Shown piece by piece: positions 1 through 64,000 of a stretch of 64,000 bases of DNA (position 1 is the stretch's first letter; the number at the start of each line of letters is the position of its first letter). Below the pieces are notes generated by a model, which made no database searches, had not been told where the DNA came from, and saw only the letters and a program-made list of their open reading frames with translations. This stretch comes from Povalibacter uvarum (GTDB taxonomy: Bacteria; Pseudomonadota; Gammaproteobacteria; Steroidobacterales; Steroidobacteraceae). A program made the position numbers and the translations under genes. The stretch spans positions 806,001 to 870,000 of the forward strand of contig NZ_JACHHZ010000003.1 of NCBI RefSeq assembly GCF_014202975.1. Reading direction: 5' to 3'.

Positions 1-186
1 CGTCAGGATCCAGAAGAGCAGGTAGACCAGGATGCCGGGAAACGCAGCGGAGCAGATCGAGATCACGACATACAGAACGCGCGTCAGCGTGACATCCATG
101 CCGAAATATTTCGCGAGTCCTGCGACCACGCCGCCGATCATGCGATTCGATCGCGAGCGCCGAAGCGGGGCTTGAAAACTACTCAT
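1..186 (-). CDS. PspC-domain membrane protein, 5' part only
   Basis: The reverse strand reads 62 codons from an ATG at 186 and runs off the left edge. Residues 8-62 have the PspC pattern: a basic stretch, then MIGGVVAGLAKYFGMD, then T-L-x-R-V-L-Y, followed by a hydrophobic helix with a Pro-Gly turn. In the phage-shock family this domain is an inner-membrane segment involved in envelope-stress signalling. Some relatives are PspC-HATPase histidine kinases and others are stand-alone 60-150 residue proteins. Which applies here cannot be told because the C terminus is outside the window. The family call is secure and the exact role is not. Confidence 0.88.
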   Translation of the reverse strand, partial: MSSFQAPLRRSRSNRMIGGVVAGLAKYFGMDVTLTRVLYVVISICSAAFPGILVYLLFWILT

Positions 187-316
187 TGTGCGAAACACCT
201 CTCAAGGTATCCCGGGATCGACGATCCCGGACAGGACGCATGATGAGCCTGTCGATGCCCGGAGGGAATGCGCCGCCGGTCAATCGCGGCGCGGCACCGG
301 CGGAGCGGCGATCCTA

Positions 317-1363
317 TCAGTCAGGATTCCGCAGCACGCCGGTCGAGGCACGACGAATGAGCTTGTGCAGCAGCCGCACGGGTTTCGGCGGTGTTCCGCT
401 CAGGAGCGACTTGAGCAGCAGATCCGCCGCCGCATAAGAGAGTTGATAAGTCGGCTGGCTGATCGTCGTCAGAGGCGGCCACACGGTGCGGGAGATCGCC
501 GCATCGTCGAATCCCGCGACGGACAATTGATCGGGTACTGCAACACCCATCTCGTGCGCCGCCATCAGCGTGCCCGCTGCCATGTCGTCGTTTGCGGCAA
601 AGATCGCCGTCGGCCGGGTCGGCAACGCGAGGAGTTGGCGCGCGGCTTCGAGGCCGGAGTCGAAGAGGAAGTCGCCCTGCCGGACATAGTCGGCGTTGAA
701 CGCGATCTTGTGTGACTTGAGCGCCGCCTTGTAGCCCTTGAGACGCTGGCCGCTCGCGTAGTGTCCGGGACGGCCGATGATGAATGCGATGCGCCGATGC
801 CCGAGGCCGATCAGGTATTCCGTCATTTCGCGCGCGGCGCCTTCGTCGTCCATGTCCGAGTATGGCGAGCGATGCTTGAGGTCGTTCGGCGCGATGCGCG
901 CGAAGGGCAAACCGTGCTCGTCGAGTGCCCGGATGATTTCTTCGGACTCGCTCAGCGGCGGCGCGAGGATCAGCCCGTCGATGTGCGTCTGGTTCGCGAA
1001 CGCCATGACATCCTGCGTGAGCTCTTCGCCTGCGCCCGTCACTTCGTGCAGCAGCAACAGGAATTTTCCCTCACGACAGCGGGCGAGGGCGCCGCGCTGC
1101 ACTTCGATGGTGTAGTTGCCGCTCGGGTTGTCGTAAACGAGACCGATCAGATACGAGCGGCGACTCGCCAGGCTGCGCGCCGAAGGACTCGGGTGGTAAT
1201 TCAACCGTTTGACCGCGACGAGCACGCGCTGCCGCGTTTCCTCGCGCACGTTCGGCTCGTTGTTCAGCACGCGCGAAACCGTCTTGATCGCGACGCCGGC
1301 CGCTTTGGCCACATCGTCGATGCTGGCCTTGCGGGTTCGGGTCTTGTCGTTGTCAGCAGTCAT
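317..1363 (-). CDS. LacI/GalR-family transcriptional regulator
   Basis: 348 residues, the usual LacI length. Residues 13-60 form the N-terminal helix-turn-helix and hinge helix (SIDDVAKAAGVAIKTVSRVL, then N-x-E-P-N-V). The periplasmic-binding-like effector domain follows (YLIGLVYDNPSG near residue 70, AIFAANDDMAAG near 255, SVAGFDDAAISR near 290). It is transcribed divergently from the MFS carrier at 1594, with 230 bases between the two starts. That arrangement suggests it represses the transporter in response to a sugar or related ligand. I could not pick out a convincing LacI operator by eye in the gap. The ligand is unknown. Confidence 0.93.
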   Translation of the reverse strand: MTADNDKTRTRKASIDDVAKAAGVAIKTVSRVLNNEPNVREETRQRVLVAVKRLNYHPSPSARSLASRRSYLIGLVYDNPSGNYTIEVQRGALARCREGKFLLLLHEVTGAGEELTQDVMAFANQTHIDGLILAPPLSESEEIIRALDEHGLPFARIAPNDLKHRSPYSDMDDEGAAREMTEYLIGLGHRRIAFIIGRPGHYASGQRLKGYKAALKSHKIAFNADYVRQGDFLFDSGLEAARQLLALPTRPTAIFAANDDMAAGTLMAAHEMGVAVPDQLSVAGFDDAAISRTVWPPLTTISQPTYQLSYAAADLLLKSLLSGTPPKPVRLLHKLIRRASTGVLRNPD

Positions 1364-1593
1364 GAGCGTCGGGGACCGTCGGCAATGCAGGTTCGGGCAT
1401 CGCGGGTAAATCGCCCCGTCGGGGCTGCGTCCGCTTGTAGTGGAATGTTACACCGCATGGTGAACCGCGCGACATCGCATTTCGGCCCCGGCCTTTCGTG
1501 GCCCGCCGATTCCCTGTAAAACGAACCGACCAGGTCGCGCGCGCCAGAAGAATGCTGCATCGGCCCGGGTGCTCAATCTGTGGGGGATCTTCG

Positions 1594-2895
1594 ATGTCCG
1601 AGTCCGTTCCTTCGGGAATAGACGCTTCTGCGTCCGCTGCGCCTGTGCGCCCGGACGCTGCCGATGCTGCGGGAACGAGTCGCGTCAGCCATTTCTTCGT
1701 CTTCGTCTACGCGCTCGCGTACACCGGTGTCTGGCTGGCTTTGCTGACGCCGATGCTGGTGACGATTGCGCTGCGCGTGCGGCAGATCGCGCCGGACAAC
1801 GCGGCGGGGCAGCTCGCGCTCGTGCTCGGCGTCGGGGCGATATTCGCGCTGATCGGCAATCCCGTTTTCGGGCGGATGAGCGACCGGACCACTTCGCGGC
1901 TGGGAATGCGTCGTCCATGGCTCGTTGGCGGAATGCTGTGCGGCACGGCTGCGCTGACGATCATTGCGCTGGCCCCGACCATTCCGATCCTGCTGCTCGG
2001 CTGGTGTCTCGCGCAGCTCGCTTTCAATGCGGTGCTGGCGGCCATCGTCGCCATCCTTCCGGACCAGGTGCCCGCCGAGCAACGGGGCACCGTGGCCGGC
2101 GTGCTCGGCATCTGCATGCCGATCGGCCAGGTCGCCGGGACGTTTCTAGTACAGGCGTTGCCTTCATCGATGCTGCTGCGGTTCATCGTGCCGGCGGTCG
2201 TGGGGTCGATCGCTGTGCTGCTGCTCGTCGCGGTCCTGCCGGACAGGCGACAGACCCCTGGCGACGTACCACCATCGGACCTGCGCAATTTCCTTCGTTC
2301 CTTCTGGCTGAGTCCCGCGCGTCATTCGGATTTTGCGTGGGCATGGTTCAGTCGCTTCCTGCTCGTGACGGGGACGGCGTTCCTCACGACGTATCAGTCC
2401 TATTACCTGATCGAAAAACTGGGGCATGCCGACACGGAAGTGCCCTCGCTCATATTCAAGGCGATGCTCGTACAGGCGAGCCTGATCGTCGTGTCGAGCC
2501 TCGTGAGCGGTCAGGTGTCCGATGCCACGGGGCGCCGCAAGATCTTCGTGCTGATCGCAGCCGCCGTGTATGGCGCTGGATTGTGGTGTATCGCCGCGGC
2601 GGACAGTTACGCAGGGCTGCTCGTCGGCATGGTGTTTACTGGCATCGGGCAGGGTGTGTACTTCGCCGTCGAGCTGGCGCTCGTGACGCAGATCCTTCCG
2701 GATCGGAAGCTCGATGCCGCGAAGGATCTCGGCATGTTCAACATCGCGAACGCATTACCGCAGTCCGTGGCGCCGGCGCTCGGGCCGCTCATTCTCACGG
2801 CGAGCAGTGGTGACTACACGTGGCTGTTCGTGGTGGCAGGCGGGATCGCGTTCATGGCGGCGTTTGCGATTCTGCCGTTGAAAGGAGTGCGCTGA
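1594..2895 (+). CDS. MFS transporter, probably sugar or glycoside
   Basis: 433 residues with about 12 hydrophobic segments. The MFS loop signature G-x-x-x-D-R follows TM2 (GNPVFGRMSDRTTSRLGMRR). A second copy occurs in the C-terminal half (SGQVSDATGRRK), the usual sign of the internal duplication. I chose the ATG at 1594 because GGGGGATC lies just upstream. An in-frame GTG at 1498 would add 32 basic residues without membrane character. The divergent LacI regulator suggests uptake of a carbohydrate. The substrate cannot be read from the sequence. Confidence 0.88.
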   Translation: MSESVPSGIDASASAAPVRPDAADAAGTSRVSHFFVFVYALAYTGVWLALLTPMLVTIALRVRQIAPDNAAGQLALVLGVGAIFALIGNPVFGRMSDRTTSRLGMRRPWLVGGMLCGTAALTIIALAPTIPILLLGWCLAQLAFNAVLAAIVAILPDQVPAEQRGTVAGVLGICMPIGQVAGTFLVQALPSSMLLRFIVPAVVGSIAVLLLVAVLPDRRQTPGDVPPSDLRNFLRSFWLSPARHSDFAWAWFSRFLLVTGTAFLTTYQSYYLIEKLGHADTEVPSLIFKAMLVQASLIVVSSLVSGQVSDATGRRKIFVLIAAAVYGAGLWCIAAADSYAGLLVGMVFTGIGQGVYFAVELALVTQILPDRKLDAAKDLGMFNIANALPQSVAPALGPLILTASSGDYTWLFVVAGGIAFMAAFAILPLKGVR

Positions 2896-2940
2896 GGTGC
2901 ACTTCTTTCTTCAGCTGGCCGGAGAAAAGATGCTTCGCAT

Positions 2941-3008
2941 GACGTCCGGCTGAAGCCGGACCCACAGTCAGAGCGTTCTGATTGTGGGTCCGACTTCAGT
3001 CGGACGTC
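2941..3008. repeat. Family B palindromic repeat, inverted pair
   Basis: Two inverted copies of a 25-base unit (GACGTCCGGCTGAAGCCGGA and its partner TCCGACTTCAGTCGGACGTC) enclose a short spacer, so the whole can fold into a long hairpin. It lies between the convergent ends of the MFS and APC genes. Single copies of the same unit are at 24841 and 44337. It may help terminate transcription on both strands, but there is no T-run. Confidence 0.8.
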
Positions 3009-3038
3009 GGCGCGTCAGCGCCTCTTGGAATGCGCGGG

Positions 3039-4454
3039 TCAGCTGCGCTCAGCCTTCGCCAGCGCGCTCTGATGTCGCGTGACCAGCAGGTAGATCAACA
3101 GGCCGGCTGCGTTCCAGATGAAGAACCACTTCTTCGTGATGCCGGGCAGGTTCCAGAAGAGATAGAGGCACCCTACGATTGCGAGTGGGCCGACCAGCCA
3201 CCAGACAGGTGAGCGGAACTTGCGCGGGAAGTCGGGATGTTTCACCCGCAGCACCATCATGCACACGGCCACAGCGATGAATGCGGCGAGCGTGCCGGCG
3301 TTCGCGAGCGCGGCGATCTCGTTGAGCGGCAGCAATCCGGCGATGATGGCAACGATCACACCGGTGATGAGCGTCATCAGAACCGGCGAGCCGGTGCGTG
3401 GGTTGATGGTGCTCAAGCCCTGCGGCAGCAGTCCGTCGCGGGCCATGACGAAGAAGATGCGGGACTGACCGTACATGAACGCCATGATGACTGTCGGCAG
3501 TGCAATCACGGCGGCGCCGGCGATCACGGTGGCGGCAAAGGGATGCTGAAGATTGCGCAGCACCATCGCGAGCGGTTCGGGGCTGTTCGCGAGGTCGAGA
3601 TAGCTGGCGCCGCCGAGTGCCACGGCAGCCACTGCCATATAGATGAAGGTGCAGATCAGCATCGAGCCGATGATGCCGATCTTGAGGTCACGGCTCGGAT
3701 TGCGTGTTTCTTCCGCTGCCGTCGAGACGGCATCGAATCCGTAGAAGGCGAAGAAGATGATGGCCGCGGCCGCCATGACGCCATGGGGTACCCCGTTGAC
3801 CTCGCTGACCCAGCCGTAAGGCATGAATGGCTGGAAATTCCCGCTGTCGAATGCGGGTGCCGCGAGCGCGATGAAGATGCCGAGCGCGATCAGTTTCACG
3901 AACACGAGAACCAGGTTCACGGTCGCGCTCTCTTTCGTGCCGATTGCGAGCAGGCCCGCCACCGCGAGAGAAATGATGATGGCGGGCACGTTGATCAGTC
4001 CACCCGCGTGCGGTCCCGCGAGCAACGCATCCGGTATGTTCAATTCCGCCGCTTTCAGCACACCGGTGGCGTATCCCGACCAGCCGACGGCCACCGCGCT
4101 GCACACAACCGTGTACTCGAGGATCAGCGACCAGCCGACGATCCATGCGAGTAATTCGCCGAGGACTACATAGCTGTACGTATAGGCGCTGCCGGCCACA
4201 GGCATCATCGTTGACATCTCGGCGTAGGCAAGCGCCGCACACACGCAGACGATGCCGGCGATCACGAAGGACAGGATGACGCCCGGCCCCGCCAGTCCTG
4301 CGCCGACACCTGTCAGCGTGTAGATCCCTGTGCCGATGATGCCCCCGACGCCGAGGCCGAGCAGATGCGGCCAGCTGAGGGTGGGTTTGAGTGCACTGTG
4401 AGCGATGCCTGAGGCGACTGATTCGAGTTGTTTGCGTCGGTTCCAGAAGGCCAC
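3039..4454 (-). CDS. APC-superfamily amino acid permease (cationic amino acid transporter type)
   Basis: 471 residues with about 12 to 13 transmembrane segments. The APC TM1 signature GVGGIIGTGIYTLTG is near residue 35, with helix-breaking glycines that bind the substrate backbone. Another conserved block, FFAFYGFDAVSTAAEETRNP, is near residue 235, as in CAT/YfnA-like permeases, which import amino acids across the inner membrane with protons. Translation starts at GTG 4454 with GGAG eight bases upstream. It ends convergently with the MFS gene. The specificity is not determinable. Confidence 0.9.
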   Translation of the reverse strand: MAFWNRRKQLESVASGIAHSALKPTLSWPHLLGLGVGGIIGTGIYTLTGVGAGLAGPGVILSFVIAGIVCVCAALAYAEMSTMMPVAGSAYTYSYVVLGELLAWIVGWSLILEYTVVCSAVAVGWSGYATGVLKAAELNIPDALLAGPHAGGLINVPAIIISLAVAGLLAIGTKESATVNLVLVFVKLIALGIFIALAAPAFDSGNFQPFMPYGWVSEVNGVPHGVMAAAAIIFFAFYGFDAVSTAAEETRNPSRDLKIGIIGSMLICTFIYMAVAAVALGGASYLDLANSPEPLAMVLRNLQHPFAATVIAGAAVIALPTVIMAFMYGQSRIFFVMARDGLLPQGLSTINPRTGSPVLMTLITGVIVAIIAGLLPLNEIAALANAGTLAAFIAVAVCMMVLRVKHPDFPRKFRSPVWWLVGPLAIVGCLYLFWNLPGITKKWFFIWNAAGLLIYLLVTRHQSALAKAERS

Positions 4455-4560
4455 TTGTTGCTCCGCGCTTCAGTTGTTGTGAACGGATTGTAACGTTGGC
4501 CAAGGAACCGGCGCGACAGGCGAGCGATTGATTGAGGGCGCAGCCAGCGTCTAACCGCTC

Positions 4561-4911
4561 ATGAACCACACCATCGCGATTCTGTTCGGGGTTTCCATTA
4601 CCCCGTGGAAGCTCATCGGCTACGTCGGCGTGCTGCTGTTCGCGGGGCGCTGGGTCGTTCAGGTGTTCGCGACACGCCGCCGCGGAAAGCCCGTGATTCC
4701 CAGGATGTTCTGGGTAATGAGCGTCACCGGCAGCGGATTGCTGCTCGCTTACTTCATCTGGGGGAAGAACGACTCGGTAGGCGTGCTCTCGAATCTCTTC
4801 CCGATGAGCGTCGCCGTGTACAACTGGATGATGGACGTTCGCGCCACGCGTCGCGAGTCCCAGGCGCGTGAAATGTCGCGCGAGATCTCCGGCGGCGTGC
4901 CGAGTCACTGA
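4561..4911 (+). CDS. LAB_N-domain small membrane protein (lipid-A-disaccharide synthase N-terminal-like)
   Basis: 116 residues with three hydrophobic helices. The arrangement W-x-V-Q ... P-R-x-F-W-x-x-S-x-x-G-S-x-L-L-L-x-Y-F, then F-P-M-S-V-A-V-Y-N, is that of the LAB_N family (PF07578). This domain occurs at the N terminus of some LpxB proteins and, as here, as a free-standing integral membrane protein often found near lipid A or dolichol-phosphate-mannose synthase genes. No such partner lies beside it, so its role in lipid A modification is family inference only. Confidence 0.8.
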   Translation: MNHTIAILFGVSITPWKLIGYVGVLLFAGRWVVQVFATRRRGKPVIPRMFWVMSVTGSGLLLAYFIWGKNDSVGVLSNLFPMSVAVYNWMMDVRATRRESQAREMSREISGGVPSH

Positions 4912-5048
4912 TTCCCAGCGATTTTCGCTCCGTCTCCAACTCGCTCCACTTGCCCTTTTCGGCGATTCTCTTTTAACCCTGACCCCGTCACGCTGCGCAG
5001 CATGCGGGCAGATTGCATACGCATTGCCCGTCGCCGCCGCGAGGACGC

Positions 5049-6656
5049 ATGGGCAAGAACATCATCATCTGTTCGGATGGCACCGGGAATACGGCCATCA
5101 AGGGTCGCGGCACGAACGTCTTCAAGATGTTCGAATGCATCGATGTGAATTCGCACCGGTTCCATCCGGAGCGATCGCCGCAGGTCGCCATCTACGACGA
5201 CGGCGTCGGCACGGAGAGCATGAAGCTCCTGCAGATCCTCGGCGGAGCGGCGGGATACGGACTCAGCCGCAATGTCCGTCAGCTCTACAAGGAGCTCTGC
5301 CGCATCTATGACCCGGGCGACCGGATCTTCCTGTTCGGTTTCAGCCGCGGCGCCTTCACCGTGCGCAGCCTCAGCGGTTTCATCGGCACCTGCGGCATCA
5401 TCGATGTGGCCCGCCTCGCCGGCAGCGAGGATCTCGATGACCTGGTGAAAGAGGCGTACCAGGTCTATCGCGGCTGCTATCGCACCTGGCTCATGAAGAA
5501 GATCATCGGCCCCGGGGATCGCGAGGCGACGACGCGATTCCGCGAACGGCATTGTCACGGCGGCGAGCGCATCCACTTCGTGGGCGTCTGGGACACCGTC
5601 GATGCAGTGGGGCTGCCGCTGCACATATCGAACCTGATCAACACGCTGGTCTACCAGTTCAAGTTTCCCGACCTGGTGCTGAGCAAGAGCGTCGATCGCG
5701 CGATTCATGCGCTGGCGATCGACGACGAGCGGCAGTCCTTTCATCCGCTCATCTGGGACGAGCGCCAGCCACCGCAGCCCGGCCAGTCGATCGAGCAGGT
5801 CTGGTTTGCCGGCGTGCATTCGAATGTCGGCGGCGGTTACCCCAAGCAGGGCATGTCGCTCGTCGCGCTCGACTGGATCATGCATGAGGCGGAGCAGTCG
5901 GGCCTGCGTTTCGTGCCGGCGGAGCGTCAGCACTATCGCGAGCACGCGAACGTCGACGACAAGCTCTACGACCCGCGGGCGGGCCTGGGTACATTCTATC
6001 GCTGGCTTCCCCGCGATATCGCGCAGATGTGCAAGTCGAGCGGCGTTCAGCCGAAGCTGCATCTGAGTGTGCTCGAGCGCATCGCTCACGGCACCGACGA
6101 CTACAGACCCGGTAATCTGCCGGCGAATTCACAGGTCGTGATCACGCCCTCCGGAGACCCGACGAAGGACGCGGCGGCACGCGAACGCGCGGAGGCGGCG
6201 CAGCAAGTGCTTCAGGGCTCGCATCCCAAGATCAGTTCGCTGCTGGAAGCCGTTGGGACGCGCATCGTTGTCGGGCGTTTCTCCTATCGCGTGTTCGCGC
6301 TGACGATCGCAGCTGTGTTGCTGCTCGGTGCCGGTGCGCCCGCAGGTGCAACAGGTTCCGCCGCGTCCTTCTTCACCAGCCTGGGCCTGCTGCTGTTCGA
6401 ACTGGTCACCAGCCCCATCGATACGCTGCTCAACCTGTTCTGGCACGGGCCGAATTCGCTCTTGATGATGAGCGTCCTGGTCGTCGGGTTGCTGGTGGCG
6501 TGGCTGCTGTCGTCGTGGTCGACGCGTGGCATGGAGCGGGCGTTCGCCGAGTTCTGGTTCACGCAGCAACAGAAGCTGCGTGCCGGGCTCAAACGAGCCC
6601 GGGCGCGCAGCAGCGAGATCCAGGACTGGCGCAATCCGCAGGAGAAGAGTGCGTAG
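5049..6656 (+). CDS. DUF2235 alpha/beta hydrolase with C-terminal membrane segments
   Basis: 535 residues. The N terminus (IIICSDGTGN, residues 4-13) and the nucleophile elbow GFSRGAFTVRSL near residue 97 are hallmarks of DUF2235, the family of T6SS phospholipase effector Tle1 and of many unassigned bacterial and fungal proteins. W-D-T-V-D-A-V-G and a G-x-H-S-N-V-G-G-G-Y block near 260 are also typical. After residue 410 there are two or three hydrophobic helices and a basic tail, which suggests membrane anchoring. The ATG at 5049 is preceded by GAGGA; an upstream TTG would add 12 non-conserved residues. No T6SS genes are nearby, so a secreted effector role is not supported. Confidence 0.85.
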   Translation: MGKNIIICSDGTGNTAIKGRGTNVFKMFECIDVNSHRFHPERSPQVAIYDDGVGTESMKLLQILGGAAGYGLSRNVRQLYKELCRIYDPGDRIFLFGFSRGAFTVRSLSGFIGTCGIIDVARLAGSEDLDDLVKEAYQVYRGCYRTWLMKKIIGPGDREATTRFRERHCHGGERIHFVGVWDTVDAVGLPLHISNLINTLVYQFKFPDLVLSKSVDRAIHALAIDDERQSFHPLIWDERQPPQPGQSIEQVWFAGVHSNVGGGYPKQGMSLVALDWIMHEAEQSGLRFVPAERQHYREHANVDDKLYDPRAGLGTFYRWLPRDIAQMCKSSGVQPKLHLSVLERIAHGTDDYRPGNLPANSQVVITPSGDPTKDAAARERAEAAQQVLQGSHPKISSLLEAVGTRIVVGRFSYRVFALTIAAVLLLGAGAPAGATGSAASFFTSLGLLLFELVTSPIDTLLNLFWHGPNSLLMMSVLVVGLLVAWLLSSWSTRGMERAFAEFWFTQQQKLRAGLKRARARSSEIQDWRNPQEKSA

Positions 6657-6669
6657 GGCGCCGCTGGTC

Positions 6670-7230
6670 CTACACTCCGCGGATCAGCACGATGAGTCCC
6701 ATGATCAGGAAGATCGTGGCCGCGATGCCGTGCACGAGCTTCATCGGCAGCTTCGTGGCGGCAACTTCGCCCAGCAGCACGGCAGGGACGTTCGCCAGCA
6801 TCATTCCCGCCGTCGTTCCCAGCGTGACGAGCAGCAGCGATTGATACTTGGCCGCGAGGGCGACGGTCGCGATCTGGGTCTTGTCGCCCATCTCCAGCAG
6901 GAAGAACGCGACCAGCGTCGTGCCGAAAATGCCGAAGCGCGGCGGCTGGCTCGATGTCTCCGGCGACCCATCCGGAACGAGGGTCCACAACGCCATCGCG
7001 ATGAACGACACCCCGAGGATCCAGCGCATGGCGTTGGGGCCGATGGCTGCGGCGAGGGCGCTGCCTACGGCGCCGGCGAGGGCGTGATTCAGCAGGGTCG
7101 CGGCCAGGATGCCGAGAATGATCGGGACGGGTCGTCGGTACTTGGCGGCCAGGACCAGGGCCAGCAGCTGGGTCTTGTCGCCGACTTCGGCGAGCGCGAC
7201 GACGCCGGCGGAGATGAGGAGTGCTTCCAT
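6670..7230 (-). CDS. UPF0016/GDT1-family Mn2+ exporter
   Basis: 186 residues with six transmembrane helices in two repeats. Each repeat has the family signature E-x-G-D-K-[ST]: ALAEVGDKTQLLAL at residues 12-25, and EMGDKTQIATVAL near 112. UPF0016 (human TMEM165, yeast Gdt1, Vibrio MneA) proteins are cation/proton exchangers, and the proteobacterial ones export manganese. The manganese riboswitch in its 5' leader supports that role strongly. The gene is expected to be induced when cellular Mn2+ is high and to protect against Mn toxicity. Confidence 0.94.
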   Translation of the reverse strand: MEALLISAGVVALAEVGDKTQLLALVLAAKYRRPVPIILGILAATLLNHALAGAVGSALAAAIGPNAMRWILGVSFIAMALWTLVPDGSPETSSQPPRFGIFGTTLVAFFLLEMGDKTQIATVALAAKYQSLLLVTLGTTAGMMLANVPAVLLGEVAATKLPMKLVHGIAATIFLIMGLIVLIRGV

Positions 7231-7324
7231 TTTTCGTGACTGGTACGGGGCCGAGCGGCGTTTGCCAATGACGCAATCTCCCCGCTCGACCCCCGGCCGG
7301 ACCGGTGGTTTGAAGAGATCACGT

Positions 7325-7475
7325 CATCAGTCTCGCCTGCCTGCCCGCCGGACGGTCCCGCCCTGCGAGCGCCGGACGTGCCATGTTCCTGACGGAACAA
7401 GTGTGTTGACACGCCCTCCGACAGATCGGTGATCGACCGTCGGCGGCTACTCCCCAATGAAGCGGCGGGGAGCTT
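7325..7475 (-). promoter_or_regulatory. yybP-ykoY manganese riboswitch
   Basis: Read on the minus strand, the leader of the UPF0016 gene contains the conserved blocks of the yybP-ykoY class in order: GGGGAGTAGCC (7455-7445), GTCAACACACTT (about 7410-7399) and GGCAGGCGAGACT (about 7341-7329). These form the two loops that dock and bind Mn2+. Variable GC-rich stems separate them. The remaining 95 bases to the start codon (7231-7325) are the expression platform. They can form a CGAGCGG/CCGCTCG stem, but I see no T-run, so control may be at translation initiation. Known yybP-ykoY riboswitches switch on Mn exporters. Confidence 0.88.
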
Positions 7476-7499
7476 AAAGACGCACCGCATCATGGTCAA

Positions 7500-7881
7500 T
7501 CGGGGATCGGGTCAATCAGGCACACCGTGAAGCTGCGCATCGAGTCCGGACGCCGATCACCGTACAATCCGCGCCCCCAAAGCCCCTCGCCACCAGTCAG
7601 CCGAAGCATTTTCGTCCCCCGGCGGTTCGTTGTAACAAACCGACGGGACCCTGTGTTCTGCGGGTGACGGCAATCGATGACGCGCAGGTCAGGCAGGTGC
7701 CGAAAAAACTTCCGGTACGGCTGTAACCTTTTCGCGGCCAGGCACGTCAAAGGGTGGACATGAGGGACTGCACCCTCGTCAGGCGGGTTCGAGCCGCCTG
7801 GGGCAGTGAGGTGTGGTGTATCCAGTTCAGGGGAAGCGGGCCCGAGGCCCGAACTTCCCCGGGCTGCAGAGAGGAGTCGAC
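7500..7881. other. Non-coding leader of the RND operon with two hairpins
   Basis: No convincing gene lies here. Two consecutive perfect hairpins stand out: AGGGTG/CACCCT (7751-7776) and CAGGCGG-GTTCGAG-CCGCCTG (7780-7800). They are about 80-130 bases upstream of the adaptor start and have no T-run. They may be operators or 5' leader structure for the efflux genes. The second resembles a tRNA T-arm but has no tRNA around it. Confidence 0.4.
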
Positions 7882-9213
7882 GTGAAGAGCAACGCCAGAC
7901 AGCAGGCCGCTGTCGCTGAATCCATCGAATCGAACGATACCGACGTATCGGCAGAACGCGCCGGTACCGGAGCCACGGTCGCCCGGCTGGCTCCCGTCCA
8001 GGCCGCGGCGGAAGAAACCTCCTACGAGAGTAGTAGAGTCGCCTACAATAGTGGTTCCCAGGGTACGGAGAAGAAGCCGATGAAGGTCTGGATCCTTCTG
8101 GCTGCGATCGCGGTTCTGGTGGCCGGTTGGTTCTTCGTTCGCAATCAGCAGGCGGCACCTGCCCCGGATGCGCCGGGCGGAGCACCTGCAGTGGTTGCCG
8201 GGCCGCTCGAACTGGCCGCTGTCGACGTCGCGGTCGTTCAGCCGCGCGTGCTGTCGCGCTCGTTGCCGCTTTCCGGCTCGATGTCGCCGGTCGTGCAGGC
8301 AACGGTCAAGTCCAAGGTCAGCGGCGAAGTCGAGGAAGTCACTGTTCGCGAAGGCCAGGACGTGCGCGCGGGCGACGTCATTGCCCGCATCGACACGCGC
8401 AACATGCAGGCCCAGTACGATCGCGAGCTGGCGGCCGTCGAGAAGGCGCGCGCCGACCTGAGTCTCGCCGAGCTGAATCGCGACAAGAACCGCACGCTGC
8501 TCGAACAGAAGTACATCTCGCAAAACACTTACGAGGCGACCGAGAGCGCCTATGCAGCCAGCGTCGCGAGCTTCAAGCTCGCCGAAGCGCAGGCCCGCAT
8601 GATCAAGATCAGCGTGGACGACGCCGTCATTCGCGCCCCGTTCACGGGCACGATCGCCAAGCGTCTCGTGCAGCCCGGTGAGAAGGTGTCGACCGACTCG
8701 TCGATCGTCTCTATCGTCGACCTGCGCCAGATGCTGCTCGAAGCAGCCGTGCCCGCTGCCGAGATTCCCTCGGTTCGCGTCGGGCAGACCGCTGCATTCC
8801 GCGTCGGCGGATTCGGCGACCGTGAATTCGTGGGCAACGTACAGCGAATCAATCCGGTCACCGTCGAAGGCTCACGCGCGATCACGATCTATATCGCAGT
8901 CGCGAATGCCGATCGTGCGCTGAAGGGCGGCATGTTCGGTCAGGGTGAGCTGTCGCTCGATTCGACCGAGCCGTCGCTGTCGATCCCGCAAATGGCGGCG
9001 CGCGATGAAGCCGGTGCGGCGTTCGTCTACACGCTCGAGAGCGGCAAGATCGTGCGCAAGCCCGTGACGCTCGGCCCGAAGATCAAGGGTCAGGAATTCG
9101 TCGAGGTTCGCGAAGGACTTGCCGCCGGCGAGCGTGTCATCGTGGCGGACATCGGCGACTCCAAGCCGGGCTCCGAAGCGTTCGTCCGCGGAGAGAAGGG
9201 GAGCGGCGGCTGA
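7882..9213 (+). CDS. RND efflux periplasmic adaptor (membrane fusion protein)
   Basis: Periplasmic adaptor of a tripartite efflux pump. A membrane-anchor helix (MKVWILLAAIAVLVAGWFFV) is followed by the barrel-sandwich half-motif G-E-V-E-x-V-x-V-R-E-G-Q-x-V-x-x-G-D, a short alpha-hairpin, the second half-motif (A-P-F-T-G-T-I), a beta-barrel and a membrane-proximal domain. I chose GTG 7882 because GAGGAG precedes it, giving 443 residues. ATG 8080, also with a good ribosome site (GGAG plus nine bases), gives a more usual 377-residue protein beginning at the anchor. The pump gene follows 47 bases on. No outer-membrane channel gene is adjacent, so a shared TolC-type channel is likely. Confidence 0.9.
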   Translation: MKSNARQQAAVAESIESNDTDVSAERAGTGATVARLAPVQAAAEETSYESSRVAYNSGSQGTEKKPMKVWILLAAIAVLVAGWFFVRNQQAAPAPDAPGGAPAVVAGPLELAAVDVAVVQPRVLSRSLPLSGSMSPVVQATVKSKVSGEVEEVTVREGQDVRAGDVIARIDTRNMQAQYDRELAAVEKARADLSLAELNRDKNRTLLEQKYISQNTYEATESAYAASVASFKLAEAQARMIKISVDDAVIRAPFTGTIAKRLVQPGEKVSTDSSIVSIVDLRQMLLEAAVPAAEIPSVRVGQTAAFRVGGFGDREFVGNVQRINPVTVEGSRAITIYIAVANADRALKGGMFGQGELSLDSTEPSLSIPQMAARDEAGAAFVYTLESGKIVRKPVTLGPKIKGQEFVEVREGLAAGERVIVADIGDSKPGSEAFVRGEKGSGG

Positions 9214-9260
9214 TCGCCGCTGCCTCATTGCGCTCTCACCTTTTCGAAACGTAAGCCGTC

Positions 9261-12200
9261 ATGCTCATCACACGCGTCAGTATCAACCAGCCCGTCTTCG
9301 CGACCATGGTCATGCTCGCGATCGTCGTGCTCGGCGTGTTCTCGTACCGCCTGCTGCCCGTCGAGCAGATGCCGGACGTCGCGATTCCTCAGGTCTACAT
9401 CAACGTCTCGTACCCGGGAGCATCGCCCGAAGCGATCGAGAACGACGTCATCAAGCCGATCGAGAACGTCGTCAACTCGATCAATGGCGTGAAGAACATC
9501 TACGCCACGGCGCGCGAAGGCATGGCGTTCTTCCAGATCGATTTCCGGCTCGACGTGGATATCGCCGAGTCGACGCAGGAAGTGCGCGACAAGGTGGCGC
9601 AGGTCCGCTCCGGCATGCCGCGCGAAGTTCGCGAGCCGCAGGTCGGTCGGGCGACGAACGACAACTCCGTGCAGCCGGTGGCCAGCCTGGTCGTCTACTC
9701 GACGACCCGCAGCCTGCGCGAAGTCTCGACGATGGTCGAGCAGCAGATCGTCAAGCGCCTGCAGAACTCGTACGGCGTCGGCAACATCACCGTCGGCGGT
9801 TCGATCGAGCGCCAGGTGCAGATCTTCCTGCACCCGGAGCAGATGCAGAGCTACCGGGTCGGCGTCGACCAGGTGATCGCGGCAATCCAGGCCGCCAATC
9901 AGGACCTCCCGGCGGGCGCGATCTCCAATGGTTCGCAGGAACAGCTGGTTCGCGTCGAAGGCAAGATCAAGAACCCGGCCGGGTTCGAGCGCATCATCGT
10001 CGCCAACCAGGGCGGCGCTCCGGTGTACCTGCATCAGGTCGCGCAGGTCGTCGACGGCGAAGCCGAAGAGATGTCGATCTCGCGCGTCGATGGACGCCGC
10101 TCGGTGTCGCTGTACATCTATAAGGTGCAGCAGGCGAACATCGTCCAGGTCGGCGAGGGCATCAACGAAGCCGTTGCCGATCTCAAGAGCCGGCTGCCTG
10201 AAGACGTCAAGATCGACACGCTGTGGTCGGACGCCGAATTCATCAAGGGCTCGCTGGACCGCGTGAAGACCACGATCCTCGAAGGCGCGCTGCTCACGAT
10301 CGCCATCGTGTTCCTCTTCCTGCATTCCTGGCGCTCGACCATCATCACCGGTCTCACGCTGCCGATCTCCGTGATCGCGACGTTCATCGCGCTGCACGCG
10401 TTCGGCTTCTCGCTGAACTTCATGTCGCTGATGGCGCTGTCGCTGTGCATCGGCCTGTTGATCGACGACGCCATCGTGGTTCGCGAGAACATCGTCCGGC
10501 ATGCGGACATGGGCAAGGACCACCGCACCGCGTCGTTCGAAGCGACCAAGGAAATCGGCCTCGCGGTCACGGCCACGACGTTCGCGATCCTCGCAGTGTT
10601 CATCCCCGTCGCCTTCATGGGCGGCGTCATCGGCCGGTTCTTCCTGCAGTTCGGCCTCACCGTCGCTATCGCAGTGCTCGTCTCGCTGTTCGTGAGCTTC
10701 ACGCTCGACCCGATGCTGTCCGCCTACTGGGCGGATCCGAAGGAAGGTCGCTTCCGCTATGCGCCGTGGCTCGGTCGCGTGATGGAGAAGGTCGAATCGC
10801 TGGTGGAATACGCACATCGCGTCTACGACAAGTTGCTGCGGTGGGCGTTGAGTGACCGTCGCTACGGTATCCCGGGGCTCGCTGGCCGCGCACGCAGGCT
10901 GTACGGCGAAGACGCACGGCTGCCGCGCTGGGCGGGGGTCAGTCCCCGTGCGCTCATGGTGCTGCTGGCGGTCTTTACGTTCTTCGGCAGCTTCCTCGTC
11001 GTGCCGATGGTCGGTACGGAATTCATGCCGGAAACGGACAACGGCATGGTCTCGATGCGCGTCAACACGCCGCTCGGTTCGAGCCTGCAGTACACCGACG
11101 CGAAGATTCGCGACGTCGAGGAAGTGCTGCAGAAGATCGAAGGCGTGCGCCATGTCGTCGCGATGATCGGCACGGACGAAGGCAAGAACTACGCACGCAT
11201 CATGCTGCGCCTCACCGATCCCAAGAAGGACGGACCGCGTCCGTCGCAGAAGGAGATCGAAAAGACGGTTCGCGATCGTCTCTCGCGCATGGCCGGGCTC
11301 GAGCTCAAGATCCAGGGCAACAACCAGCCGGTGTTCATCTCGATTCTCGGTCCCGATACCGCGAAGCTCACTGAGCTGACGGAAGACCTGATGGAGAAGC
11401 TCGCGAAGATCCCGGGCATCGCCGACCTCGAAAGCAGCGAGAAGGGCGCGAATCCGACGATCGCCGTTCGCATCAACAACGAGCTGGCCAGCGACCTGGG
11501 CCTGACGAACGCCCGTATCGGCACTGCGCTGCGCCCGCTCATCGCGGGCGATCAGATCAGCACGTGGCTCGGCCCGGACGGCCAGGACTACGACGTGATC
11601 GTGCAGTTGCCGAAGAAGCAGCGCGAAATCAGCTCCGACCTGGGCGATCTCTACGTCAGCAGCACGCGCGTCGACGCTGACGGCAATCCAACCCTGGTGC
11701 CCCTGCGTCAGGTCGCCGACTTCGTCGAGACGGGCAGCCCGCAGCAGATCAAGCGCCTGAACCTGCAGCGTCGCATCTCGATCTACGCCAACGCCGATGG
11801 CCGCCCGTCGGGTGACGTCGGTTCCGATGCGGAAAAGATCGTCAAGGAGACGAAGCTGCCGCAGGGCTATCGCTTCGACGTCGGCGGCGGCCAGCAGGAA
11901 ATGAACGAGACCTTTGGTGCCGCGCTGGCCGCGCTGGGCCTCGCCGTGATCTTCATCTATCTCGTGCTCGCGTCGCAGTTCGGCAGCTTCCTCCAGCCGA
12001 TCGCGATCATGGCATCGCTGCCGCTGTCGCTGATCGGTGTGCTGCTCGCGCTGCTGTTCACTGGATCGACGCTGAACATCTTCTCGATCATCGGCTTCAT
12101 CATGCTGATGGGTCTGGTGACCAAGAACGCGATTCTGCTCGTGGACTTCACCAACCAGGCGATCCGCGAGGGCAAGAACGTCCGCGACGCGATTCTCGAG

Positions 12201-12503
12201 GCGGGGCAGGTGCGTCTGCGTCCGATCCTGATGACGACGGCAGCAATGATCTTCGGCATGATGCCGATGGCGATCGGTGTCGGCGAAGGCGGCGAAATCC
12301 AGGCGCCGATGGGCCGCGCGGTGATCGGTGGCGTGATCACGTCGTCCGTCCTGACGCTGCTGATCGTGCCGGTGCTGTACACCTATATCTTCGGTTTCAC
12401 GCGACGGCTGAGTGCCTGGTGGAACCGCAAATCACCTGCTCACGAAGACTTACCGGCAACGGGCGCACCGATCGTGCCGGAGCATGGACGGCTGCACGAC
12501 TGA
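9261..12503 (+). CDS. RND efflux pump, inner-membrane permease (HAE1/AcrB type)
   Basis: 1080 residues, the full AcrB-family length. The N-terminal helix LITRVSINQPVFATMVMLAI, the two large periplasmic loops, and helices with the proton-relay aspartates are all visible (GLLIDDAIVVRENIVRH near residue 405; the late block GLVTKNAILLVDFTN near 950). It exchanges protons for hydrophobic compounds and works as a trimer with the adaptor just upstream. It is co-transcribed with the adaptor, and a family A repeat pair follows nine bases after the stop. The substrate range is unknown, and no dedicated regulator lies beside the pair. Confidence 0.96.
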   Translation: MLITRVSINQPVFATMVMLAIVVLGVFSYRLLPVEQMPDVAIPQVYINVSYPGASPEAIENDVIKPIENVVNSINGVKNIYATAREGMAFFQIDFRLDVDIAESTQEVRDKVAQVRSGMPREVREPQVGRATNDNSVQPVASLVVYSTTRSLREVSTMVEQQIVKRLQNSYGVGNITVGGSIERQVQIFLHPEQMQSYRVGVDQVIAAIQAANQDLPAGAISNGSQEQLVRVEGKIKNPAGFERIIVANQGGAPVYLHQVAQVVDGEAEEMSISRVDGRRSVSLYIYKVQQANIVQVGEGINEAVADLKSRLPEDVKIDTLWSDAEFIKGSLDRVKTTILEGALLTIAIVFLFLHSWRSTIITGLTLPISVIATFIALHAFGFSLNFMSLMALSLCIGLLIDDAIVVRENIVRHADMGKDHRTASFEATKEIGLAVTATTFAILAVFIPVAFMGGVIGRFFLQFGLTVAIAVLVSLFVSFTLDPMLSAYWADPKEGRFRYAPWLGRVMEKVESLVEYAHRVYDKLLRWALSDRRYGIPGLAGRARRLYGEDARLPRWAGVSPRALMVLLAVFTFFGSFLVVPMVGTEFMPETDNGMVSMRVNTPLGSSLQYTDAKIRDVEEVLQKIEGVRHVVAMIGTDEGKNYARIMLRLTDPKKDGPRPSQKEIEKTVRDRLSRMAGLELKIQGNNQPVFISILGPDTAKLTELTEDLMEKLAKIPGIADLESSEKGANPTIAVRINNELASDLGLTNARIGTALRPLIAGDQISTWLGPDGQDYDVIVQLPKKQREISSDLGDLYVSSTRVDADGNPTLVPLRQVADFVETGSPQQIKRLNLQRRISIYANADGRPSGDVGSDAEKIVKETKLPQGYRFDVGGGQQEMNETFGAALAALGLAVIFIYLVLASQFGSFLQPIAIMASLPLSLIGVLLALLFTGSTLNIFSIIGFIMLMGLVTKNAILLVDFTNQAIREGKNVRDAILEAGQVRLRPILMTTAAMIFGMMPMAIGVGEGGEIQAPMGRAVIGGVITSSVLTLLIVPVLYTYIFGFTRRLSAWWNRKSPAHEDLPATGAPIVPEHGRLHD

Positions 12504-12511
12504 GCCAGCTG

Positions 12512-12583
12512 GTCATTCCCGCGAAAGCGGGAATCCATCCGACGAGACGACCAAGATGGATCCCCGCTTTCGCGGGGATGACG
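12512..12583. repeat. Family A palindromic repeat, inverted pair
   Basis: GTCATTCCCGCGAAAGCGGG plus AATCCATCC, then a 14-base spacer, then the inverted copy ending CTTTCGCGGGGATGACGA. Each unit is itself a hairpin, and the two can pair as one long stem. It lies between the convergent RND and flavoprotein genes and may act as a transcription or mRNA-decay barrier. Confidence 0.85.
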
Positions 12584-12594
12584 AGCTCCGCCCG

Positions 12595-14016
12595 TCAGCG
12601 CGTCCACCCCGTCCGCTGGGCGCGAATCAACGTCGTATCCTTATCTTCGATCTCATACGCAACCGGAACAGCATTCGACGGGCTGCCCGATATCAGCGAC
12701 CCGATCACTCTCGCCGAAAGCAGCGTCCGCAGCGGCTCGATGCGGTGGATCGTCGCCACCCAGTGCTCCGCGACTCTGACATCACGTCCCACCGCGGTCT
12801 GAATCTCGCGCAGGTAGCGATGCATGAAGCGCCAGCGAAGGTCGCTGCGATGCGCTTCCCTGGCGTCGTTCTGCAATGTCGCGAGCTGCCAGCACGTGTC
12901 GATCGTCGTGCTGCAGTGACGGAAGAAATCACGCCATAGCTGGCCGATCGGCTGGCGACGCAGCGTTCGCTGCTCCAGGCAATCCTGCAACATCTGCGCC
13001 TGGAGGATCGCAATCGTCATGCCCCGGTGCTGCGACGGCGGCAGGTCGCACAATGCATCTCCGAGCACCAGGAGGCCTTCCGGGAAGCGTCTGAGGTCTT
13101 CGTAGTGCCTGCGGACGTGCGTCATCGTGCGCATCGCGGACGCGTCCGTGATCGCTTCGGATTCATTGAGCGCCTGATGGAGCTCCGGAACGGGGAGGTC
13201 TTGGGCGAATTGCATGAAGCCCGAATCGTCGAGCGGCGGATGCTCTCCCTTCGGCCCCTGCAATGTGACGAGCCAGTGATCCCGATCCATCGGCACGACG
13301 GAGGCGCCGCGTTCGCCCGACTGCGCGAGCAGGGCTTTCCATCGACGCTGTCCCGACGGAATACGGAAGATGCGCGAAACGTAGATCGTGTCCTGGCTCA
13401 GCACGGACTCGCGCGGCCGTTCGAAGCCGCAGTCGAGCAATGTGGCTGGCGTGGTCGTGCCGCGGCCCGATGCGTCGACGACCAGATTCGCGGACAGATA
13501 CTGGCGATCGAATCGCGACGGCCCGGGGGTGAGATGAACGCCGGAGATCCGGTCCTCTGTGTAATCGAGCTTGCGTACGGCGCTGCCTTGGACGATGTCG
13601 ATGTTCGGCAGCTGCCGCAGTCGTTCCGCGAGATGCCATTCGAGCACGGGACGGCTGATCGCCAGTGCCGAGAACTCGCTGGCGTATTCGGGTCGACGAA
13701 TGCCGTCGGCAATGTGGCGGATGTCGAGGCCGGCGTTGAGGTTCGTTGCGCCCGCCTGCAGCAACGAGGCTCGAATGCCTGGGAAGTAGCGTTCGAGGAT
13801 GCGGGCGCCAGTGTCGAGCAGCAGGTGGGCGTGCTGGCCCTGCGGGGCGCCACGGCGGAAAGCGGGCTGGGCCGTGCGCCAGTCCCGTTCGATGACGGTG
13901 ACTTCACGGAAATAATCCGCGAGCACTCTCGCCGTCAGCATTCCGGCGATACCGCCACCGATGACGACAGCCCTTTCGTAGGGATGCCGTCCCGAATCGA
14001 TCCACTCCACGCTCAT
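12595..14016 (-). CDS. FAD-dependent oxidoreductase / flavoprotein monooxygenase-like
   Basis: 473 residues. An N-terminal Rossmann FAD motif (AVVIGGGIAGMLTARVL) is followed by an acidic ribose-binding end (VIERD). The third FAD block GLLVLGDALCDLPPSQHRG comes near residue 340, where group A monooxygenases have G-D-A ... P-x-x-G-x-G; here the final turn is S-Q-H-R-G-M. Such enzymes hydroxylate or oxidise small molecules, and some relatives act on lipids or quinones. The ATG at 14016 was chosen. ATG 14040 would add eight residues, and further upstream the frame only overlaps rsuA. It is the last gene of a four-gene minus-strand run. The substrate is unknown. Confidence 0.82.
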   Translation of the reverse strand: MSVEWIDSGRHPYERAVVIGGGIAGMLTARVLADYFREVTVIERDWRTAQPAFRRGAPQGQHAHLLLDTGARILERYFPGIRASLLQAGATNLNAGLDIRHIADGIRRPEYASEFSALAISRPVLEWHLAERLRQLPNIDIVQGSAVRKLDYTEDRISGVHLTPGPSRFDRQYLSANLVVDASGRGTTTPATLLDCGFERPRESVLSQDTIYVSRIFRIPSGQRRWKALLAQSGERGASVVPMDRDHWLVTLQGPKGEHPPLDDSGFMQFAQDLPVPELHQALNESEAITDASAMRTMTHVRRHYEDLRRFPEGLLVLGDALCDLPPSQHRGMTIAILQAQMLQDCLEQRTLRRQPIGQLWRDFFRHCSTTIDTCWQLATLQNDAREAHRSDLRWRFMHRYLREIQTAVGRDVRVAEHWVATIHRIEPLRTLLSARVIGSLISGSPSNAVPVAYEIEDKDTTLIRAQRTGWTR

Positions 14017-14104
14017 TGCCGCCCGCCCATCTCCGCCCATTGAAAAGCAGGCATGGTGCGGATTCGCGCCGGCGCGCGAATCGATCCAAAGCGCGAACGT
14101 CGGT

Positions 14105-14118
14105 CTGACTTTCGTCAG
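14105..14118. other. CTGAC-TTTC-GTCAG hairpin overlapping the rsuA stop
   Basis: On the minus strand this is CTGAC-GAAA-GTCAG, a stem capped by a GAAA tetraloop and containing the rsuA stop codon. The same 14 bases recur at 23553-23566. It might be an mRNA processing or stability element. Confidence 0.4.
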
Positions 14119-14819
14119 GTGCGGCCGAAGAGCAGGTCGATTTCGTGGCTCTGAAGGGCGCGCCATTGGCCCTCGGGCAGATCGCTCAGCTCCAGTCCAC
14201 CCACGCGGCTGCGGTGGAGTTTCTCCACATGATTGCCGACGGCGGCGAACATGCGGCGCGCCTGGTGATAGCGACCCTCGGTCAGTGTGAGCCGCGCGTG
14301 GCGAGGGCCGACGACTTCGAGATGAGCTGGCGCAAGCGGCGTGCGCTCGGACTCCAGCATGAGCTTGCCGCTTGCGAAGACCTTGACCTCGTTGCCGGTC
14401 AGATCGCGGGCAAGCGTTGCTTCGTAGATTTTGGAGATTCCGGATTTGGGATGCACGATCCGATGCAGCAACTGACCGTCGTCCGTCATGAGCAACAGGC
14501 CGGTCGTCTCGCGATCGAGTCGTCCGACGGTCGATAGGGTCGGCGAACGAAGGCGAAAGCGGTCCGGCAGCAGGTCGTACACGACCTGGCCGGGATCTTT
14601 CATCGAGCACGTGTAGCCGACCGGTTTGTTCAGCATCAGCAGCACGCCGGTGGGGGGATCGAGTGGTTCGCCATCGACGCGGATCAGCGAGTGATCGACT
14701 TCATCATCCGTGTAGAGAACTTCTCCCTGGGGATCGGTGATGCGGCCGTCGCGAACCATCGCAGTGACTTCCTTGCGACTGCCGTAGCCGAGATTCGCGA
14801 CGAGCTTGAGGAGTTTCAT
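14115..14819 (-). CDS. rsuA: 16S rRNA pseudouridine(516) synthase RsuA
   Basis: 234 residues against 231 in E. coli RsuA. An N-terminal S4-like RNA-binding part (MKLLKLVANLGYGSRKEVTAMV) precedes the catalytic block TVGRLDRETTGLLLMTDDG, whose Asp is the pseudouridine synthase nucleophile. The late block H-Q-A-R-R-M-F-A-A-V-G is the RsuA/RluB/E/F family signature. It isomerises a uridine of 16S rRNA in the small subunit. RsuA rather than RluE/F is supported by length and by the adjacent RsmC-like gene, which ends eight bases before this start. Confidence 0.86.
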   Translation of the reverse strand: MKLLKLVANLGYGSRKEVTAMVRDGRITDPQGEVLYTDDEVDHSLIRVDGEPLDPPTGVLLMLNKPVGYTCSMKDPGQVVYDLLPDRFRLRSPTLSTVGRLDRETTGLLLMTDDGQLLHRIVHPKSGISKIYEATLARDLTGNEVKVFASGKLMLESERTPLAPAHLEVVGPRHARLTLTEGRYHQARRMFAAVGNHVEKLHRSRVGGLELSDLPEGQWRALQSHEIDLLFGRT

Positions 14820-14827
14820 CTGGGGTT

Positions 14828-15853
14828 TCAGCGGTTGGCGTGAATGATCTTGAAGCCGGCTTCCTGCGCGACGGTGCGGATTCGTGAGAAGCGGCCCTGC
14901 AGCGTCGCTTCGTAGGGCAGGTGCCGGTTCGCGACGAGCCAGAGCTCGCCGTGAACCGTCAGCGATTCGGCGGCCACTGCGATGAATCGCCGGCCGATAT
15001 CCGGTTGCTCGCGGCCGCCGCCGGTGTGGAAAGGAGGATTCGTGACGATCGCATCGTACGATCGCGGCAGGCCGCGCGTCACGTCGTGCCAGTGATACTC
15101 GATGGGAATCTGCTTTTCGAACGACGCGAGATTGAGTCGCGCCAGGTCGAGTGCTCTCGCTTCGGCTTCGTAGAGGTGCAGGTTGCGTATTCCTTTGCAG
15201 CGCGTCAGCAGTTCGACGGAGAGATAGCCGAATCCCGCACCGAGGTCGGCGACATCACCGGCGAGGCGTTCGGGAAGATGCCTTGCGAGCAACGCGGAAG
15301 CAGTATCGATTCGGTCCCACGCGAATACGCCGGGGCGGCTCACGAAGCGTTCGTCTTCGATCCTGCGTACGGCGTCCAGCGCGAGCCATTCCGTTGCCAG
15401 CCGCGGATCAGTCAGGCCTGGGAGTGGTTCGGTCCAGAACGCCCGGCAGCGATTCTTGTTCATCGTATGCAGCGTCCCGGCGATCGATTCGAGATCCTTT
15501 TCGCTTGATCGCGCGCCCTCGTTGTTGCCCTGACTCGCAAGCACGCGTCCGCCGGGTGCGACAAGCGATACGGCTCGAGCGAGGAGTGCACGCGCTTCAT
15601 CCCGCTGCCGCGGCGGCAGGACCATCACGAGTGGATATTTGCGCGAGCCGTCGATGTTCAATGACAAGCCCGCCGCGCTCAATGCATCGGCATCGGGTTT
15701 GAACGTCTGTTCGCAGACGAGGCCGGGCAGCGGCAGCTCATGAAGAGGTGCTCCATCCCGTGCGCGCAGGAACAGAACACCGTCGCCGGGCCATTGCAGC
15801 AAGCCCTGCCGAAACGGCAGCAGCAGTGTTTCCAGGGCAGGATCGGCTGTCAC
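14828..15853 (-). CDS. RsmC-like 16S rRNA guanine-N2 methyltransferase
   Basis: 341 residues starting at GTG 15853, matching the 343 of E. coli RsmC. The start overlaps the stop of the GNAT gene as GTGA, which implies translational coupling. A longer ATG-initiated form (15961) would overlap that gene by 112 bases and is less likely. The C-terminal half is a class I SAM methyltransferase: D-L-G-A-G-F-G-Y-L-S motif I, and catalytic N-P-P-F-H-T-G-G. The N-terminal half is the degenerate pseudo-domain typical of RsmC. It probably methylates G1207 of 16S rRNA. RlmG is a less likely alternative. Confidence 0.84.
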   Translation of the reverse strand: MTADPALETLLLPFRQGLLQWPGDGVLFLRARDGAPLHELPLPGLVCEQTFKPDADALSAAGLSLNIDGSRKYPLVMVLPPRQRDEARALLARAVSLVAPGGRVLASQGNNEGARSSEKDLESIAGTLHTMNKNRCRAFWTEPLPGLTDPRLATEWLALDAVRRIEDERFVSRPGVFAWDRIDTASALLARHLPERLAGDVADLGAGFGYLSVELLTRCKGIRNLHLYEAEARALDLARLNLASFEKQIPIEYHWHDVTRGLPRSYDAIVTNPPFHTGGGREQPDIGRRFIAVAAESLTVHGELWLVANRHLPYEATLQGRFSRIRTVAQEAGFKIIHANR

Positions 15854-16725
15854 GTTTGTGCGAGCACCGGATATTTGAAGGGAAGCTTCGGCAGCGCGGT
15901 GCCGCGAAGCAAGAAGAGCGGCGACTCGGCGTACTCGCGAATCACGCGCGCGGTTGGCCATATGATCTCGGGCGTGAATCCGAACTCGACGCTGCGCACG
16001 GATCGTTCGGCGATACGCGGCAGGTAGCCCGACAGATCGACCAGGTGGTCCGCGACGACATCGCAGATCTCGAGGCGGTCTTCGTGCTGAGCGGCAACGA
16101 TCACGACATCGCTCTGCTCGTCATAGTAGAAACATTCCTGGTAGAAGTTCGTCCAGTACCAGAGCAGCACGCCGCCGTAGTCGCGGGCGCCGAACTCGCG
16201 AGTCACGGGCAGCGCAGTCGCGGCGATTCTTTTCACGTGCTGCCGATCGGCGGCGGACGTGCGCGAAAGTTTTCTCAAGCGCTCGTTCGCGGCGGGCTCG
16301 AAGTCGATATCGACGCCATACAGATGTTCGACTGCGCGTTCGAAACCGAAGCGTGGGTAGAACTCGAGCACCGTGTCGTTGGCGAAGAGATAGACGAGAT
16401 CGTCCTTTCCGGGAATCTGCATCAGCCGCTCCATGATGCGGTGCTGGAGACCCCGGCCACGGAATTCAGGAAGGACGCCGACTGCGCCGAGCTGCCATCC
16501 GGTGAGCTCGTGGCCGCTCAACAGGACGGTCAGGCGTTGCAAGGACGCGTTGGCGACGATCTCGTCGCCATCAGCGATGGCGAACGTGCGATAGCCCGCA
16601 TCCCAGCCGCCCAGGGCGTACCAGTCGCGAAAACTGATCGACGGAAAGACGCGCGGCGCGTAGCGCAAGTACGCTTCGTGCCACTGCGGCGTATCCGGTC
16701 CGACGGTGATGTCTCTCAGGCTCAT
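15850..16725 (-). CDS. GNAT-family N-acetyltransferase
   Basis: 291 residues. The acetyl-CoA binding motif A is clear near residue 80 (LGAVGVLPEFRGRGLQHRIM), and a second conserved patch L-E-F-Y-P-R-F-G-F-E follows near 120. The remaining roughly 150 residues form an extra C-terminal region, as in Eis-like or SCP2-fused GNATs. It is the first gene of the minus-strand run with RsmC-like, RsuA and the flavoprotein, and its start is 49 bases from the divergent esterase. The substrate is unknown. Confidence 0.85.
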   Translation of the reverse strand: MSLRDITVGPDTPQWHEAYLRYAPRVFPSISFRDWYALGGWDAGYRTFAIADGDEIVANASLQRLTVLLSGHELTGWQLGAVGVLPEFRGRGLQHRIMERLMQIPGKDDLVYLFANDTVLEFYPRFGFERAVEHLYGVDIDFEPAANERLRKLSRTSAADRQHVKRIAATALPVTREFGARDYGGVLLWYWTNFYQECFYYDEQSDVVIVAAQHEDRLEICDVVADHLVDLSGYLPRIAERSVRSVEFGFTPEIIWPTARVIREYAESPLFLLRGTALPKLPFKYPVLAQT

Positions 16726-16774
16726 TCAGGGCGCGGGTTCGCGTAGACTGCAATCAGGATCGAGGGACTATTGT

Positions 16775-17881
16775 ATGGCCCTGAAGCGCCCGAAGTGGAA
16801 TACCGGCACGCTGGTGATGCTCGAGCATCACTCGAGGGTGCTGCGCGACAACCCTCTCGGCGATCCGAGCGTGCGGAATCTGGCCGTCTGGCTGCCGCCC
16901 GGCTATGACGAAGGCGCGATGCAGGGCCGAGGCAAGCGTTACCCCGTGCTGGTGGATATGGCGGGATATACGGGCTCGGGTCTGGGGCATATCGGCTGGA
17001 AGAACTTCAGCGAGAACATCCCGGAGCGCGCGGCTCGCCTCGTCCACGAGGAAAGAATGGCGCCGGCGATCCTCGTGTTTCCGGATTGCTTCACCGCCCT
17101 GGGTGGGAATCAGTACATCAATTCGTCGGCGATCGGCGCCTACGCGGACTACCTGACGAAAGAGATCGTCCCAGTCGTCGACCGCGAATTCCGCACACTG
17201 GCATCACGCGAACACCGCGGCTGCTTCGGGAAATCCTCCGGCGGCTACGGCGCGATCATTCACGGAATGAAATACGCATCGACCTGGGGCGCCATCGCGA
17301 ATCACTCGGGCGATGCCTACTTCGATTTCGTTTACTGGCACGACTGGCCGAACACGCTGAACGAGCTCGCAAAGCATCGGCCCGTGCCGCGACCGGTCGG
17401 TCCGTTGAACGTGCACAAAGCAGAGAAGGGCGCCGATCGCGGCCTCGACGACGGTCGCGTCCGGAAATTCCTCGAGGTCGTGTGGAAGAAGCGCAAGCTC
17501 ACGCAGTCGGACGTGCACTGCCTCATGAATCTCTGCATGGCGGCGAGCTACGATCCCGATCGACGCGCGCCGAACGGATTCCGCCTGCCGTTCAATCTCG
17601 AAACCGGAGAACGGATTCCGAAGCGCTGGGAAGCGTGGCAACGCCACGATCCGGTGAATCTGGTGAAAAAGTACCGCGGCAACCTGAAGAAACTGCGCGG
17701 GATCTACATCGATTGCGGCTATCGCGACCAGTTCCACATCCATTACGGCTGCCGGATCCTGTCGAAGCGTCTTGCCGTGGCGGGCATCAGGCACACGTAC
17801 GAGGAGTTCGACGACAACCACTCCGATGTGGATTACAGGATGGAAGGGTCGTTGCCGTTTTTGACGAGGGTGCTGAGATGA
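16775..17881 (+). CDS. Putative esterase, D-type (Esterase_D / PF00756-like)
   Basis: 368 residues with no signal peptide. The nucleophile elbow is GCFGKSSGGYGAIIHG (G-x-S-S-G-G) near residue 155. The Asp/His pair are likely in the C-terminal block (IYIDCGYRDQ, then DDNHSD). This is the alpha/beta-hydrolase set-up of S-formylglutathione hydrolase and enterochelin-esterase-like proteins. ATG 16775 was chosen because CGAGGGA precedes it; an earlier in-frame ATG at 16706 lies inside the divergent GNAT gene. The substrate cannot be read. Confidence 0.83.
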   Translation: MALKRPKWNTGTLVMLEHHSRVLRDNPLGDPSVRNLAVWLPPGYDEGAMQGRGKRYPVLVDMAGYTGSGLGHIGWKNFSENIPERAARLVHEERMAPAILVFPDCFTALGGNQYINSSAIGAYADYLTKEIVPVVDREFRTLASREHRGCFGKSSGGYGAIIHGMKYASTWGAIANHSGDAYFDFVYWHDWPNTLNELAKHRPVPRPVGPLNVHKAEKGADRGLDDGRVRKFLEVVWKKRKLTQSDVHCLMNLCMAASYDPDRRAPNGFRLPFNLETGERIPKRWEAWQRHDPVNLVKKYRGNLKKLRGIYIDCGYRDQFHIHYGCRILSKRLAVAGIRHTYEEFDDNHSDVDYRMEGSLPFLTRVLR

Positions 17882-17908
17882 GCCGGCTAGCCAGAAGTGG
17901 GCCAGCTC

Positions 17909-17934
17909 GTCATCCCCGCTTTCGCGGGGATGAC
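17909..17934. repeat. Family A palindromic repeat, single copy
   Basis: GTCATCCCCGC-TTTC-GCGGGGATGAC folds into a perfect 11-base stem. It lies between the convergent esterase and KAS III genes, 20 bases after a GCCGGCTAGCCA motif. Confidence 0.85.
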
Positions 17935-17953
17935 GGGACGCTTCGCTCTCCCG

Positions 17954-19060
17954 TCATTTCGCCGCCAGCTTCACCTCAAACCCTTCCGCCGTTTTCCCTT
18001 TCCGCCGGATGATGTCCTGAACCAGCTCCACTCCCGTGACGTCGCACGGCGGTAGTTCGAGATCACTCGTGCCGAGCGGGGTGACGCGATCGCCCCAGCG
18101 GATCACGTGTGCGCACCACGTCAGGCCTGCGCCGAATGCGGGTGTGAGCAGCAGCGATCCGGGCTTCACGCGGCCTTCTTCGATGGCTTCGACGAGTGCC
18201 ACCGGTACGGTGGCCGATGACATGTTTCCGTAGCGCTGCACCGTGACGAACACGCGGTCCATCGGGAGGCCGGCACGCTTTGCGACTGCTTCGATGATGC
18301 GCAGGTTCGCTTGATGCGGAATGACCAGGTCGACTTGTGAAGTTTCGACGCCGGCGCGTTGCAGAGCGCTCTCCGAGGCGTCGCTCATACCGACCACGGC
18401 GCGCTTGAAGATTTCCTGGCCGTCGAAGTCCCAGCGCGTATCGCCGAGCTGCAGATCGTGGTTGCACCAGGCAGCGCCCATGCCGCGGACGCGGAGGGTG
18501 TGTCGCGCATCGGCGTAGCAGCCGAGCTTCTCCGCGATGACGCCCTCGGGCTTGTCCGAGGCCTGGATGACCACCGCCGCGGCGCCGTCGCCGAATAACA
18601 CGGCGACGTTGCGATTGCTCCAGTCCATGTAGGGGCTGATGCCTTCGACACCGATCACTACCGCGTTGCGTACGACGCCCGTGCGTACCATGGCGGAAGC
18701 GCTGGTCAGGCCATACAGAAAGCTCGTGCAGGCCGTGTTGATGTCCATCGCCGCGGCGTTGTTCGCGCCGAGCAGGATCTGAACCGCGGATGCCGTATTC
18801 GGCACATGCTCGTCCGCGGACACAGTGCCGAGCACGATGAGATCGACGTCCGCCGGATCGAGGCCGGCGCAGGCGAGGGCGCGTGCCGCTGCGATATGCG
18901 ACAGCACGGTCATCGGCACGTGCGAAATTCGCCGTTCCCTGATGCCGGTGCGGCTCGTGATCCAGTCGTCCGTGGTGTCGAGAAACGTCGCAAGCCCTGC
19001 GTTGTCGAGAATGGCCGGCGGCATGCACTTGCCCCAGCCTGTAATAGCGGCGTACGTCAT
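17954..19060 (-). CDS. 3-oxoacyl-ACP synthase III family protein (FabH-like)
   Basis: 368 residues with the full KAS III triad: Cys in D-I-N-T-A-C-T-S-F-L-Y-G-L (near residue 115), His in V-I-P-H-Q-A-N-L-R-I (near 258) and Asn in Y-G-N-M-S-S-A (near 288). The W-I-T-S-R-T-G-I-x-E-R-R block is also family-typical. Such enzymes condense acyl-CoA with malonyl-ACP. The protein is longer than FabH (about 317), with an extra C-terminal 35 residues, and there are no other fab genes nearby. A specialised role (quinolone, alkyl-ketone or starter-unit chemistry) is therefore possible. Confidence 0.88.
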   Translation of the reverse strand: MTYAAITGWGKCMPPAILDNAGLATFLDTTDDWITSRTGIRERRISHVPMTVLSHIAAARALACAGLDPADVDLIVLGTVSADEHVPNTASAVQILLGANNAAAMDINTACTSFLYGLTSASAMVRTGVVRNAVVIGVEGISPYMDWSNRNVAVLFGDGAAAVVIQASDKPEGVIAEKLGCYADARHTLRVRGMGAAWCNHDLQLGDTRWDFDGQEIFKRAVVGMSDASESALQRAGVETSQVDLVIPHQANLRIIEAVAKRAGLPMDRVFVTVQRYGNMSSATVPVALVEAIEEGRVKPGSLLLTPAFGAGLTWCAHVIRWGDRVTPLGTSDLELPPCDVTGVELVQDIIRRKGKTAEGFEVKLAAK

Positions 19061-19213
19061 TGGAAGCGCCTTTGTCGTTGCGCCTGATTCGTTTCAGGCG
19101 GCTGCTGGACTGGCGCAGATAGTACACGAGGCCGACGCGCGGGAACCGCCAGCATCTCGATGCATACGGGCTTCAGGGATTGCCCGGTCGATGCGGTGCA
19201 GCGAGCCCGCGCG

Positions 19214-19759
19214 TCAATTGCCGCGCAGCAGCTCGATCGTCGTTACGACCTTTGCGTATTCGTCGTGAAGATTCGCAAGCGACATGGCGTGGACTTCGCC
19301 GGCTGTGCGCAGAGTTCCGTTGAAGTCGGCTTTGTCGAATGTATAGGTCGCATCGGACACGACAATCGTGTCGAAGCCCAGGTTACCCGAGGTGCGCGCA
19401 GTCGCTTCGACGGAGTTGTTCGTGATGACGCCGACGATGGCGACCTTGCGGATGTCGCGCACGAGCAGCCAGCGTTCGAGCGCAGTATTGATGAACGCAT
19501 CCGGCACGTTCTTTTCGACGACGTGTTCGTCGGCGCGCGGCTGGAAGCGATCCTGGAATTCAGCGCCTTCCTGGCCCGGCCAGAACACGGAACGGGGAGA
19601 GCGGGAGATGTGGCGCACGTGGACGACCGGTCGGCGCGCATCACGCCACGCAAACAGCAGCCTGGCGATGTTGTCTTCTGCTTCCGGGTTGTTCCGGCGT
19701 CCGAGGGCGGGATCCGCGATCCCGCGTTGCATGTCGATGAGGATGAGCGCTCGGGTCAT
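19214..19759 (-). CDS. Isochorismatase-like hydrolase with Ser in place of the nucleophile Cys
   Basis: 181 residues from ATG 19759. It has the isochorismatase fold signatures: ALILIDMQRGI (catalytic Asp), a central Lys in V-V-E-K-N-V-P-D-A-F, and the G-V-I-T-N-N-S-V-E-A-T-A-R block. In cysteine hydrolases such as nicotinamidase the last block carries the nucleophilic Cys; here it is Ser. This replacement may mark a subfamily with different chemistry. It lies eight bases downstream of the response-regulator gene, so it is probably the third gene of that operon. Confidence 0.85.
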   Translation of the reverse strand: MTRALILIDMQRGIADPALGRRNNPEAEDNIARLLFAWRDARRPVVHVRHISRSPRSVFWPGQEGAEFQDRFQPRADEHVVEKNVPDAFINTALERWLLVRDIRKVAIVGVITNNSVEATARTSGNLGFDTIVVSDATYTFDKADFNGTLRTAGEVHAMSLANLHDEYAKVVTTIELLRGN

Positions 19760-19767
19760 GATCAATG

Positions 19768-20442
19768 TCAGCGGGCCGACGTGTCGCGTTTGGGGCGGCC
19801 CATGCCGCGCTCCGCGGCGAACAGAGCAGCCTGCGTACGATCCTCCAGTTTCAGTTTCGCGAGGATGATACTCACATATCCCTTCACTGTGCCCTCGGTC
19901 AGGTTGAGGTCGCCGGCAATCTGGCGATTGCTCTTGCCGCGTGCGATGAGTTCCAGCACGCTGCGCTCGCGATACGTGAGCGTCGCGAGCGGATCAGCGG
20001 GCTTGCCGCTGCGCAATTGTTCCATGAGCGATCGCTGCGCCTGCGGATGCAGCCATGGATGTCCTTCGGACACCGTGCGCAGCGCTTCGAGGAAGTCGGC
20101 CTTGCTGACTTCCTTGAGGACGTAACCCATCGCGCCGGCCTTCATGACGTCGCGGACCTGATCGTCTTCGGCATAGCTCGTCAGCGCGAGTACCTTCACG
20201 TTCGGTACGACTGCCCGCAGCATGCGGATCGCATCCGGTGCGTGCATGCCCGGCATCTTCAGGTCGATCAGCACCAGGTCCGGCAGCAGCTGCGGCGCGA
20301 TCCGGCAGGCCTCATCGCCGTTCGACGCTTCGCCGGCGATGACGAATTCATCGACGTCGCTCAGCAGGGCGCGCAGGCCTTCCCGAACGATGGCGTGGTC
20401 GTCGACGAGCATGAGCTTTATGGGAGTGGTGGGCTGGTTCAT
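19768..20442 (-). CDS. NarL/LuxR-family response regulator
   Basis: 224 residues. A receiver domain has the acidic pair D-D-H near residue 12, the phospho-acceptor Asp in L-V-L-I-D-L-K-M-P-G-M near 58, and the later K in Y-V-L-K-E-V-S-K. The C-terminal LuxR helix-turn-helix (L-T-Y-R-E-R-S-V-L-E-L-I-A, then S-N-R-Q-I-A-G-D-L-N-L-T-E-G-T-V-K) follows. The start overlaps the kinase stop as ATGA, so the two are translated as a coupled pair. Confidence 0.95.
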   Translation of the reverse strand: MNQPTTPIKLMLVDDHAIVREGLRALLSDVDEFVIAGEASNGDEACRIAPQLLPDLVLIDLKMPGMHAPDAIRMLRAVVPNVKVLALTSYAEDDQVRDVMKAGAMGYVLKEVSKADFLEALRTVSEGHPWLHPQAQRSLMEQLRSGKPADPLATLTYRERSVLELIARGKSNRQIAGDLNLTEGTVKGYVSIILAKLKLEDRTQAALFAAERGMGRPKRDTSAR

Positions 20443-22157
20443 GGTTCACCCGGCGAGAAGGGATGATAAGGCACGGAAATATCGACAGCGGTTCCGAGCC
20501 CGACGCGGCTCGCGACGTGGCAGGTACCGCCCAGGGCTCGGGCACGTTCACTCATCGTCTGCAGGCCGATCCCGTGGTCGGCTCCGCAAGCTTCGGCCAC
20601 GGCTGCCTGGTCCGCGGGATCGAAACCGACGCCGTCGTCGGACACGACGATGTTGACCCGGTCGAGATTGCGGCTGGCCCGTACGCGCACGATGCGGGCT
20701 TTCGAATGGCGGATCGCGTTCGACAGCGCTTCGCGGCAGACGAGATAGAGCTCTTCCTCGATGTGCTGCGGCTGCGATTCGTAGTCGTTGAAATCCAGCC
20801 GGATGCTCGGTGTCTCGGGGGCGAGAATCGAGGCCAGCTTGCGCAGCGCCACCTGCAGGCCCATGGCCTTCACGTCGTCGACGCCGGCTTTTACAGGTGC
20901 GACACCTGCCATGTGAGTCGCGGGGCGCAGCTCACGCAACAGCGCCCGCATTTCTGCGAACGCCAGCCTGGAGAGCTCCTCGAGGCGATGCGCGCGACGT
21001 TCACCTTCCGCCGGATCACGTTGATAAGCGGAGACCAGTGATTGTGCAGTCATGCTGATCGACGACAACGCCTGGCTGACGGAGTCGTGCAAGTCGCGGG
21101 CAAGGCGCTGCCGCTCGCGCATGACTGCTGCCTGTCGCGCTTCGTTCCAGAGGCGGTTGTTCTTGATGGCCACCGCGAGGTGATCCGCGATGATCTCGAT
21201 ACTGTGCATGTCATCCGCATCGAACGGCTCCTTGCCTTCGATGTTCACGCAGCCGTAGACCTCTTCGCCGTGCACGATCGGGACGGCGAGTTCCGCGGTC
21301 ACGTCGATAGGCAGCGGCGGAGGGACATAGCGTGGATCACTCGCAACGTCGTTGACCATCTGCGAGGTGCGCGATGTGACCGCCGCGCCGATGATCCCGT
21401 GATGTGCGGGCATCCGGTAAGGGTTGCTGAAGATCTGCGCGTAGGCGCCAGCATGCGAGCGGAACAGGAGGTGATCGCCGTCATCGTCGCTCTGGATCAG
21501 CGGGATCACGACGTTCGGATAGCCGAGCACGGAGTGGATGATGTCCGCCGTCGTCGCGACCAGTTCATCCGGCTCGAGCTCCGACGACACGAGTCGCGAT
21601 ACCTGGGCGATCAGGACCATGCGTTCGCTGCGGCGCTGCTCGCGTTCATAACGCACCGCGTTCTGGATCGCGATCGATGCATGGCGTGCGAACAACTGCA
21701 GCATGGTGAGATCGCTCGCTTCGAAGCGGCGAGGCGGGCGGGCACCGATACCGAATGCGCCGATGAGCTGACCGTTGGCTTCGAGGATGGGTACGCCGAT
21801 CACCGCGTTCTCGGCGAGTTCCGGCAACGACATGCCTTCGAGATCGCCGTAGCGATCGAGCACCACGGGCGCTCGCGTCTGCATGATGCGTCCCATGAGC
21901 CCGAGTCCCGATGCGAACTCGGCGTTCAACTCGAACTGGGGCAGGCGGTGGATGGCTTCGACGCGGATGACGTTGCGGGTGGGCTGGTAGAGACCGATCG
22001 CGCCATCATCCGCCCGCAGCAGATCGCACGCATGACGCGCGATGCTGGTGAGCAACGGCCGCAACGCAAGCTGATGCGCTATGTCTTCGAGGATGCGGCC
22101 GAACGCTTCGACGGCGTCGCTGGACCGGATCTTGCGACGCTCGGGGATGTGCATCAT
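20439..22157 (-). CDS. GAF-domain sensor histidine kinase (NarL-partner type, HisKA_3)
   Basis: 572 residues from ATG 22157; ATG 22211 would add 18 and neither has a clear ribosome site. Two tandem GAF domains cover roughly residues 20-165 and 185-340. Then comes the HisKA_3 dimerisation helix with phospho-acceptor His in R-D-L-H-D-S-V-S-Q near 357, and a HATPase domain (N-box E-A-L-S-N-A-I-R-H, D-D-G-V-G-F). There are no transmembrane helices, so it is a cytoplasmic sensor. GAF domains commonly bind haem, NO, cyclic nucleotides or other small ligands; the signal is unknown. It pairs with the response regulator at 19768. Confidence 0.92.
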   Translation of the reverse strand: MMHIPERRKIRSSDAVEAFGRILEDIAHQLALRPLLTSIARHACDLLRADDGAIGLYQPTRNVIRVEAIHRLPQFELNAEFASGLGLMGRIMQTRAPVVLDRYGDLEGMSLPELAENAVIGVPILEANGQLIGAFGIGARPPRRFEASDLTMLQLFARHASIAIQNAVRYEREQRRSERMVLIAQVSRLVSSELEPDELVATTADIIHSVLGYPNVVIPLIQSDDDGDHLLFRSHAGAYAQIFSNPYRMPAHHGIIGAAVTSRTSQMVNDVASDPRYVPPPLPIDVTAELAVPIVHGEEVYGCVNIEGKEPFDADDMHSIEIIADHLAVAIKNNRLWNEARQAAVMRERQRLARDLHDSVSQALSSISMTAQSLVSAYQRDPAEGERRAHRLEELSRLAFAEMRALLRELRPATHMAGVAPVKAGVDDVKAMGLQVALRKLASILAPETPSIRLDFNDYESQPQHIEEELYLVCREALSNAIRHSKARIVRVRASRNLDRVNIVVSDDGVGFDPADQAAVAEACGADHGIGLQTMSERARALGGTCHVASRVGLGTAVDISVPYHPFSPGEP

Positions 22158-22255
22158 CGTGGCGGACCCATCGGGGCAACGTTCGGCAAGCATTCGGCCT
22201 GGCGCGCTCATCGTCAAGCGTGGCGCGGATTCCGCTCTGGTCGTGCCGGTGGTGC

Positions 22256-23473
22256 TCACAGGTATGACAACCACCAGTCGTTGCGACGCTGTTTCAGATC
22301 GCAGAACCACCGGCAGAGCGGGTAGCTGACGATCATCACGGCGAGCCAGGCGACGTAGACCATCGGCAGGCTGAATCCCCAGTCCTCCGGCAGAGAGAAG
22401 ATCGAGTGGACGAAGAGGCCCTCGGTGCCGAAGCCGCTCACGAGGCCGATGACCGCCGCCGAGAGATGCGCCAGGACGATGTGCAGCACATAGAAGAACA
22501 GAGGTACGCGGCCGTAGGTGCGCAATACCTGCAGCGCACCGCCAGCGGGACCCTGTTCGATGCGCTCGGCGGCAGCGAGGAGCAGCGAGGCGATTCCGAG
22601 TGTCGCGAGTATGTAGAGCAGCGACGGCGGATATTTCTCGACGTCGAAGAACGAGTAGAGCGTCTGCGCGAACGTGGGCTGGACGGACCATGCATCGAGG
22701 TCGCCGTACCCATTCAGCAGGCGCAGGGCAATGAACAGGATCAGCGCCGTGCAGCCGCCGGCGATGAGCATTTGCTGGCGCGTCGCGGCGTCACGCCGAT
22801 AGACCGCGCCCGCGACATAGCCGAGTGCCATCACGCCGATCCAGGGAAGCACGGGATATGCGACGAAGCCGAAGGGCACGGGTCCCGCGGCATGCAGGAG
22901 GTTCCAGAGCGGAGCGAGGGTCCCGAACTGCGACGGCGCGATGCCATCCAGAAGGTTGTGTCCCGCGACGATGGCGACGCCAATCGCGAGGATCGCGGTG
23001 ACCGGCAGGCGAATCAGCGCCGCCAGCGCTACCATCGAGGCGCCGATGGCCCACATCACCTGGAAGAAGATCCCATTGGCGTAGCCCAGGTCGAAGGTGA
23101 ACGACAGGTTCACGATCGTGAACTCCAGGAACACCAGCCACAGTCCACGAGTCAGCAGAAACCTGCTGAGCTCCTGCGGGGTCATCCGCTGCGCCATCAG
23201 GAAAGCACTGACGCCCGCCAGGAAAACGAACGTAGGCGCGCACAGGTGGGTCACCCAGCGTGTCACATAGAGGGCTCCATTAGTCAGCGCCGGATCGAGG
23301 GGGTCGAAACGGGCATCCGTGAAGTAGTGCCGGACGTGGTCGAGCGTCATGAGCACCATGACGAGGCCCCGGACGACATCGATGGATTGCAGGCGGGTGC
23401 GCGCGTGGACCACGGCGCTCGCCGCATGGCGGTCTGCCGCCATCGGTGTGGCATCGAACGGGGTGCTGGACAT
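22256..23473 (-). CDS. DUF1624 / HGSNAT-like membrane protein
   Basis: 405 residues with about ten transmembrane helices. The N-terminal block R-L-Q-S-I-D-V-V-R-G-L-V-M-V-L-M-T-L-D-H followed by V-T-H-L-C-A-P-T-F-V-F-L-A-G is the signature of DUF1624 (heparan-alpha-glucosaminide acetyltransferase catalytic domain family). The conserved D-H pair is present. Members transfer acyl groups across the membrane, and the bacterial substrates are mostly unknown. It lies immediately upstream of the kinase in the same direction and may be co-transcribed with it. Confidence 0.85.
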   Translation of the reverse strand: MSSTPFDATPMAADRHAASAVVHARTRLQSIDVVRGLVMVLMTLDHVRHYFTDARFDPLDPALTNGALYVTRWVTHLCAPTFVFLAGVSAFLMAQRMTPQELSRFLLTRGLWLVFLEFTIVNLSFTFDLGYANGIFFQVMWAIGASMVALAALIRLPVTAILAIGVAIVAGHNLLDGIAPSQFGTLAPLWNLLHAAGPVPFGFVAYPVLPWIGVMALGYVAGAVYRRDAATRQQMLIAGGCTALILFIALRLLNGYGDLDAWSVQPTFAQTLYSFFDVEKYPPSLLYILATLGIASLLLAAAERIEQGPAGGALQVLRTYGRVPLFFYVLHIVLAHLSAAVIGLVSGFGTEGLFVHSIFSLPEDWGFSLPMVYVAWLAVMIVSYPLCRWFCDLKQRRNDWWLSYL

Positions 23474-23550
23474 GCTCGGCTCCGGTCAGTCGAAGACGAT
23501 AGGCTAAAGAGCCCTGTCCGCCGCCGGCACTGCGAGGCGTAGGCCGGCGC

Positions 23551-23568
23551 CCCTGACTTTCGTCAGGG
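23551..23568. other. CCCTGAC-TTTC-GTCAGGG palindrome upstream of the desaturase
   Basis: A perfect seven-base inverted repeat with a four-base centre, 61 bases before the desaturase start and 78 bases from the divergent DUF1624 start. The position suits an operator or leader hairpin. The inner 14 bases are identical to 14105-14118. Confidence 0.45.
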
Positions 23569-23628
23569 TCCGGGGGCCATGCTAGGATGGTCTTTCCAAC
23601 GCAAATGACTGAATCGGCGGAGATATCG

Positions 23629-24768
23629 ATGTCCGAGGCCCGCGCCCGAATCCCCCTCAACTGGCCTGCCGTGTTCATGTTCCTGATCACGACGGTGCCG
23701 GTGCTGACCGTCTTCCCCTGGTACGCCTGGAAGTTCGGCTTCGACGCGTTCGAATGGACCTGGTTCGTCGTGCTCTGCTTCCTGACCGGTCTGTCGATCA
23801 CGGGCGGTTATCACCGCCTGTGGGCGCACCGCAGCTACGAGGCGTCCAAGCCGCTGCAGATCGTCTACATGCTGCTCGGTGCGATGTCGCTCCAGAACAG
23901 CATTCTCATCTGGGCATCGTCGCACCGCGTGCATCACCGCTACGTCGATGATGTGGACAAGGATCCTTACTCGATCAATCGCGGCCTGTGGTTCGCCCAC
24001 ATGGGCTGGATGCTGCGCGACTATCCGAGCGGCAAGGTCAACATCGCGAACGCGAAGGACCTGGAAGCGAATCCGATCGTCATGTTCCAGCACCGCTACT
24101 ACCTGTGGCTCGCGGTCGGCATGAACTTGGGTATCCCGCTGCTGCTCGGCTGGTGGCACGGCGATATCTGGGGCAGCCTGCTCCTGCCGGGCCTGCTGCG
24201 ACTCGTGGTCAGTCACCACGTTACGTTCTTCATCAACTCGCTCGCGCACTACTGGGGCCGTCGGCCCTACACGTCGGAGAACACCGCGCGCGATAACGAT
24301 CTGCTTGCGTTCCTCACCTACGGTGAGGGCTATCACAACTTCCACCACATCTTTCAGTGGGATTATCGCAATGGCGTGCGGTGGTGGCAGTACGATCCGA
24401 CCAAGTGGCTCATCAGGACCTGCGCCGCACTGGGGCTCGCGAGCGGCTTGCGTCGCGTCCCGGAGTTCCAGATCCGCAAGGCGCTGGTGGAACGCCAGAT
24501 CGAGCGGGCCCGCGAGCGTCTCGCCGAATGCGACGACCCTAGCCTCCTGAAGCGCCTGCAGGCACAGCTCGAACAGGAAGCCTCACACCTCGCCGAACTG
24601 ATCGGTCACTGGGCAGCGCTGCAGCAGGAAAAGATCGAAGCGACGAAGCAGAAGCTGCTGCATCAGTGGAATGAGAGTGAAGCGCACAAGAAGCTGCAGG
24701 GGCTTGAAGAGTCGCTGAGGCTGCAGCAGCGGAGGGTGAGGTTGATTGGGAGGTTGCAGGTAGCGTGA
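23629..24768 (+). CDS. Acyl-CoA/acyl-lipid delta-9-type fatty acid desaturase with a coiled-coil tail
   Basis: 379 residues. The three diiron histidine boxes are present: H-R-L-W-A-H-R (near residue 63), H-R-V-H-H-R (near 100) and H-N-F-H-H (near 235), with paired hydrophobic helices before each. The enzyme inserts a cis double bond into saturated acyl chains at the inner membrane, adjusting fluidity. ATG 23629 was chosen because GGAG lies six bases upstream. After about residue 285 comes a roughly 95-residue, highly charged stretch with heptad-like spacing, a likely coiled coil that is not part of the core enzyme. Confidence 0.92.
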   Translation: MSEARARIPLNWPAVFMFLITTVPVLTVFPWYAWKFGFDAFEWTWFVVLCFLTGLSITGGYHRLWAHRSYEASKPLQIVYMLLGAMSLQNSILIWASSHRVHHRYVDDVDKDPYSINRGLWFAHMGWMLRDYPSGKVNIANAKDLEANPIVMFQHRYYLWLAVGMNLGIPLLLGWWHGDIWGSLLLPGLLRLVVSHHVTFFINSLAHYWGRRPYTSENTARDNDLLAFLTYGEGYHNFHHIFQWDYRNGVRWWQYDPTKWLIRTCAALGLASGLRRVPEFQIRKALVERQIERARERLAECDDPSLLKRLQAQLEQEASHLAELIGHWAALQQEKIEATKQKLLHQWNESEAHKKLQGLEESLRLQQRRVRLIGRLQVA

Positions 24769-24840
24769 GAGAAGCCTGCCAGCCGGCTAGCCACTAGTTG
24801 CTAGCCAGAGCGGAGCGAGAGGGCTGCTGGTCTGTTCTTC

Positions 24841-24886
24841 CTGTGGGTCCGGCTTCAGCCGGACGTAATCGCCGCAGGCGATGCGT
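24841..24886. repeat. Family B palindromic repeat, single copy
   Basis: TGTGGGTCCGGCTTCAGCCG followed by GACGTAATCGCCGCAGGCGA: a first hairpin (GTCCGGCT/AGCCGGAC) and an adjoining second (ATCGCC/GGCGAT). The same two-hairpin order is seen at 44335 with a changed second loop. Confidence 0.75.
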
Positions 24887-24890
24887 CAAT

Positions 24891-24931
24891 AAAAAATCCG
24901 CCACATCTCGCGACGTGGCGGATTTTTGTTT
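24891..24931. terminator. Bidirectional intrinsic terminator
   Basis: AAAAAATCCGCCAC (24891-24904), a ten-base loop, then GTGGCGGATTTTT and GTTTT. The nine-base GC-rich stem is flanked by A-run and T-run, so it works in both directions. It lies between two convergent genes. Confidence 0.92.
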
Positions 24932-24941
24932 TGTGGCCGGA

Positions 24942-24970
24942 ATGGATCCCCGCTTTCGCGGGGATGACGG
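24942..24970. repeat. Family A palindromic repeat, single copy
   Basis: ATGGATCCCCGCTTTCGCGG plus GGATGACGG, in the orientation opposite to the first unit at 12512. Confidence 0.85.
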
Positions 24971-25030
24971 CCGGTTGGATTGTCTTTTCTGGCTACCTGC
25001 TAGTGGCTAGCCGGCTAGCAGCCTTCTTTC

Positions 25031-26299
25031 TCAGAGCCCCAGCTCGCTCTCCAAGTCGTCCGCTTTCTTCGCCTTCGTCTTCGCATTCGCCTTCTGCTGT
25101 TCCTGCAGTCGTTTCTGCATCGCCAGGGCCTGATCCTTCATTGCCTGCACCTTCGCGGGGTCGCTGTATTCCTGCTTGATGCGTTCGGCCTGCTGCTGGG
25201 CCTGGTCGATCTGCGGCTGCATCTTGGCCATCGCGAGCTTCTGCATTGCATCGCGCGCTGCCTGCGCCTTTTCATCCTGGCCCGCGACGCTGTAGTACTC
25301 GGCTGCGAGTGCATAGCGCTGCTTGCTGTTCGCGGTGTCGCCGAGCTGGCCGGCCTGCGTCCGGATCGTGTCCATGCGCTTGTCCTTTGCCGTGTGGTCC
25401 TCGGTCAGGAAATCGCCCTGGTAGTCGATCGCCGCCGCGAGCAGTTCAGGTGCGCCGGCGTATGACTTGGTCAGCGTTGCAACCCGCTGTTCGATGCGCT
25501 GATTGCGTTGAGCGAGCAGCTTGGCGCCTTCCGCCTGATCGGCCGCGGCGTGCCCCCAGGTTCGTGCGAGCCCGAGCGAGTCGCGCGATGCTTTCAGTGG
25601 ATCGCCGCCAGGAAACTTCGACCACTTCTGCACGAACGGCTGCTGGGCATTGACCCATGCCTGGGTTGCTGCGAAGTCGGTCGGATCTTCGGGGCGCGTT
25701 GCAACGCGCTGAACGATCCCACGCAGGTATTCCTCGTTGAATGCGGTGGATTCCTTCTGCAATGCACGTTCGAACCCCTTCGCCGGCATTGCCAGCACTT
25801 CGGTGAGATTGCGCGGATCGGGCGTGTAGGCACCGGTAACCGCGAGGCGAGCCTTGTTGTTGGCGGCGAATGCGCCGAGGGCGCGGTCTTCGAGCACATC
25901 ACGCGCCTTGCCATACACGCCGGGGCTGTCGGGATTGGCGCGAGCCCATGCCATGAGCGCGCGATCGGCTGCAGCGTATTGACCGCCGCGATCATAGAGA
26001 TCGAAAGCCTTTTCGAAGTTGCCGCTCTTCTCGGCAGCACCGCCGAGTTGCAAAGCGAGCGGGGCGGCGCGACGTGCAGCGGGGCCTTCGACGGGATTCG
26101 GATCGCAGGTGTAGTCCTGTGCAGCAACGTACGAGTTGAACGCGGCTTCCAGATTGCCCGCGGCTTCGAGCTGCTGAGCCTTCGCGTAACGCTGCTGGGT
26201 CTGCTGGACCGTCGAGTCGGCGGCGCAATCGGCGAGTGCTGTTCCCGTCGCTGCAAAGCAGGCAAATGCGACGGCGGAGAGGAGGAGGCGTGATTTCAT
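25031..26299 (-). CDS. Secreted/periplasmic TPR-like protein of unknown function
   Basis: 422 residues from ATG 26299, with a signal peptide (MKSRLLLSAVAFACFAATGTALA). The mature part is alanine-rich and helical, with TPR-like pairs (Q-R-Y-A-K-A-Q-Q-L-E-A-A-G-N-L-E-A-A; then N-F-E-K-A-F-D-L-Y-D-R-G; then Q-R-Y-A-L-A-A-E-Y-Y-S-V-A-G). The last 80 residues are Gln/Lys/Glu-rich and probably coiled coil, ending in K-K-A-D-D-L-E-S-E-L-G-L. No enzymatic motif is visible. The DUF4412 gene lies 82 bases upstream in the same direction, across a family A repeat, so the two may be co-transcribed. Confidence 0.75.
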   Translation of the reverse strand: MKSRLLLSAVAFACFAATGTALADCAADSTVQQTQQRYAKAQQLEAAGNLEAAFNSYVAAQDYTCDPNPVEGPAARRAAPLALQLGGAAEKSGNFEKAFDLYDRGGQYAAADRALMAWARANPDSPGVYGKARDVLEDRALGAFAANNKARLAVTGAYTPDPRNLTEVLAMPAKGFERALQKESTAFNEEYLRGIVQRVATRPEDPTDFAATQAWVNAQQPFVQKWSKFPGGDPLKASRDSLGLARTWGHAAADQAEGAKLLAQRNQRIEQRVATLTKSYAGAPELLAAAIDYQGDFLTEDHTAKDKRMDTIRTQAGQLGDTANSKQRYALAAEYYSVAGQDEKAQAARDAMQKLAMAKMQPQIDQAQQQAERIKQEYSDPAKVQAMKDQALAMQKRLQEQQKANAKTKAKKADDLESELGL

Positions 26300-26338
26300 G
26301 GAGATTCTCGATGAGGTGTGCTGGTAGTGGCGCGCTTC

Positions 26339-26366
26339 CGTCATCCCCGCTTTCGCGGGAGTGACG
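26339..26366. repeat. Family A palindromic repeat, single copy
   Basis: CGTCATCCCCGCTTTCGCGG plus GAGTGACG lies between two co-oriented genes, so here it would sit inside a shared transcript. Confidence 0.8.
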
Positions 26367-26380
26367 AATCTCGCGTCCGA

Positions 26381-27037
26381 TCAATTGCCGCCGAGTCCGA
26401 GCGCATTCTTGAACATGCCCTTCATGCCGGGCTTCTGAGCGCCGCTGTTGCCGCCGCCGTTGAAGCCGAAGCTCGGCATCGCGGAGTAGTCGGCGGGGAG
26501 TTCGAACAGCTGCGGATCCTGCGTGCCGATCGTGATGTTCTTCAGCGTCATCGTGATGCGCGACTTCTCGCGACCGGATTTGCTCAGCATGTCCATCTTC
26601 ACTGCAATGCCTTCCTGCGTGATCCAGACGAAGCCGCCGGCGCTGCCGTCCTTCATGAGCATCTTGTACTTGGTCGCTTCGAAGCCTTCGACGGATTCGG
26701 TGCCGACGATGGTGATCTCGACTTCGCTGTCCGGCGCCGCGCCGGATTGCTGGGCCGCCTTCGCGAAATCGATCTGCTGATACATCTTCTGCATCGGCAT
26801 GAGCGACCAGCCGAGCTGCTTGTCACGGCGCAGGATCATCACGCTCTTCATGTCGCCCATGTGCATTTCCATGCGTTCCTTGTCCTTCGCGGAATACACC
26901 TTGCCGTCGAACGTGCCGGAGCTCGATTCGATGACGCGGTCGGCCGAGTACTCGACCGTGGGGACGGGAAGGCCGGCACCGTGCGCGGTGGTGGCGCAGA
27001 CGGTGAGGCCGAGAAGGATGGAAAGACGCTTGAACAT
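26381..27037 (-). CDS. DUF4412-domain secreted protein
   Basis: 218 residues from ATG 27037, with GGAG seven bases upstream and a signal peptide (FKRLSILLGLTVCATTAHG). The body alternates beta-like stretches typical of DUF4412 (F-D-G-K-V-Y-S-A-K-D-K-E-R-M-E-M, then S-V-M-I-L-R-R-D-K-Q-L-G-W, then L-P-A-D-Y). This fold resembles outer-membrane-lipoprotein carrier-like sheets. The C terminus is Gly/Asn/Met-rich. The function is unknown. A perfect palindrome lies 26 bases before the start. Confidence 0.78.
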   Translation of the reverse strand: MFKRLSILLGLTVCATTAHGAGLPVPTVEYSADRVIESSSGTFDGKVYSAKDKERMEMHMGDMKSVMILRRDKQLGWSLMPMQKMYQQIDFAKAAQQSGAAPDSEVEITIVGTESVEGFEATKYKMLMKDGSAGGFVWITQEGIAVKMDMLSKSGREKSRITMTLKNITIGTQDPQLFELPADYSAMPSFGFNGGGNSGAQKPGMKGMFKNALGLGGN

Positions 27038-27062
27038 GGAAGGCTCCTGCGAACTGGTTATT

Positions 27063-27075
27063 GAGACAGTGTCTC
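27063..27075. promoter_or_regulatory. GAGACAGTGTCTC palindrome, putative operator
   Basis: GAGACA-G-TGTCTC is a perfect inverted repeat, flanked by AT pairs so that similarity extends to ATT...GAT. It is 26-38 bases upstream of the DUF4412 start, where a repressor site would overlap the promoter. The form is like TetR-family operators, but no TetR gene lies in this window. Confidence 0.55.
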
Positions 27076-27401
27076 GATGGGCGCGCAGTCTGCGGATGAC
27101 CGCCTGGAGTCGAATCACCCGGAGGAGCCACAGGAGAGGGGGCAGGAGAGCCACTGGGATTGGCCAACCGACTACTGGCGGCTGGCCCACCGGCGGCGCT
27201 TCAGAATGAGCCAAAACAGGCGGTTTTTGCTCCGGCCAGGTGGCGGGCTGGCCAGGCAGCCAGGTGGGTCGGTTTGCCGTCCAATTGTTTTTCCCGATCG
27301 ACGGAATCGTTACCAGAGATTGGTGATCGCCCCCGGCGCCCCGATGATCGGATCTCAGGCCAGGATTTCCCTGTCCGACGGCTATTCATGGAGTCTTTGC
27401 A
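27076..27401. other. Intergenic region between DUF4412 and thioredoxin genes
   Basis: About 325 bases between divergent genes. Only repetitive GGCTGG/CCAGGTGG-type GC-rich stretches are visible (27225-27270). No credible ORF or RNA gene was found. It presumably carries the thioredoxin promoter, which I could not pinpoint. Confidence 0.3.
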
Positions 27402-27746
27402 ATGAGCCATCCGAACATCATCCCCGTCACCGATGCCAGTTTTGACACTCAGGTGCTCGGTGCCGAGGGTCCGGTGCTGGTGAAGTTCGAGGCCGACTGG
27501 TGCGGCCCGTGCCAGGCGATGAAGCCGATGATCCACGATCTGGCCGAGCAGTACGGCGATCGCCTCACGATCGCGACCGTGGACATCGACCAGAACAACC
27601 GGACGCCGCATCGGTTTGGCGTGCGTGGCGTGCCCACTGTCATCCTTTTCGACAAGGGGCAGATCGTGGGCCAGAAGGTCGGTCTGCCGCGCAAGGCGGA
27701 CCTTGCAGGCCTGATCGAAAGCCGGCTGAGCCAGTCCGCGGCATAA
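27402..27746 (+). CDS. Thioredoxin
   Basis: 114 residues, the size of classical thioredoxins. The redox-active motif D-W-C-G-P-C is at residues 32-37, the buried Asp and cis-proline loop are in G-V-R-G-V-P-T-V-I-L-F near 72-82, and the G-x-x-x-x-x-x-L end is present. It has no signal peptide, so it is cytoplasmic and reduces protein disulfides, fed by thioredoxin reductase. It stands alone, followed by a strong hairpin. Whether it is the main TrxA or a second thioredoxin cannot be judged here. Confidence 0.93.
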   Translation: MSHPNIIPVTDASFDTQVLGAEGPVLVKFEADWCGPCQAMKPMIHDLAEQYGDRLTIATVDIDQNNRTPHRFGVRGVPTVILFDKGQIVGQKVGLPRKADLAGLIESRLSQSAA

Positions 27747-27774
27747 CATTTGCCTGAAGGGGCACGTGTGGCCC

Positions 27775-27804
27775 GCATCCGGTGGCGATGACGCCGCCGG
27801 ATGC
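27775..27804 (+). terminator. Strong hairpin after the thioredoxin gene
   Basis: GCATCCGGTGGCG-ATGA-CGCCGCCGGATGC forms a 13-base stem with one G-T pair, 28 bases after the stop. Only a weak AAAAGTTTTG follows, so it may be a poor intrinsic terminator or a 3' stabiliser. Confidence 0.6.
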
Positions 27805-27915
27805 GGATGAAAAGTTTTGTGCCACGGAAAGTGCTGAGGCGCGCTGCGCTGGGTATGGGTAGTAGGATTCGGCAACAGCGGAAGCGAATCCAACAAGGTC
27901 CCCCAGAACATCTCA

Positions 27916-30615
27916 GTGGGCAACGGCACCGTGAAGTCTTCCGGCCGGTCGGTCGACGATACGCCTCTGCGTGTCAGGTTGGCTTCGTTGCCTCACGCCG
28001 CGTGCGTCATCGATGCCGAAGGGCGGGTGCTCGCGAGCAACGCGAAAGCACGGCGCACGTTTCGCCGTCGCGGCGAGGCGCTCGGTGATCGGCCCATCAC
28101 CGATTTCATTCCCGACATCGCAGTGCGCGATCTCATCGACGCAAGCAGTATTCCCGGTTCGAAGCGGCGAGAGCTCCACGGCGTGTGGCCCGACGGCACC
28201 CGATTCCCGCTGGGCATCCGGTTTGCGCGCATTCGCTACCGCCAAACGAATGCGTTGCTGCTCACGCTGACCGATCTCACACGTCGCAAGCTCCTGGAAG
28301 CCAACGAACGCGACAGCCGCTACGGCTTTCGTCAGCTCGCACAGGCGTTTCCGCAAATTCTCTGGACCTGTCATCCCGACGGATCGGCGGAGTACTTCGG
28401 TCCGCAGTGGATCACGTTCACCGGCGCGGCACTGGAAGAGCAGCTCGGTCGAGGCTGGTTCCGGCATGTCCACGAAGAGCATCGCGCGGCGCTGGAGCGG
28501 GACTGGAGTGCCGCGGTCGCTGCTGTTCAGACACTGAAGACCGAGTTCCAGGTGCGTCATCACGAAGGTCACTACCACTGGTTCGAGGCGACCCTCGTGC
28601 CCGTGCGCGACCGCGAGCACACGCTCGTGCGCTGGATCGGCATCATGAACGACATCCACGAGGCGCGGCTGAATCGCATGGCGCTCATCGAGGAACGCGA
28701 TCGCTTTGCAAAGCTCGTCGCCAGCGCGCCCGGCGCCATCTATTCGTTCCGGCTGCGACCCGATGGCTCGGCTCACTTTCCATTGGCGAGTGTCGGCATC
28801 AAGGATCTGGTCGGGCTGACCGAGGAGGAGCTGCAGGCGGATGCCGCGCCAAACTCGGATCGCATCCACGCGGACGACCAGGCGCGGATCAATCGTTCGA
28901 TTGCCGAGTCCGCGCGCACGCTCGTGCCGTGGCGCAACGAATGGCGCGTGCGTCATCCGGAGAAAGGCGAGATCTGGGTCGAGGCGCACGCAGTTCCTAC
29001 GCGCGAGCCCGATGGCGGCACGCTGTGGTACGGCCTCATGATCGATGTAACGCAGCGCAAGCATGCCGAAGAAGAGCTGCGGCGGTCACAGGCGCGCTTG
29101 CAGGCCGCCGTCATGGCGAGCGGCATCGGCACTTACATCTGGGATGCGGTGAGCGGTCGCCTCTGGTGGGACGACGTGCTGCTCAAGCTCTTCGATCGCA
29201 CGCGCGAAGAGATCGAGCAGGGCGGTATCGAAGGCGCCGCGCAGTTCGTGCAGCCGGAAGATCGCGCCCTGGTGTTCAAGTCGATGATCCCCGTGCGCGA
29301 AGGCAAGATCGACACGATCAACGTCGAGTACCGCTCGCTGCGCCACGATGGTGAGCTGCAGTGGGTCGCGGCGACGGGCCGCGTCGACCGCGATGCTCAA
29401 GGCCAGATCACGCGCATGACCGGCGCATGCATGGACATCACCGCGCGAAAGCGAGCCGAGGAAGCACAGCGCAACTCGCAGAAAATCGAAGCGCTCGGCA
29501 CGCTGGCCGGCGGTATCGCGCATGACTTCAACAATCTGCTGCTCGCGATCGCGGGCAATGCCCGGCTCGCGATGGATGAGCTGAATGCGGCTCATCCCGC
29601 CCGACGCAATATCGAGGAGATCGAGACCGCGGGTGCACGGGCATCGGACCTCGTTCATCGGATACTCGCCTTCAGTCACCAGAGCGAACCGCGCCGCGCC
29701 ATTATCGAGCTCAAGCCCACGGTCGAGGAAGCGTTGCGGCTGCTGCGCGCAACGCTCCCGGCGATGATCAAGATCCAGTCGCGGTTCTCCGCGGACACCC
29801 CGCCGGTGAATGCGGACTCGACCCAGATCCACCAGATCATCATGAATCTCGTGACCAACTCGGCGCACGCGATCGGCGATGACGGCGGGACGATTGCCGT
29901 GGAGATCGATCGCGTGCACGCCGGCAACGGCAGCCTCGATATCCCGGGTGACATCGCTCCGGGTGTTCATGCGCGCATTCGCGTGGCCGATACGGGTTGC
30001 GGGATGGACCGCGGAACGCTCGATCGCATCTTCGATCCCTTCTTCACGACCAAGCCGGTCGGGCAGGGGACCGGCCTCGGATTGAGCGTCGTGCATGGCA
30101 TCGTGCGCAGTCACGAAGGCGCGATTACCGTCGAGAGCGAGCCCGATCGCGGCAGCATGTTCAGCGTGTATCTGCCTGCATCGACGCGACCGGTCGACCG
30201 CGTCGAAACACCGGTGACAACCGTCGAGCGAGGGCGCGGACAGCGCGTCATGTACGTCGATGACGAAGATGCACTTGTATACCTGCTGACGCGGACCCTG
30301 CAGCGTCTCGGCTACGAGGTCGTCGGCTTCAACGATCCAGGACAGGCGCTGCAGGCCTTTCAGGAAAACCCCGCAGGCTTCGATGTCATCGTCACGGATG
30401 TCGCGATGCCCGGAATGTCGGGCTTTCACCTGGCGCGGGCGCTGCTCGACGTTCGCGCCGACATTCCGATCGTCATGACCTCGGGCTACGTGCGTCCGCA
30501 GGATCGCGAAGCGGCGCAGAAGATCGGCGTGCGCGACCTGATTCTCAAGCCGGACACCCTGGAAGAGCTGGGGCGGACGCTCGAACAGTTGTTCCGGCAA
30601 CACCAGTCCTCCTGA
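27916..30615 (+). CDS. PAS-domain hybrid sensor histidine kinase/response regulator
   Basis: 899 residues. About four PAS/PAC modules span residues 20-510 (W-I-G-I-M-N-D-I-H-E near 250 and W-Y-G-L-M-I-D-V-T-Q-R-K near 375 are typical PAC ends). Next are a HisKA domain with phospho-acceptor His in G-G-I-A-H-D-F-N-N-L-L near 536, a HATPase (G-T-G-L-G-L-S-V-V-H-G) and a C-terminal receiver with phospho-acceptor Asp in V-I-V-T-D-V-A-M-P-G-M near 827. There is no membrane segment, so sensing is cytoplasmic. It starts at GTG 27916 without a strong ribosome site. No partner regulator is adjacent, so it probably signals through a phosphorelay. Confidence 0.93.
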   Translation: MGNGTVKSSGRSVDDTPLRVRLASLPHAACVIDAEGRVLASNAKARRTFRRRGEALGDRPITDFIPDIAVRDLIDASSIPGSKRRELHGVWPDGTRFPLGIRFARIRYRQTNALLLTLTDLTRRKLLEANERDSRYGFRQLAQAFPQILWTCHPDGSAEYFGPQWITFTGAALEEQLGRGWFRHVHEEHRAALERDWSAAVAAVQTLKTEFQVRHHEGHYHWFEATLVPVRDREHTLVRWIGIMNDIHEARLNRMALIEERDRFAKLVASAPGAIYSFRLRPDGSAHFPLASVGIKDLVGLTEEELQADAAPNSDRIHADDQARINRSIAESARTLVPWRNEWRVRHPEKGEIWVEAHAVPTREPDGGTLWYGLMIDVTQRKHAEEELRRSQARLQAAVMASGIGTYIWDAVSGRLWWDDVLLKLFDRTREEIEQGGIEGAAQFVQPEDRALVFKSMIPVREGKIDTINVEYRSLRHDGELQWVAATGRVDRDAQGQITRMTGACMDITARKRAEEAQRNSQKIEALGTLAGGIAHDFNNLLLAIAGNARLAMDELNAAHPARRNIEEIETAGARASDLVHRILAFSHQSEPRRAIIELKPTVEEALRLLRATLPAMIKIQSRFSADTPPVNADSTQIHQIIMNLVTNSAHAIGDDGGTIAVEIDRVHAGNGSLDIPGDIAPGVHARIRVADTGCGMDRGTLDRIFDPFFTTKPVGQGTGLGLSVVHGIVRSHEGAITVESEPDRGSMFSVYLPASTRPVDRVETPVTTVERGRGQRVMYVDDEDALVYLLTRTLQRLGYEVVGFNDPGQALQAFQENPAGFDVIVTDVAMPGMSGFHLARALLDVRADIPIVMTSGYVRPQDREAAQKIGVRDLILKPDTLEELGRTLEQLFRQHQSS

Positions 30616-30691
30616 TACCCGCCGCCCCGATGGGGCGTTTTGCGCCGGCAACCTGCTAGAGTCCATTCCTTCGTTTTCGGGAGGAAGGTTC

Positions 30692-32485
30692 GTGCGCCGC
30701 TTCAACGAAACCCCAATTTCGTCACTCCCGCGAACGCGGGAGTCCATTCCACTCAGCCAGATGGATTCCCGCCTTCGCGGGAATGACGGAGAAGCGCTCG
30801 CAAACTGCCTGCGAGCCGCGGTGCTCGGCGTCGCCTGCCTCCTTGTCGCCGGACCCGCAACGAGCGCCGAGTCCGTCGATCTGCTGATCCGCAACGGTCT
30901 CGTGTTCGACGGACACGGAAACGCTCCGGTGCATGGCGATGTGGCCGTGCGCGGTGGACGTGTCGTCGCGGTCGGTGCGCTGAAGGATTACCAGGCCGAA
31001 AAGCAGGTCGACGCTCGTGGGCTCGCGGTCGCGCCGGGCTTCATCAACGTACTGTCGTGGGCGCCCGAATCGCTGTTGCACGACGGTCGCGGGATGAGCG
31101 ACATCAAGCAGGGCGTCACGCTCGAGATCTTCGGCGAGGGCAATTCGTATGGTCCCGTCAACGACGTGATCCGCGAGGAAATGATCAAGACGCAGGGCGA
31201 CATCCGCTACGACGTCACCTGGAAGTCCCTCGATGATTTCCTGACGACGCTGACGAAGCGCGGTGTGTCGCCGAACGTCGCGTCGTTCATCGGTGCTACG
31301 ACGGTGCGTGAGTACGTGCTCGGCTTCGCGGATCGTCCCCCTTCGCCGGCCGAGCTCAAACAGATGCAGGAGCTCGTGCGCGAAGCGATGCGCGACGGTG
31401 CGCTCGGGGTCGGCAGTTCGCTGATCTATGCGCCGGCCGCTTACGCGAAGACGGATGAGCTCGTCGCGCTCGCCAGCGCGGCAGGCGAATTCAATGGCGC
31501 ATACATCTCCCACATGCGCAGCGAAGGCGATCGTTTTCTCGAAGCGCTCGATGAGCTGATCCAGATTTCGCGCGAAGGCAAGGTGCACGGCGAGATCTAT
31601 CACCTCAAGGCCGCCGGCGAAAAGAACTGGCCGAAGATGTCGCAGGCGATCGCGAAGATCGAAGCGGCCCGCAAGCAGGGGCTGAGCATCGCTGCGAACA
31701 TGTATGCCTACCCGGCGGGTGCCACGGGACTCGACGCGGCGATGCCGCCGTGGGTGCAGGAGGGCGGGCTCGATGCGTGGATCGATCGGTTGCAGCAACC
31801 CGCGATCCGGGAGCGCGTCATTCGCGAGATGAAGACGCCCGCCAAGGATTGGGAGAGCCTGTTCCTCGCAGCGGGGTCACCCGATCGCGTGCTGCTGATC
31901 GGCTTCAAGAACGACAAGCTCAAGCCGCTCACCGGCAAGACACTGGCCGAGGTGGCGCGCATGCGCGGCAAGTCTGCGGAGGAGACGGCGATCGACCTCG
32001 TGATCGAAGACCGCACGCGAGTCTCTACGGCCTATTTCCTCATGTCGGAGGAGAACGTGACGCTGGGATTGTCGCAGCCGTGGGTCAGCCTCGGATCGGA
32101 CGCGGATGCACCGGCGACGGAGGGCGTGTTCCTCAAGAGCAACTCGCATCCGCGCGCTTACGGCAATTTCGCGCGGTTCCTGGGGCTGTACGTGCGTGAG
32201 AAGAAGGTGACGACGCTGCCCGATGCCATTCGCCGCATGACGCATCTGCCGGCGCTCAACTTCAAGCTGAAGGATCGGGGTTGTCTCGAGAAGGGCTGCT
32301 ACGCCGACATCGTCATCTTCGATCCGGCCACGATCGCGGATCATTCGACGTTCGCCGATCCGCATCGGTATTCGACCGGTGTCGCTCATGTGTTCGTGAA
32401 CGGCATTCAGGTGCTGCGCGACGGCCAACACACTGGCGCCACGCCGGGTCAGGTGGTGCGAGGTCCGGGCTGGAAGGGGGAGTGA
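30692..32485 (+). CDS. D-aminoacylase-like amidohydrolase, secreted
   Basis: 597 residues starting at GTG 30692 behind an ideal GGAGGAAGG. The protein belongs to the N-acyl-D-amino-acid deacylase group of metallo-amidohydrolases: S-V-D-L-L-I-R-N-G-L-V-F-D-G at the start of the fold, S-H-M-R-S-E-G near 280, and a late G-S-D-A-D-A-P with the catalytic Asp. The usual metal-binding H-x-H after P-G-F-I-D is replaced by P-G-F-I-N-V-L-S-W. A signal-peptide core (AVLGVACLLVAGPATSA) is preceded by about 25 residues encoded by a family A repeat pair. It probably acts in the periplasm. Confidence 0.85.
   Translation: MRRFNETPISSLPRTRESIPLSQMDSRLRGNDGEALANCLRAAVLGVACLLVAGPATSAESVDLLIRNGLVFDGHGNAPVHGDVAVRGGRVVAVGALKDYQAEKQVDARGLAVAPGFINVLSWAPESLLHDGRGMSDIKQGVTLEIFGEGNSYGPVNDVIREEMIKTQGDIRYDVTWKSLDDFLTTLTKRGVSPNVASFIGATTVREYVLGFADRPPSPAELKQMQELVREAMRDGALGVGSSLIYAPAAYAKTDELVALASAAGEFNGAYISHMRSEGDRFLEALDELIQISREGKVHGEIYHLKAAGEKNWPKMSQAIAKIEAARKQGLSIAANMYAYPAGATGLDAAMPPWVQEGGLDAWIDRLQQPAIRERVIREMKTPAKDWESLFLAAGSPDRVLLIGFKNDKLKPLTGKTLAEVARMRGKSAEETAIDLVIEDRTRVSTAYFLMSEENVTLGLSQPWVSLGSDADAPATEGVFLKSNSHPRAYGNFARFLGLYVREKKVTTLPDAIRRMTHLPALNFKLKDRGCLEKGCYADIVIFDPATIADHSTFADPHRYSTGVAHVFVNGIQVLRDGQHTGATPGQVVRGPGWKGE
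30720..30789. repeat. Family A inverted pair inside the 5' end of the amidohydrolase gene
   Basis: CGTCACTCCCGCGAACGCGG plus GAGTCCA, then a spacer, then ATGGATTCCCGCCTTCGCGG plus GAATGAC. The pair lies between codon 10 and codon 33 of the gene and is read through without a stop. Confidence 0.88.
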
Positions 32486-32495
32486 ACTTTCACGC

Positions 32496-32525
32496 CGTCA
32501 CTCCCGCGAACGCGGGAGTCCATCC
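32496..32525. repeat. Family A palindromic repeat, single copy
   Basis: CGTCACTCCCGCGAACGCGG plus GAGTCCATCC follows the amidohydrolase stop by 10 bases. The amidohydrolase gene therefore has a family A copy at both ends. Confidence 0.85.
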
Positions 32526-32535
32526 GTAACACCGC

Positions 32536-33783
32536 ATGCTGTCGCGCCGCCACCTGCTCCTCGGCTTGCCGATTCTGGCAACCGCAGCCGTGGCGGCCAA
32601 TGAATCGAGGACTACCCGTTTGAGCCAGAACAGACCGCTACGCATCCGGACGATCACGGCCGGCGTCGAACTGGAAAATGCATCGCAGCTCGACCGGATC
32701 GAACGCGCCGTGTCCGTTCTTCAGCGAGGTCGCAAGCACTTCGAGGAAGCCGGTTACGAAGTCCAGACGACGCGCGTCGCGACGAACCCGTTCCTCGCCT
32801 CGCTCGATGCGGCCGCGCGCGACCGACAATTGCCGCTGCTCGAGAAGTTGGATCAGCTGGTCAGCGAAAGCGGCGTGATTGCGAGCGTAGGGCCGGTGAT
32901 CGACGCGGATCGTGCTGACGATGCTTTCGGGTTCTGGGCCGCTGAGCTCGTTCGCCGGACGCGCTCCGTCAGCTTCTCCGCGAACATCGCCTCCGAATCG
33001 ATTCATCCGCGGACGTCACTGGCGGCAGCTCGGGCGATGGTGACGCTGTCCACCGCGATTCCGAACGGGCTGGGTAACTTCCGTTTCGCTGCGGCAGCGA
33101 ACATTCCTGCCGGCACGCCTTTCTTTCCGGTCGCTTGGCATCGCGGCGCGGAGTCGATAGCGATCGGTGTCGAGTCAGCTGCCATCGTCGAGGACGCCTT
33201 CCGCGAGGCGAAGAGTGCCGATGCGACAAGAGTGTTGCGCGAAACGATGACAAAGGCGCTGCGTCCCATCGAGACGCTGGCGCAGCAGTTCGCGCAGCGC
33301 GAAGGACGCGACTACCTGGGAATCGACAGCTCACCCGCGCCGCTGAAGGATCGAAGCATCGCCGCTGCAATCGAAGCACTGATCGGTGGGCCCTTCGGCA
33401 CGGCGTCGACGCTGGAGGCCTGTTCGATCATCACCGCGGCGATCAAGTCGCTCGACGTGAAGACTTGCGGCTATTCGGGCCTGATGCTTCCGGTGCTGGA
33501 AGATCCGGTGCTGGCGCAGCGGGCAGGAGAGGGACGTTTCGGTATTCGCGACCTGCTGCTGTATTCGAGCGTCTGCGGCACCGGGCTGGATGTCGTTCCA
33601 ATTCCTGGTGACACGCCCGTCGAGGCCGTAGCCGGATTGCTCCGGGACGTCGCAGCGCTGTCGGTGCGACTCAAGAAGGCGCTGTCAGCCCGCTTGTTCC
33701 TCGTGCCCGAAAAGCGCGTGGGCGAAATAGCCCGCTTCACCGACCCATTGCTTACTGATTGCACTGTGATGAAGCTGGACTAA
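32536..33783 (+). CDS. DUF711-family protein with signal peptide
   Basis: 415 residues. The N terminus (LSRRHLLLGLPILATAAVAA) looks like a Tat-type or Sec signal with paired Arg. The body matches the DUF711/UPF0210 pattern: R-I-R-T-I-T-A-G-V-E, a long helical first half, then D-Y-L-G-I-D-S-S-P-A-P and S-V-C-G-T-G-L-D-V-V-P-I-P-G-D. The family has a pyruvate-formate-lyase-like fold without an assigned reaction. It follows the amidohydrolase gene with only a repeat between, so the two may be one operon acting in the periplasm. Confidence 0.8.
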   Translation: MLSRRHLLLGLPILATAAVAANESRTTRLSQNRPLRIRTITAGVELENASQLDRIERAVSVLQRGRKHFEEAGYEVQTTRVATNPFLASLDAAARDRQLPLLEKLDQLVSESGVIASVGPVIDADRADDAFGFWAAELVRRTRSVSFSANIASESIHPRTSLAAARAMVTLSTAIPNGLGNFRFAAAANIPAGTPFFPVAWHRGAESIAIGVESAAIVEDAFREAKSADATRVLRETMTKALRPIETLAQQFAQREGRDYLGIDSSPAPLKDRSIAAAIEALIGGPFGTASTLEACSIITAAIKSLDVKTCGYSGLMLPVLEDPVLAQRAGEGRFGIRDLLLYSSVCGTGLDVVPIPGDTPVEAVAGLLRDVAALSVRLKKALSARLFLVPEKRVGEIARFTDPLLTDCTVMKLD

Positions 33784-33851
33784 GGTAGTGGCGTCCCTAC
33801 GCGTCCAGTAAACTCGCGCCCCGTCACCCGTCACCCGTCACCCAGCCTCCA

Positions 33852-34343
33852 ATGTCCCCCGAACCCATCGCCATCGTCACCACCGGTGGCACGATCGACA
33901 AGGCCTACTTCGACTCGCTCTCCACCTATCAGGTCGGCGAGACGATGGTTGCGAGCCTGCTTCGGGTGGCCCGGGTAACGCATCCGTTCAAGGTCGTCGA
34001 GCTGTTGCGCAAGGACAGTCTCGAGCTGACGGACGACGATCGCGAGCAGTTGAGGGCCACGGTTGCCGGTATCGATTCGCACCGGGTCGTGATCACTCAC
34101 GGCACGGACACCATGACGGACTCCGCGGCGGTGCTCGCCACGATTCCCGGCAAAACGATCGTCCTCACAGGGGCGCTTGCACCGGCCCGATTCGCGGAGA
34201 GCGACGCGACCTTCAATCTCGGCATGGCGTTCGCCGCCACGCAGACGCTGGCGCCGGGCGTTTATATCGCAATGAACGGCCAGGTGTTCCGTGGCGACGC
34301 TGTCCGTAAGGATCGCCAGCAGGGGCAGTTCGTGTCGCGCTAA
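33852..34343 (+). CDS. Single-domain asparaginase-like protein
   Basis: 163 residues, half the length of a normal L-asparaginase (about 330). It keeps both active-site threonine motifs of the N-terminal domain: V-T-T-G-G-T-I-D-K at residues 9-17 and T-H-G-T-D-T-M near 80. A domain end V-L-T-G-A-L-A-P-A-R follows. The C-terminal domain is absent, and the stop is followed directly by a new gene end, so it looks like a genuine short form rather than a truncation. Similar one-domain proteins are known. The activity is uncertain. Confidence 0.83.
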   Translation: MSPEPIAIVTTGGTIDKAYFDSLSTYQVGETMVASLLRVARVTHPFKVVELLRKDSLELTDDDREQLRATVAGIDSHRVVITHGTDTMTDSAAVLATIPGKTIVLTGALAPARFAESDATFNLGMAFAATQTLAPGVYIAMNGQVFRGDAVRKDRQQGQFVSR

Positions 34344-34382
34344 GTGCTCTGCGTGAACTGCGTGTGAAATCGTCTTCCGGGT

Positions 34383-35045
34383 CTACCAGCTCGAGACGGC
34401 GCCGGAATCTGTCGTGACGGGCGGGCGTGTGGCGATCCACGCTTTCAGATCGGTCGCCGTCTGTTGATGCCTCGCGTCGGACTCGTTCTCCATTGCCCAG
34501 CGCTGCATCGCCGCGAGGAGCTTGGCGGCCTGATTGGGGGCAATCGCGTACAGCCGCAAGTAGTTGAACTTTGCGTCGTCGATACGGTTCAGGCCGAGGT
34601 ACGCCTGGCCCTGGTACTCGATCGCATGCGGATAGTCGGGGTTGATGCGCAAGGCCTCGGCATAGGCTTTGAGCGATGCGTCGTAGCGTCCCAGCTTTCG
34701 GTTCGCGTAGCCGATGTACGTATGGGCCTCGTGCATCAAAGGATCCTGGCGCGTAGCTTCGTTGAAACGTTTCAGGGCCGCCTTGTACGCGGACTGTGCT
34801 TCGCGCTCGATCTTTCTCTGCTCACCACGATCCGTGGTTTGTGCGATAGCTGCGTCCAGCGCATCGGCTCGCTGGATATCCGCGTAGCCTGCGTTGTAGG
34901 CGTCGATAGCAGAGAGTTCTGGCGCTCCCGACTGCGGCGGCTTGTCGATCCAGCGATAGGCCCCCGGACCGTCGGCATGAGCGGCGGCCGCCGCAATCAG
35001 CAGGATTGCAGCGGCCGACCGGAACGCATGAACGTGCTTCGCCAT
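34383..35045 (-). CDS. Secreted TPR protein
   Basis: 220 residues with a signal peptide (residues 1-24, ending A-A-A-A-A-H-A). At least three TPR units are visible in residues 85-180 (A-Y-K-A-A-L-K-R-F-N-E-A; then A-H-T-Y-I-G-Y-A-N-R-K-L-G-R-Y; then Y-L-G-L-N-R-I-D-D-A). It probably acts as a periplasmic protein-interaction module. Its start codon overlaps the stop of the larger TPR gene by one base (TGATG), so the two are translationally coupled and probably work together. Confidence 0.82.
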   Translation of the reverse strand: MAKHVHAFRSAAAILLIAAAAAHADGPGAYRWIDKPPQSGAPELSAIDAYNAGYADIQRADALDAAIAQTTDRGEQRKIEREAQSAYKAALKRFNEATRQDPLMHEAHTYIGYANRKLGRYDASLKAYAEALRINPDYPHAIEYQGQAYLGLNRIDDAKFNYLRLYAIAPNQAAKLLAAMQRWAMENESDARHQQTATDLKAWIATRPPVTTDSGAVSSW

Positions 35046-36748
35046 CAGAAGCGTGACGCCGTCAGAGTGATGTCGGAGTTCGCCCAGGCCTTCTTGAACT
35101 CGGCATCGACTGCCTTGGCTTCGTCGTTCTTGTTCTGCGCGCGCAAGGCCTGCGACAGGCCGAACAGGGCCCAGCCGTTCTTCGGGTTGCGGGTCAGATC
35201 TTCCCAGTAGACTGTTTCCGCTTCGGCGGGACGGCCGGCTTCCAGCAGGACTGCGCCGAGTGAATGACGAGTCGGGTAGTGCCAGTCATCCGGCTCGGTG
35301 TAGATCAGCGCGTCGTGGTAACGAACGGCACGATCGAGATGCGCGACGGCGCTGTCGTACTTCTTCTGTGCCGCATCGAGCTCGCCGCTCAGCACTTCGA
35401 TGGCGATGCGCAGGACGGAGTCCGCAAGGTTCAGCGACATGGAGGAGGGCGTTGCGATCAGCTGCGGATCGGCCGCGATTTTCGACAGTGCAGCCAGCTC
35501 CTTGTTCGCAGCCGCATAGTCCTGCTTGCGGGTGAAGGCCATCCCGCGCGAGTAGTGACGCACACCCTGCGCGAACATCGCATCCGGTGGTGCCGGCAGC
35601 GCGAGGATCTCATCCCACTTGCCGAAGCGAACCAGCGCGTAGTCGGGGACGAGCTTGAACGTCTGCAGGATCGGAACTTCCTTCACCGCTGCGTCCGGAA
35701 CCGACGACGCGGTCTTCTTCGCGGAGTCGATCGCGAGCTTGCTCTGGCCGCTCATCGTCGACGCGAACCACAGGAAGTGGACGTTGTGCGGATAGTAGGC
35801 GAGCGGATAAATGCCCTGCGCCTTGCACTGAGTGATGTAGTCCTCGTCCGCGAGGATCGCCATCTGATTCGCCTTCACCGCGTCCTGATAGCGGCCGATG
35901 CGCTGGAACAAATGGCCGGGCATATGGACGAGATGGCCCGCGGCCGGTGCGAGTGGCAGGAGTCGATCCGCTGCACCCTCGGCGCGTTCCGGCGTCGTGC
36001 TGCCTTCCCACAGGTGGATCGCGTAGTGCAGCGCGCCCGGATGCACCGGATTCGCGGCGATCACGCCTTCGATCGCTGCAACGATCTCTGGAGTTTCATC
36101 GTACGGACGACCGTCGCGGGTCCAGTAGTTCCACGGGCGCAGGTCCATCAGCGACTCGGCGTAGATCGTCGCCGCGTCCTGGTCCTTCGGATACTTCTGG
36201 TGAAGCATGCGCATCGCGCCAGCGAATGCCTGGTCGGCGGCACGACGATCTTCCGGCTTGCCTGTGTAGCGGGCGGCGAGGGCATCGATGTAGTCGCGCT
36301 CGACCGGCGAAGCCTTTGGCTTCAGCGCGGTCGCCTTGCGAATGAACGCGAGCGCCTTCGGTTCCTCTTCCGGCGCCATCGGCGCATTGATGTTCGGGCC
36401 CAGGACCAGCGCCTGGCCCCACGACGCCATGGCGCAGTTCGGGTCGAGGCGCGCGGCTTCCGCGAACGCACGGCCCGCCTCGGCATGATTGAAGCCGTAG
36501 GTGAGATTGAGCCCCTGGTTGATGAACGGCATCGCGGCCTGCGAGCAGCTCGTCACGGCGGAGAACTGGTGGGTGCCAACGTTCTGCAACCGCGGCGCGA
36601 TGGCGCCGGTTGCCGAAGGCGTATCGAACGATTCGGTCTGTTCGTAGTGCTTGTGGACGGGCACCTGGGCCTGAGCACTCAGGCTCGCGGCCAGGAGGAC
36701 ATGAGCGGCGGCGATTCGGATCGTAGAGCGAGGCAGATGGGCACGCAT
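35045..36748 (-). CDS. Large secreted TPR-repeat protein
   Basis: 567 residues from ATG 36748, with a signal peptide (STIRIAAAHVLLAASLSAQA). TPR units are scattered through the protein (G-L-N-L-T-Y-G-F-N-H-A-E-A-G-R-A-F near residue 75; A-E-T-V-Y-W-E-D-L-T-R-N-P near 525), with a conserved middle block H-P-G-A-L-H-Y-A-I-H-L-W-E and H-M-P-G-H-L-F-Q-R. That H-rich block suggests more than a scaffold, but no enzyme family is recognisable to me. It is the first gene of a coupled pair and is divergent from the acyl-CoA ligase. Confidence 0.83.
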   Translation of the reverse strand: MRAHLPRSTIRIAAAHVLLAASLSAQAQVPVHKHYEQTESFDTPSATGAIAPRLQNVGTHQFSAVTSCSQAAMPFINQGLNLTYGFNHAEAGRAFAEAARLDPNCAMASWGQALVLGPNINAPMAPEEEPKALAFIRKATALKPKASPVERDYIDALAARYTGKPEDRRAADQAFAGAMRMLHQKYPKDQDAATIYAESLMDLRPWNYWTRDGRPYDETPEIVAAIEGVIAANPVHPGALHYAIHLWEGSTTPERAEGAADRLLPLAPAAGHLVHMPGHLFQRIGRYQDAVKANQMAILADEDYITQCKAQGIYPLAYYPHNVHFLWFASTMSGQSKLAIDSAKKTASSVPDAAVKEVPILQTFKLVPDYALVRFGKWDEILALPAPPDAMFAQGVRHYSRGMAFTRKQDYAAANKELAALSKIAADPQLIATPSSMSLNLADSVLRIAIEVLSGELDAAQKKYDSAVAHLDRAVRYHDALIYTEPDDWHYPTRHSLGAVLLEAGRPAEAETVYWEDLTRNPKNGWALFGLSQALRAQNKNDEAKAVDAEFKKAWANSDITLTASRF

Positions 36749-37006
36749 GACGGTCTCCCCAAACGGATAGCGTGATTCGACGGGAATGCTGCGGATCCCG
36801 GCCGCCTTCGTACGCCCGTCGTCTGTGCGAATCAAGACGCGTCGCACCCTGCTGCGAAGGATCCCCATCGAAACGATCTTGAGAGCCGTACCTTACGCCC
36901 GCATCAGGCCACAGCGGGTTCTTTGTCCCCACTTTAGTCAGTGACGCGGTGGCGCAGTGCGGTGGCGTATAGTCAGCCGCGGCCTTCGACAGGGGGGAGA
37001 TGACGA

Positions 37007-38692
37007 ATGGCACTCAGCTACGTATGCGGGACCGGCGATGAGCCTTTGCTCTACAAGACCGTTGCCGCCGTACTCGAAGATGCGGCGGCGCAATGGCCCG
37101 ACCGCGACGCATTGGTCGTGCGGCAGCAGGGCATTCGCTGGTCCTGGCGAGAGCTGAATCAGGCCGCCGAGCGAGTGGCGGCAGGACTGGTTCGCCTCGG
37201 CCTCGTGCCCGGCGACCGGGTGGGGATCTGGTCGCCGAATCGGGTCGAATGGATCGTCACGCAGTTTGCGACCGCCAAAGCCGGCCTGATTCTCGTCAAT
37301 ATCAACCCTGCCTACCGGTTGTCGGAGCTCGAATTTTCCCTCAACAAGGTCGGGTGCAAGGCGCTCGTCGTCGCGCCGGCCTTCAAATCGAGCAACTACC
37401 TGCAGATGCTCGCCCAGCTGGCACCGGAGCTGGATGGAGCGACGGCTGGCGCGTTGAAACTGGCGCGCCTGCCTGCGATGCAGGTGCTCATCGCGATGAG
37501 TGAATCACCGCCGCCGGGCTTCCTGTCGTACGAATCGGTGGAGAAGTCGGGCCGGCCCGAGGACTACGCGCGGCTCGCGCAGTTGCGCGAAGAACTGCAG
37601 CCGGAGCAGGCCATCAACATCCAGTTCACGAGCGGCACGACGGGCTTGCCCAAGGGCGCAACGCTCACGCACCACAACATCGTCAACAACGGCTACTTCG
37701 TCGCTCGGCGGCAAGAGCTGACGGAGCGGGATCGGATGTGCATTCCCGTACCGCTCTATCACTGCTTCGGCATGGTGATGGGCGTGCTCGGGTGCGCGAC
37801 GCATGGTGCGGCGATGGTGTTTCCCGCCGAGGCTTTCGATGCCGCGGAAGTCCTCAAGGCGGTCAGCGAGGAACGGTGCACGTCGCTCTATGGAGTTCCG
37901 ACGATGTTCATCGCGGTGCTCGATCATCCGCAGTTCGCGACGTTCGACCGCAGCTCGCTTCGAACCGGCGTCATGGCCGGTGCGCCGTGTCCCGTCGAGG
38001 TGATGAAACGAGTGGTCGCCGATCTGCACATGCCGGAGGTGACGATCGGCTACGGAATGACGGAAACGAGCCCGGTCAGCTTCCAGAGTCGCAGCGATGA
38101 CTCGATCGAGCGGCGCGTCTCGACTGTCGGCACGATTCACCCGCATGTCGAGGTCAAGATCGTCGACGAAGCGGGCAAGGTCGTGCCGGTCGGAGAGCGC
38201 GGAGAACTCCTGACTCGCGGCTACAGTGTGATGCTCGGTTATTGGGACGATGCGCAGAAGACATCGGAATCCGTGGATTCTCGAGGGTGGATGCACACCG
38301 GCGATCTCGCGACGCTCGATCCGGCCGGCTACTGCAACATCGTCGGCCGCGTGAAGGACCTCATCATCCGCGGCGGCGAGAACATCTCTCCCCGCGAGAT
38401 CGAGGAGTTCCTCTACCAGCATCCGAAAATCCAGGACGTCCAGGTGTTCGGCATTCCGGATGCACGCTACGGCGAGGTCGTGTGCGCGTGGATCCGGGCG
38501 CGAGAGAAGGGCAGTTGCAACGCCGAGGAGATCGTCGCGTTCTGTCGCGAGAACATCGCGCATTTCAAGGTGCCGCAGCACATCCGTTTCGTGGACGAGT
38601 TTCCGATGACTGTCACGGGAAAGATCCAGAAGTTCGTCATGCGCGAACGGATGATGGAGGAACTGGCGGTACGGGAGGAGCGAACGGCCTGA
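37007..38692 (+). CDS. AMP-binding fatty acid/aryl-CoA ligase
   Basis: 561 residues, full length for the ANL superfamily. The P-loop is [18 protein letters not shown] near residue 207, followed by G-Y-G-M-T-E-T-S near 350, the hinge G-W-M-H-T-G-D-L-A near 430, [13 protein letters not shown], and the C-terminal catalytic Lys in V-T-G-K-I-Q-K. It activates a carboxylic acid to an adenylate and transfers it to CoA. The closest resemblance is to medium/long-chain FadD-like enzymes. GGGGGAG precedes the ATG. It stands alone. The substrate is not readable. Confidence 0.92.
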
Positions 38693-38889
38693 TCGACGGC
38701 GGCGCCTCCCGGGCCCTGTCTTTGGCGAGTGAGCCAGGCTGACTGAAGTACTGTTCGCCGGCGAATGTGGTCGACCGCGGCCCCTCTCGCGGAAAATCTT
38801 CACGCGGACTTCACGCAGTGGCGTACGCCGATCTCACGGTCAGCACGGATGCTGTGAGCCGTCGATGACGACAATTCACTGGAGCCCGT

Positions 38890-39222
38890 ATGAATATTCT
38901 CGTGCAGTCCCGCGCATTGCGTGGGACGGTGGCAACGATTGCGTTGCTCGTTTCCTTCTCTGCGGCGGCCGCGATTTCACACGGTCCGCGCGCGCAGTAC
39001 CCTGTCTACCGCACCGATGCATCCGACGTGTTCGTATCGGAGCCGCGTCACCACACAGCGGGTCCTCGCGACACGATTCTGTTGCTTCGTGCTGAAGAAG
39101 GCGTTCGATTCGCGGCGTTGCGGATTCAGCCGGAAGATCTGCAGGCTGGCTCGGCACGCAGTGAGTGTGCGGAGTATCGCCTCGTCGGTCCGCGGAACAC
39201 CGTGCGGACCTGCAGCCGCTGA
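38890..39222 (+). CDS. Small secreted protein of unknown function
   Basis: 110 residues. The signal peptide is clear (L-R-G-T-V-A-T-I-A-L-L-V-S-F-S-A-A-A-A). The mature 80 residues contain two Cys (in S-E-C-A-E-Y and R-T-C-S-R) that could form a disulfide, and no known motif. The 197 bases upstream (38693-38889) show no other gene. It ends 42 bases before the convergent AraC regulator with a GC hairpin between. The coding call rests on the signal peptide and codon use. Confidence 0.6.
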   Translation: MNILVQSRALRGTVATIALLVSFSAAAAISHGPRAQYPVYRTDASDVFVSEPRHHTAGPRDTILLLRAEEGVRFAALRIQPEDLQAGSARSECAEYRLVGPRNTVRTCSR

Positions 39223-39230
39223 TTCGAGTT

Positions 39231-39254
39231 CGCGCGGCGCCAGGGCGCCGCGCG
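39231..39254. terminator. GC-rich hairpin between convergent genes
   Basis: CGCGCGGCGC-CAGG-GCGCCGCGCG, a perfect ten-base stem with no T-run on either side. It may block read-through between the convergent secreted-protein and AraC genes. Confidence 0.5.
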
Positions 39255-39264
39255 ACTGCGATGC

Positions 39265-40119
39265 CTATGCTTCAGGCTGCCTGCGCACCGCGGCCGGTGT
39301 CATTCCGAGGATCTTCCTCATGTGCCGGGCAAGATGGCTCTGATGCGCGAAGCCAGTAGCGAACGCCACCTGCGTGATAGAGAGCGACTCTTCCTGCAGC
39401 AGTTCCTTCGCCCGCTCGACGCGGCGTCGCAGGATGTACTGGTGAACGGGAACGCCCGTCGAGCGCCGGAACAGCGTTTTCAGATGAGAGACGCTCATGT
39501 CGGCGACGGCGGCGATCTCGGCGAGGGACAGATCGCTCTCGAGGTTGTCTTCGATGTGAGTGACGAGATGCTTCAGCTTGCTCGCGCTCAGACCGCCGCG
39601 CGGATCGCGCATCGGCAGTGAACGCACGTTGTGACGCTGCAAGAGTCGGGTCGCGAGCGCGGTCCCCAGGCTCTCCCTGAACAGCCGTCCGCCGGTGTTG
39701 CCGGCTTCGATGTCGGCTTTCAACGCCCAGCCGATGTGCTCGATGTGCGGATCGCGAAGCTGAAAGCGATCGGCGAGCTCGACGTGTCCCGGATCCATCT
39801 CCAGCTGCGACGCTACCGCCTGGAGAAGAGCGCGAGGAACCACCATCACGAGCAGCGATCCCGCCTGCTTCGTCTCCCATGAGCAACGCGTGTCGGCTGG
39901 GATGATGTCGAGGTCACCGGCGACTTCGCGGCCGCGACGCGTGCGCCCGTTGCGCATGCAGATCGTTTCCACCGATGGCCCGAGGAACATGCAGATCACG
40001 GGGTTGGGGCTCGGATTCATTTCCGTCACGCCGGGCTGGAATGCCTTGATCTCGGCATGGATCAGCCGCTGCGTGGAGGTGCTTTCGTTGGTCCGAGGGG
40101 ACTGCGCGATGGAGTTCAT
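39265..40119 (-). CDS. AraC-family transcriptional regulator
   Basis: 284 residues from ATG 40119. The C-terminal 100 residues hold the paired AraC helix-turn-helix (D-L-S-L-A-E-I-A-A-V-A-D-M-S-V-S-H-L-K-T-L-F-R-R; then S-I-T-Q-V-A-F-A-T-G-F-A-H-Q-S-H). The N-terminal 170 residues are a probable effector or oligomerisation domain without a recognised ligand motif. It is divergent from the membrane protein and TonB receptor at 40583-44146 and is a candidate regulator of them, though 463 bases separate the genes. Confidence 0.9.
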   Translation of the reverse strand: MNSIAQSPRTNESTSTQRLIHAEIKAFQPGVTEMNPSPNPVICMFLGPSVETICMRNGRTRRGREVAGDLDIIPADTRCSWETKQAGSLLVMVVPRALLQAVASQLEMDPGHVELADRFQLRDPHIEHIGWALKADIEAGNTGGRLFRESLGTALATRLLQRHNVRSLPMRDPRGGLSASKLKHLVTHIEDNLESDLSLAEIAAVADMSVSHLKTLFRRSTGVPVHQYILRRRVERAKELLQEESLSITQVAFATGFAHQSHLARHMRKILGMTPAAVRRQPEA

Positions 40120-40582
40120 GAGGGCTGCACCGTCGACTGGAGGGATCGGGGTGTCAGGAGAATACAACGAGGGGCCGCGAGCAGCGCCAGAGACCCGAAA
40201 AGCTCCTTCGTCCAATCCTGCTTCGTCATAGCCGTTCGTGCGTCGCGCGGATTTCTGTATACGCCGCTGTGGTTCCCGCGGCACAGCCGCCGTTTTCGGA
40301 CGCGACACCGCGGCGCGCGCGAACGCCGGAGAAACTGCAGCCGCGGTGCAGTGAAAATGCGCTGAGCAATTGATGCCACAGCGCACCTCGCGCTACACGG
40401 TCCGCATTCCGTCCACTCGAGCGCAACGTTCGTCGGCTCGACACAACAAATCTCCCGCGCGCAGGCAAAGGCAGGTCAATCACCAGATCGGGTGCTGTGA
40501 CGTCTGATCGTGCGCGCGTAGCAGGCGTCCGTGACTCGACCATGCGTGCGGCACGAATCCCACAACGGGCCGGGAGACGCAC
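40120..40582. other. Intergenic region upstream of the AraC regulator
   Basis: 463 bases between divergent starts, rich in CGCGG-type runs. No ORF with plausible features was found on either strand. One CCGCGG-rich stem (CCGCGGCACAGCCGCC, around 40276) is visible. It presumably contains both promoters. Confidence 0.3.
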
Positions 40583-41113
40583 GTGATAACGAGAAACGAA
40601 TCGATCGGAATGGAGGCGCTCGGCGCTCCGCGCGATGCGGCGGGAGCAACGAAGGTGCGAGCCATCATCTGGGGAACCCTCGTCGCGGGAACGCTGGATA
40701 TCTGCGCGGCGATCCTGACGTGGCTGATGCGCGACGTCGCACCGCCGCGAGTCCTGCAGGGTGTTGCCGCGGGATTGCTGGGGAGGGATTCGTTCTCCGG
40801 CGGAGCACCCACTGCCGCGCTCGGCCTGTTCCTGCACTTCTCGATCATGAGCGTGATCGTGACGCTCTTCGTTCTCGCCGCGAGTCGCTCCGCGCGGCTC
40901 ATTCCTTCGCGTCTGTTGCCCGCGATCGTCGTCGGACTCGCGTACGGCATCACCGTCTATCTCGTCATGACCTATGTCGTGGTTCCGCTTTCCGCGGCAG
41001 TGGGGCGTCCGCCCACGCTCGCGCAATTCGTTCAGGGCGTCATCGTCCACATGCTGTGCGTGGGTGTGCCGATCGCGCTGATAACCCGTCGCGTGCTCCG
41101 CCAGGACGCGTGA
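40583..41113 (+). CDS. Small integral membrane protein, uncharacterised
   Basis: 176 residues with four predicted transmembrane helices (I-I-W-G-T-L-V-A-G-T-L-D-I-C-A-A-I near 30; A-L-G-L-F-L-H-F-S-I-M-S-V-I near 80; V-V-G-L-A-Y-G-I-T-V-Y near 112; V-I-V-H-M-L-C-V-G near 150). It starts at GTG 40583; GGGAG lies 11 bases before. The pattern G-T-x-D-x-x-A-A and V-L-Q-G-V-A-A-G-L-L-G recurs in other uncharacterised bacterial membrane proteins. It is followed by the TonB receptor after 48 bases. The function is unknown. Confidence 0.7.
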   Translation: MITRNESIGMEALGAPRDAAGATKVRAIIWGTLVAGTLDICAAILTWLMRDVAPPRVLQGVAAGLLGRDSFSGGAPTAALGLFLHFSIMSVIVTLFVLAASRSARLIPSRLLPAIVVGLAYGITVYLVMTYVVVPLSAAVGRPPTLAQFVQGVIVHMLCVGVPIALITRRVLRQDA

Positions 41114-41161
41114 TTTCCGCTTGAGACAACAACTATCCCTCGCGCAGGAGGAGTTACAGCA

Positions 41162-44146
41162 ATGTCCATCAACAGTCCCATTCGGCGCGCAGTTCGCTGC
41201 GCGCTGTTGAGTGGCACCGCCACTCTATCGTCGCTCGCGTTGCCAGCGCTGGCCGCCGACGACACGATCCAGGAGATCGTCGTGACGGGGTCGCGTATCG
41301 CGGCGCCCAACATGACGAGCATCAGCCCGGTGACCGCAATGAGCGCGGACGACATCGTGTCGAGCGGCAAAGTGCGCGTCGAAGACATCATCAACCAGTT
41401 GCCGCAGGCGATGGCGGCGCAGGGGTCGATGATTTCGAACGGCTCGACAGGTACGGCAACGGTCGACCTGCGCGGCTTGAATGCGAAGCGAACGCTCGTG
41501 CTGATCAATGGCCGGCGCCTCATGCCGGGCAATCCGGACAGCGCTCCCGGCGCAAATTCAGGAGCACCCGATCTGAATCAGATCCCGCGCTCGCTGATCG
41601 AGCGCGTGGAGGTCCTGACGGGCGGGGCATCGTCGGTTTACGGCGCGGACGCTGTCGCCGGCGTCGTCAACTTCATCATGAACACGCGCTTCGAAGGCGT
41701 GAAGCTCGAAGCGAACTACAGCTTCTACAACCACGAGAACGACAATCCGGTCGCCGACATCGTCAGTGCGAAGGGCTACCAGCTGCCCGAGAGCTCGGTC
41801 AACACGGGCTATTCGAAGGATTTTTCGTTCGTGATGGGCTCGAACTTCGCGGACGATCGCGGCAACGCGACGTTCTACGCAACCTACCGGGAGGTCGATC
41901 CGGTGTTGCAGGGCGACTATGACTTCAGTGCCTGCACGTTCAACTCCGGCGACGCCTTCACCTGCGGCGGTTCCTCGACGACGAGCCCGACGCGCATGCA
42001 GGTCCGCAACCCGCTCACCGGCAGCCTCGCGAACAATGTGATCCTGGACCCGAATGCAGCGGGCGGCCTGCGGCCTTACTCGAGCGCCACCGACGCGTAC
42101 AACTTCGGCCCGCTCAACTTCTATCAGCGGCCGGACGAACGCTACACGGCGGGCGTCTTCATGGATATGGACGTCGCCGACAACCAGAACGTGTACGGCG
42201 AGTTCATGTTCATGAAGGACCGCTCGGTCGCGCAGATCGCGCCCAGTGGCATCTTCAACCAGGAATTCACCGTTCCGTGCAATCACCCGTACTTCACGCC
42301 GGCTGAGCAGCAGGTGTTCTGCGGCCAGTACGGGCTGTCGACGGCGCCTGCTTCGACGGACACCGTCAATATCCGTATCGGCAAGCGCAACATCGAAGGC
42401 GGTCCGCGGCAGAGCGATATCGGTCACGAAGCGTATCGGGTCGTGCTCGGTCTGCGCGGCGACATCAACGACACGTGGTCGTACGACGTCTACGGGCAGT
42501 ACGGCCAGACGGAGTTGTCAGCCGTCGCAACCAACGATTTCTCGGTGACACGCATCGGCCGCTCGCTCAACGCCGTGCGCGACGGGAACGGCAACGTCGT
42601 TTGTCAGTCGGTTCTCGACGGCAGCGATCCGGCCTGCGTCCCCTACAACCCCTTCCAGCTCACCGGCATCACGCAGGATCAGATCGACTACCTGCAGATC
42701 CCGCTGGTGCAGAAGGGCACGACGACCGAGCGGGTCGTGAACGCCTCGGTCACCGGCGATTTCTCGAACAGCATCAAGTTGCCGACGGCGCAGTCAGGCC
42801 TGATGGTGAACTTCGGTGTCGAATGGCGTGAAGAGCTGTCGGAGCTGTTGCCTGACGCTGCGCTGCAGTCGGGCGATGGCGCGGGACAGGGCGGTCCAAC
42901 GACACCGGTCGATGGCGGCTACATCGCGAAAGACCTGTTCGCCGAAGCGCGCATGGCGCTCATCGAGGACAAGCCGCTTGCGCACAGCCTTTCGGCGGAA
43001 GCGGGCTATCGCTACTCCGACTACAGCCTCGATTTCACGACCGACACGTACAAGCTCGGTCTCGAGTGGAGCCCGATCGAGGATATCCGGGCCCGTGCGA
43101 GCTACCAGCGTTCGGTTCGCGTGCCGAACGTGACGGAGCTGTACGGAGTGCAGGCAGTCGGCTTGCAGGGAAGCATCGATCTTTGCGCCACGGACGTGAG
43201 CGATGGTGAAGCACCAGGACTCTCGTTCGAGGAATGCGCGCGTACCGGCGTGACTGCGGCCAACTACGGCAACATCCAGGAGAACCCGGCAGCGCAGTAC
43301 AACGGCTTTATCGGCGGCAATCCGGATCTGCAGCCCGAGACGGCGGACACGCTGTCGTTCGGTCTGGCCTTCCAGCCGTCGTTCATCCCGGGACTACGTC
43401 TGCAGGTCGACTACTTCGATATCGCCATCGAGGATGCGATCCAGAATCCGAACGCGGATTTCACGCTGCTGATGTGCGCGCGAACCGGCGATCCCGCGAC
43501 TTGCGCTCGCGTGCAACGTGACGCGGACGGCTCGCTCTGGCAATCCAACAACGGGTTCATCGTCGACACGTTCGAGAACATCGGCGAGATCTCGACCTCG
43601 GGTATCGACTTCGATGTGTCCTACCAGTTCGATGTCGGCAACAGCGGCGGACGGCTCGCGTTCGACTTCGTCGGCACGTTGCTGGAGTCGCTCGAGTTCA
43701 CGCCGCAAACGGGTGTGACGTACGACTGTGCCGGCCTGTACGGCACGATCTGCGGCGTGCCGGCTCCGGAGTGGCGCCACAAGTTCGATACGACCTGGCG
43801 CATGCCCTGGGGCGGCGTGGATCTGACGCTGAGCTGGCGCTACTACGACGCGGTGAGCCGCGACGCGGAGGACAGCAACGAGTTCCTGTCGTTCCTCGGG
43901 CAGGTCGAGGGTGTGCTGCCGACCGATTCGACGCTCGGCAGCCGCAGCTACATCGACCTGACGGGCTCCGTGACCGTCGCCGACCGCTACACGTTCCGTC
44001 TCGGCGTCAACAACCTGTTCGACAAGGATCCGCCGCTGAACGGTTCGAGCTCATGCCCGACCGGTCCGTGCAACGGCAATACCTGGCCGCAGGTGTACGA
44101 CTCGCTCGGCAGGCAGATCTTCGGCCTGGTGACGATCGACTTCTGA
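41162..44146 (+). CDS. TonB-dependent outer-membrane receptor (large, plug plus barrel)
   Basis: 994 residues with a signal peptide (residues 1-31). A TonB-box/plug start E-I-V-V-T-G-S-R-I is near residue 39. The plug domain contains V-D-L-R-G-L-N-A-K-R-T-L-V-L-I-N-G-R-R and V-L-T-G-G-A-S-S-V-Y-G-A-D-A. The long beta-barrel ends in an aromatic residue (T-I-D-F), as needed for BAM insertion. Ribosome site AGGAGGAG precedes the ATG. This large type typically imports oligosaccharides, peptides or other complex molecules with ExbBD-TonB energy. The substrate is not identifiable. A strong hairpin follows. Confidence 0.93.
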   Translation: MSINSPIRRAVRCALLSGTATLSSLALPALAADDTIQEIVVTGSRIAAPNMTSISPVTAMSADDIVSSGKVRVEDIINQLPQAMAAQGSMISNGSTGTATVDLRGLNAKRTLVLINGRRLMPGNPDSAPGANSGAPDLNQIPRSLIERVEVLTGGASSVYGADAVAGVVNFIMNTRFEGVKLEANYSFYNHENDNPVADIVSAKGYQLPESSVNTGYSKDFSFVMGSNFADDRGNATFYATYREVDPVLQGDYDFSACTFNSGDAFTCGGSSTTSPTRMQVRNPLTGSLANNVILDPNAAGGLRPYSSATDAYNFGPLNFYQRPDERYTAGVFMDMDVADNQNVYGEFMFMKDRSVAQIAPSGIFNQEFTVPCNHPYFTPAEQQVFCGQYGLSTAPASTDTVNIRIGKRNIEGGPRQSDIGHEAYRVVLGLRGDINDTWSYDVYGQYGQTELSAVATNDFSVTRIGRSLNAVRDGNGNVVCQSVLDGSDPACVPYNPFQLTGITQDQIDYLQIPLVQKGTTTERVVNASVTGDFSNSIKLPTAQSGLMVNFGVEWREELSELLPDAALQSGDGAGQGGPTTPVDGGYIAKDLFAEARMALIEDKPLAHSLSAEAGYRYSDYSLDFTTDTYKLGLEWSPIEDIRARASYQRSVRVPNVTELYGVQAVGLQGSIDLCATDVSDGEAPGLSFEECARTGVTAANYGNIQENPAAQYNGFIGGNPDLQPETADTLSFGLAFQPSFIPGLRLQVDYFDIAIEDAIQNPNADFTLLMCARTGDPATCARVQRDADGSLWQSNNGFIVDTFENIGEISTSGIDFDVSYQFDVGNSGGRLAFDFVGTLLESLEFTPQTGVTYDCAGLYGTICGVPAPEWRHKFDTTWRMPWGGVDLTLSWRYYDAVSRDAEDSNEFLSFLGQVEGVLPTDSTLGSRSYIDLTGSVTVADRYTFRLGVNNLFDKDPPLNGSSSCPTGPCNGNTWPQVYDSLGRQIFGLVTIDF

Positions 44147-44169
44147 GGCAACCCTTTTTTTGGGGGGGA

Positions 44170-44204
44170 GGAGCCGGCGGGAACCCCAGAGACCCGCCGG
44201 CTCC
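44170..44204. terminator. Twelve-base perfect hairpin after the TonB receptor
   Basis: GGAGCCGGCGGG, an 11-base loop, CCCGCCGGCTCC, 24 bases after the stop codon. It is preceded by a T7G7 homopolymer run and followed by no T-run. It probably marks the 3' end of the receptor transcript. Confidence 0.6.
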
Positions 44205-44334
44205 GTCTTGAGCCACTTCAGATTCACTGAATTGGAATACGTCCGGGCTTCCCGGCGTTGCCAATGGACGGCGGGCTGCGACCCGCCGTCTTTCTTTGGA
44301 AGCGGATAGCGGATGGTGACTATCACGCGGCTCC

Positions 44335-44379
44335 GACTGTGGGTCCGGCTTTAGCCGGACGTCATCGCGCCAGCGATCG
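44335..44379. repeat. Family B palindromic repeat, single copy
   Basis: GACTGTGGGTCCGGCTTTAG followed by CCGGACGTCATCGCGCCAGCGAT. It has the same two-hairpin order as at 24841. A family A copy begins three bases later. Confidence 0.75.
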
Positions 44380-44381
44380 CT

Positions 44382-44410
44382 GTCATTCCCGCGCACGCGG
44401 GAATCCATCC
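44382..44410. repeat. Family A palindromic repeat, single copy
   Basis: GTCATTCCCGCGCACGCGGG plus AATCCATCC lies just outside the 3' end of the following minus-strand esterase gene. Confidence 0.85.
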
Positions 44411-44414
44411 GGTC

Positions 44415-45473
44415 TCAACCACCTTTCTGAATCTTTCCGCCTGGTGCCGAGAGCATCAGTTTCACGAGCTCTTCCGTGATCTTCGGCTCCAGGCCTTCAG
44501 TGTGGCCTTTGTCGAGTCGCACTACGTCCACTACGACGCGTCCGTCCTTGCAGTTCGGAAACGCGGAGATATTGGCTTTACCTCCTGACGGCAGCAGGCC
44601 CCATGCGGAGTTCAGCTCGTTCAAGCGACTGCTGTCGTAAACGTAGCCGGGCTTCGTATCGGCGATTTCGACCGGTGCCGAGCGTGCGCCGCACGAATAC
44701 TTCTTCGCCCACTCAGACGCATCGGGAACGCCCTTGTCGTCCACTTCGCGCTGACCGGTTGCGTAGATGTGGGAGATGTCGGCGTCGGGCGGTTCACGCA
44801 GTGCTGCCGCGGCTGCTGCCATCGCCGTCATTGCGGACGAATCCATCGCTGTCGTCGCGGATGCGGAGCGTGGCGGGCCGAAGCTCGCGGCGCGTCCCGG
44901 CTGGCCGCCGAGGCGTCCGCCGGAAAGACTCAGCCAGCCATCCACCTTGTTCTTGAAGAAGTCGGTGCGCACGAGGCGGTTGGACGTCATGCCGCCCTGC
45001 GAATGGCCGACGAGCCAGAACGCCTTGATGTTGTCGCGGCCGATCTGCTCGATCACCGAATTGACGATGTTCTGCAGGTACTTGTCATCGACCTCCGTCC
45101 ATCTACGGATGGGGGAGTTCGGCGTGGCGATCACGAGCCGGTACTTGTCCTTGAGGTCCATGATCGGGAAGTAATGGCGCTGCCAGTTCCCGTACGAGCC
45201 GCCGCCGTGCAGGCTGAGAATGAAAGTGACTTTCTCGCCCGGCTTCAGGTCGCACGGATAGTCGAGGAAGTAGGGACGGCGCGTTTCCATTTCGACGATG
45301 GGACCCTGGTTGATCACCATCGTGCCCGCGCACTCACTGTCGGGACAGTGCAGGGCGGGTGGAGTAGGGCAGGTGGCGCCGAACCGGATCGTCTTGTCCT
45401 GCGCGAACGCGGGCCCGGTCAGTCCGCAGGCGAGTGCAAAGAAGGTGAGCCATCGAAGGCGAAGCGTGAGCAT
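44415..45473 (-). CDS. Secreted alpha/beta hydrolase (polyhydroxybutyrate depolymerase/feruloyl-esterase-like)
   Basis: 352 residues from ATG 45473, with GGGGGA six bases upstream and a signal peptide (residues 1-24, ending A-F-A). The oxyanion loop is [10 protein letters not shown] and the nucleophile elbow [10 protein letters not shown] near residue 163. The catalytic His is probably in D-K-G-H-T-E-G. This arrangement is shared by PHB depolymerases and feruloyl esterases. An unusual Ala/Ser/Met-rich insert follows the S-L-S-G-G-R-L-G-G block, about residues 205-235. Four or more Cys suggest disulfides. It is probably periplasmic or extracellular. Confidence 0.8.
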
Positions 45474-45616
45474 GTGATTCCCCCTGTCGTTCCGTTTCGT
45501 TGTGCCGAACGTTTTCAACGGGAGGAGCATAGGAGCGCTGCACTGCGCTTCGCAGCCGTCTTGGCGCTTCTTGATGTTCTATACCGCGAAACCGACCCGC
45601 GAATCGCGTGGCCGAG

Positions 45617-47485
45617 CTATTCCGGCTGCTTCGCGAGATCCTGGGTAAACCGATCCCGCGATGCACGGAAGCGCCCGGTGGTCGTCATCGAGGAGAAGAA
45701 GCCGCTGAGAGAGGAGTCGTACGCGACCACGCGATTGCGGCCCGCGTGCTTCCCCTGATAGAGCGCAGCGTCCGCATTGGCGAGCAGCTGCCGCAGCTCG
45801 TAACCGCAGGACGCGGTGGTTTCCACACCGAAGCTGGCGGAGAGGCTGATTTCCCGTCCGTCGTGAAGGAGCACGAGATCGGCGACCGCCCGCCGCAGCT
45901 GTTCGCAGCGTTCGCGGGCCGCTTCCAGCGTGCAGCCAGGCAGCAGCACGCCGAATTCTTCGCCGCCGACGCGGCCGAGGACATCGCCGGTTCGCAGGTG
46001 CGTGCGGAAGGCCGCTACGACCTGTTTGAGCGCGGCATCGCCAGCGGCATGCCCGTACTGGTCGTTGATCGCCTTGAAGTGATCGAGGTCGCACAGAACG
46101 ACACAGACTTCCTGGTCCATCTTCTGGCTCGCTGCCAGCGTGCTGACGGCGAGCTCGATGAAATGCGGCCGGTTCGAGATGCCCGTCAACCCGTCGACCT
46201 GCGACAGCTTCATGAAATGCAGCTGCGAGCGCTTGGTCTTGTAGGCGAAGAAGATGATGAACGCCACCAGCATGAGCAGCAGCGCGATATAGAGCCGGCT
46301 GGCTTCGACCGCTTTCTTGTCGAGGGCCTGCTGCAGCTGGAGCACTTCGTTCTGCTTGTTCAGCGCGTCGATCTGGAACTGGTTGGCGAGAGATTGGTGC
46401 TTGACCTTCTCGTAAGCGAACTGGCGCGCGCTCAGTTCATCGAGATAGCCTTTGTCCGCGGCAGCGTATTTTTCGTGATACTCGAGGGCAGCGGCGAGGT
46501 CCCCGCGTTCACGCGCCAGCAGGTAGAGCAGTCGGTAGCTCGGCAGCAGGGGTTCGACGAATCCTTCCTGGGTCGAGTTGTCGATCGCACTGAGGGCGTA
46601 CTTGCGCACGAGATCGGGCTTGCCCATCTCCCGGTAGATCCGCGCCAACAGCGAGTCATACAGGGAGATCAGCGGTTTGTAGCCGGTCTTGTCGATCTCC
46701 TCGCGCCGGCCGTCGAGCAATGCCAGGGCGAGATCGTGCCGGCTGAGGCGCAGGTAGTTGTCGGCGGCATACACGCGAATGAAGTTCGCACGGCCGAGAT
46801 CGCCGATGCGGGTGCACGCGTCGATCGTGTCTTCCATTTCTTCGGCGGACGGCTCTACCCGGGCCGCCTTGTAGATGGCTTCGAGCTTCAGCCGGCCGCC
46901 GCGACAGGTGCCGAGGCCCGCCCAGTTCTCCTGGACGATCTGGTCCGCGTATTTGATGGCGATGTCGTCCAGTCCCACCTGCGCGTACAGGACTGCCGCG
47001 ACACCGAGACCTTGCTGGCGCGCCGCGGGGTCGGTGATCTCCGGCAACAGGTGGAGGAGTTCCTCGAGCCGGGCAAAGGCTTCTTCGTAGCGCCTCGAAA
47101 TGCTCAGCACATTCGTGATTGTCGCGAGCGCGCGGAAACGCAGGGTCGGCTCCGCGTCGGTCTCGAGCAGGCTGCGCAGCATGGGAATCGCGACGGGATA
47201 GTCCGCGGAATACGCGGCTGCCCATGCCTTCAGGTATTGCAGGCGATGCAGCTGCGGCGGCGGCAGCGATCCGCTGCGACGGTCGACATCCGAGAGAATC
47301 GAGACGAATGCGGGATGATCTATCGACTTGAGGCGGTCCGCCTTGCCCAGCAGATCGTCGATCTCATCGGCGCCGGCCGTGGCGCCGGCCAGGACGAGCA
47401 ATAGCGACAGGACAAGACCGCGCGGCGACAGTCGCCACGCGGTCCTGTTGTGCCCTGGCAGCAGCGGTTTTCGCTTGCTGGTCAC
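45617..47485 (-). CDS. TPR-containing membrane diguanylate cyclase (GGDEF)
   Basis: 622 residues from GTG 47485. A signal or anchor segment (R-G-L-V-L-S-L-L-L-V-L-A-G-A-T-A-G-A) is followed by a roughly 360-residue helical, TPR-like periplasmic region, one transmembrane helix (Y-I-A-L-L-L-M-L-V-A-F-I-I-F-F-A-Y near 410) and a C-terminal GGDEF domain with the intact active-site loop R-V-G-G-E-E-F near 510. It should make cyclic-di-GMP in response to a periplasmic signal. It lies 24 bases downstream of the borosin-precursor-like gene on the same strand, so it may be co-transcribed. Confidence 0.92.
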   Translation of the reverse strand: MTSKRKPLLPGHNRTAWRLSPRGLVLSLLLVLAGATAGADEIDDLLGKADRLKSIDHPAFVSILSDVDRRSGSLPPPQLHRLQYLKAWAAAYSADYPVAIPMLRSLLETDAEPTLRFRALATITNVLSISRRYEEAFARLEELLHLLPEITDPAARQQGLGVAAVLYAQVGLDDIAIKYADQIVQENWAGLGTCRGGRLKLEAIYKAARVEPSAEEMEDTIDACTRIGDLGRANFIRVYAADNYLRLSRHDLALALLDGRREEIDKTGYKPLISLYDSLLARIYREMGKPDLVRKYALSAIDNSTQEGFVEPLLPSYRLLYLLARERGDLAAALEYHEKYAAADKGYLDELSARQFAYEKVKHQSLANQFQIDALNKQNEVLQLQQALDKKAVEASRLYIALLLMLVAFIIFFAYKTKRSQLHFMKLSQVDGLTGISNRPHFIELAVSTLAASQKMDQEVCVVLCDLDHFKAINDQYGHAAGDAALKQVVAAFRTHLRTGDVLGRVGGEEFGVLLPGCTLEAARERCEQLRRAVADLVLLHDGREISLSASFGVETTASCGYELRQLLANADAALYQGKHAGRNRVVAYDSSLSGFFSSMTTTGRFRASRDRFTQDLAKQPE

Positions 47486-47509
47486 GGTACGTGCCTGTCG
47501 ACAACGGTC

Positions 47510-47941
47510 CTACTTCTTGCGGCTGGCTTTCTTCTTGCCACCGCCTTTCTTCTTGCTGGCTTTTTTCTTGCTGCTCTTCTTCTTGACGCCACCCTTCTTG
47601 GGTGCCGGCTTCTTTGGTGCCTTCTTCTTGCCGCCGCCCTTCTTCTTGCCGCCCTTCTTCTTTCTGCGGGGCGCGCTGGCCGGCTTGCCGCCGTCATCGG
47701 GCGGAGTCGGCGGTGCGCCAGGTTCCTCGCCGCCGTCTTCCGGCGCTTCGAGCGACGCGAAAACGTTCGCGCTGGCGCCCATCAGTTCTTCGAGATCGCG
47801 CTGGTCCTGGCTCAGCAGCGCTTCGCGCGCCGCAGTGCCGATGCCGGCCGTTTCCATGGCGCGTACCAGATCTTCGCCGGAGCTGCCGCGCAGTTGCGCG
47901 TCGCTGCCCATCTTCTCCAGAAACTCGATCAGCGTTGTCAT
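47510..47941 (-). CDS. Putative split-borosin precursor: borosin-binding-like N-domain plus Lys-rich histone-like tail
   Basis: 143 residues behind AGGAAAC. Residues 1-55 are a compact helical domain (L-I-E-F-L-E-K-M-G-S-D-A-Q-L; then L-L-S-Q-D-Q-R-D-L-E-E-L-M-G). They resemble by eye the borosin-binding domain of SonA, the separate precursor of the Shewanella borosin. Residues 56-65 (G-A-S-A-N-V-F-A-S-L) sit where the methylated core follows in SonA. Residues 66-88 are acidic and Pro/Gly-rich. Residues 91-143 are about half Lys, in K-K-K-G-G and K-K-K-A-S-K repeats, like histone H1 or AlgP tails. The gene follows the methyltransferase by 110 bases on the same strand. The precursor role is inference from similarity and context; a DNA-binding protein is the alternative. 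Confidence 0.72.
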   Translation of the reverse strand: MTTLIEFLEKMGSDAQLRGSSGEDLVRAMETAGIGTAAREALLSQDQRDLEELMGASANVFASLEAPEDGGEEPGAPPTPPDDGGKPASAPRRKKKGGKKKGGGKKKAPKKPAPKKGGVKKKSSKKKASKKKGGGKKKASRKK

Positions 47942-48051
47942 GTAGTTGTTTCCTGTTCTTGAGTGGGAAGGTCGTTCAATGCTACGCCGTCATCAAAACA
48001 TCGCTGTCCGTTCCGTCCGGGTCTCTCCATGTCAGCGGCAATGTTTTCCGA

Positions 48052-49410
48052 TCACGCATGGATCGTGACTTGTTCATGCTGAGTGCGCCGGGAATTCTGT
48101 GCTGGAACCGACGTGCGTGCAATGGACCACGTCGCCGTGGAGTCGGTGATCTCGCACTCGCTGAAACCGACCGACTGCAGGATCGCAGTCATCGGCGCAT
48201 TCGCGGGTGCCGTCCGTGCGAAGACTCGCGCAATTGCCGGTTGCATGAGTGCGTGCCTGACGAGCCCGTCGAAAGCTTCGCGCCCGTACCCCCGGCCGCG
48301 TGCTTCGGTTCGAAGGATGATGCCCGCCTCGATCTCCCGGATAAGGGATTTCGAGCGGTTGAAGCCGCAGAAACCCAGGGTTTCTCCGCTGGCACCGTCC
48401 ACGACCGCATAGGACCGCCAGGCCTGCGACGGCTCACGGCTCATGCGCAGTGCCTTGCCGAAACTTCTCAACGCCGTGGCTCGCGTCAGCACCGGTCCAA
48501 TGAGCTGCATGGTCGAAGGGTCCGAATAGAGAGTGCAGAAGAGCTCCCGATCGCATTCGTCGATGAGGCGCATGCGCAGGCGGTCCGTCGAGAACGCTGC
48601 TGAGTTCTCTCCCGCTGTGTCTTTTTTCGAGCGGTCCAGCCGTGAGAGCTTGCGGCGCAACTCCGTGTTGGGCTCCAGTGCGCGTGCGGGCGGTATGACC
48701 AGCGTGAAATGGATGTCGAGATCTGCCTTCGGCAGGTCGCGCAGCTTCATGCGATCCATGCGCGGCCGCTGCGTCGGCAGCGTCGCCGCCTTGTAGGCGA
48801 TGACTTCGTGGTTGCCGTCGTAGTCGGGGCTCAGCAGATCGACGAGGACTTGCCGGTACTCGGCGCCAGTGGAGAAACGGGTGACGGACTGGTCGCCCGC
48901 AATGCCGATCTGCCAGAGGATGAGATACGCCGACGGGTCGATGCGGCGGCGGTAGAACATGAACTGACTGGCTTCGTAGTGTGCGCAGCCGACTTCGCCG
49001 GGATCGATCCCGAGGTCCGCATAGAGGCAGTCCTCCGCGGAGACGCCCGGTTCCATGTGCGCGTCGAAGCCTTCGCCGCGGGCGACCGCAACCGCCTTAC
49101 GCGGCGGCAGGGCGAAAACAGTGGGGTGACCGTAGAACGCGCCGCAGACCTTCTTGCCCGCGCGAACCTCGGTCATCATGGCTTCGACCATCTCACGATA
49201 GGTTTCCGTGCGCGGCTTGCCTTCACGGTAGTACTGCTGGAGGCTGCGTACGTCCGGGTGCATCTGCGCGATCCACAGCTCCATGACGCCGTCGGAAAGC
49301 CCGGTGAAGACGACGTCGGCCTGTTCGATGTAGCTGCGGCAGAGCGGGGTGAGATGCGATCCGAGCGTCATGCCGACGCCGACACAGACCAGACTGCCTC
49401 GCTTGGACAT
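48052..49410 (-). CDS. Borosin-type peptide backbone alpha-N-methyltransferase fused to a GNAT domain
   Basis: 452 residues. Residues 1-245 are a tetrapyrrole-methylase-fold SAM methyltransferase closest to SonM/OphMA: G-S-L-V-C-V-G-V-G-M at 5-14, R-S-Y-I-E-Q-A-D-V-V-F at 25-35, R67 and Y71 in the spacing of the OphMA catalytic Arg/Tyr, Y-G-H-P near 93, and E-P-G-V-S-A-E-D-C-L-Y-A-D-L-G at 120-134. E-A-S-Q-F-M-F and I-A-G-D-Q also match SonM as I recall it. Residues 273-430 are a RimJ/L-type GNAT with acetyl-CoA loop R-G-R-G-Y-G (371-376). The enzyme should N-methylate backbone amides of a separate precursor, here the gene just downstream. The acetyltransferase substrate is unknown. Confidence 0.87.
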   Translation of the reverse strand: MSKRGSLVCVGVGMTLGSHLTPLCRSYIEQADVVFTGLSDGVMELWIAQMHPDVRSLQQYYREGKPRTETYREMVEAMMTEVRAGKKVCGAFYGHPTVFALPPRKAVAVARGEGFDAHMEPGVSAEDCLYADLGIDPGEVGCAHYEASQFMFYRRRIDPSAYLILWQIGIAGDQSVTRFSTGAEYRQVLVDLLSPDYDGNHEVIAYKAATLPTQRPRMDRMKLRDLPKADLDIHFTLVIPPARALEPNTELRRKLSRLDRSKKDTAGENSAAFSTDRLRMRLIDECDRELFCTLYSDPSTMQLIGPVLTRATALRSFGKALRMSREPSQAWRSYAVVDGASGETLGFCGFNRSKSLIREIEAGIILRTEARGRGYGREAFDGLVRHALMQPAIARVFARTAPANAPMTAILQSVGFSECEITDSTATWSIARTSVPAQNSRRTQHEQVTIHA

Positions 49411-49496
49411 GGACCCGGATTTCCGCCGTGTTGTTCGAATGCGATCAGTGTGAGTGTGCGCGAGCTTCGTGACAAGCCGTGGTCACGTGAAGCACC

Positions 49497-49736
49497 TCAC
49501 GCCTTTGCGGCATTCCCTGAAGCGTCTTCGAGATATGCGAATCGCGGCACCTTCCGCCCGTCGCGCTCGATGATCTCCGTGAACATCGCGAGGGGCCTGA
49601 CCCACAAGCCACGCTCGCCGTAGAGGGCGCGATACACCACGACTTCCTGCTCGGTTTCCGAGTCGCGAGCGACGCCGAGGACTTCGTACTCGTTGCCTTT
49701 GAAATGACGGTAGCGGCCGGGGCGCAGGGTGGCCAT
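49497..49736 (-). CDS. DUF1653-domain protein
   Basis: 79 residues. R-P-G-R-Y-R-H-F-K-G-N-E-Y-E-V-L-G-V-A at the N terminus and V-V-Y-R-A-L-Y-G-E-R-G-L-W-V-R-P in the middle are the DUF1653 signature, a small beta-rich domain of unknown function. The start is three bases from the stop of the S9 peptidase gene, and the methyltransferase starts 86 bases beyond its stop. All are on one strand, so one operon is possible. Confidence 0.85.
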   Translation of the reverse strand: MATLRPGRYRHFKGNEYEVLGVARDSETEQEVVVYRALYGERGLWVRPLAMFTEIIERDGRKVPRFAYLEDASGNAAKA

Positions 49737-49739
49737 CGG

Positions 49740-51701
49740 CTACTCCCCTTTGCCTGATGCGACGCCGAAGAGCCTTGCGAGAAACACCGTCTCGACCTCG
49801 CGGCGCAGGTCGTTGTTGGGCTTCTTCATGAAGCCGTGCCCCTCATCGGCGAACACGACGTACCAGGCTTCGACGCCATTGGCCCGGATGCCGGCGACCA
49901 CCTGGTCCGATTCGGATTTCGGCACTCTGGGATCGTTGGCGCCCTGCATGACCAGCATCGGCTTGGTGATCTTCTTCACGTTGGCGAGCGGGGAGATGCG
50001 CTTGAAGACTGCCTGCATCTTCGGGTCCCGCTCATCGCCGTACTCGGCCCGGCGATTGTCGCGGCGATAACTCTCGGTGTTCTTCAGGAAGGAGCTGAAG
50101 TCGCTGATGCCGTAGCGCTCGACGCCGCCGACCAGGCGATCGGCGTAGTGCGTCATTACCGCGAGCGACATGTATCCGCCATAGGACTGGCCGTACACCG
50201 CGACACGGTCCTTATCGAGCCCCGGCTGCTGCGAGATCCAGTCGAGCAGGGCGCCGATATCCTTCACGCTGTCTTCGCGCTTCTCCGCGTTATCGAGATT
50301 GAGATAGCGCTTGCCGTAGCCCGCGCTGCCGCGGACATTGGGCAGGATGACCGTCGCGCCGAGCACGTCGGCGAAGTACTGGGCTCCGGGATTCCATGAA
50401 GGCCGCGTCTGCGATTCGGGGCCGCCATGAATGTCGATGATGACCGGCGTACGCGCATCGGCTGCGATCCGCCGGGGCCGATAGACGAAGGCCGACACGG
50501 TCAGATCGTCGAACGACTTGAATCTCTCCAGCCGCGGTTCGGCGAGCGCCGCGGGATCGAGCTCGCCCAGCTCGGAAGTCGTCCACCGGGTCAGTTTTCC
50601 GGCAGCGAGATCCCAGGCCCAGACATCGCCGGGGCTGTTCGACGTCGAGAAGCCCAGTGCAAGGTGTTTGCCATCGGGCGAGAAGCCCATGTCGGCCAGT
50701 ACGCCCCGCGGCAGTTCCGGTGCGTTCAGGGTCCGGTCGCTCGCAACTTCGCGGACGATGACGCGTGAATAGCCTTCTTCATTGATCGCATAGGCGATGA
50801 GGCGGCCGTCGGGCGACAGCTTGAAGGTCTCGACATCCCACTTGAGATCGGGAGTCAGCACGGTCATCCGTCCATCCGCGATGTCGATGCGCGCGAGGCG
50901 CAGTACATCGCTGTCCCGATCGGTGCGGACGATGATGCTCCGGCCATCCGGTGTGAAGCGGGAATCGGCGTAGAGCGCTTTGCCTTTCGGCGGCGTCAGT
51001 TCCTTCGTCGTGCCTGACTGGGTATCCAGCAGCAGTATTCGCGATTCGCGGTTCGACAGGCCGCGGGTGAGCAGCACCCAGCGTTTGTCGGCGGAGATAT
51101 CGGTGGGGCCAGTGCTCCCCGGCTCGCGATGAATGGCGCGAGCCGAAGCAGGATTCGCAGGATCGGCGCTGTAGATCGTGTATTCGCTGGAGCCTTTGGT
51201 CGCTTGCGACCAGACGAGCACCTTGCCGTCGCTGCTCACCACCGGTGATTGATTGCGCGTGCCTGGCTGTGTGAGCAAGGTCGGCGTGCCGGCGAGTCCC
51301 ATTGCATAGAGCTGGAACCATTCGTCGCCGCCCGTATCGCGGCTCAGGATGAAACGGTTCGTTCCGGGGATGGTCGTTGCGCCGGCCACCGGCTCATTGA
51401 AGAACGTGATCTGGGTTCTGTCGCTGCCGGGCGCGGCGACGCGATGAATCTGCTGGGTTGCGCCGAAGCGAGTCGCGACGAGCAGCGATCCGTCCGCAAG
51501 CCAGTCCTGGAACAGGGCAGCACGATAGTTCTGGTATTGCTGGACCGTAGCGCGCGTTCCGGCGGGAATTTCCGGGACGCTTTCGAGGCTCGCCGCGCCG
51601 ATCTGCCGAGTGGCCCCGGGAGTGGTCGCAGATGCGTGCGAGAGAGCGGGAACGAGCGCCGCAACGGCGCAGAGCGCGACGACGGGAGAGATAAGGCGCA
51701 T
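49740..51701 (-). CDS. Secreted S9-family (prolyl oligopeptidase-type) serine peptidase
   Basis: 653 residues with a signal peptide (residues 1-24). Residues 30-400 form WD/Kelch-like propeller blades (D-G-K-V-L-V-W-S-Q; then S-P-D-G-R-L-I-A-Y). The C-terminal alpha/beta-hydrolase domain carries Ser in Y-G-Q-S-Y-G-G-Y-M near 495, Asp in G-A-N-D-P-R-V-P near 580 and His in D-E-G-H-G-F near 620. Members cleave peptides after Pro, Ala or acylated residues, here probably in the periplasm. It heads the minus-strand gene row containing the borosin genes. Family S9 also includes the macrocyclase OphP of fungal borosins, but that enzyme is cytosolic. Confidence 0.92.
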   Translation of the reverse strand: MRLISPVVALCAVAALVPALSHASATTPGATRQIGAASLESVPEIPAGTRATVQQYQNYRAALFQDWLADGSLLVATRFGATQQIHRVAAPGSDRTQITFFNEPVAGATTIPGTNRFILSRDTGGDEWFQLYAMGLAGTPTLLTQPGTRNQSPVVSSDGKVLVWSQATKGSSEYTIYSADPANPASARAIHREPGSTGPTDISADKRWVLLTRGLSNRESRILLLDTQSGTTKELTPPKGKALYADSRFTPDGRSIIVRTDRDSDVLRLARIDIADGRMTVLTPDLKWDVETFKLSPDGRLIAYAINEEGYSRVIVREVASDRTLNAPELPRGVLADMGFSPDGKHLALGFSTSNSPGDVWAWDLAAGKLTRWTTSELGELDPAALAEPRLERFKSFDDLTVSAFVYRPRRIAADARTPVIIDIHGGPESQTRPSWNPGAQYFADVLGATVILPNVRGSAGYGKRYLNLDNAEKREDSVKDIGALLDWISQQPGLDKDRVAVYGQSYGGYMSLAVMTHYADRLVGGVERYGISDFSSFLKNTESYRRDNRRAEYGDERDPKMQAVFKRISPLANVKKITKPMLVMQGANDPRVPKSESDQVVAGIRANGVEAWYVVFADEGHGFMKKPNNDLRREVETVFLARLFGVASGKGE

Positions 51702-51856
51702 TCGGACAACCTCGCTGAACGTGCGATTCGAAGTCCGCGGACGTTAGCAGATTCGTTCCGACGCGCCCGGAAGCTTGAGGATTCCCCTGAATGCCCCGGG
51801 ACTCGCGTACCCGATACGGGCACGCGATGCTCTTGGGTTCAAGCGAGGATCGCGGC

Positions 51857-52048
51857 TCAGCGGGATGCAGCGATTCGCTTCGTTTCCGAGGGGGGCTCGA
51901 TCAGCCAGCCGTTGGAAGGCTGCCACCCGGCGAGCTCGCGGCGTCGCCGCTGCCACGCTTCTTCCAGCGCTTTGGCCGCTTCCGGCAGCGCGAGGGGAAT
52001 GGAGCTCGAAGGACGGAACATCTGCGATGTCGTAGCCAAGCTGCTCAT
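51857..52048 (-). CDS. Small protein of unknown function, coupled to the gene before it
   Basis: 63 residues (M-S-S-L-A-T-T-S-Q-M-F-R-P at the start; a helical middle A-A-K-A-L-E-E-A-W-Q-R-R-R-R-E-L-A). Its ATG overlaps the stop of the membrane-protein gene at 52045 as ATGA, which favours both being real and translationally coupled. No family is recognised. Confidence 0.5.
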   Translation of the reverse strand: MSSLATTSQMFRPSSSIPLALPEAAKALEEAWQRRRRELAGWQPSNGWLIEPPSETKRIAASR

Positions 52049-52245
52049 GTACGTGCCCTGACCAGTGGGTGGGTAGCTCGCTGCAAAGACTCCGGAGACG
52101 TCTTCACGGTTCCATCGCGGCGTTCCTTTCCATTGCGGTCGAGCGCGTCCGCCGCCAGGGCGAAGGCTACCGCCGCGATGAAAAGCACCCCAAGGACCGT
52201 TCCGACGATCAACCTTGCCGCTATTCCCAACATTGCCTTGCCCAT
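52045..52245 (-). CDS. Small single-pass membrane protein
   Basis: 66 residues with one strong hydrophobic helix (L-I-V-G-T-V-L-G-V-L-F-I-A-A-V-A-F-A-L) after a short basic N terminus, and a charged 30-residue tail. It is not conserved with anything I know. The support is the membrane helix and the ATGA junction with 51857-52048. The 220 bases upstream (52246-52465) hold no other convincing gene. Confidence 0.5.
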   Translation of the reverse strand: MGKAMLGIAARLIVGTVLGVLFIAAVAFALAADALDRNGKERRDGTVKTSPESLQRATHPLVRART

Positions 52246-52465
52246 TGCTCACAAGACCCACCTGCAGATTAGCCAGCGAGCCACCGATGATCATCGGGCC
52301 TCGCGGCATGACATTGATGCCGGCTGGCCACGAGTGGCGTGGGCAGCCGATCAGTGGGGCGCAGTGTGGCGGGCCGAGTCCACGAAAACATCGCTCTTTC
52401 GAGCCATGCGAGGGGTAACTAAAGAGAGGGGAGGCTGAAACTTTGTAGCCAGCTGATCGGCTGCT

Positions 52466-53845
52466 TCAATACACATCCCGTCGATATCGCCCTTCGACGG
52501 TCAACTGCTCCACCAGATCCGCGCCAAGGATCTGATGCAGAGCCGCATCGACGGCGGGGGCCATGCCCTGGAGGCTTCCGCATACGTAAACGGACGCGCC
52601 TGCAGCAATCCATGCGCGCACCAAGGGGGCGCGCTCGATCAATTGATGCTGCACGTAACGTCGTTCGGGCTGATCGCGCGAGAAGACGAGGTCGAGAATT
52701 TCGATCCGGGCTTCGCGTTGCCACAGATCGAGGTCGTTGCCGAAAAACCGGTCACGGTCCTCATTGCGCTCGCCGAAGATGAGCCAGTTCCGGAAATGGC
52801 CTGCCGCGACGCGCGCCTTGAGCAGGGATCGCAGGCCCGCGATGCCTGTGCCGTTGCCGATGAAGATCGAGGGACGATCATCGGCTGGGGCATGGAAGTT
52901 GGTGTTGGGTCGAATGCGCAGCGCGATGTCGTCGCCGATCGCGGCCTGTTGAATCAGCCAGCCGCTGCCGAGTCCGGGTTGACCATCGGGCCGCTGCATC
53001 TGCCGGATGAGCAATTCGACCGCACCATCCGTGGGCACCGATGCGATCGAGTATTCCCTGTGCGGCAGGGCGGCTCCATCGGTCCAGGTCGAATTGCGAG
53101 GATCGATCTCCGCGATATCGCCGGCATGCCATTGCGGTTGCACGTTGTCGCCGGGGGTGAGCGTGACGAGCCAGCACGGATCGCCTGCGCTGCCGGGATT
53201 GATGAGCTTCCGGTCAGCCAGTCGCCAGCGTTCGTAGCGCGGCGTCTCCCAATCCGCGAGATCGGGTTTGCCGCTGAGAACGCTCAACTGGTGTTGCCAG
53301 TGGCGCAGCGCTCCTTCGTCGCCGTTGTCGACTTCCACGACGTCGAACATGGGCGTCGCGCCCTGATGCCGCAGCCACGCATCGAGGCGATGGCCGAACG
53401 CGCAGAAGTTGTCGTACTCGCGATCGCCCAATGCGAGCACGGCGTAGCGCAGGTTCGATAGCGGGAGCTGGCGGCTCAGCGAATCGCGAACGAATCGTGC
53501 TGCCGGGTCAGGTGCGTCGCCTTCACCGGTCGTGCTGACGACGAACAGGGCTTGCGACACGGTCGGCAGATCATCGGCAGTCAGATCGGCGAGAGAGGCG
53601 ACGGAAGCGGTGCCGAGCGATTTCGCGGTCTGACCGGCGAGCTGTTCGGCAAAGCCGGTCTGGCTCGCGTAGGCAACGAGCGTCGAAGTGCTGGCGGTCC
53701 GGGCATCCCGCACACCGTCGATCGACGGCCGCGATCCGCGTCGTGCAGGACGCAGGCACCAGAAGGTGAAGATGATATACGCGACGAGAATGCACGCCGC
53801 GATGGTCAGGCGTGCCGTGCCGATCGCTTCGATTGCCGTGAGCAC
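52466..53845 (-). CDS. Membrane-anchored flavodoxin/FAD/NADPH reductase (CysJ-like)
   Basis: 459 residues from GTG 53845. One N-terminal transmembrane helix (I-A-A-C-I-L-V-A-Y-I-I-F-T-F-W-C-L) is followed by a flavodoxin domain (A-Y-A-S-Q-T-G-F-A near 60, S-T-T-G-E-G-D-A near 104, L-A-L-G-D-R-E-Y-D-N-F near 137) and a ferredoxin-reductase part (P-H-R-E-Y-S-I-A-S for FAD, I-G-N-G-T-G-I-A-G-L for NADPH, Y-V-C-G-S-L-Q-G-M-A). It moves electrons from NADPH through FAD and FMN. It is the last gene of the Fur-controlled row, so reducing ferric chelates is the likely role rather than sulfite reduction. Confidence 0.88.
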   Translation of the reverse strand: MLTAIEAIGTARLTIAACILVAYIIFTFWCLRPARRGSRPSIDGVRDARTASTSTLVAYASQTGFAEQLAGQTAKSLGTASVASLADLTADDLPTVSQALFVVSTTGEGDAPDPAARFVRDSLSRQLPLSNLRYAVLALGDREYDNFCAFGHRLDAWLRHQGATPMFDVVEVDNGDEGALRHWQHQLSVLSGKPDLADWETPRYERWRLADRKLINPGSAGDPCWLVTLTPGDNVQPQWHAGDIAEIDPRNSTWTDGAALPHREYSIASVPTDGAVELLIRQMQRPDGQPGLGSGWLIQQAAIGDDIALRIRPNTNFHAPADDRPSIFIGNGTGIAGLRSLLKARVAAGHFRNWLIFGERNEDRDRFFGNDLDLWQREARIEILDLVFSRDQPERRYVQHQLIERAPLVRAWIAAGASVYVCGSLQGMAPAVDAALHQILGADLVEQLTVEGRYRRDVY

Positions 53846-53867
53846 AGTCGGAAATGAGTCTTTCGGC

Positions 53868-53895
53868 GATGAGCGGCAACAGCGCGCCGCTCATC
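53868..53895. other. Intercistronic hairpin in the iron operon
   Basis: GATGAGCGGC-AACAGCGC-GCCGCTCATC, a perfect ten-base stem between the DUF4198 and reductase genes. The 3' arm and its flank (GCCGCTCATCGCTCA) are nearly repeated at 54802-54816. It may set relative mRNA stability. Confidence 0.5.
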
Positions 53896-53910
53896 GCTCA
53901 CAGCTCGCTG

Positions 53911-54717
53911 CTATTGCTGCAGTACTTCGAACGTCGCCACGTAGCTCACGCGACGCTGCTTCGCCTGCTTCACCGACGTCTTCTCGTCCTGGAGCGTGGC
54001 TTCGAGCCAGTACATGCCGGGTTCGGGCCACGTGACGGCGAACTCGCCGTTGCCGTCGGTCTTCACTTTGATCTCGTTCTGCTGATCGCGATAGCGCGTG
54101 CCGCCGGCGACGATTTCCAGTTCGAGATCCGCTGCGGGCTTGCCGTCGAGCAGGAAGCGGAATTTCGCTTCCTCGGTGGCGTAGAGATCGTTGGGATGCG
54201 TGATCGGCACGAGCTCGAGGCCGATGTTGTCAGCCTTCAGCGCCGTCGTCGTCGGCTTGCCCGCCGTCACGAAGGTTTCGACGCGACCCGCCGATTCGGA
54301 GACCTGCAGGTTGGCGGCGTTCTGCGGTACTTCCGTCGCGAACTTCTCAGCCGTGCCGCGCCAACGCTTGCGCTGGCCGTTCTCTTCGTAATTGGCGAAC
54401 AGGCCGCGATTCACGTTCGCGAGCCGATACGTGCCGTTCTGCGTGAGATGCAGGTCGAATGTCGTGCGGTACTTGCCGGTTGCGAGATTCTCGGGCTTCA
54501 CCGTCGAGCCATCCGGAGCAGTGATCACGAGGCCCTCCATGCGCAGCGGGACGTGATTGAAGTAGAACAGGTCGTTGGACACAGCCGCATCGACGGTGAC
54601 CCACTGATCGACCGTCGTCACGGTGGCGGAAGGAAGCAGCCAGGCTTTGTGGGCGTGGGCGGCGAAGGGGGCCGAGGCTGCGAGGAGTATCGTGGCGATC
54701 TTGAGCGCGTGTTTCAT
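53911..54717 (-). CDS. DUF4198-domain periplasmic protein
   Basis: 268 residues from ATG 54717, with GGAGA upstream and a signal peptide (residues 1-22, ending A-A-H-A). The mature start H-K-A-W-L-L-P-S is typical of DUF4198 (NikM-like), where the N-terminal His can contribute to metal binding. The body is beta-rich, with a late Ig-like part ([21 protein letters not shown]). It is in the row with DUF2271 and PepSY, which in many proteobacteria accompany iron or siderophore uptake genes. Confidence 0.86.
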
Positions 54718-54773
54718 ACGAGAGTCTCCGGGCATATTCGAGGAATCGTGTCAGGGATCCGGCGGCGAGCGGC

Positions 54774-54808
54774 GAGCGGTGAGCCAACGGCCTTCTGGCT
54801 CGCCGCTC
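54774..54808. other. Second intercistronic hairpin in the iron operon
   Basis: GAGCGGTGAGCCA-acggccttc-TGGCTCGCCGCTC, a 13-base stem with one G-T pair between the DUF2271 and DUF4198 genes. Its sequence is related to the hairpin at 53868. Confidence 0.5.
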
Positions 54809-54814
54809 ATCGCC

Positions 54815-55321
54815 TCATTTCACATCCAGCGTAACCAAGCCCAGCTCCGTCTTGCCCTGGGCTGTGCCGTGCTGCTGCTTGCCCGGCCATTCGAATGGGA
54901 CGCGCAGCAGTTCGCGGCCGCCGACTTCGCGTGAAGCTTCGACGACGAGGTTGTACTTGCCGTTCTTCAGGCCGGCGAGCTGTTTGCTGTCGCCCTTGAA
55001 CGAGAGCGTGTGTTCACCGACCGGCCGGGTCGCGCCGGTGACGCCGTCGATCGGCATCGCTTCCGCCCGGCCGCCCCGACGCCACCATTGACGCAGGTCC
55101 TTGAGCCACTGCGTGCCGTCTTCCTTTTTCGGGTCGGTCTGGTACCAGACCGCGAGATGCTTCGCGATGCTCTGGTCTTCGTTCTCGATCCAGATCGCGA
55201 GGTAGGGACGGTGATACTCGGCGACGTTCAGCGTCGGGATCTGGACTTTGACGGTCAGCTCGGCCGCGGCGGCCGGAAGCGACAGCGCGCCGAGAATCGA
55301 AACCAGCAACAGCTTCTTCAT
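54815..55321 (-). CDS. DUF2271-domain periplasmic protein
   Basis: 168 residues from ATG 55321, eight bases after the PepSY stop. The signal peptide is K-K-L-L-L-V-S-I-L-G-A-L-S-L-P-A-A-A-A. The family features are P-Y-L-A-I-W-I-E-N near residue 43, the W-Y-Q-T-D-P-K-K block, K-D-L-R-Q-W-W-R-R, and V-D-G-V-T-G-A-T-R-P-type Gly-rich turn followed by a V-V-E-A-S-R-E-V-G-G end. Its function is undefined; the family regularly accompanies PepSY and DUF4198 proteins in iron-regulated rows. Confidence 0.88.
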   Translation of the reverse strand: MKKLLLVSILGALSLPAAAAELTVKVQIPTLNVAEYHRPYLAIWIENEDQSIAKHLAVWYQTDPKKEDGTQWLKDLRQWWRRGGRAEAMPIDGVTGATRPVGEHTLSFKGDSKQLAGLKNGKYNLVVEASREVGGRELLRVPFEWPGKQQHGTAQGKTELGLVTLDVK

Positions 55322-55329
55322 GATGTCTC

Positions 55330-55983
55330 TTAGTGAATGAACAGAATCGCAAGCAGCAGCGGCAGCACCAGTCCCAGCGTCACCATCGGCCAGGTCGCCG
55401 GCCGGTGGTTCGAATGCATCTTCAGCAGGAACAGACCCGTGACCGCAAAGATCAGCGCTGCGAACGCAAACACATCGATGAACAGACTCCACGCGGCGCC
55501 GGTGTTGCGGCCCTTGTGAAGATCGTTGAAATACGAAATCCAGCCGCGGTCCGTCAGTTCGTGCGTGACTTCGCCGCTCGCGAGATCGATCGTCATCCAC
55601 GCATCGCCGCCCGGACGCGGCAGCGACACATAGATCTCATCCTCTGACCACTCCGGCTTGCCGCTCTCGAGGCGTACCGACATCTGCTCCCGCACCCAGC
55701 GCACGAGATCCGCCGGCAGCGGGCGATTCGCGTCGCCTTCGCTTGCCTCCTCCTGCATCGACTCGAGCAGGGCAGGGGGAAGCTCCGACAGCGTCGTCGT
55801 GACTTCCGGCTTCGATGTGATCGCGCTCGCGTGATTCAGCGTGAAGCCGGTGATGCTGAAGAGAACCATGCCGATCAGGCACGCCGCGGCACTCACCCAA
55901 TGCCATTGGTGAAGGTGCTTCAGCCAGAACGCCCGGTTCTTCTGCTCCCGTGCTGTGGTTGGTGCGCGCGCCGCTTCGGCCAT
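55330..55983 (-). CDS. PepSY-associated transmembrane protein, first gene of the iron operon
   Basis: 217 residues with one N-terminal helix (S-A-A-A-C-L-I-G-M-V-L-F-S-I-T-G-F), a roughly 110-residue periplasmic PepSY-like part (I-T-S-K-P-E-V onwards; L-A-S-G-E-V-T-H-E-L), and two C-terminal helices. H-Q-W-H-W near residue 28 is common in these proteins. I chose ATG 55983, because the earlier ATGs at 56031/56028 lie inside the -10 box of the promoter described below. PepSY proteins are linked to ferric-siderophore reduction at the inner membrane. Confidence 0.88.
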   Translation of the reverse strand: MAEAARAPTTAREQKNRAFWLKHLHQWHWVSAAACLIGMVLFSITGFTLNHASAITSKPEVTTTLSELPPALLESMQEEASEGDANRPLPADLVRWVREQMSVRLESGKPEWSEDEIYVSLPRPGGDAWMTIDLASGEVTHELTDRGWISYFNDLHKGRNTGAAWSLFIDVFAFAALIFAVTGLFLLKMHSNHRPATWPMVTLGLVLPLLLAILFIH

Positions 55984-56026
55984 CGAATCGCTTTTGGAGG
56001 TCGGCAGGGTCTTGGAGGTCGAGGGC

Positions 56027-56055
56027 ATCATAGTGAGAATGATTCTTATTGGCAA
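56027..56055 (-). promoter_or_regulatory. Sigma70-type promoter with Fur box in the spacer
   Basis: On the minus strand: -35 TTGCCA (56055-56050), a 17-base spacer, -10 TATGAT (56032-56027). The spacer contains the complement of TGAGAATGATTCTTA (56034-56048), which matches the Fur 7-1-7 consensus TGATAATnATTATCA at 12 of 14 positions. Fe-Fur binding here would block polymerase, so the operon should be induced by iron limitation. Confidence 0.87.
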
Positions 56056-56073
56056 CGTATCCGAGAGCGCGCT

Positions 56074-56142
56074 CGTCATCCCCGGCGAACGCGGGCATCC
56101 ATGCGCATCAACAAGGTGGACCCCCGCCGGCGCGGGGACGAC
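56074..56142. repeat. Family A inverted pair, diverged
   Basis: CGTCATCCCCGGCGAACGCG plus GGCATCCATG, a spacer, and GTGGACCCCCGCCGGCGCGG plus GGACGACG. It shows more substitutions than other copies, so is perhaps older. It lies upstream of the divergent POT transporter and iron operon. Confidence 0.7.
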
Positions 56143-56199
56143 GAATCTTTCCTGTTACCCTGAATCCTGGTTCCTTCGATTCGCCGGAGCTGCCGAAGA

Positions 56200-57756
56200 A
56201 TGAACAACAACACCGCCGCGCCAACGACGGGACAGATGCCGCGACAGATCCCTTACATCATCGCGAACGAGGCCTGCGAACGATTCAGCTTCTACGGGAT
56301 GCGCAACATCCTGACGCCGTTTCTGGTCACGGCGCTGTTGCTGTACGCGCCTGAAGCGGAGCGGGCCGGGATCGCCAAGGATGTTTTTCATGCGTTCGTC
56401 ATCGGCGTCTATTTCTTCCCGCTGCTCGGCGGCTGGCTCGCCGACCGGTTCTTCGGCAAGTACAACACCGTCCTCTGGATGTCGCTGGTGTATTGCGCGG
56501 GGCATGCGTGCCTCGCGATGTTCGACGACAACCGCACCGGCTTCTACTTCGGCCTGTTCCTGATCGCGTTCGGCTCGGGCGGCATCAAACCGCTGGTCGT
56601 GTCGTTCGTCGGCGATCAGTTCGACCAGACCAACAAGCAACGGGCGAAGCTGGTCTTCGATGCGTTCTACTGGACGATCAACTTCGGATCGTTCTTCGCG
56701 TCGTTGCTGATGCCGATCTTCCTGCGCAAGTACGGACCGAGCGTGGCGTTCGGCATTCCCGGCATTCTCATGTTCATTGCGACGTTCGTGTTCTGGCTGG
56801 GCCGCAAGAAATATGTGCGGGTGCCGCCTGCGCCGCCGCACCCGGATTCGTTCCTGAATGTCGTGCGCACCGCGCTCACGTCGCGCTCGCCGGGAGATGG
56901 CAGGCAAGGGCTCGTGATCGCGATCGTAGGAGTCTTGCTCGCGATCGCCTCTTTCGGTCTCCTCGGTACATTGAGCTTCGTTGCCGTCGCCTGCATGGCG
57001 ATGGTGTTTCTGCTGGTTTTCGGCGGAGCAGGCGCGTGGATGCAGCTCGATCGCGCCCGGAGCATTCACCCGCAGGAAGCTGTCGACGGCGTTCGCGCGG
57101 TATTGCGCATTCTGATCGTGTTCGCGCTCATCACGCCGTTCTGGTCGCTGTTCGACCAGAAGGCGTCGACCTGGATCCTGCAGGCCGACCAGATGACCAA
57201 GCCGGAGTGGTTTCATTCGGCGCAGATGCAGGCACTGAATCCCGCTCTCGTGATGCTGCTCATTCCGTTCAATAATCTCGTGCTGTATCCCGCGCTTCGC
57301 CGCATCGGTATCGATCCCACGCCGCTGCGTCGCATGGGCTTCGGCATCGCGTTCTCGGGGCTCGCATGGATCGCGGCGGGAGCGATCCAACTCGAGATCG
57401 ATGGCGGCACGCCTGTGTCGGTAGCGTGGCAGGTGCTGCCTTACGCGCTGCTGACGTTCGGTGAAGTACTCGTATCCGCCACCGGCCTGGAGTTCGCCTA
57501 CAGCCAGGCGCCCGCGTCGATGAAGGGCGTGATCATGGCGTTCTGGTATCTCTCGAACACCGTCGGCAATCTCTGGGTCCTGCTCGCCAATGCCAGCGTC
57601 CGCAACGAAACGGTAACGGCCCACATCGAGAGCACGGGCTTGAGTGAGGCAGCGTTCCTCATGTTCTTCTTCGCGATGTTTGCGCTGGTAGTGGCGGGGA
57701 TCTTCGGGCTCTATGCGCGGCGGTATCCGATGCAGGATCACTACAGGACGGCGTGA
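56200..57756 (+). CDS. POT/PTR-family proton-dependent oligopeptide transporter
   Basis: 518 residues with about 14 transmembrane helices. The POT signature in TM1 (N-E-A-C-E-R-F-S-F-Y-G-M-R, i.e. E-x-x-E-R-F-x-F-Y-G) is at residues 23-35. The PTR2 motif is in G-S-G-G-I-K-P-L-V-V-S-F-V-G-D-Q-F near 125 and F-Y-W-T-I-N-F-G-S near 150. These proteins import di- and tripeptides with protons. Its stop abuts the stop of the convergent PepSY gene with no gap. Confidence 0.93.
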   Translation: MNNNTAAPTTGQMPRQIPYIIANEACERFSFYGMRNILTPFLVTALLLYAPEAERAGIAKDVFHAFVIGVYFFPLLGGWLADRFFGKYNTVLWMSLVYCAGHACLAMFDDNRTGFYFGLFLIAFGSGGIKPLVVSFVGDQFDQTNKQRAKLVFDAFYWTINFGSFFASLLMPIFLRKYGPSVAFGIPGILMFIATFVFWLGRKKYVRVPPAPPHPDSFLNVVRTALTSRSPGDGRQGLVIAIVGVLLAIASFGLLGTLSFVAVACMAMVFLLVFGGAGAWMQLDRARSIHPQEAVDGVRAVLRILIVFALITPFWSLFDQKASTWILQADQMTKPEWFHSAQMQALNPALVMLLIPFNNLVLYPALRRIGIDPTPLRRMGFGIAFSGLAWIAAGAIQLEIDGGTPVSVAWQVLPYALLTFGEVLVSATGLEFAYSQAPASMKGVIMAFWYLSNTVGNLWVLLANASVRNETVTAHIESTGLSEAAFLMFFFAMFALVVAGIFGLYARRYPMQDHYRTA

Positions 57757-59235
57757 TCACGTCCGTCTCTTCAGATGCTTCCATCCGATCACCACGCCGC
57801 TCACCGAGATCGTCAATCCCGCGAGCGATAACACCCACAGGAGCAGATCCCACGCGGGCCGCGCATTGAGCAACCAGCGGAAGTCGAAGCTGTGCAGTGC
57901 GTTGAAGAGCCAGCGGTGGATGCGATCGCTGTCGCGCATCCACCCGACGATCTTTCCCGTGCGGGGATCGACATGAACCCAGGTGTGATCGGCATCGTCG
58001 AACTTGAATCGGAGCACCGGCACACTCCGTTCGCCGCGCCGCGAGTACCAATACGCATCTTCGTGGTCGAGGGTCTCGCTCTCGACGAGCTTCGCATCGG
58101 CGAGCAGCTTGGGGGCCGCTGCCACCAAATCAGCTTCCCGCAACTGCGTCGTGTTGCCGGCCGCTGCATCGATGAGTTGCGTCTCACTGCGCTCGTTCAT
58201 CAGGACGATCGTCGGGCGCCCAAGTATCCAGACGAATGCGGCTTCGCGGGCGTTGCGATCGGTCAGTCGATGGAAGGTCGCCGCGTCCATCGGGAAATCT
58301 GCTTCTGTGTTTCCCGCGAACGCCGCGGTGCCTGCCGTGATCCGTCGCGGATCGAATGGTTTTTCCCAGGGAACGGGCGGGCCCATCGACAGCCAGCCGC
58401 TGAAGATCCATGTGAGAACGAATACGCCGCCGATGACGCCGGCGATGTGATGCCATGCCATCCAGCCGCGGAATGGCGTGACAGAGCTGTTCGGGTTGCC
58501 GCGACGAAGTCGCAGACGATCGATGCCGAGCCAGAGGCCGGTGATCGCACCGAAGATGCCGATGCCCGACGTCCACATGACGACCTGGCTCCACATCGGG
58601 CCATTCACACGCAGATCACGGAAGTAGAACCAGTGCAGGACTGCGCCGACCCAGTTCCATGCGCGTTCGCGTCGAGTGCTGTCGAGCACGATCTCGCCGG
58701 TGACCGACGATATGTACACCTCGGTGCCGGGAGCATCGTTCAACGGCACGAGATGCAGCGGACGGTGAGGGTTGTAAGTGCCCGCGACCGACCATTGATC
58801 GAGTTCGATCGTCGTGGCAACGGCTGGCTGCGCATCGGGTGCGCTCAGTCGTGCGATCGACAGCGCCTGCGACGGCGTGATGTGCTCGATGATGCGACCG
58901 TCGACGGCAGAGACGGCGCGAGTCGGCCATCCGTTTGCCACGACCTGGTAGACCGGTTCGCCGTTCATCATGACCAACCGGAAACTGCGGGGGAACTCGG
59001 CGAGCGAGAGGCCCTGCAAGACCCGCTCGGGTTCAATCCTGACCCGATTCCATTCGATGGCTCGTGAGCGGGACATGCGTTCCGCCGTCGTCAGTGACGG
59101 ATAGCCCACGTACATCATCACCAGGCCGGATGCGAACCAGACGACGAAGAGGATGCAGGTGATGATGCCGAGCCAGCGATGGCCAATGACCAGCCAGCGC
59201 AACGCAATCGACCCCAGGCTCTGCGATCCCGTCAT
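57757..59235 (-). CDS. PepSY-domain transmembrane protein (ferric-siderophore reductase-like)
   Basis: 492 residues from ATG 59235. Four transmembrane helices (L-G-I-I-T-C-I-L-F-V-V-W-F-A-S-G-L near 20; V-M-W-T-S-G-I-G-I-F-G-A-I-T-G-L near 220; I-A-G-V-I-G-G-V-F-V-L-T-W-I-F-S-G-W-L-S near 265; L-L-L-W-V-L-S-L-A-G-L-T-I-S-V near 468) are separated by two periplasmic PepSY regions. His residues near the helices (G-H-R-W-L-G; W-H-H-I-A-G) could bind haem. The TonB receptor lies 108 bases upstream on the same strand, which suggests that it acts on the compound the receptor imports. Confidence 0.87.
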   Translation of the reverse strand: MTGSQSLGSIALRWLVIGHRWLGIITCILFVVWFASGLVMMYVGYPSLTTAERMSRSRAIEWNRVRIEPERVLQGLSLAEFPRSFRLVMMNGEPVYQVVANGWPTRAVSAVDGRIIEHITPSQALSIARLSAPDAQPAVATTIELDQWSVAGTYNPHRPLHLVPLNDAPGTEVYISSVTGEIVLDSTRRERAWNWVGAVLHWFYFRDLRVNGPMWSQVVMWTSGIGIFGAITGLWLGIDRLRLRRGNPNSSVTPFRGWMAWHHIAGVIGGVFVLTWIFSGWLSMGPPVPWEKPFDPRRITAGTAAFAGNTEADFPMDAATFHRLTDRNAREAAFVWILGRPTIVLMNERSETQLIDAAAGNTTQLREADLVAAAPKLLADAKLVESETLDHEDAYWYSRRGERSVPVLRFKFDDADHTWVHVDPRTGKIVGWMRDSDRIHRWLFNALHSFDFRWLLNARPAWDLLLWVLSLAGLTISVSGVVIGWKHLKRRT

Positions 59236-59343
59236 GAATGTCGTCGATCCGGTGGAAGAAAGAGAGGTAGGTGTAGTTGCATGTGGCCCGCAACGCAACG
59301 TCCGGGGGTACTCGGCGTTGCGCGTCAGGCCCTGACACCTGCC

Positions 59344-61335
59344 TCAGAACTGATACGTGTAGTTCAGATTGAATGTTTGCGGTACGCCCAGGCGCTGCAC
59401 GAGTACGGGCCCGGTGCCGTTGTCCGCCTGCACCTGCGCCAGTCTCGTCGCATATTCCTCATCGAACACGTTCTGGACGCCCGCGCCGATCCGGTGATGA
59501 CGATCGCGATCGAGATAGACGCGGGCCGTGAGGTTCAGCGTCGTGTAGTTGCCGAAGTTGCGGCGCCCGAACGCGCCGACCGACTGGTAAACGTCGCCGA
59601 CCCAGTAAAGCGATGCGCCCGCCTCGAAGCGGCCCTGGGCGGGAGCGTAGTTGAGCCCGGCCTTTGCAAAGCGCTCGGGCGTGCGCGGACGTTGCAGATC
59701 GGATCCTTCGTTGCGCGAGCGTGTATAGGTGTAGCTCGCATTCAGTTTGAAGGCTTCGCCGATTGGCGTCGTCAGTGAAGCCTCGGCGCCGCGAACTTCC
59801 ACGGTACCGACGACATTCTCGTAGCGCCCATTCGGATACGCGGGATCGTCGTAGCCGACATCGATCAGATTGTCGATGTCGCGCGCGAAGCCCGTCAGCA
59901 GCCACGCGAGCGGGCGTGAGCCGATATGGATGTCGCCGCCGATGGAGAGGTTCACGTTCTTGCTCTCCTCTGGCTTGAGGTCGGGATTGCCTGCGTAGTC
60001 GCCATCGTCCGGATAGCCGACGTAATAAAGCTGTTCAGCGCTGGGGAGGAGGAAGGCCGTCCCGACAACGCCCTGCACATACACCGCATCCGTCATGTCG
60101 TAGCGACCGCTGACATTCCATACCGTTGCGTCCTTGCCGCTGGTGCCACGGTTGTAGCGCACGCCGCCCGCGAGGTTCAGGTTCTCGAGAGCATTCTCGG
60201 CTGTGCGGATGTGGCCGAAGAACGCATTCACGGTTTCCGTTTCGCCGGCGATCGGAAACACATCGTCGCGGGCCTCATAGTTCTGGTAGTCGTAACCGAC
60301 GTGGTATTCGAGCGCGCCGGCCGGCGTGATCTTCGCGAGCAGCGTGCCGCCGTAGTCCTGGAAGCCCCAGTAGGTGCCAGGCGGGTAGACCACCACTTCC
60401 TCCATCGTCACCGGGCGATTCTGGATATTCGCGTACGTCGTGTCCCAATCGTGCAGGTACGCCTTCACCAGCAGTTCGAGATTGTCGCTGGCGCGGAAGC
60501 TGAATTTCGCGTTGGCGATATCCTCGTCGCGATTGTTGTAGCTGCGCTTCGTGCGGGCAGCGGAGTTGTTGTCGAGCACGGCGTCGGTGTGATGCCACAG
60601 CAAGTCGAGACGGGCGCGATCGCCGAAGTCGTATCCGTACTTCACCCCGAAATTGGTGACGTCGTAGCTGCGGTCCCGGTCGGTCGCGCTCGGCTGGTAC
60701 ATATCGAACTGACGATAACCATCGCCCTCGTCCTTCGAGGCGTAGGCCACGAACTTGTGTGCGCCGATCGTGCCACGGCCGTAAGTGCTGAGGTGGTAGC
60801 CGTCGTTGGTGTCAGCGGAAAGCGAGATGTTGCCGCCTGGCTCGTCGCTGAATGTCCGGGTGACCATGTTGATCGCGCCGGCGACACCCTGCGTGCCGTA
60901 GAAGAGGCTCTCCGCGCCCTTGAGCACTTCGACACGCTCGACCATGTTGGCCGGCAGGGTGTCGGGGCTGGTGTCGTTGAAGATGCGGTTGTTGATTCGC
61001 ACGCCGTCCACCAGCCAGAGGACGTCACCAGTGCGGGAACCCTGCAGGGAGACATCGACGTAGTCAAAGGGGCCGCTGCCTGGCGAGACGAAGAGGCCGG
61101 GGACTTCGAACTGCAGTGCCGAGCTGACGTCGACATAGCCCGCGGCGGCAATCCGGTCCGCCGTCACTGTCTCGACATCGTGGCCGTACCGCTTCAGTTC
61201 GACGGGCAGTGTGTCTTCGATGCTGCGGGCGGTGACGAGCACCTCTTCCAGCGTTTGCGCCTTCGCGGCGACAGTGGACAGGGCGATGGCAGCACCGAGC
61301 AATGCACGGGCGGGGCGGGATACTTCTCGAACCAC
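59344..61335 (-). CDS. TonB-dependent outer-membrane receptor (BtuB/iron type)
   Basis: 663 residues from GTG 61335, preceded by GGAGAG. A signal peptide ends at A-A-K-A (residue 25), and a TonB-box-like L-E-E-V-L-V-T-A-R follows. The plug has V-S-L-Q-G-S-R-T-G-D-V-L-W-L-V-D-G-V-R-I-N and V-E-V-L-K-G-A-E-S-L-F-Y-G-T-Q-G-V-A-G-A-I. The barrel ends in Y-T-Y-Q-F with the terminal Phe needed for assembly. The size and plug are those of vitamin B12, haem or siderophore receptors. The next gene is the PepSY protein at 57757. It is divergent from a membrane-anchored regulator at 61506. Confidence 0.93.
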   Translation of the reverse strand: MVREVSRPARALLGAAIALSTVAAKAQTLEEVLVTARSIEDTLPVELKRYGHDVETVTADRIAAAGYVDVSSALQFEVPGLFVSPGSGPFDYVDVSLQGSRTGDVLWLVDGVRINNRIFNDTSPDTLPANMVERVEVLKGAESLFYGTQGVAGAINMVTRTFSDEPGGNISLSADTNDGYHLSTYGRGTIGAHKFVAYASKDEGDGYRQFDMYQPSATDRDRSYDVTNFGVKYGYDFGDRARLDLLWHHTDAVLDNNSAARTKRSYNNRDEDIANAKFSFRASDNLELLVKAYLHDWDTTYANIQNRPVTMEEVVVYPPGTYWGFQDYGGTLLAKITPAGALEYHVGYDYQNYEARDDVFPIAGETETVNAFFGHIRTAENALENLNLAGGVRYNRGTSGKDATVWNVSGRYDMTDAVYVQGVVGTAFLLPSAEQLYYVGYPDDGDYAGNPDLKPEESKNVNLSIGGDIHIGSRPLAWLLTGFARDIDNLIDVGYDDPAYPNGRYENVVGTVEVRGAEASLTTPIGEAFKLNASYTYTRSRNEGSDLQRPRTPERFAKAGLNYAPAQGRFEAGASLYWVGDVYQSVGAFGRRNFGNYTTLNLTARVYLDRDRHHRIGAGVQNVFDEEYATRLAQVQADNGTGPVLVQRLGVPQTFNLNYTYQF

Positions 61336-61446
61336 GTAAGCTCTCCTGACACAACTTTGCGGTTTGTGACCGCATTCAGACGTCGGTCCTCGTGGACGGT
61401 CGTCCCGAGGAGTGCGGCGAGAGTGCTCAGTGGGGCTTCGGCGTGC

Positions 61447-61485
61447 CAGTAATTTACTGTTTGCTCTGACGTTATTTAACGTTAA
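61447..61485. promoter_or_regulatory. Two spaced palindromes between receptor and regulator genes
   Basis: CAGTAA-T-TTACTG (61447-61459) and ACGTTA-TT-TAACGT (61469-61482) are perfect inverted repeats whose centres are about 22 bases (two DNA turns) apart. The second overlaps a further perfect palindrome, TTAACGTTAA (61476-61485). The stretch is markedly AT-rich for this genome. It is a likely operator/promoter region for the receptor and the regulator. Confidence 0.6.
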
Positions 61486-61505
61486 CCGCCGTCGCCGCTG
61501 CTAGG

Positions 61506-62783
61506 ATGCGGGCCCGGATCGCAGAAAGGTCTCCGTTTTCCGTGCCCGATTCCAGCCCACTTCAGCAACAGGCCGACCTGTTTCGCGCGAGCGGCGCGTT
61601 GGGCAAGCCCGGCGCGCTGTCGCGGCTGTTCGACTACCTGCTCGAACGCTCGCTGGCGGGCGAGGCACCGAAAGAGCTCGAGATTGCCTTCAAGGTCTTC
61701 GGCAAGGACAGCCGCTTCGATGTCGCACAGGATTCGGTCGTTCGTGTCTACGTTCACAAGCTGCGCCGTCGACTCGATGACTACTATGCGGCGCAGCCGG
61801 CGCCAGCAGCGGCTCGGCTCACCATCCCGAAGGGCGAGTACCGGCTGACGATCGAACTCGGCGCAGCGCCAGCGCCGAGTGTCGCTCAGGAAATTCCCGA
61901 ATCGCGCATACCGAAGCAGCGCGCATGGATCGGTCGCGTTGCGCTGGTGATGGCCTCGATTGCGATCGGTGCTCTCGTTACGTTTCTGTTAATGAGACAC
62001 GATGGCGGCGATGTGAGGCTGGATGCGGTCCGCGCGAGTCGATTGTGGGCGCCATTGCTGGCGGACGACCTGCCGATCACGATCGTCGTCGGCGACTATT
62101 ACCTGCTGGGCGAGACGGACGACTCCGGCCGCATCCAGCGATTGGTGCGCGAGTTCTTCGTCAACTCGGCCGACGATTTCGTCCACCAGGTCGAGGCGAG
62201 TCCGCGGCTGATGGAGCGATATCGGAATCTGAACCTGACCTACCTGCCGACGTCCACCGCATTCGCGCTGCAGGACATCATTCCGGTACTGGATGCGAAG
62301 AAGCGGGTGCGAGTGCTGCTGATGTCCGAGCTGAATGGCAGCATGCTGACGAACAGTCACCTCGTCTACATCGGCTTCTTCAGTGGCCTGGGGATCCTCG
62401 GCGACCCCGCGCTCGCTGCGTCGCGCCTGTCGCTGGGCGGCACATTCGACGAGTTGATCGATCGCAAGAGCAATCGGACCTATGTCAGTACCGCCGGCGA
62501 TCCCAGCGAAAGCCGCTACGTCGACTACGGTTTCGTATCGACGTTCCCCGGACCGGGCAAGAATCGCGTCGTCATCATCGCGGGCACCCGCGATACAGGT
62601 GTGATGCACATGGCCGAGGCGGTCGCATCACCCGCTGCGTTGGCTGAAATCGACAAGCAGGCAGGCGATGCGACTGCGTTCGAATCGCTGTTCGAGGTAC
62701 ACGGCGTTGCAAGAAGCGGCATGACGGCGAAAGCGCTCTACACGGCGCCGTTGGATACGCAGCGGATCTGGGAGATGAGATAG
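61506..62783 (+). CDS. ToxR-like membrane-anchored regulator candidate
   Basis: 425 residues. Residues 17-120 look like a winged-helix DNA-binding domain of the type seen in some one-component regulators: A-L-S-R-L-F-D-Y-L-L-E-R-S, then K-E-L-E-I-A-F-K-V-F-G-K-D, D-S-V-V-R-V-Y-V-H-K-L-R-R-R-L-D-D-Y-Y, and L-T-I-P-K-G-E-Y-R-L as the wing. One transmembrane helix follows (V-A-L-V-M-A-S-I-A-I-G-A-L-V-T-F-L-L near 150), then a roughly 250-residue periplasmic part with no family I recognise. ATG 61506 is used; GTG 61542, 11 bases after AGAAAGG, is a good alternative. It is divergent from the TonB receptor and may sense its substrate. Confidence 0.72.
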   Translation: MRARIAERSPFSVPDSSPLQQQADLFRASGALGKPGALSRLFDYLLERSLAGEAPKELEIAFKVFGKDSRFDVAQDSVVRVYVHKLRRRLDDYYAAQPAPAAARLTIPKGEYRLTIELGAAPAPSVAQEIPESRIPKQRAWIGRVALVMASIAIGALVTFLLMRHDGGDVRLDAVRASRLWAPLLADDLPITIVVGDYYLLGETDDSGRIQRLVREFFVNSADDFVHQVEASPRLMERYRNLNLTYLPTSTAFALQDIIPVLDAKKRVRVLLMSELNGSMLTNSHLVYIGFFSGLGILGDPALAASRLSLGGTFDELIDRKSNRTYVSTAGDPSESRYVDYGFVSTFPGPGKNRVVIIAGTRDTGVMHMAEAVASPAALAEIDKQAGDATAFESLFEVHGVARSGMTAKALYTAPLDTQRIWEMR

Positions 62784-62794
62784 CGAAGCGCGGT

Positions 62795-62861
62795 CGTCAT
62801 TCCCGCGTACGCGGGAATCCATCTTTCGTTCGGACGGATTCCCGCTTGCGCGGGAATGACG
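62795..62861. repeat. Family A inverted pair
   Basis: CGTCATTCCCGCGTACGCGG plus GAATCCATC, a spacer, then GGATTCCCGCTTGCGCGGGA plus ATGACG. It is between the convergent regulator and nrdB genes. Confidence 0.88.
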
Positions 62862-62871
62862 ACCTGCCGTC

Positions 62872-63885
62872 TCAGAACGCCTGGTCGAACGCGACTTCGC
62901 CCTGGACTGCCACCTGATACGCCGAGACGCGGCGCTCGAAGAAGTTCGTGAGCTCCTGCACGTCCTGCAGTTCCATGAAGGGCAGGGGATTGCGGGCGTG
63001 GTAGCGCGGCTGTAGCCCCAGCATGGCCAGGCGTTGGTCGGCTACGTACTCCAGGTACTGCCGCATCTCTGCGCGCGTCAATCCAATCACGCCACCCGAC
63101 AGGACGTCGTCCGCGAACACGGCTTCGCACTCCACGGCTTCATCGATCATCGCGTACACCTGCGAAGCCCATTCGTTGTCGAACAGCTGAGGCGATTCGC
63201 GGCGTACGGTGTTGATGACTTCGAACGCGAATGCCATGTGTGCGCTTTCGTCGCGAAAGACCCAGTTTGTGCCTGCAGCGAGGCCCGGTAGGAGTCCGCG
63301 TGAGCGCAGGAAGTAGACGTAGGCAAAGGCACCGAAAAAGAACAAGCCTTCGATGCAGCTCGCGAAGCACGTGAGGTTCAGCAGGAAGCGACGCTTGTCG
63401 GCATCGTTCGTTGTGCTTTCCAGGCTGAACACCGCGTCCGTCCATCGCTGGCAGAACTCCGCCTTGCGACGGATCGAGGGAATACTCTCGATCGCGGCGA
63501 ATGCCTGCGCCCTGCGATCAGGATCCGGAACGTAGTTGTCGAGCAGCGTGAGATAGAACTGGATGTGCAGCGCCTCCTCGAACAGCTGTCGCGACAGGTA
63601 CATCCGCGCCTCCGGTGCGTTGATGTGCCTGTAAAGGCTGATCACGAGATTGTTGGAGACGATCGAGTCGCCCGTCGCGAAGAATGCCACCAGGCGCTCG
63701 ATGAGATGACGATCCGCCGCGGTCATGCGCTGTCGCAAGTGACCGAGGTCGATCTGAAAATCGATCTCCTCGACCGTCCACGTATTCTTGATCGCTGCCC
63801 GATACATCTCATAGAACCGCGGATACCGCATCGGCCGCAGCGTGAGGTCGAAGCCGGGATTCAACAGTGAAAGCGAGGCGGGCAT
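62872..63885 (-). CDS. nrdB: Class I ribonucleotide reductase, beta (R2) subunit
   Basis: 337 residues from ATG 63885. It carries the diiron/tyrosyl-radical set: an acidic ligand in F-A-T-G-D-S-I-V, E-E-A-L-H-I-Q-F-Y (Glu, His and, four residues on, the radical Tyr), and F-R-D-E-S-A-H-M for the second Glu/His pair. The C terminus (F-D-Q-A-F) is the type that docks on NrdA. The complex reduces NDPs to dNDPs aerobically. nrdA lies just upstream, with 74 bases between. An earlier in-frame extension overlaps the nrdA end and is not used. Confidence 0.95.
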   Translation of the reverse strand: MPASLSLLNPGFDLTLRPMRYPRFYEMYRAAIKNTWTVEEIDFQIDLGHLRQRMTAADRHLIERLVAFFATGDSIVSNNLVISLYRHINAPEARMYLSRQLFEEALHIQFYLTLLDNYVPDPDRRAQAFAAIESIPSIRRKAEFCQRWTDAVFSLESTTNDADKRRFLLNLTCFASCIEGLFFFGAFAYVYFLRSRGLLPGLAAGTNWVFRDESAHMAFAFEVINTVRRESPQLFDNEWASQVYAMIDEAVECEAVFADDVLSGGVIGLTRAEMRQYLEYVADQRLAMLGLQPRYHARNPLPFMELQDVQELTNFFERRVSAYQVAVQGEVAFDQAF

Positions 63886-63959
63886 GGGGATAATCTCTGT
63901 AGGTATGTCTGTTTCTTCGATCTGGCTAGCCGGCTGGCCCGGAAAGGAGACGGTCCGCT

Positions 63960-64000
63960 CTACTGGCACGCCTCGCACATCTCCGGGTTCTCCAGCGAAC
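63960..64000 (-). CDS. nrdA: Class I ribonucleotide reductase, alpha subunit, 3' end only
   Basis: The minus strand reads S-L-E-N-P-E-M-C-E-A-C-Q and TAG. The closing C-x-x-C is the mobile redox pair found at the C terminus of NrdA, which passes reducing power from thioredoxin or glutaredoxin to the active site. Only 12 codons are in the window. Position and order before nrdB agree. Confidence 0.85.
   Translation of the reverse strand, partial: SLENPEMCEACQ

Follow-up and report, generated by a model that had tools for sequence, protein, structure and literature searches.

A split borosin gene set adjoining a conserved TPR-GGDEF diguanylate cyclase gene in Povalibacter uvarum

Introduction

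What a ribosomal peptide predicted to carry methyl groups on its backbone may do for the bacterium that makes it is the question raised by a locus of Povalibacter uvarum. The locus lies in a stretch of 64,000 nucleotides (contig NZ_JACHHZ010000003.1, positions 806,001 to 870,000; hereafter the window). Borosins have been described as types 0 to XI in the main text of PMC11395268. The split type IV system SonM/SonA, crystallized from Shewanella, has a precursor that is separate from its methyltransferase. The first-pass annotation read positions 47,510 to 49,410 of the window as a split borosin system with an acetyltransferase-fused methyltransferase. In this work, we found that the split borosin pair holds, that the fusion is not the remarkable part of the locus, and that a conserved gene for a TPR-GGDEF protein had been overlooked. 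This conserved TPR-diguanylate cyclase is the strongest functional clue at the locus.

Results and Discussion

Organization of the locus

The locus contains three tandem genes on the minus strand, which encode a methyltransferase-GNAT protein, a precursor, and a TPR-GGDEF protein in this order. The first gene (48052-49410; 452 aa) has a SonM-like alpha-N-methyltransferase domain at residues 5-255 (48646-49398) and a GNAT acetyltransferase domain at residues 277-416 (48163-48582). The precursor gene (47510-47941; 143 residues) follows after a gap of 110 nt, starts with ATG, and has a ribosome-binding site AGGAA (47950-47954) located 8 nt 5' of the start codon. Both of these ORFs are present on the same strand exactly as first annotated. 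From its N-terminus, the precursor comprises a borosin-binding domain (BBD; residues 1-55; 47777-47941), the probable core ASANVFASLEAPE (residues 56-68; 47738-47776), an acidic and proline-rich linker (residues 69-89; 47675-47737), and a lysine-rich tail (residues 90-143; 47513-47674) with 27 lysines among 54 residues and a net charge of +30. The third gene (45617-47485; 622 aa) begins with GTG 24 nt beyond the precursor stop and encodes a diguanylate cyclase with a TPR sensor domain (residues 39-396; 46298-47371) and a GGDEF domain (residues 429-585; 45731-46201). All of these features are on the minus strand. The stretch 47510-49410 omits the third gene.

Identification of the split borosin pair

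In the PDB, methyltransferase residues 5-255 matched SonM (7ltc) with an E-value of 7.8e-77 and OphMA-type fungal enzymes with E-values of about 1e-50. The residues that the main text of PMC8429565 gives as important in SonM (Y58, R67, Y71, Y93, F99, and W166) are all retained. The equivalent positions (Y61, R67, Y71, Y93, F99, and W166 in window numbering, with Y61 corresponding to SonM Y58) are invariant among 12 aligned rows. The comparison with cobalamin-pathway methylases, proposed earlier as a way to refute the borosin reading, placed the enzyme with SonM/OphMA instead. The domain has a dN/dS of 0.07 relative to L031, the nearest genome. A fused borosin (types I-III), in which the core lies in cis and C-terminal to the enzyme, was ruled out, as the C-terminal half is the GNAT domain; the methyltransferase domain is common to OphMA/dbOphMA, but the precursor here is a separate protein.

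For the precursor N-terminus, no Pfam model matched and single-sequence searches against the PDB gave no convincing match. A BBD profile built without the genus of the window matched the precursor with an E-value of 9e-13 as the sole hit among 440 window ORFs of at least 45 aa, which places the BBD assignment well beyond chance. When a profile of ten precursors without Shewanella rows was compared with 177,635 PDB sequences, the top seven were SonA (E-values from 6.4e-4 to 7e-3). The AlphaFold model of the precursor has five helices (residues 3-13, 15-18, 22-31, 36-44, and 47-64) and no structure beyond; the pLDDT averages 69 overall and is 83-92 per ten-residue block across residues 1-50. With this model, Foldseek returned SonA for eight of 11 matches, including the first six, with a best TM by target of 0.79 and an rmsd of 2.1 at weak E-values (0.66 upward). 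Residues 1-70 have a dN/dS of 0.16 relative to L031. The stretch that follows the BBD reads NVFASLEAPED here and NVCC[LM][VI]xAPxD in the alignments of most genus members; judged by the position of the core in SonA, residues 56-68 probably represent the methylated core.

Taken together, the enzyme, which resembles SonM/OphMA, and the separate precursor, whose residues 1-55 resemble SonA in profile and fold, confirm from sequence and models that the locus is a split borosin (type IV-like), for which backbone methylation is predicted. For SonM/SonA of Shewanella oneidensis, PMC8429565 describes the same enzyme family, key residues, and gene order, and also a separate precursor with a five-helix BBD directly followed by the core. 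The locus differs from SonM/SonA in its enzyme-GNAT fusion and in the long, acidic and then lysine-rich tail of its precursor.

Conservation of the gene set

We scanned 66 loci with profiles of four proteins. These included the window, 14 related loci, and 51 loci from genomes found by enzyme searches, such that all 66 were picked by the enzyme and not by the cyclase. Two rows were dropped (L065, which is the same contig as L008, and L081, which is a 2-base placeholder region). Strong methyltransferase ORFs, defined by scores of at least 400 bits, numbered 52, and 50 of these had at least 2.5 kb of downstream sequence (L063 and L080, with less than 2.5 kb, were left out). The enzyme, the BBD gene, and the TPR-GGDEF gene were found in this order and on the same strand in 48 of the 50 strong loci (47 of 49 distinct contigs). 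The two exceptions are L009, which has neither partner, and L014, in which the order is BBD, cyclase, and enzyme, with 675 nt separating the end of the cyclase from the enzyme. With 36 GGDEF genes in the 6.32-Mb genome of the window, chance alone would place a GGDEF gene on the same strand and no more than 2 kb downstream in about 0.6% of cases.

For the 15 weaker methyltransferase ORFs (<400 bits), a BBD gene and a TPR protein are adjacent in five. The gene order is enzyme, BBD, and TPR kinase in L073 and L078, and BBD, TPR kinase, and enzyme in L071 and L072; in the latter, the enzyme is also followed by a TPR-GGDEF gene. In L079, the BBD gene precedes a TPR-GGDEF-enzyme fusion. No TPR partner was seen in the other ten. 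Three of these are truncated, L011 and L041 on the downstream side and L017 on the upstream side, and in L041 the enzyme has a BBD gene as its neighbor. Furthermore, L060 and L061 contain additional BBD-cyclase pairs that lack their own enzyme.

Of 60 Shewanella-group genomes, 41 contain relatives of SonA. The tandem of enzyme, SonA-like gene, and TPR-GGDEF gene was present in all 18 of the Shewanella SonA loci examined, where the cyclase ORF often starts a few bases from the stop of the SonA-like gene. The terms GGDEF and diguanylate do not occur in the main text of PMC8429565, which deals with SonM/SonA. The cyclase of one Shewanella locus (L105) is divided between two ORFs.

The co-occurrence of enzyme and sensor also extends to whole genomes. 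Across the class as a whole, split-borosin-type enzymes are uncommon, with 10 of 369 genomes positive at E 1e-40. In one family with 233 genomes, the enzyme is found in 162 (E 1e-40) and the TPR domain in 159 (E 1e-25). By-eye matching of the two lists gave 157 genomes with both, 69 with neither, and seven that are discordant, namely, five with the enzyme only (genus g314, with weaker matches) and two with the sensor only (G468, near the cut-off, and G511). Among 40 relatives including the genome of the window, the TPR domain of the window matched once per genome in 11 genomes. These are all nine genomes with a strong enzyme, plus G006, in which the contig starts at a BBD-cyclase pair, and G005, which has a cyclase and no BBD in the stretch examined. 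Two members of the genus of the window (G007 and G013), whose weaker enzymes have 46 and 42% identity, respectively, gave no TPR match.

Apart from the proteins of the gene set and ORFs that overlap them in other frames, the neighbor family found most widely among the top 25 is a LysR-like ORF (named by eye) that occurs in 11 of 66 loci and is absent from the window. No exporter, transporter, protease, or resistance gene was recognizable by eye among these 25 families. A peptidase in the window (49740-51701; S9 type by eye) was considered as a maturation protease and rejected; only the sister L031 among the other loci has a homolog (E 1e-8), so this gene is not a conserved part of the 66 loci. 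Shewasin-type pepsin-like proteases have been linked to borosins. The genome of the window has no match to pepsin-like proteases (PF00026), and the control genomes were equally without match. Overall, in close relatives the borosin set nearly always adjoins the gene for a predicted membrane sensor that would make c-di-GMP.

The TPR-GGDEF protein as a candidate receptor

The GGDEF domain of the third gene is well supported (PF00990, E 2.6e-41) and has an intact GGEEF site at residues 507-511, with an RxxD motif 5 residues before it. By hydropathy, the TPR domain lies between a hydrophobic segment at the N-terminus and a second membrane segment. Pfam TPR_12 falls below its cut-off in this protein, and the AlphaFold model shows helical repeats. 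Across the 49 loci compared, the cysteine pair (Cys194 and Cys224, both invariant), the membrane segment before the GGDEF domain, and the K/R residues after this segment are kept in all, and the N-terminal hydrophobic segment passes the hydropathy cut-off in 44. The conservation of these features fits a TPR part that would be a periplasmic, disulfide-bearing sensor, a topology read from hydropathy, the cysteine pair, and the positive residues. Relative to L031, the TPR domain (dN/dS 0.10) is more constrained than the GGDEF domain (0.18). The Parashewanella cyclase (L015) does not have a GG[ED]EF motif.

Several patterns connect the BBD gene with the sensor rather than with a fixed output. BBD genes adjoin TPR-hybrid histidine kinases in L071 and L073, as identified by Pfam, and in L072 and L078, as identified by profile and sequence. 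In a Luteimonas protein of 844 aa (L079), the TPR domain, a membrane segment, the GGDEF domain, and the methyltransferase are found in one chain, with a BBD gene adjoining. Moreover, distances among cores follow those among TPR domains with a partial rank r of 0.36-0.39 given GGDEF and enzyme, compared to 0.18 for the enzyme and 0.01-0.08 for the GGDEF domain, although the phylogeny common to the loci weakens this test. With 49 loci, the values were 0.36 for the TPR domain, with none of 300 label permutations as high, and 0.007 for the GGDEF domain. A second run with equal column numbers and 45 loci (L004, L012, L013, and L015, with misplaced core windows, were left out) gave 0.36 (0.28-0.46) for the TPR domain and 0.08 (0.04-0.14) for the GGDEF domain. 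The BBD itself also tracks the TPR domain (0.44) and, to a lesser extent, the GGDEF domain (0.27). This circumstantial evidence points to the TPR protein as a receptor and to the peptide as its predicted ligand.

Acetyltransferase domain and lysine-rich tail

The GNAT fusion had been taken as an unfamiliar architecture. Residues 277-416 match Acetyltransf_3 (Pfam, E 1.9e-21). The RxxGxG acetyl-CoA loop is found in the window (RGRGYG) and in L031; several relatives, such as L004 and L010, have a less regular loop. This domain evolves faster than the methyltransferase domain (dN/dS of 0.26 relative to L031), yet it is constrained. We found that GNAT also occurs at other loci of this kind. In all, 15 of the loci whose methyltransferase is strong have a GNAT, which is fused in three (the window, L031, and L004 from Alteromonas) and encoded by a separate gene in 12 (L032-L038 from the genus of the window, L066-L069, and L010). 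The separate gene lies between the methyltransferase and precursor genes in 11 of the 12 and upstream of the methyltransferase gene in L010. Two changes are required to explain the fused rows on the methyltransferase tree, one for the window and L031 and the other for L004. With GNAT widespread as a partner and two fusion changes on the tree, the idea that the fusion is the novelty was dropped. The GNAT loci lie at the base of a 48-row clade, where several forks are weakly supported and branches are long. The simplest reading, given this weak basal support, is that GNAT is an old partner gene that was lost in a 32-row branch and in L013. The main text of PMC11395268 contains no occurrence of GNAT or acetyltransferase.

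The very basic tail of the precursor, also pointed out in the first-pass annotation, proved to be both real and unusual. Among the precursors compared, a lysine-rich tail is found only in the window and its sister genome L031, and the remaining tails are acidic, mixed, or absent. In the AlphaFold model, residues 90-143 have low confidence and no helix. The dN/dS of 0.23 between the window and L031 suggests that the tail is kept by selection; the value for the linker (residues 71-89) is about 0.94 over 17 codons. A role of the tail as a general GNAT substrate was ruled out, as 13 of the 15 GNAT loci have no such tail. Perhaps the tail is a later addition in this lineage and serves for solubility or as a membrane or nucleic-acid tether, which is conjecture. 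The precursor of L067 contains a repeated DKDEEEIR-type unit.

A possible peptide signaling pathway and its alternatives

We somewhat favor the interpretation that the locus is a split borosin signaling operon, in which the peptide would be a ligand of the TPR receptor and feed into c-di-GMP, with ligand binding and all of the chemistry being predicted. By homology, the SonM-like enzyme would bind the five-helix BBD and methylate backbone amides in the adjoining hydrophobic NVFASLEAP. The GNAT half may then acetylate the precursor or the released peptide. The rarity of the lysine-rich tail among GNAT loci makes an amino group of the core or the new N-terminus the most likely target. An unlinked protease would release the peptide, and the N-methyl groups may give it stability and passage through the inner membrane; N-methylation is said to favor membrane permeability in the abstract of PMC8429565. 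In the central step, the peptide would bind the TPR domain of the neighboring membrane protein and switch the GGDEF output and thereby c-di-GMP. Hybrid histidine kinases may be driven by the same kind of sensor in some of the related loci. No signal peptide is evident in the precursor, and no exporter or protease was recognizable among the widespread neighbors, so the peptide would have to cross the membrane by itself or via an unlinked system. As a counterpoint, the route by which a cytosolic peptide without signal sequence would reach a periplasmic domain has no explanation in this model. Loci and genomes that lack the sensor (L009, ten of the 15 weaker methyltransferase loci, G007, and G013) also speak against it, as do the cyclase of G005 with no BBD in the stretch examined and the L015 cyclase devoid of the GG[ED]EF motif.

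A broader claim, which we hold tentatively and consider possible rather than probable, is that split borosins of this kind are peptide-to-c-di-GMP signaling systems. In these, a backbone-methylated (and here perhaps acetylated) autoinducer would cross membranes independently of transporters and act on a membrane TPR receptor of its own, the outputs (GGDEF or histidine kinase) being exchanged behind a conserved sensor. If true, this would link a ribosomal peptide to c-di-GMP by a new route and would provide a biological reason for backbone N-methylation. The conserved receptor-like neighbor makes the question of a peptide-receptor pair directly testable.

Other interpretations fit parts of these observations. 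Membrane sensor cyclases often answer outside cues, and the TPR-GGDEF protein may likewise sense another cue, with its c-di-GMP output controlling when the peptide is produced or used. The linkage data (gene order, genome co-occurrence, and the 18 of 18 Shewanella loci) fit this possibility as well. However, it would not predict that the core tracks the TPR domain more closely than it tracks the GGDEF domain or the enzyme, that BBD-cyclase pairs occur without their own enzyme (L060 and L061), or that BBD genes lie beside TPR sensors with a different output, and we judge it unlikely. Alternatively, the TPR-GGDEF protein would serve the modifying complex as a scaffold or regulator and bind the precursor or the enzyme rather than the processed peptide. 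The single chain of L079, which naturally joins GGDEF and methyltransferase, favors this view. In addition, PMC12282931 describes control of a Vibrio cyclase through a TPR-TPR contact of RcbA with RcbB. Such a role appears distinctly unlikely, given that the second membrane segment and the K/R residues that follow it, conserved in all 49 loci, should place the TPR part across the membrane from the enzyme.

The peptide may instead be an ordinary natural product, antimicrobial or alike, with the cyclase as a sensor by which the producer recognizes its own compound. We give little credence to this proposal; fungal borosins are bioactive natural products (PMC8429565), but the 25 most widespread neighbor families include no transporter or resistance gene recognizable by eye. 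Finally, a reading outside of the borosins would pair a tetrapyrrole-type methylase with an unrelated lysine-rich, histone-like protein. Pfam lists the enzyme domain as TP_methylase, and lysine-rich tails occur in nucleic-acid binding proteins. This reading is scarcely credible and already strongly disfavored by the SonM match (E 7.8e-77), the six retained SonM residues, the profile and fold of the BBD, and the conserved pairing.

Comparison with other TPR proteins

The literature searched contains no report that joins a borosin with a diguanylate cyclase or tetratricopeptide; the main split-borosin surveys lie outside its scope, and priority is not claimed for the cyclase link or the GNAT fusion. 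Membrane TPR cyclases are known, and work cited in PMC12282931 includes two Vibrio parahaemolyticus cyclases with predicted periplasmic TPR domains. According to the text of PMC12282931, RcbB of Vibrio resembles the protein found here in having TPR before GGDEF, and its TPR part represses the cyclase; it differs in that it works together with a second TPR protein at the flagellar pole. The portion of PMC12282931 on Vibrio TPR cyclases mentions no peptide gene or methyltransferase.

In a Foldseek search with the TPR-GGDEF model, only GGDEF-containing entries were found among the best 50 matches. RRNPP receptors (e.g., Rap phosphatases) are known as cytosolic TPR proteins that read peptides in Gram-positive bacteria. 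The protein found here shares with them TPR repeats at the level of a generic resemblance, and its GGDEF effector and membrane segments place it outside of this family. Against the PDB, the TPR profile matched generic TPR or designed-repeat proteins, and RapF was among the weak matches (E 0.0067).

In several loci, a TPR sensor with another output lies beside a borosin-binding domain (BBD) precursor gene. TPR-hybrid histidine kinase genes adjoin the BBD precursor gene at L071:5851-8919 (-), L072:5774-8734 (-), L073:6083-9331 (+), and L078:1804-4692 (-); these kinases have the same sensor type as the TPR-cyclases and a different output. The methyltransferase start and the stop of the kinase gene overlap in L071. 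The Parashewanella TPR protein (L015:6021-7859, +) lacks the GG[ED]EF motif, and the adjoining enzyme and precursor are normal.

In Luteimonas mephitis, one natural fusion protein (L079:3249-5783, +) consists of a hydrophobic N-terminal segment, TPR, a membrane segment, GGDEF, and the borosin methyltransferase. A BBD gene (L079:2968-3219) lies immediately upstream, and its domain has a weak Pfam match to LigA (E 3.9e-4), below the cut-off.

Additional BBD-cyclase pairs without their own enzyme gene within the stretch were found in L060 and L061, and L082 carries a tandem of two complete sets of enzyme, precursor, and TPR-cyclase. These arrangements suggest that a single enzyme can serve multiple precursor-sensor pairs. 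Among the Shewanella loci, the cyclase is divided between two ORFs at L105:4294-6043 (-), and a partial second methyltransferase ORF occurs at L109:6079-6681 (+).

Precursors from five of the seven congeneric loci with a separate GNAT gene (L032-L038) end in RVARA[GS]; this end is missing from the precursors of the window and its sister genome (L031), where a lysine tail takes its place. Among the compared loci, only these two have in common the peptidase upstream of the operon (window 49740-51701, -), assigned by eye from its sequence to the prolyl-oligopeptidase type. The L067 precursor (6397-6822, +) carries a DKDEEEIR-type unit approximately four times in its C-terminal half, resembling a multi-core precursor.
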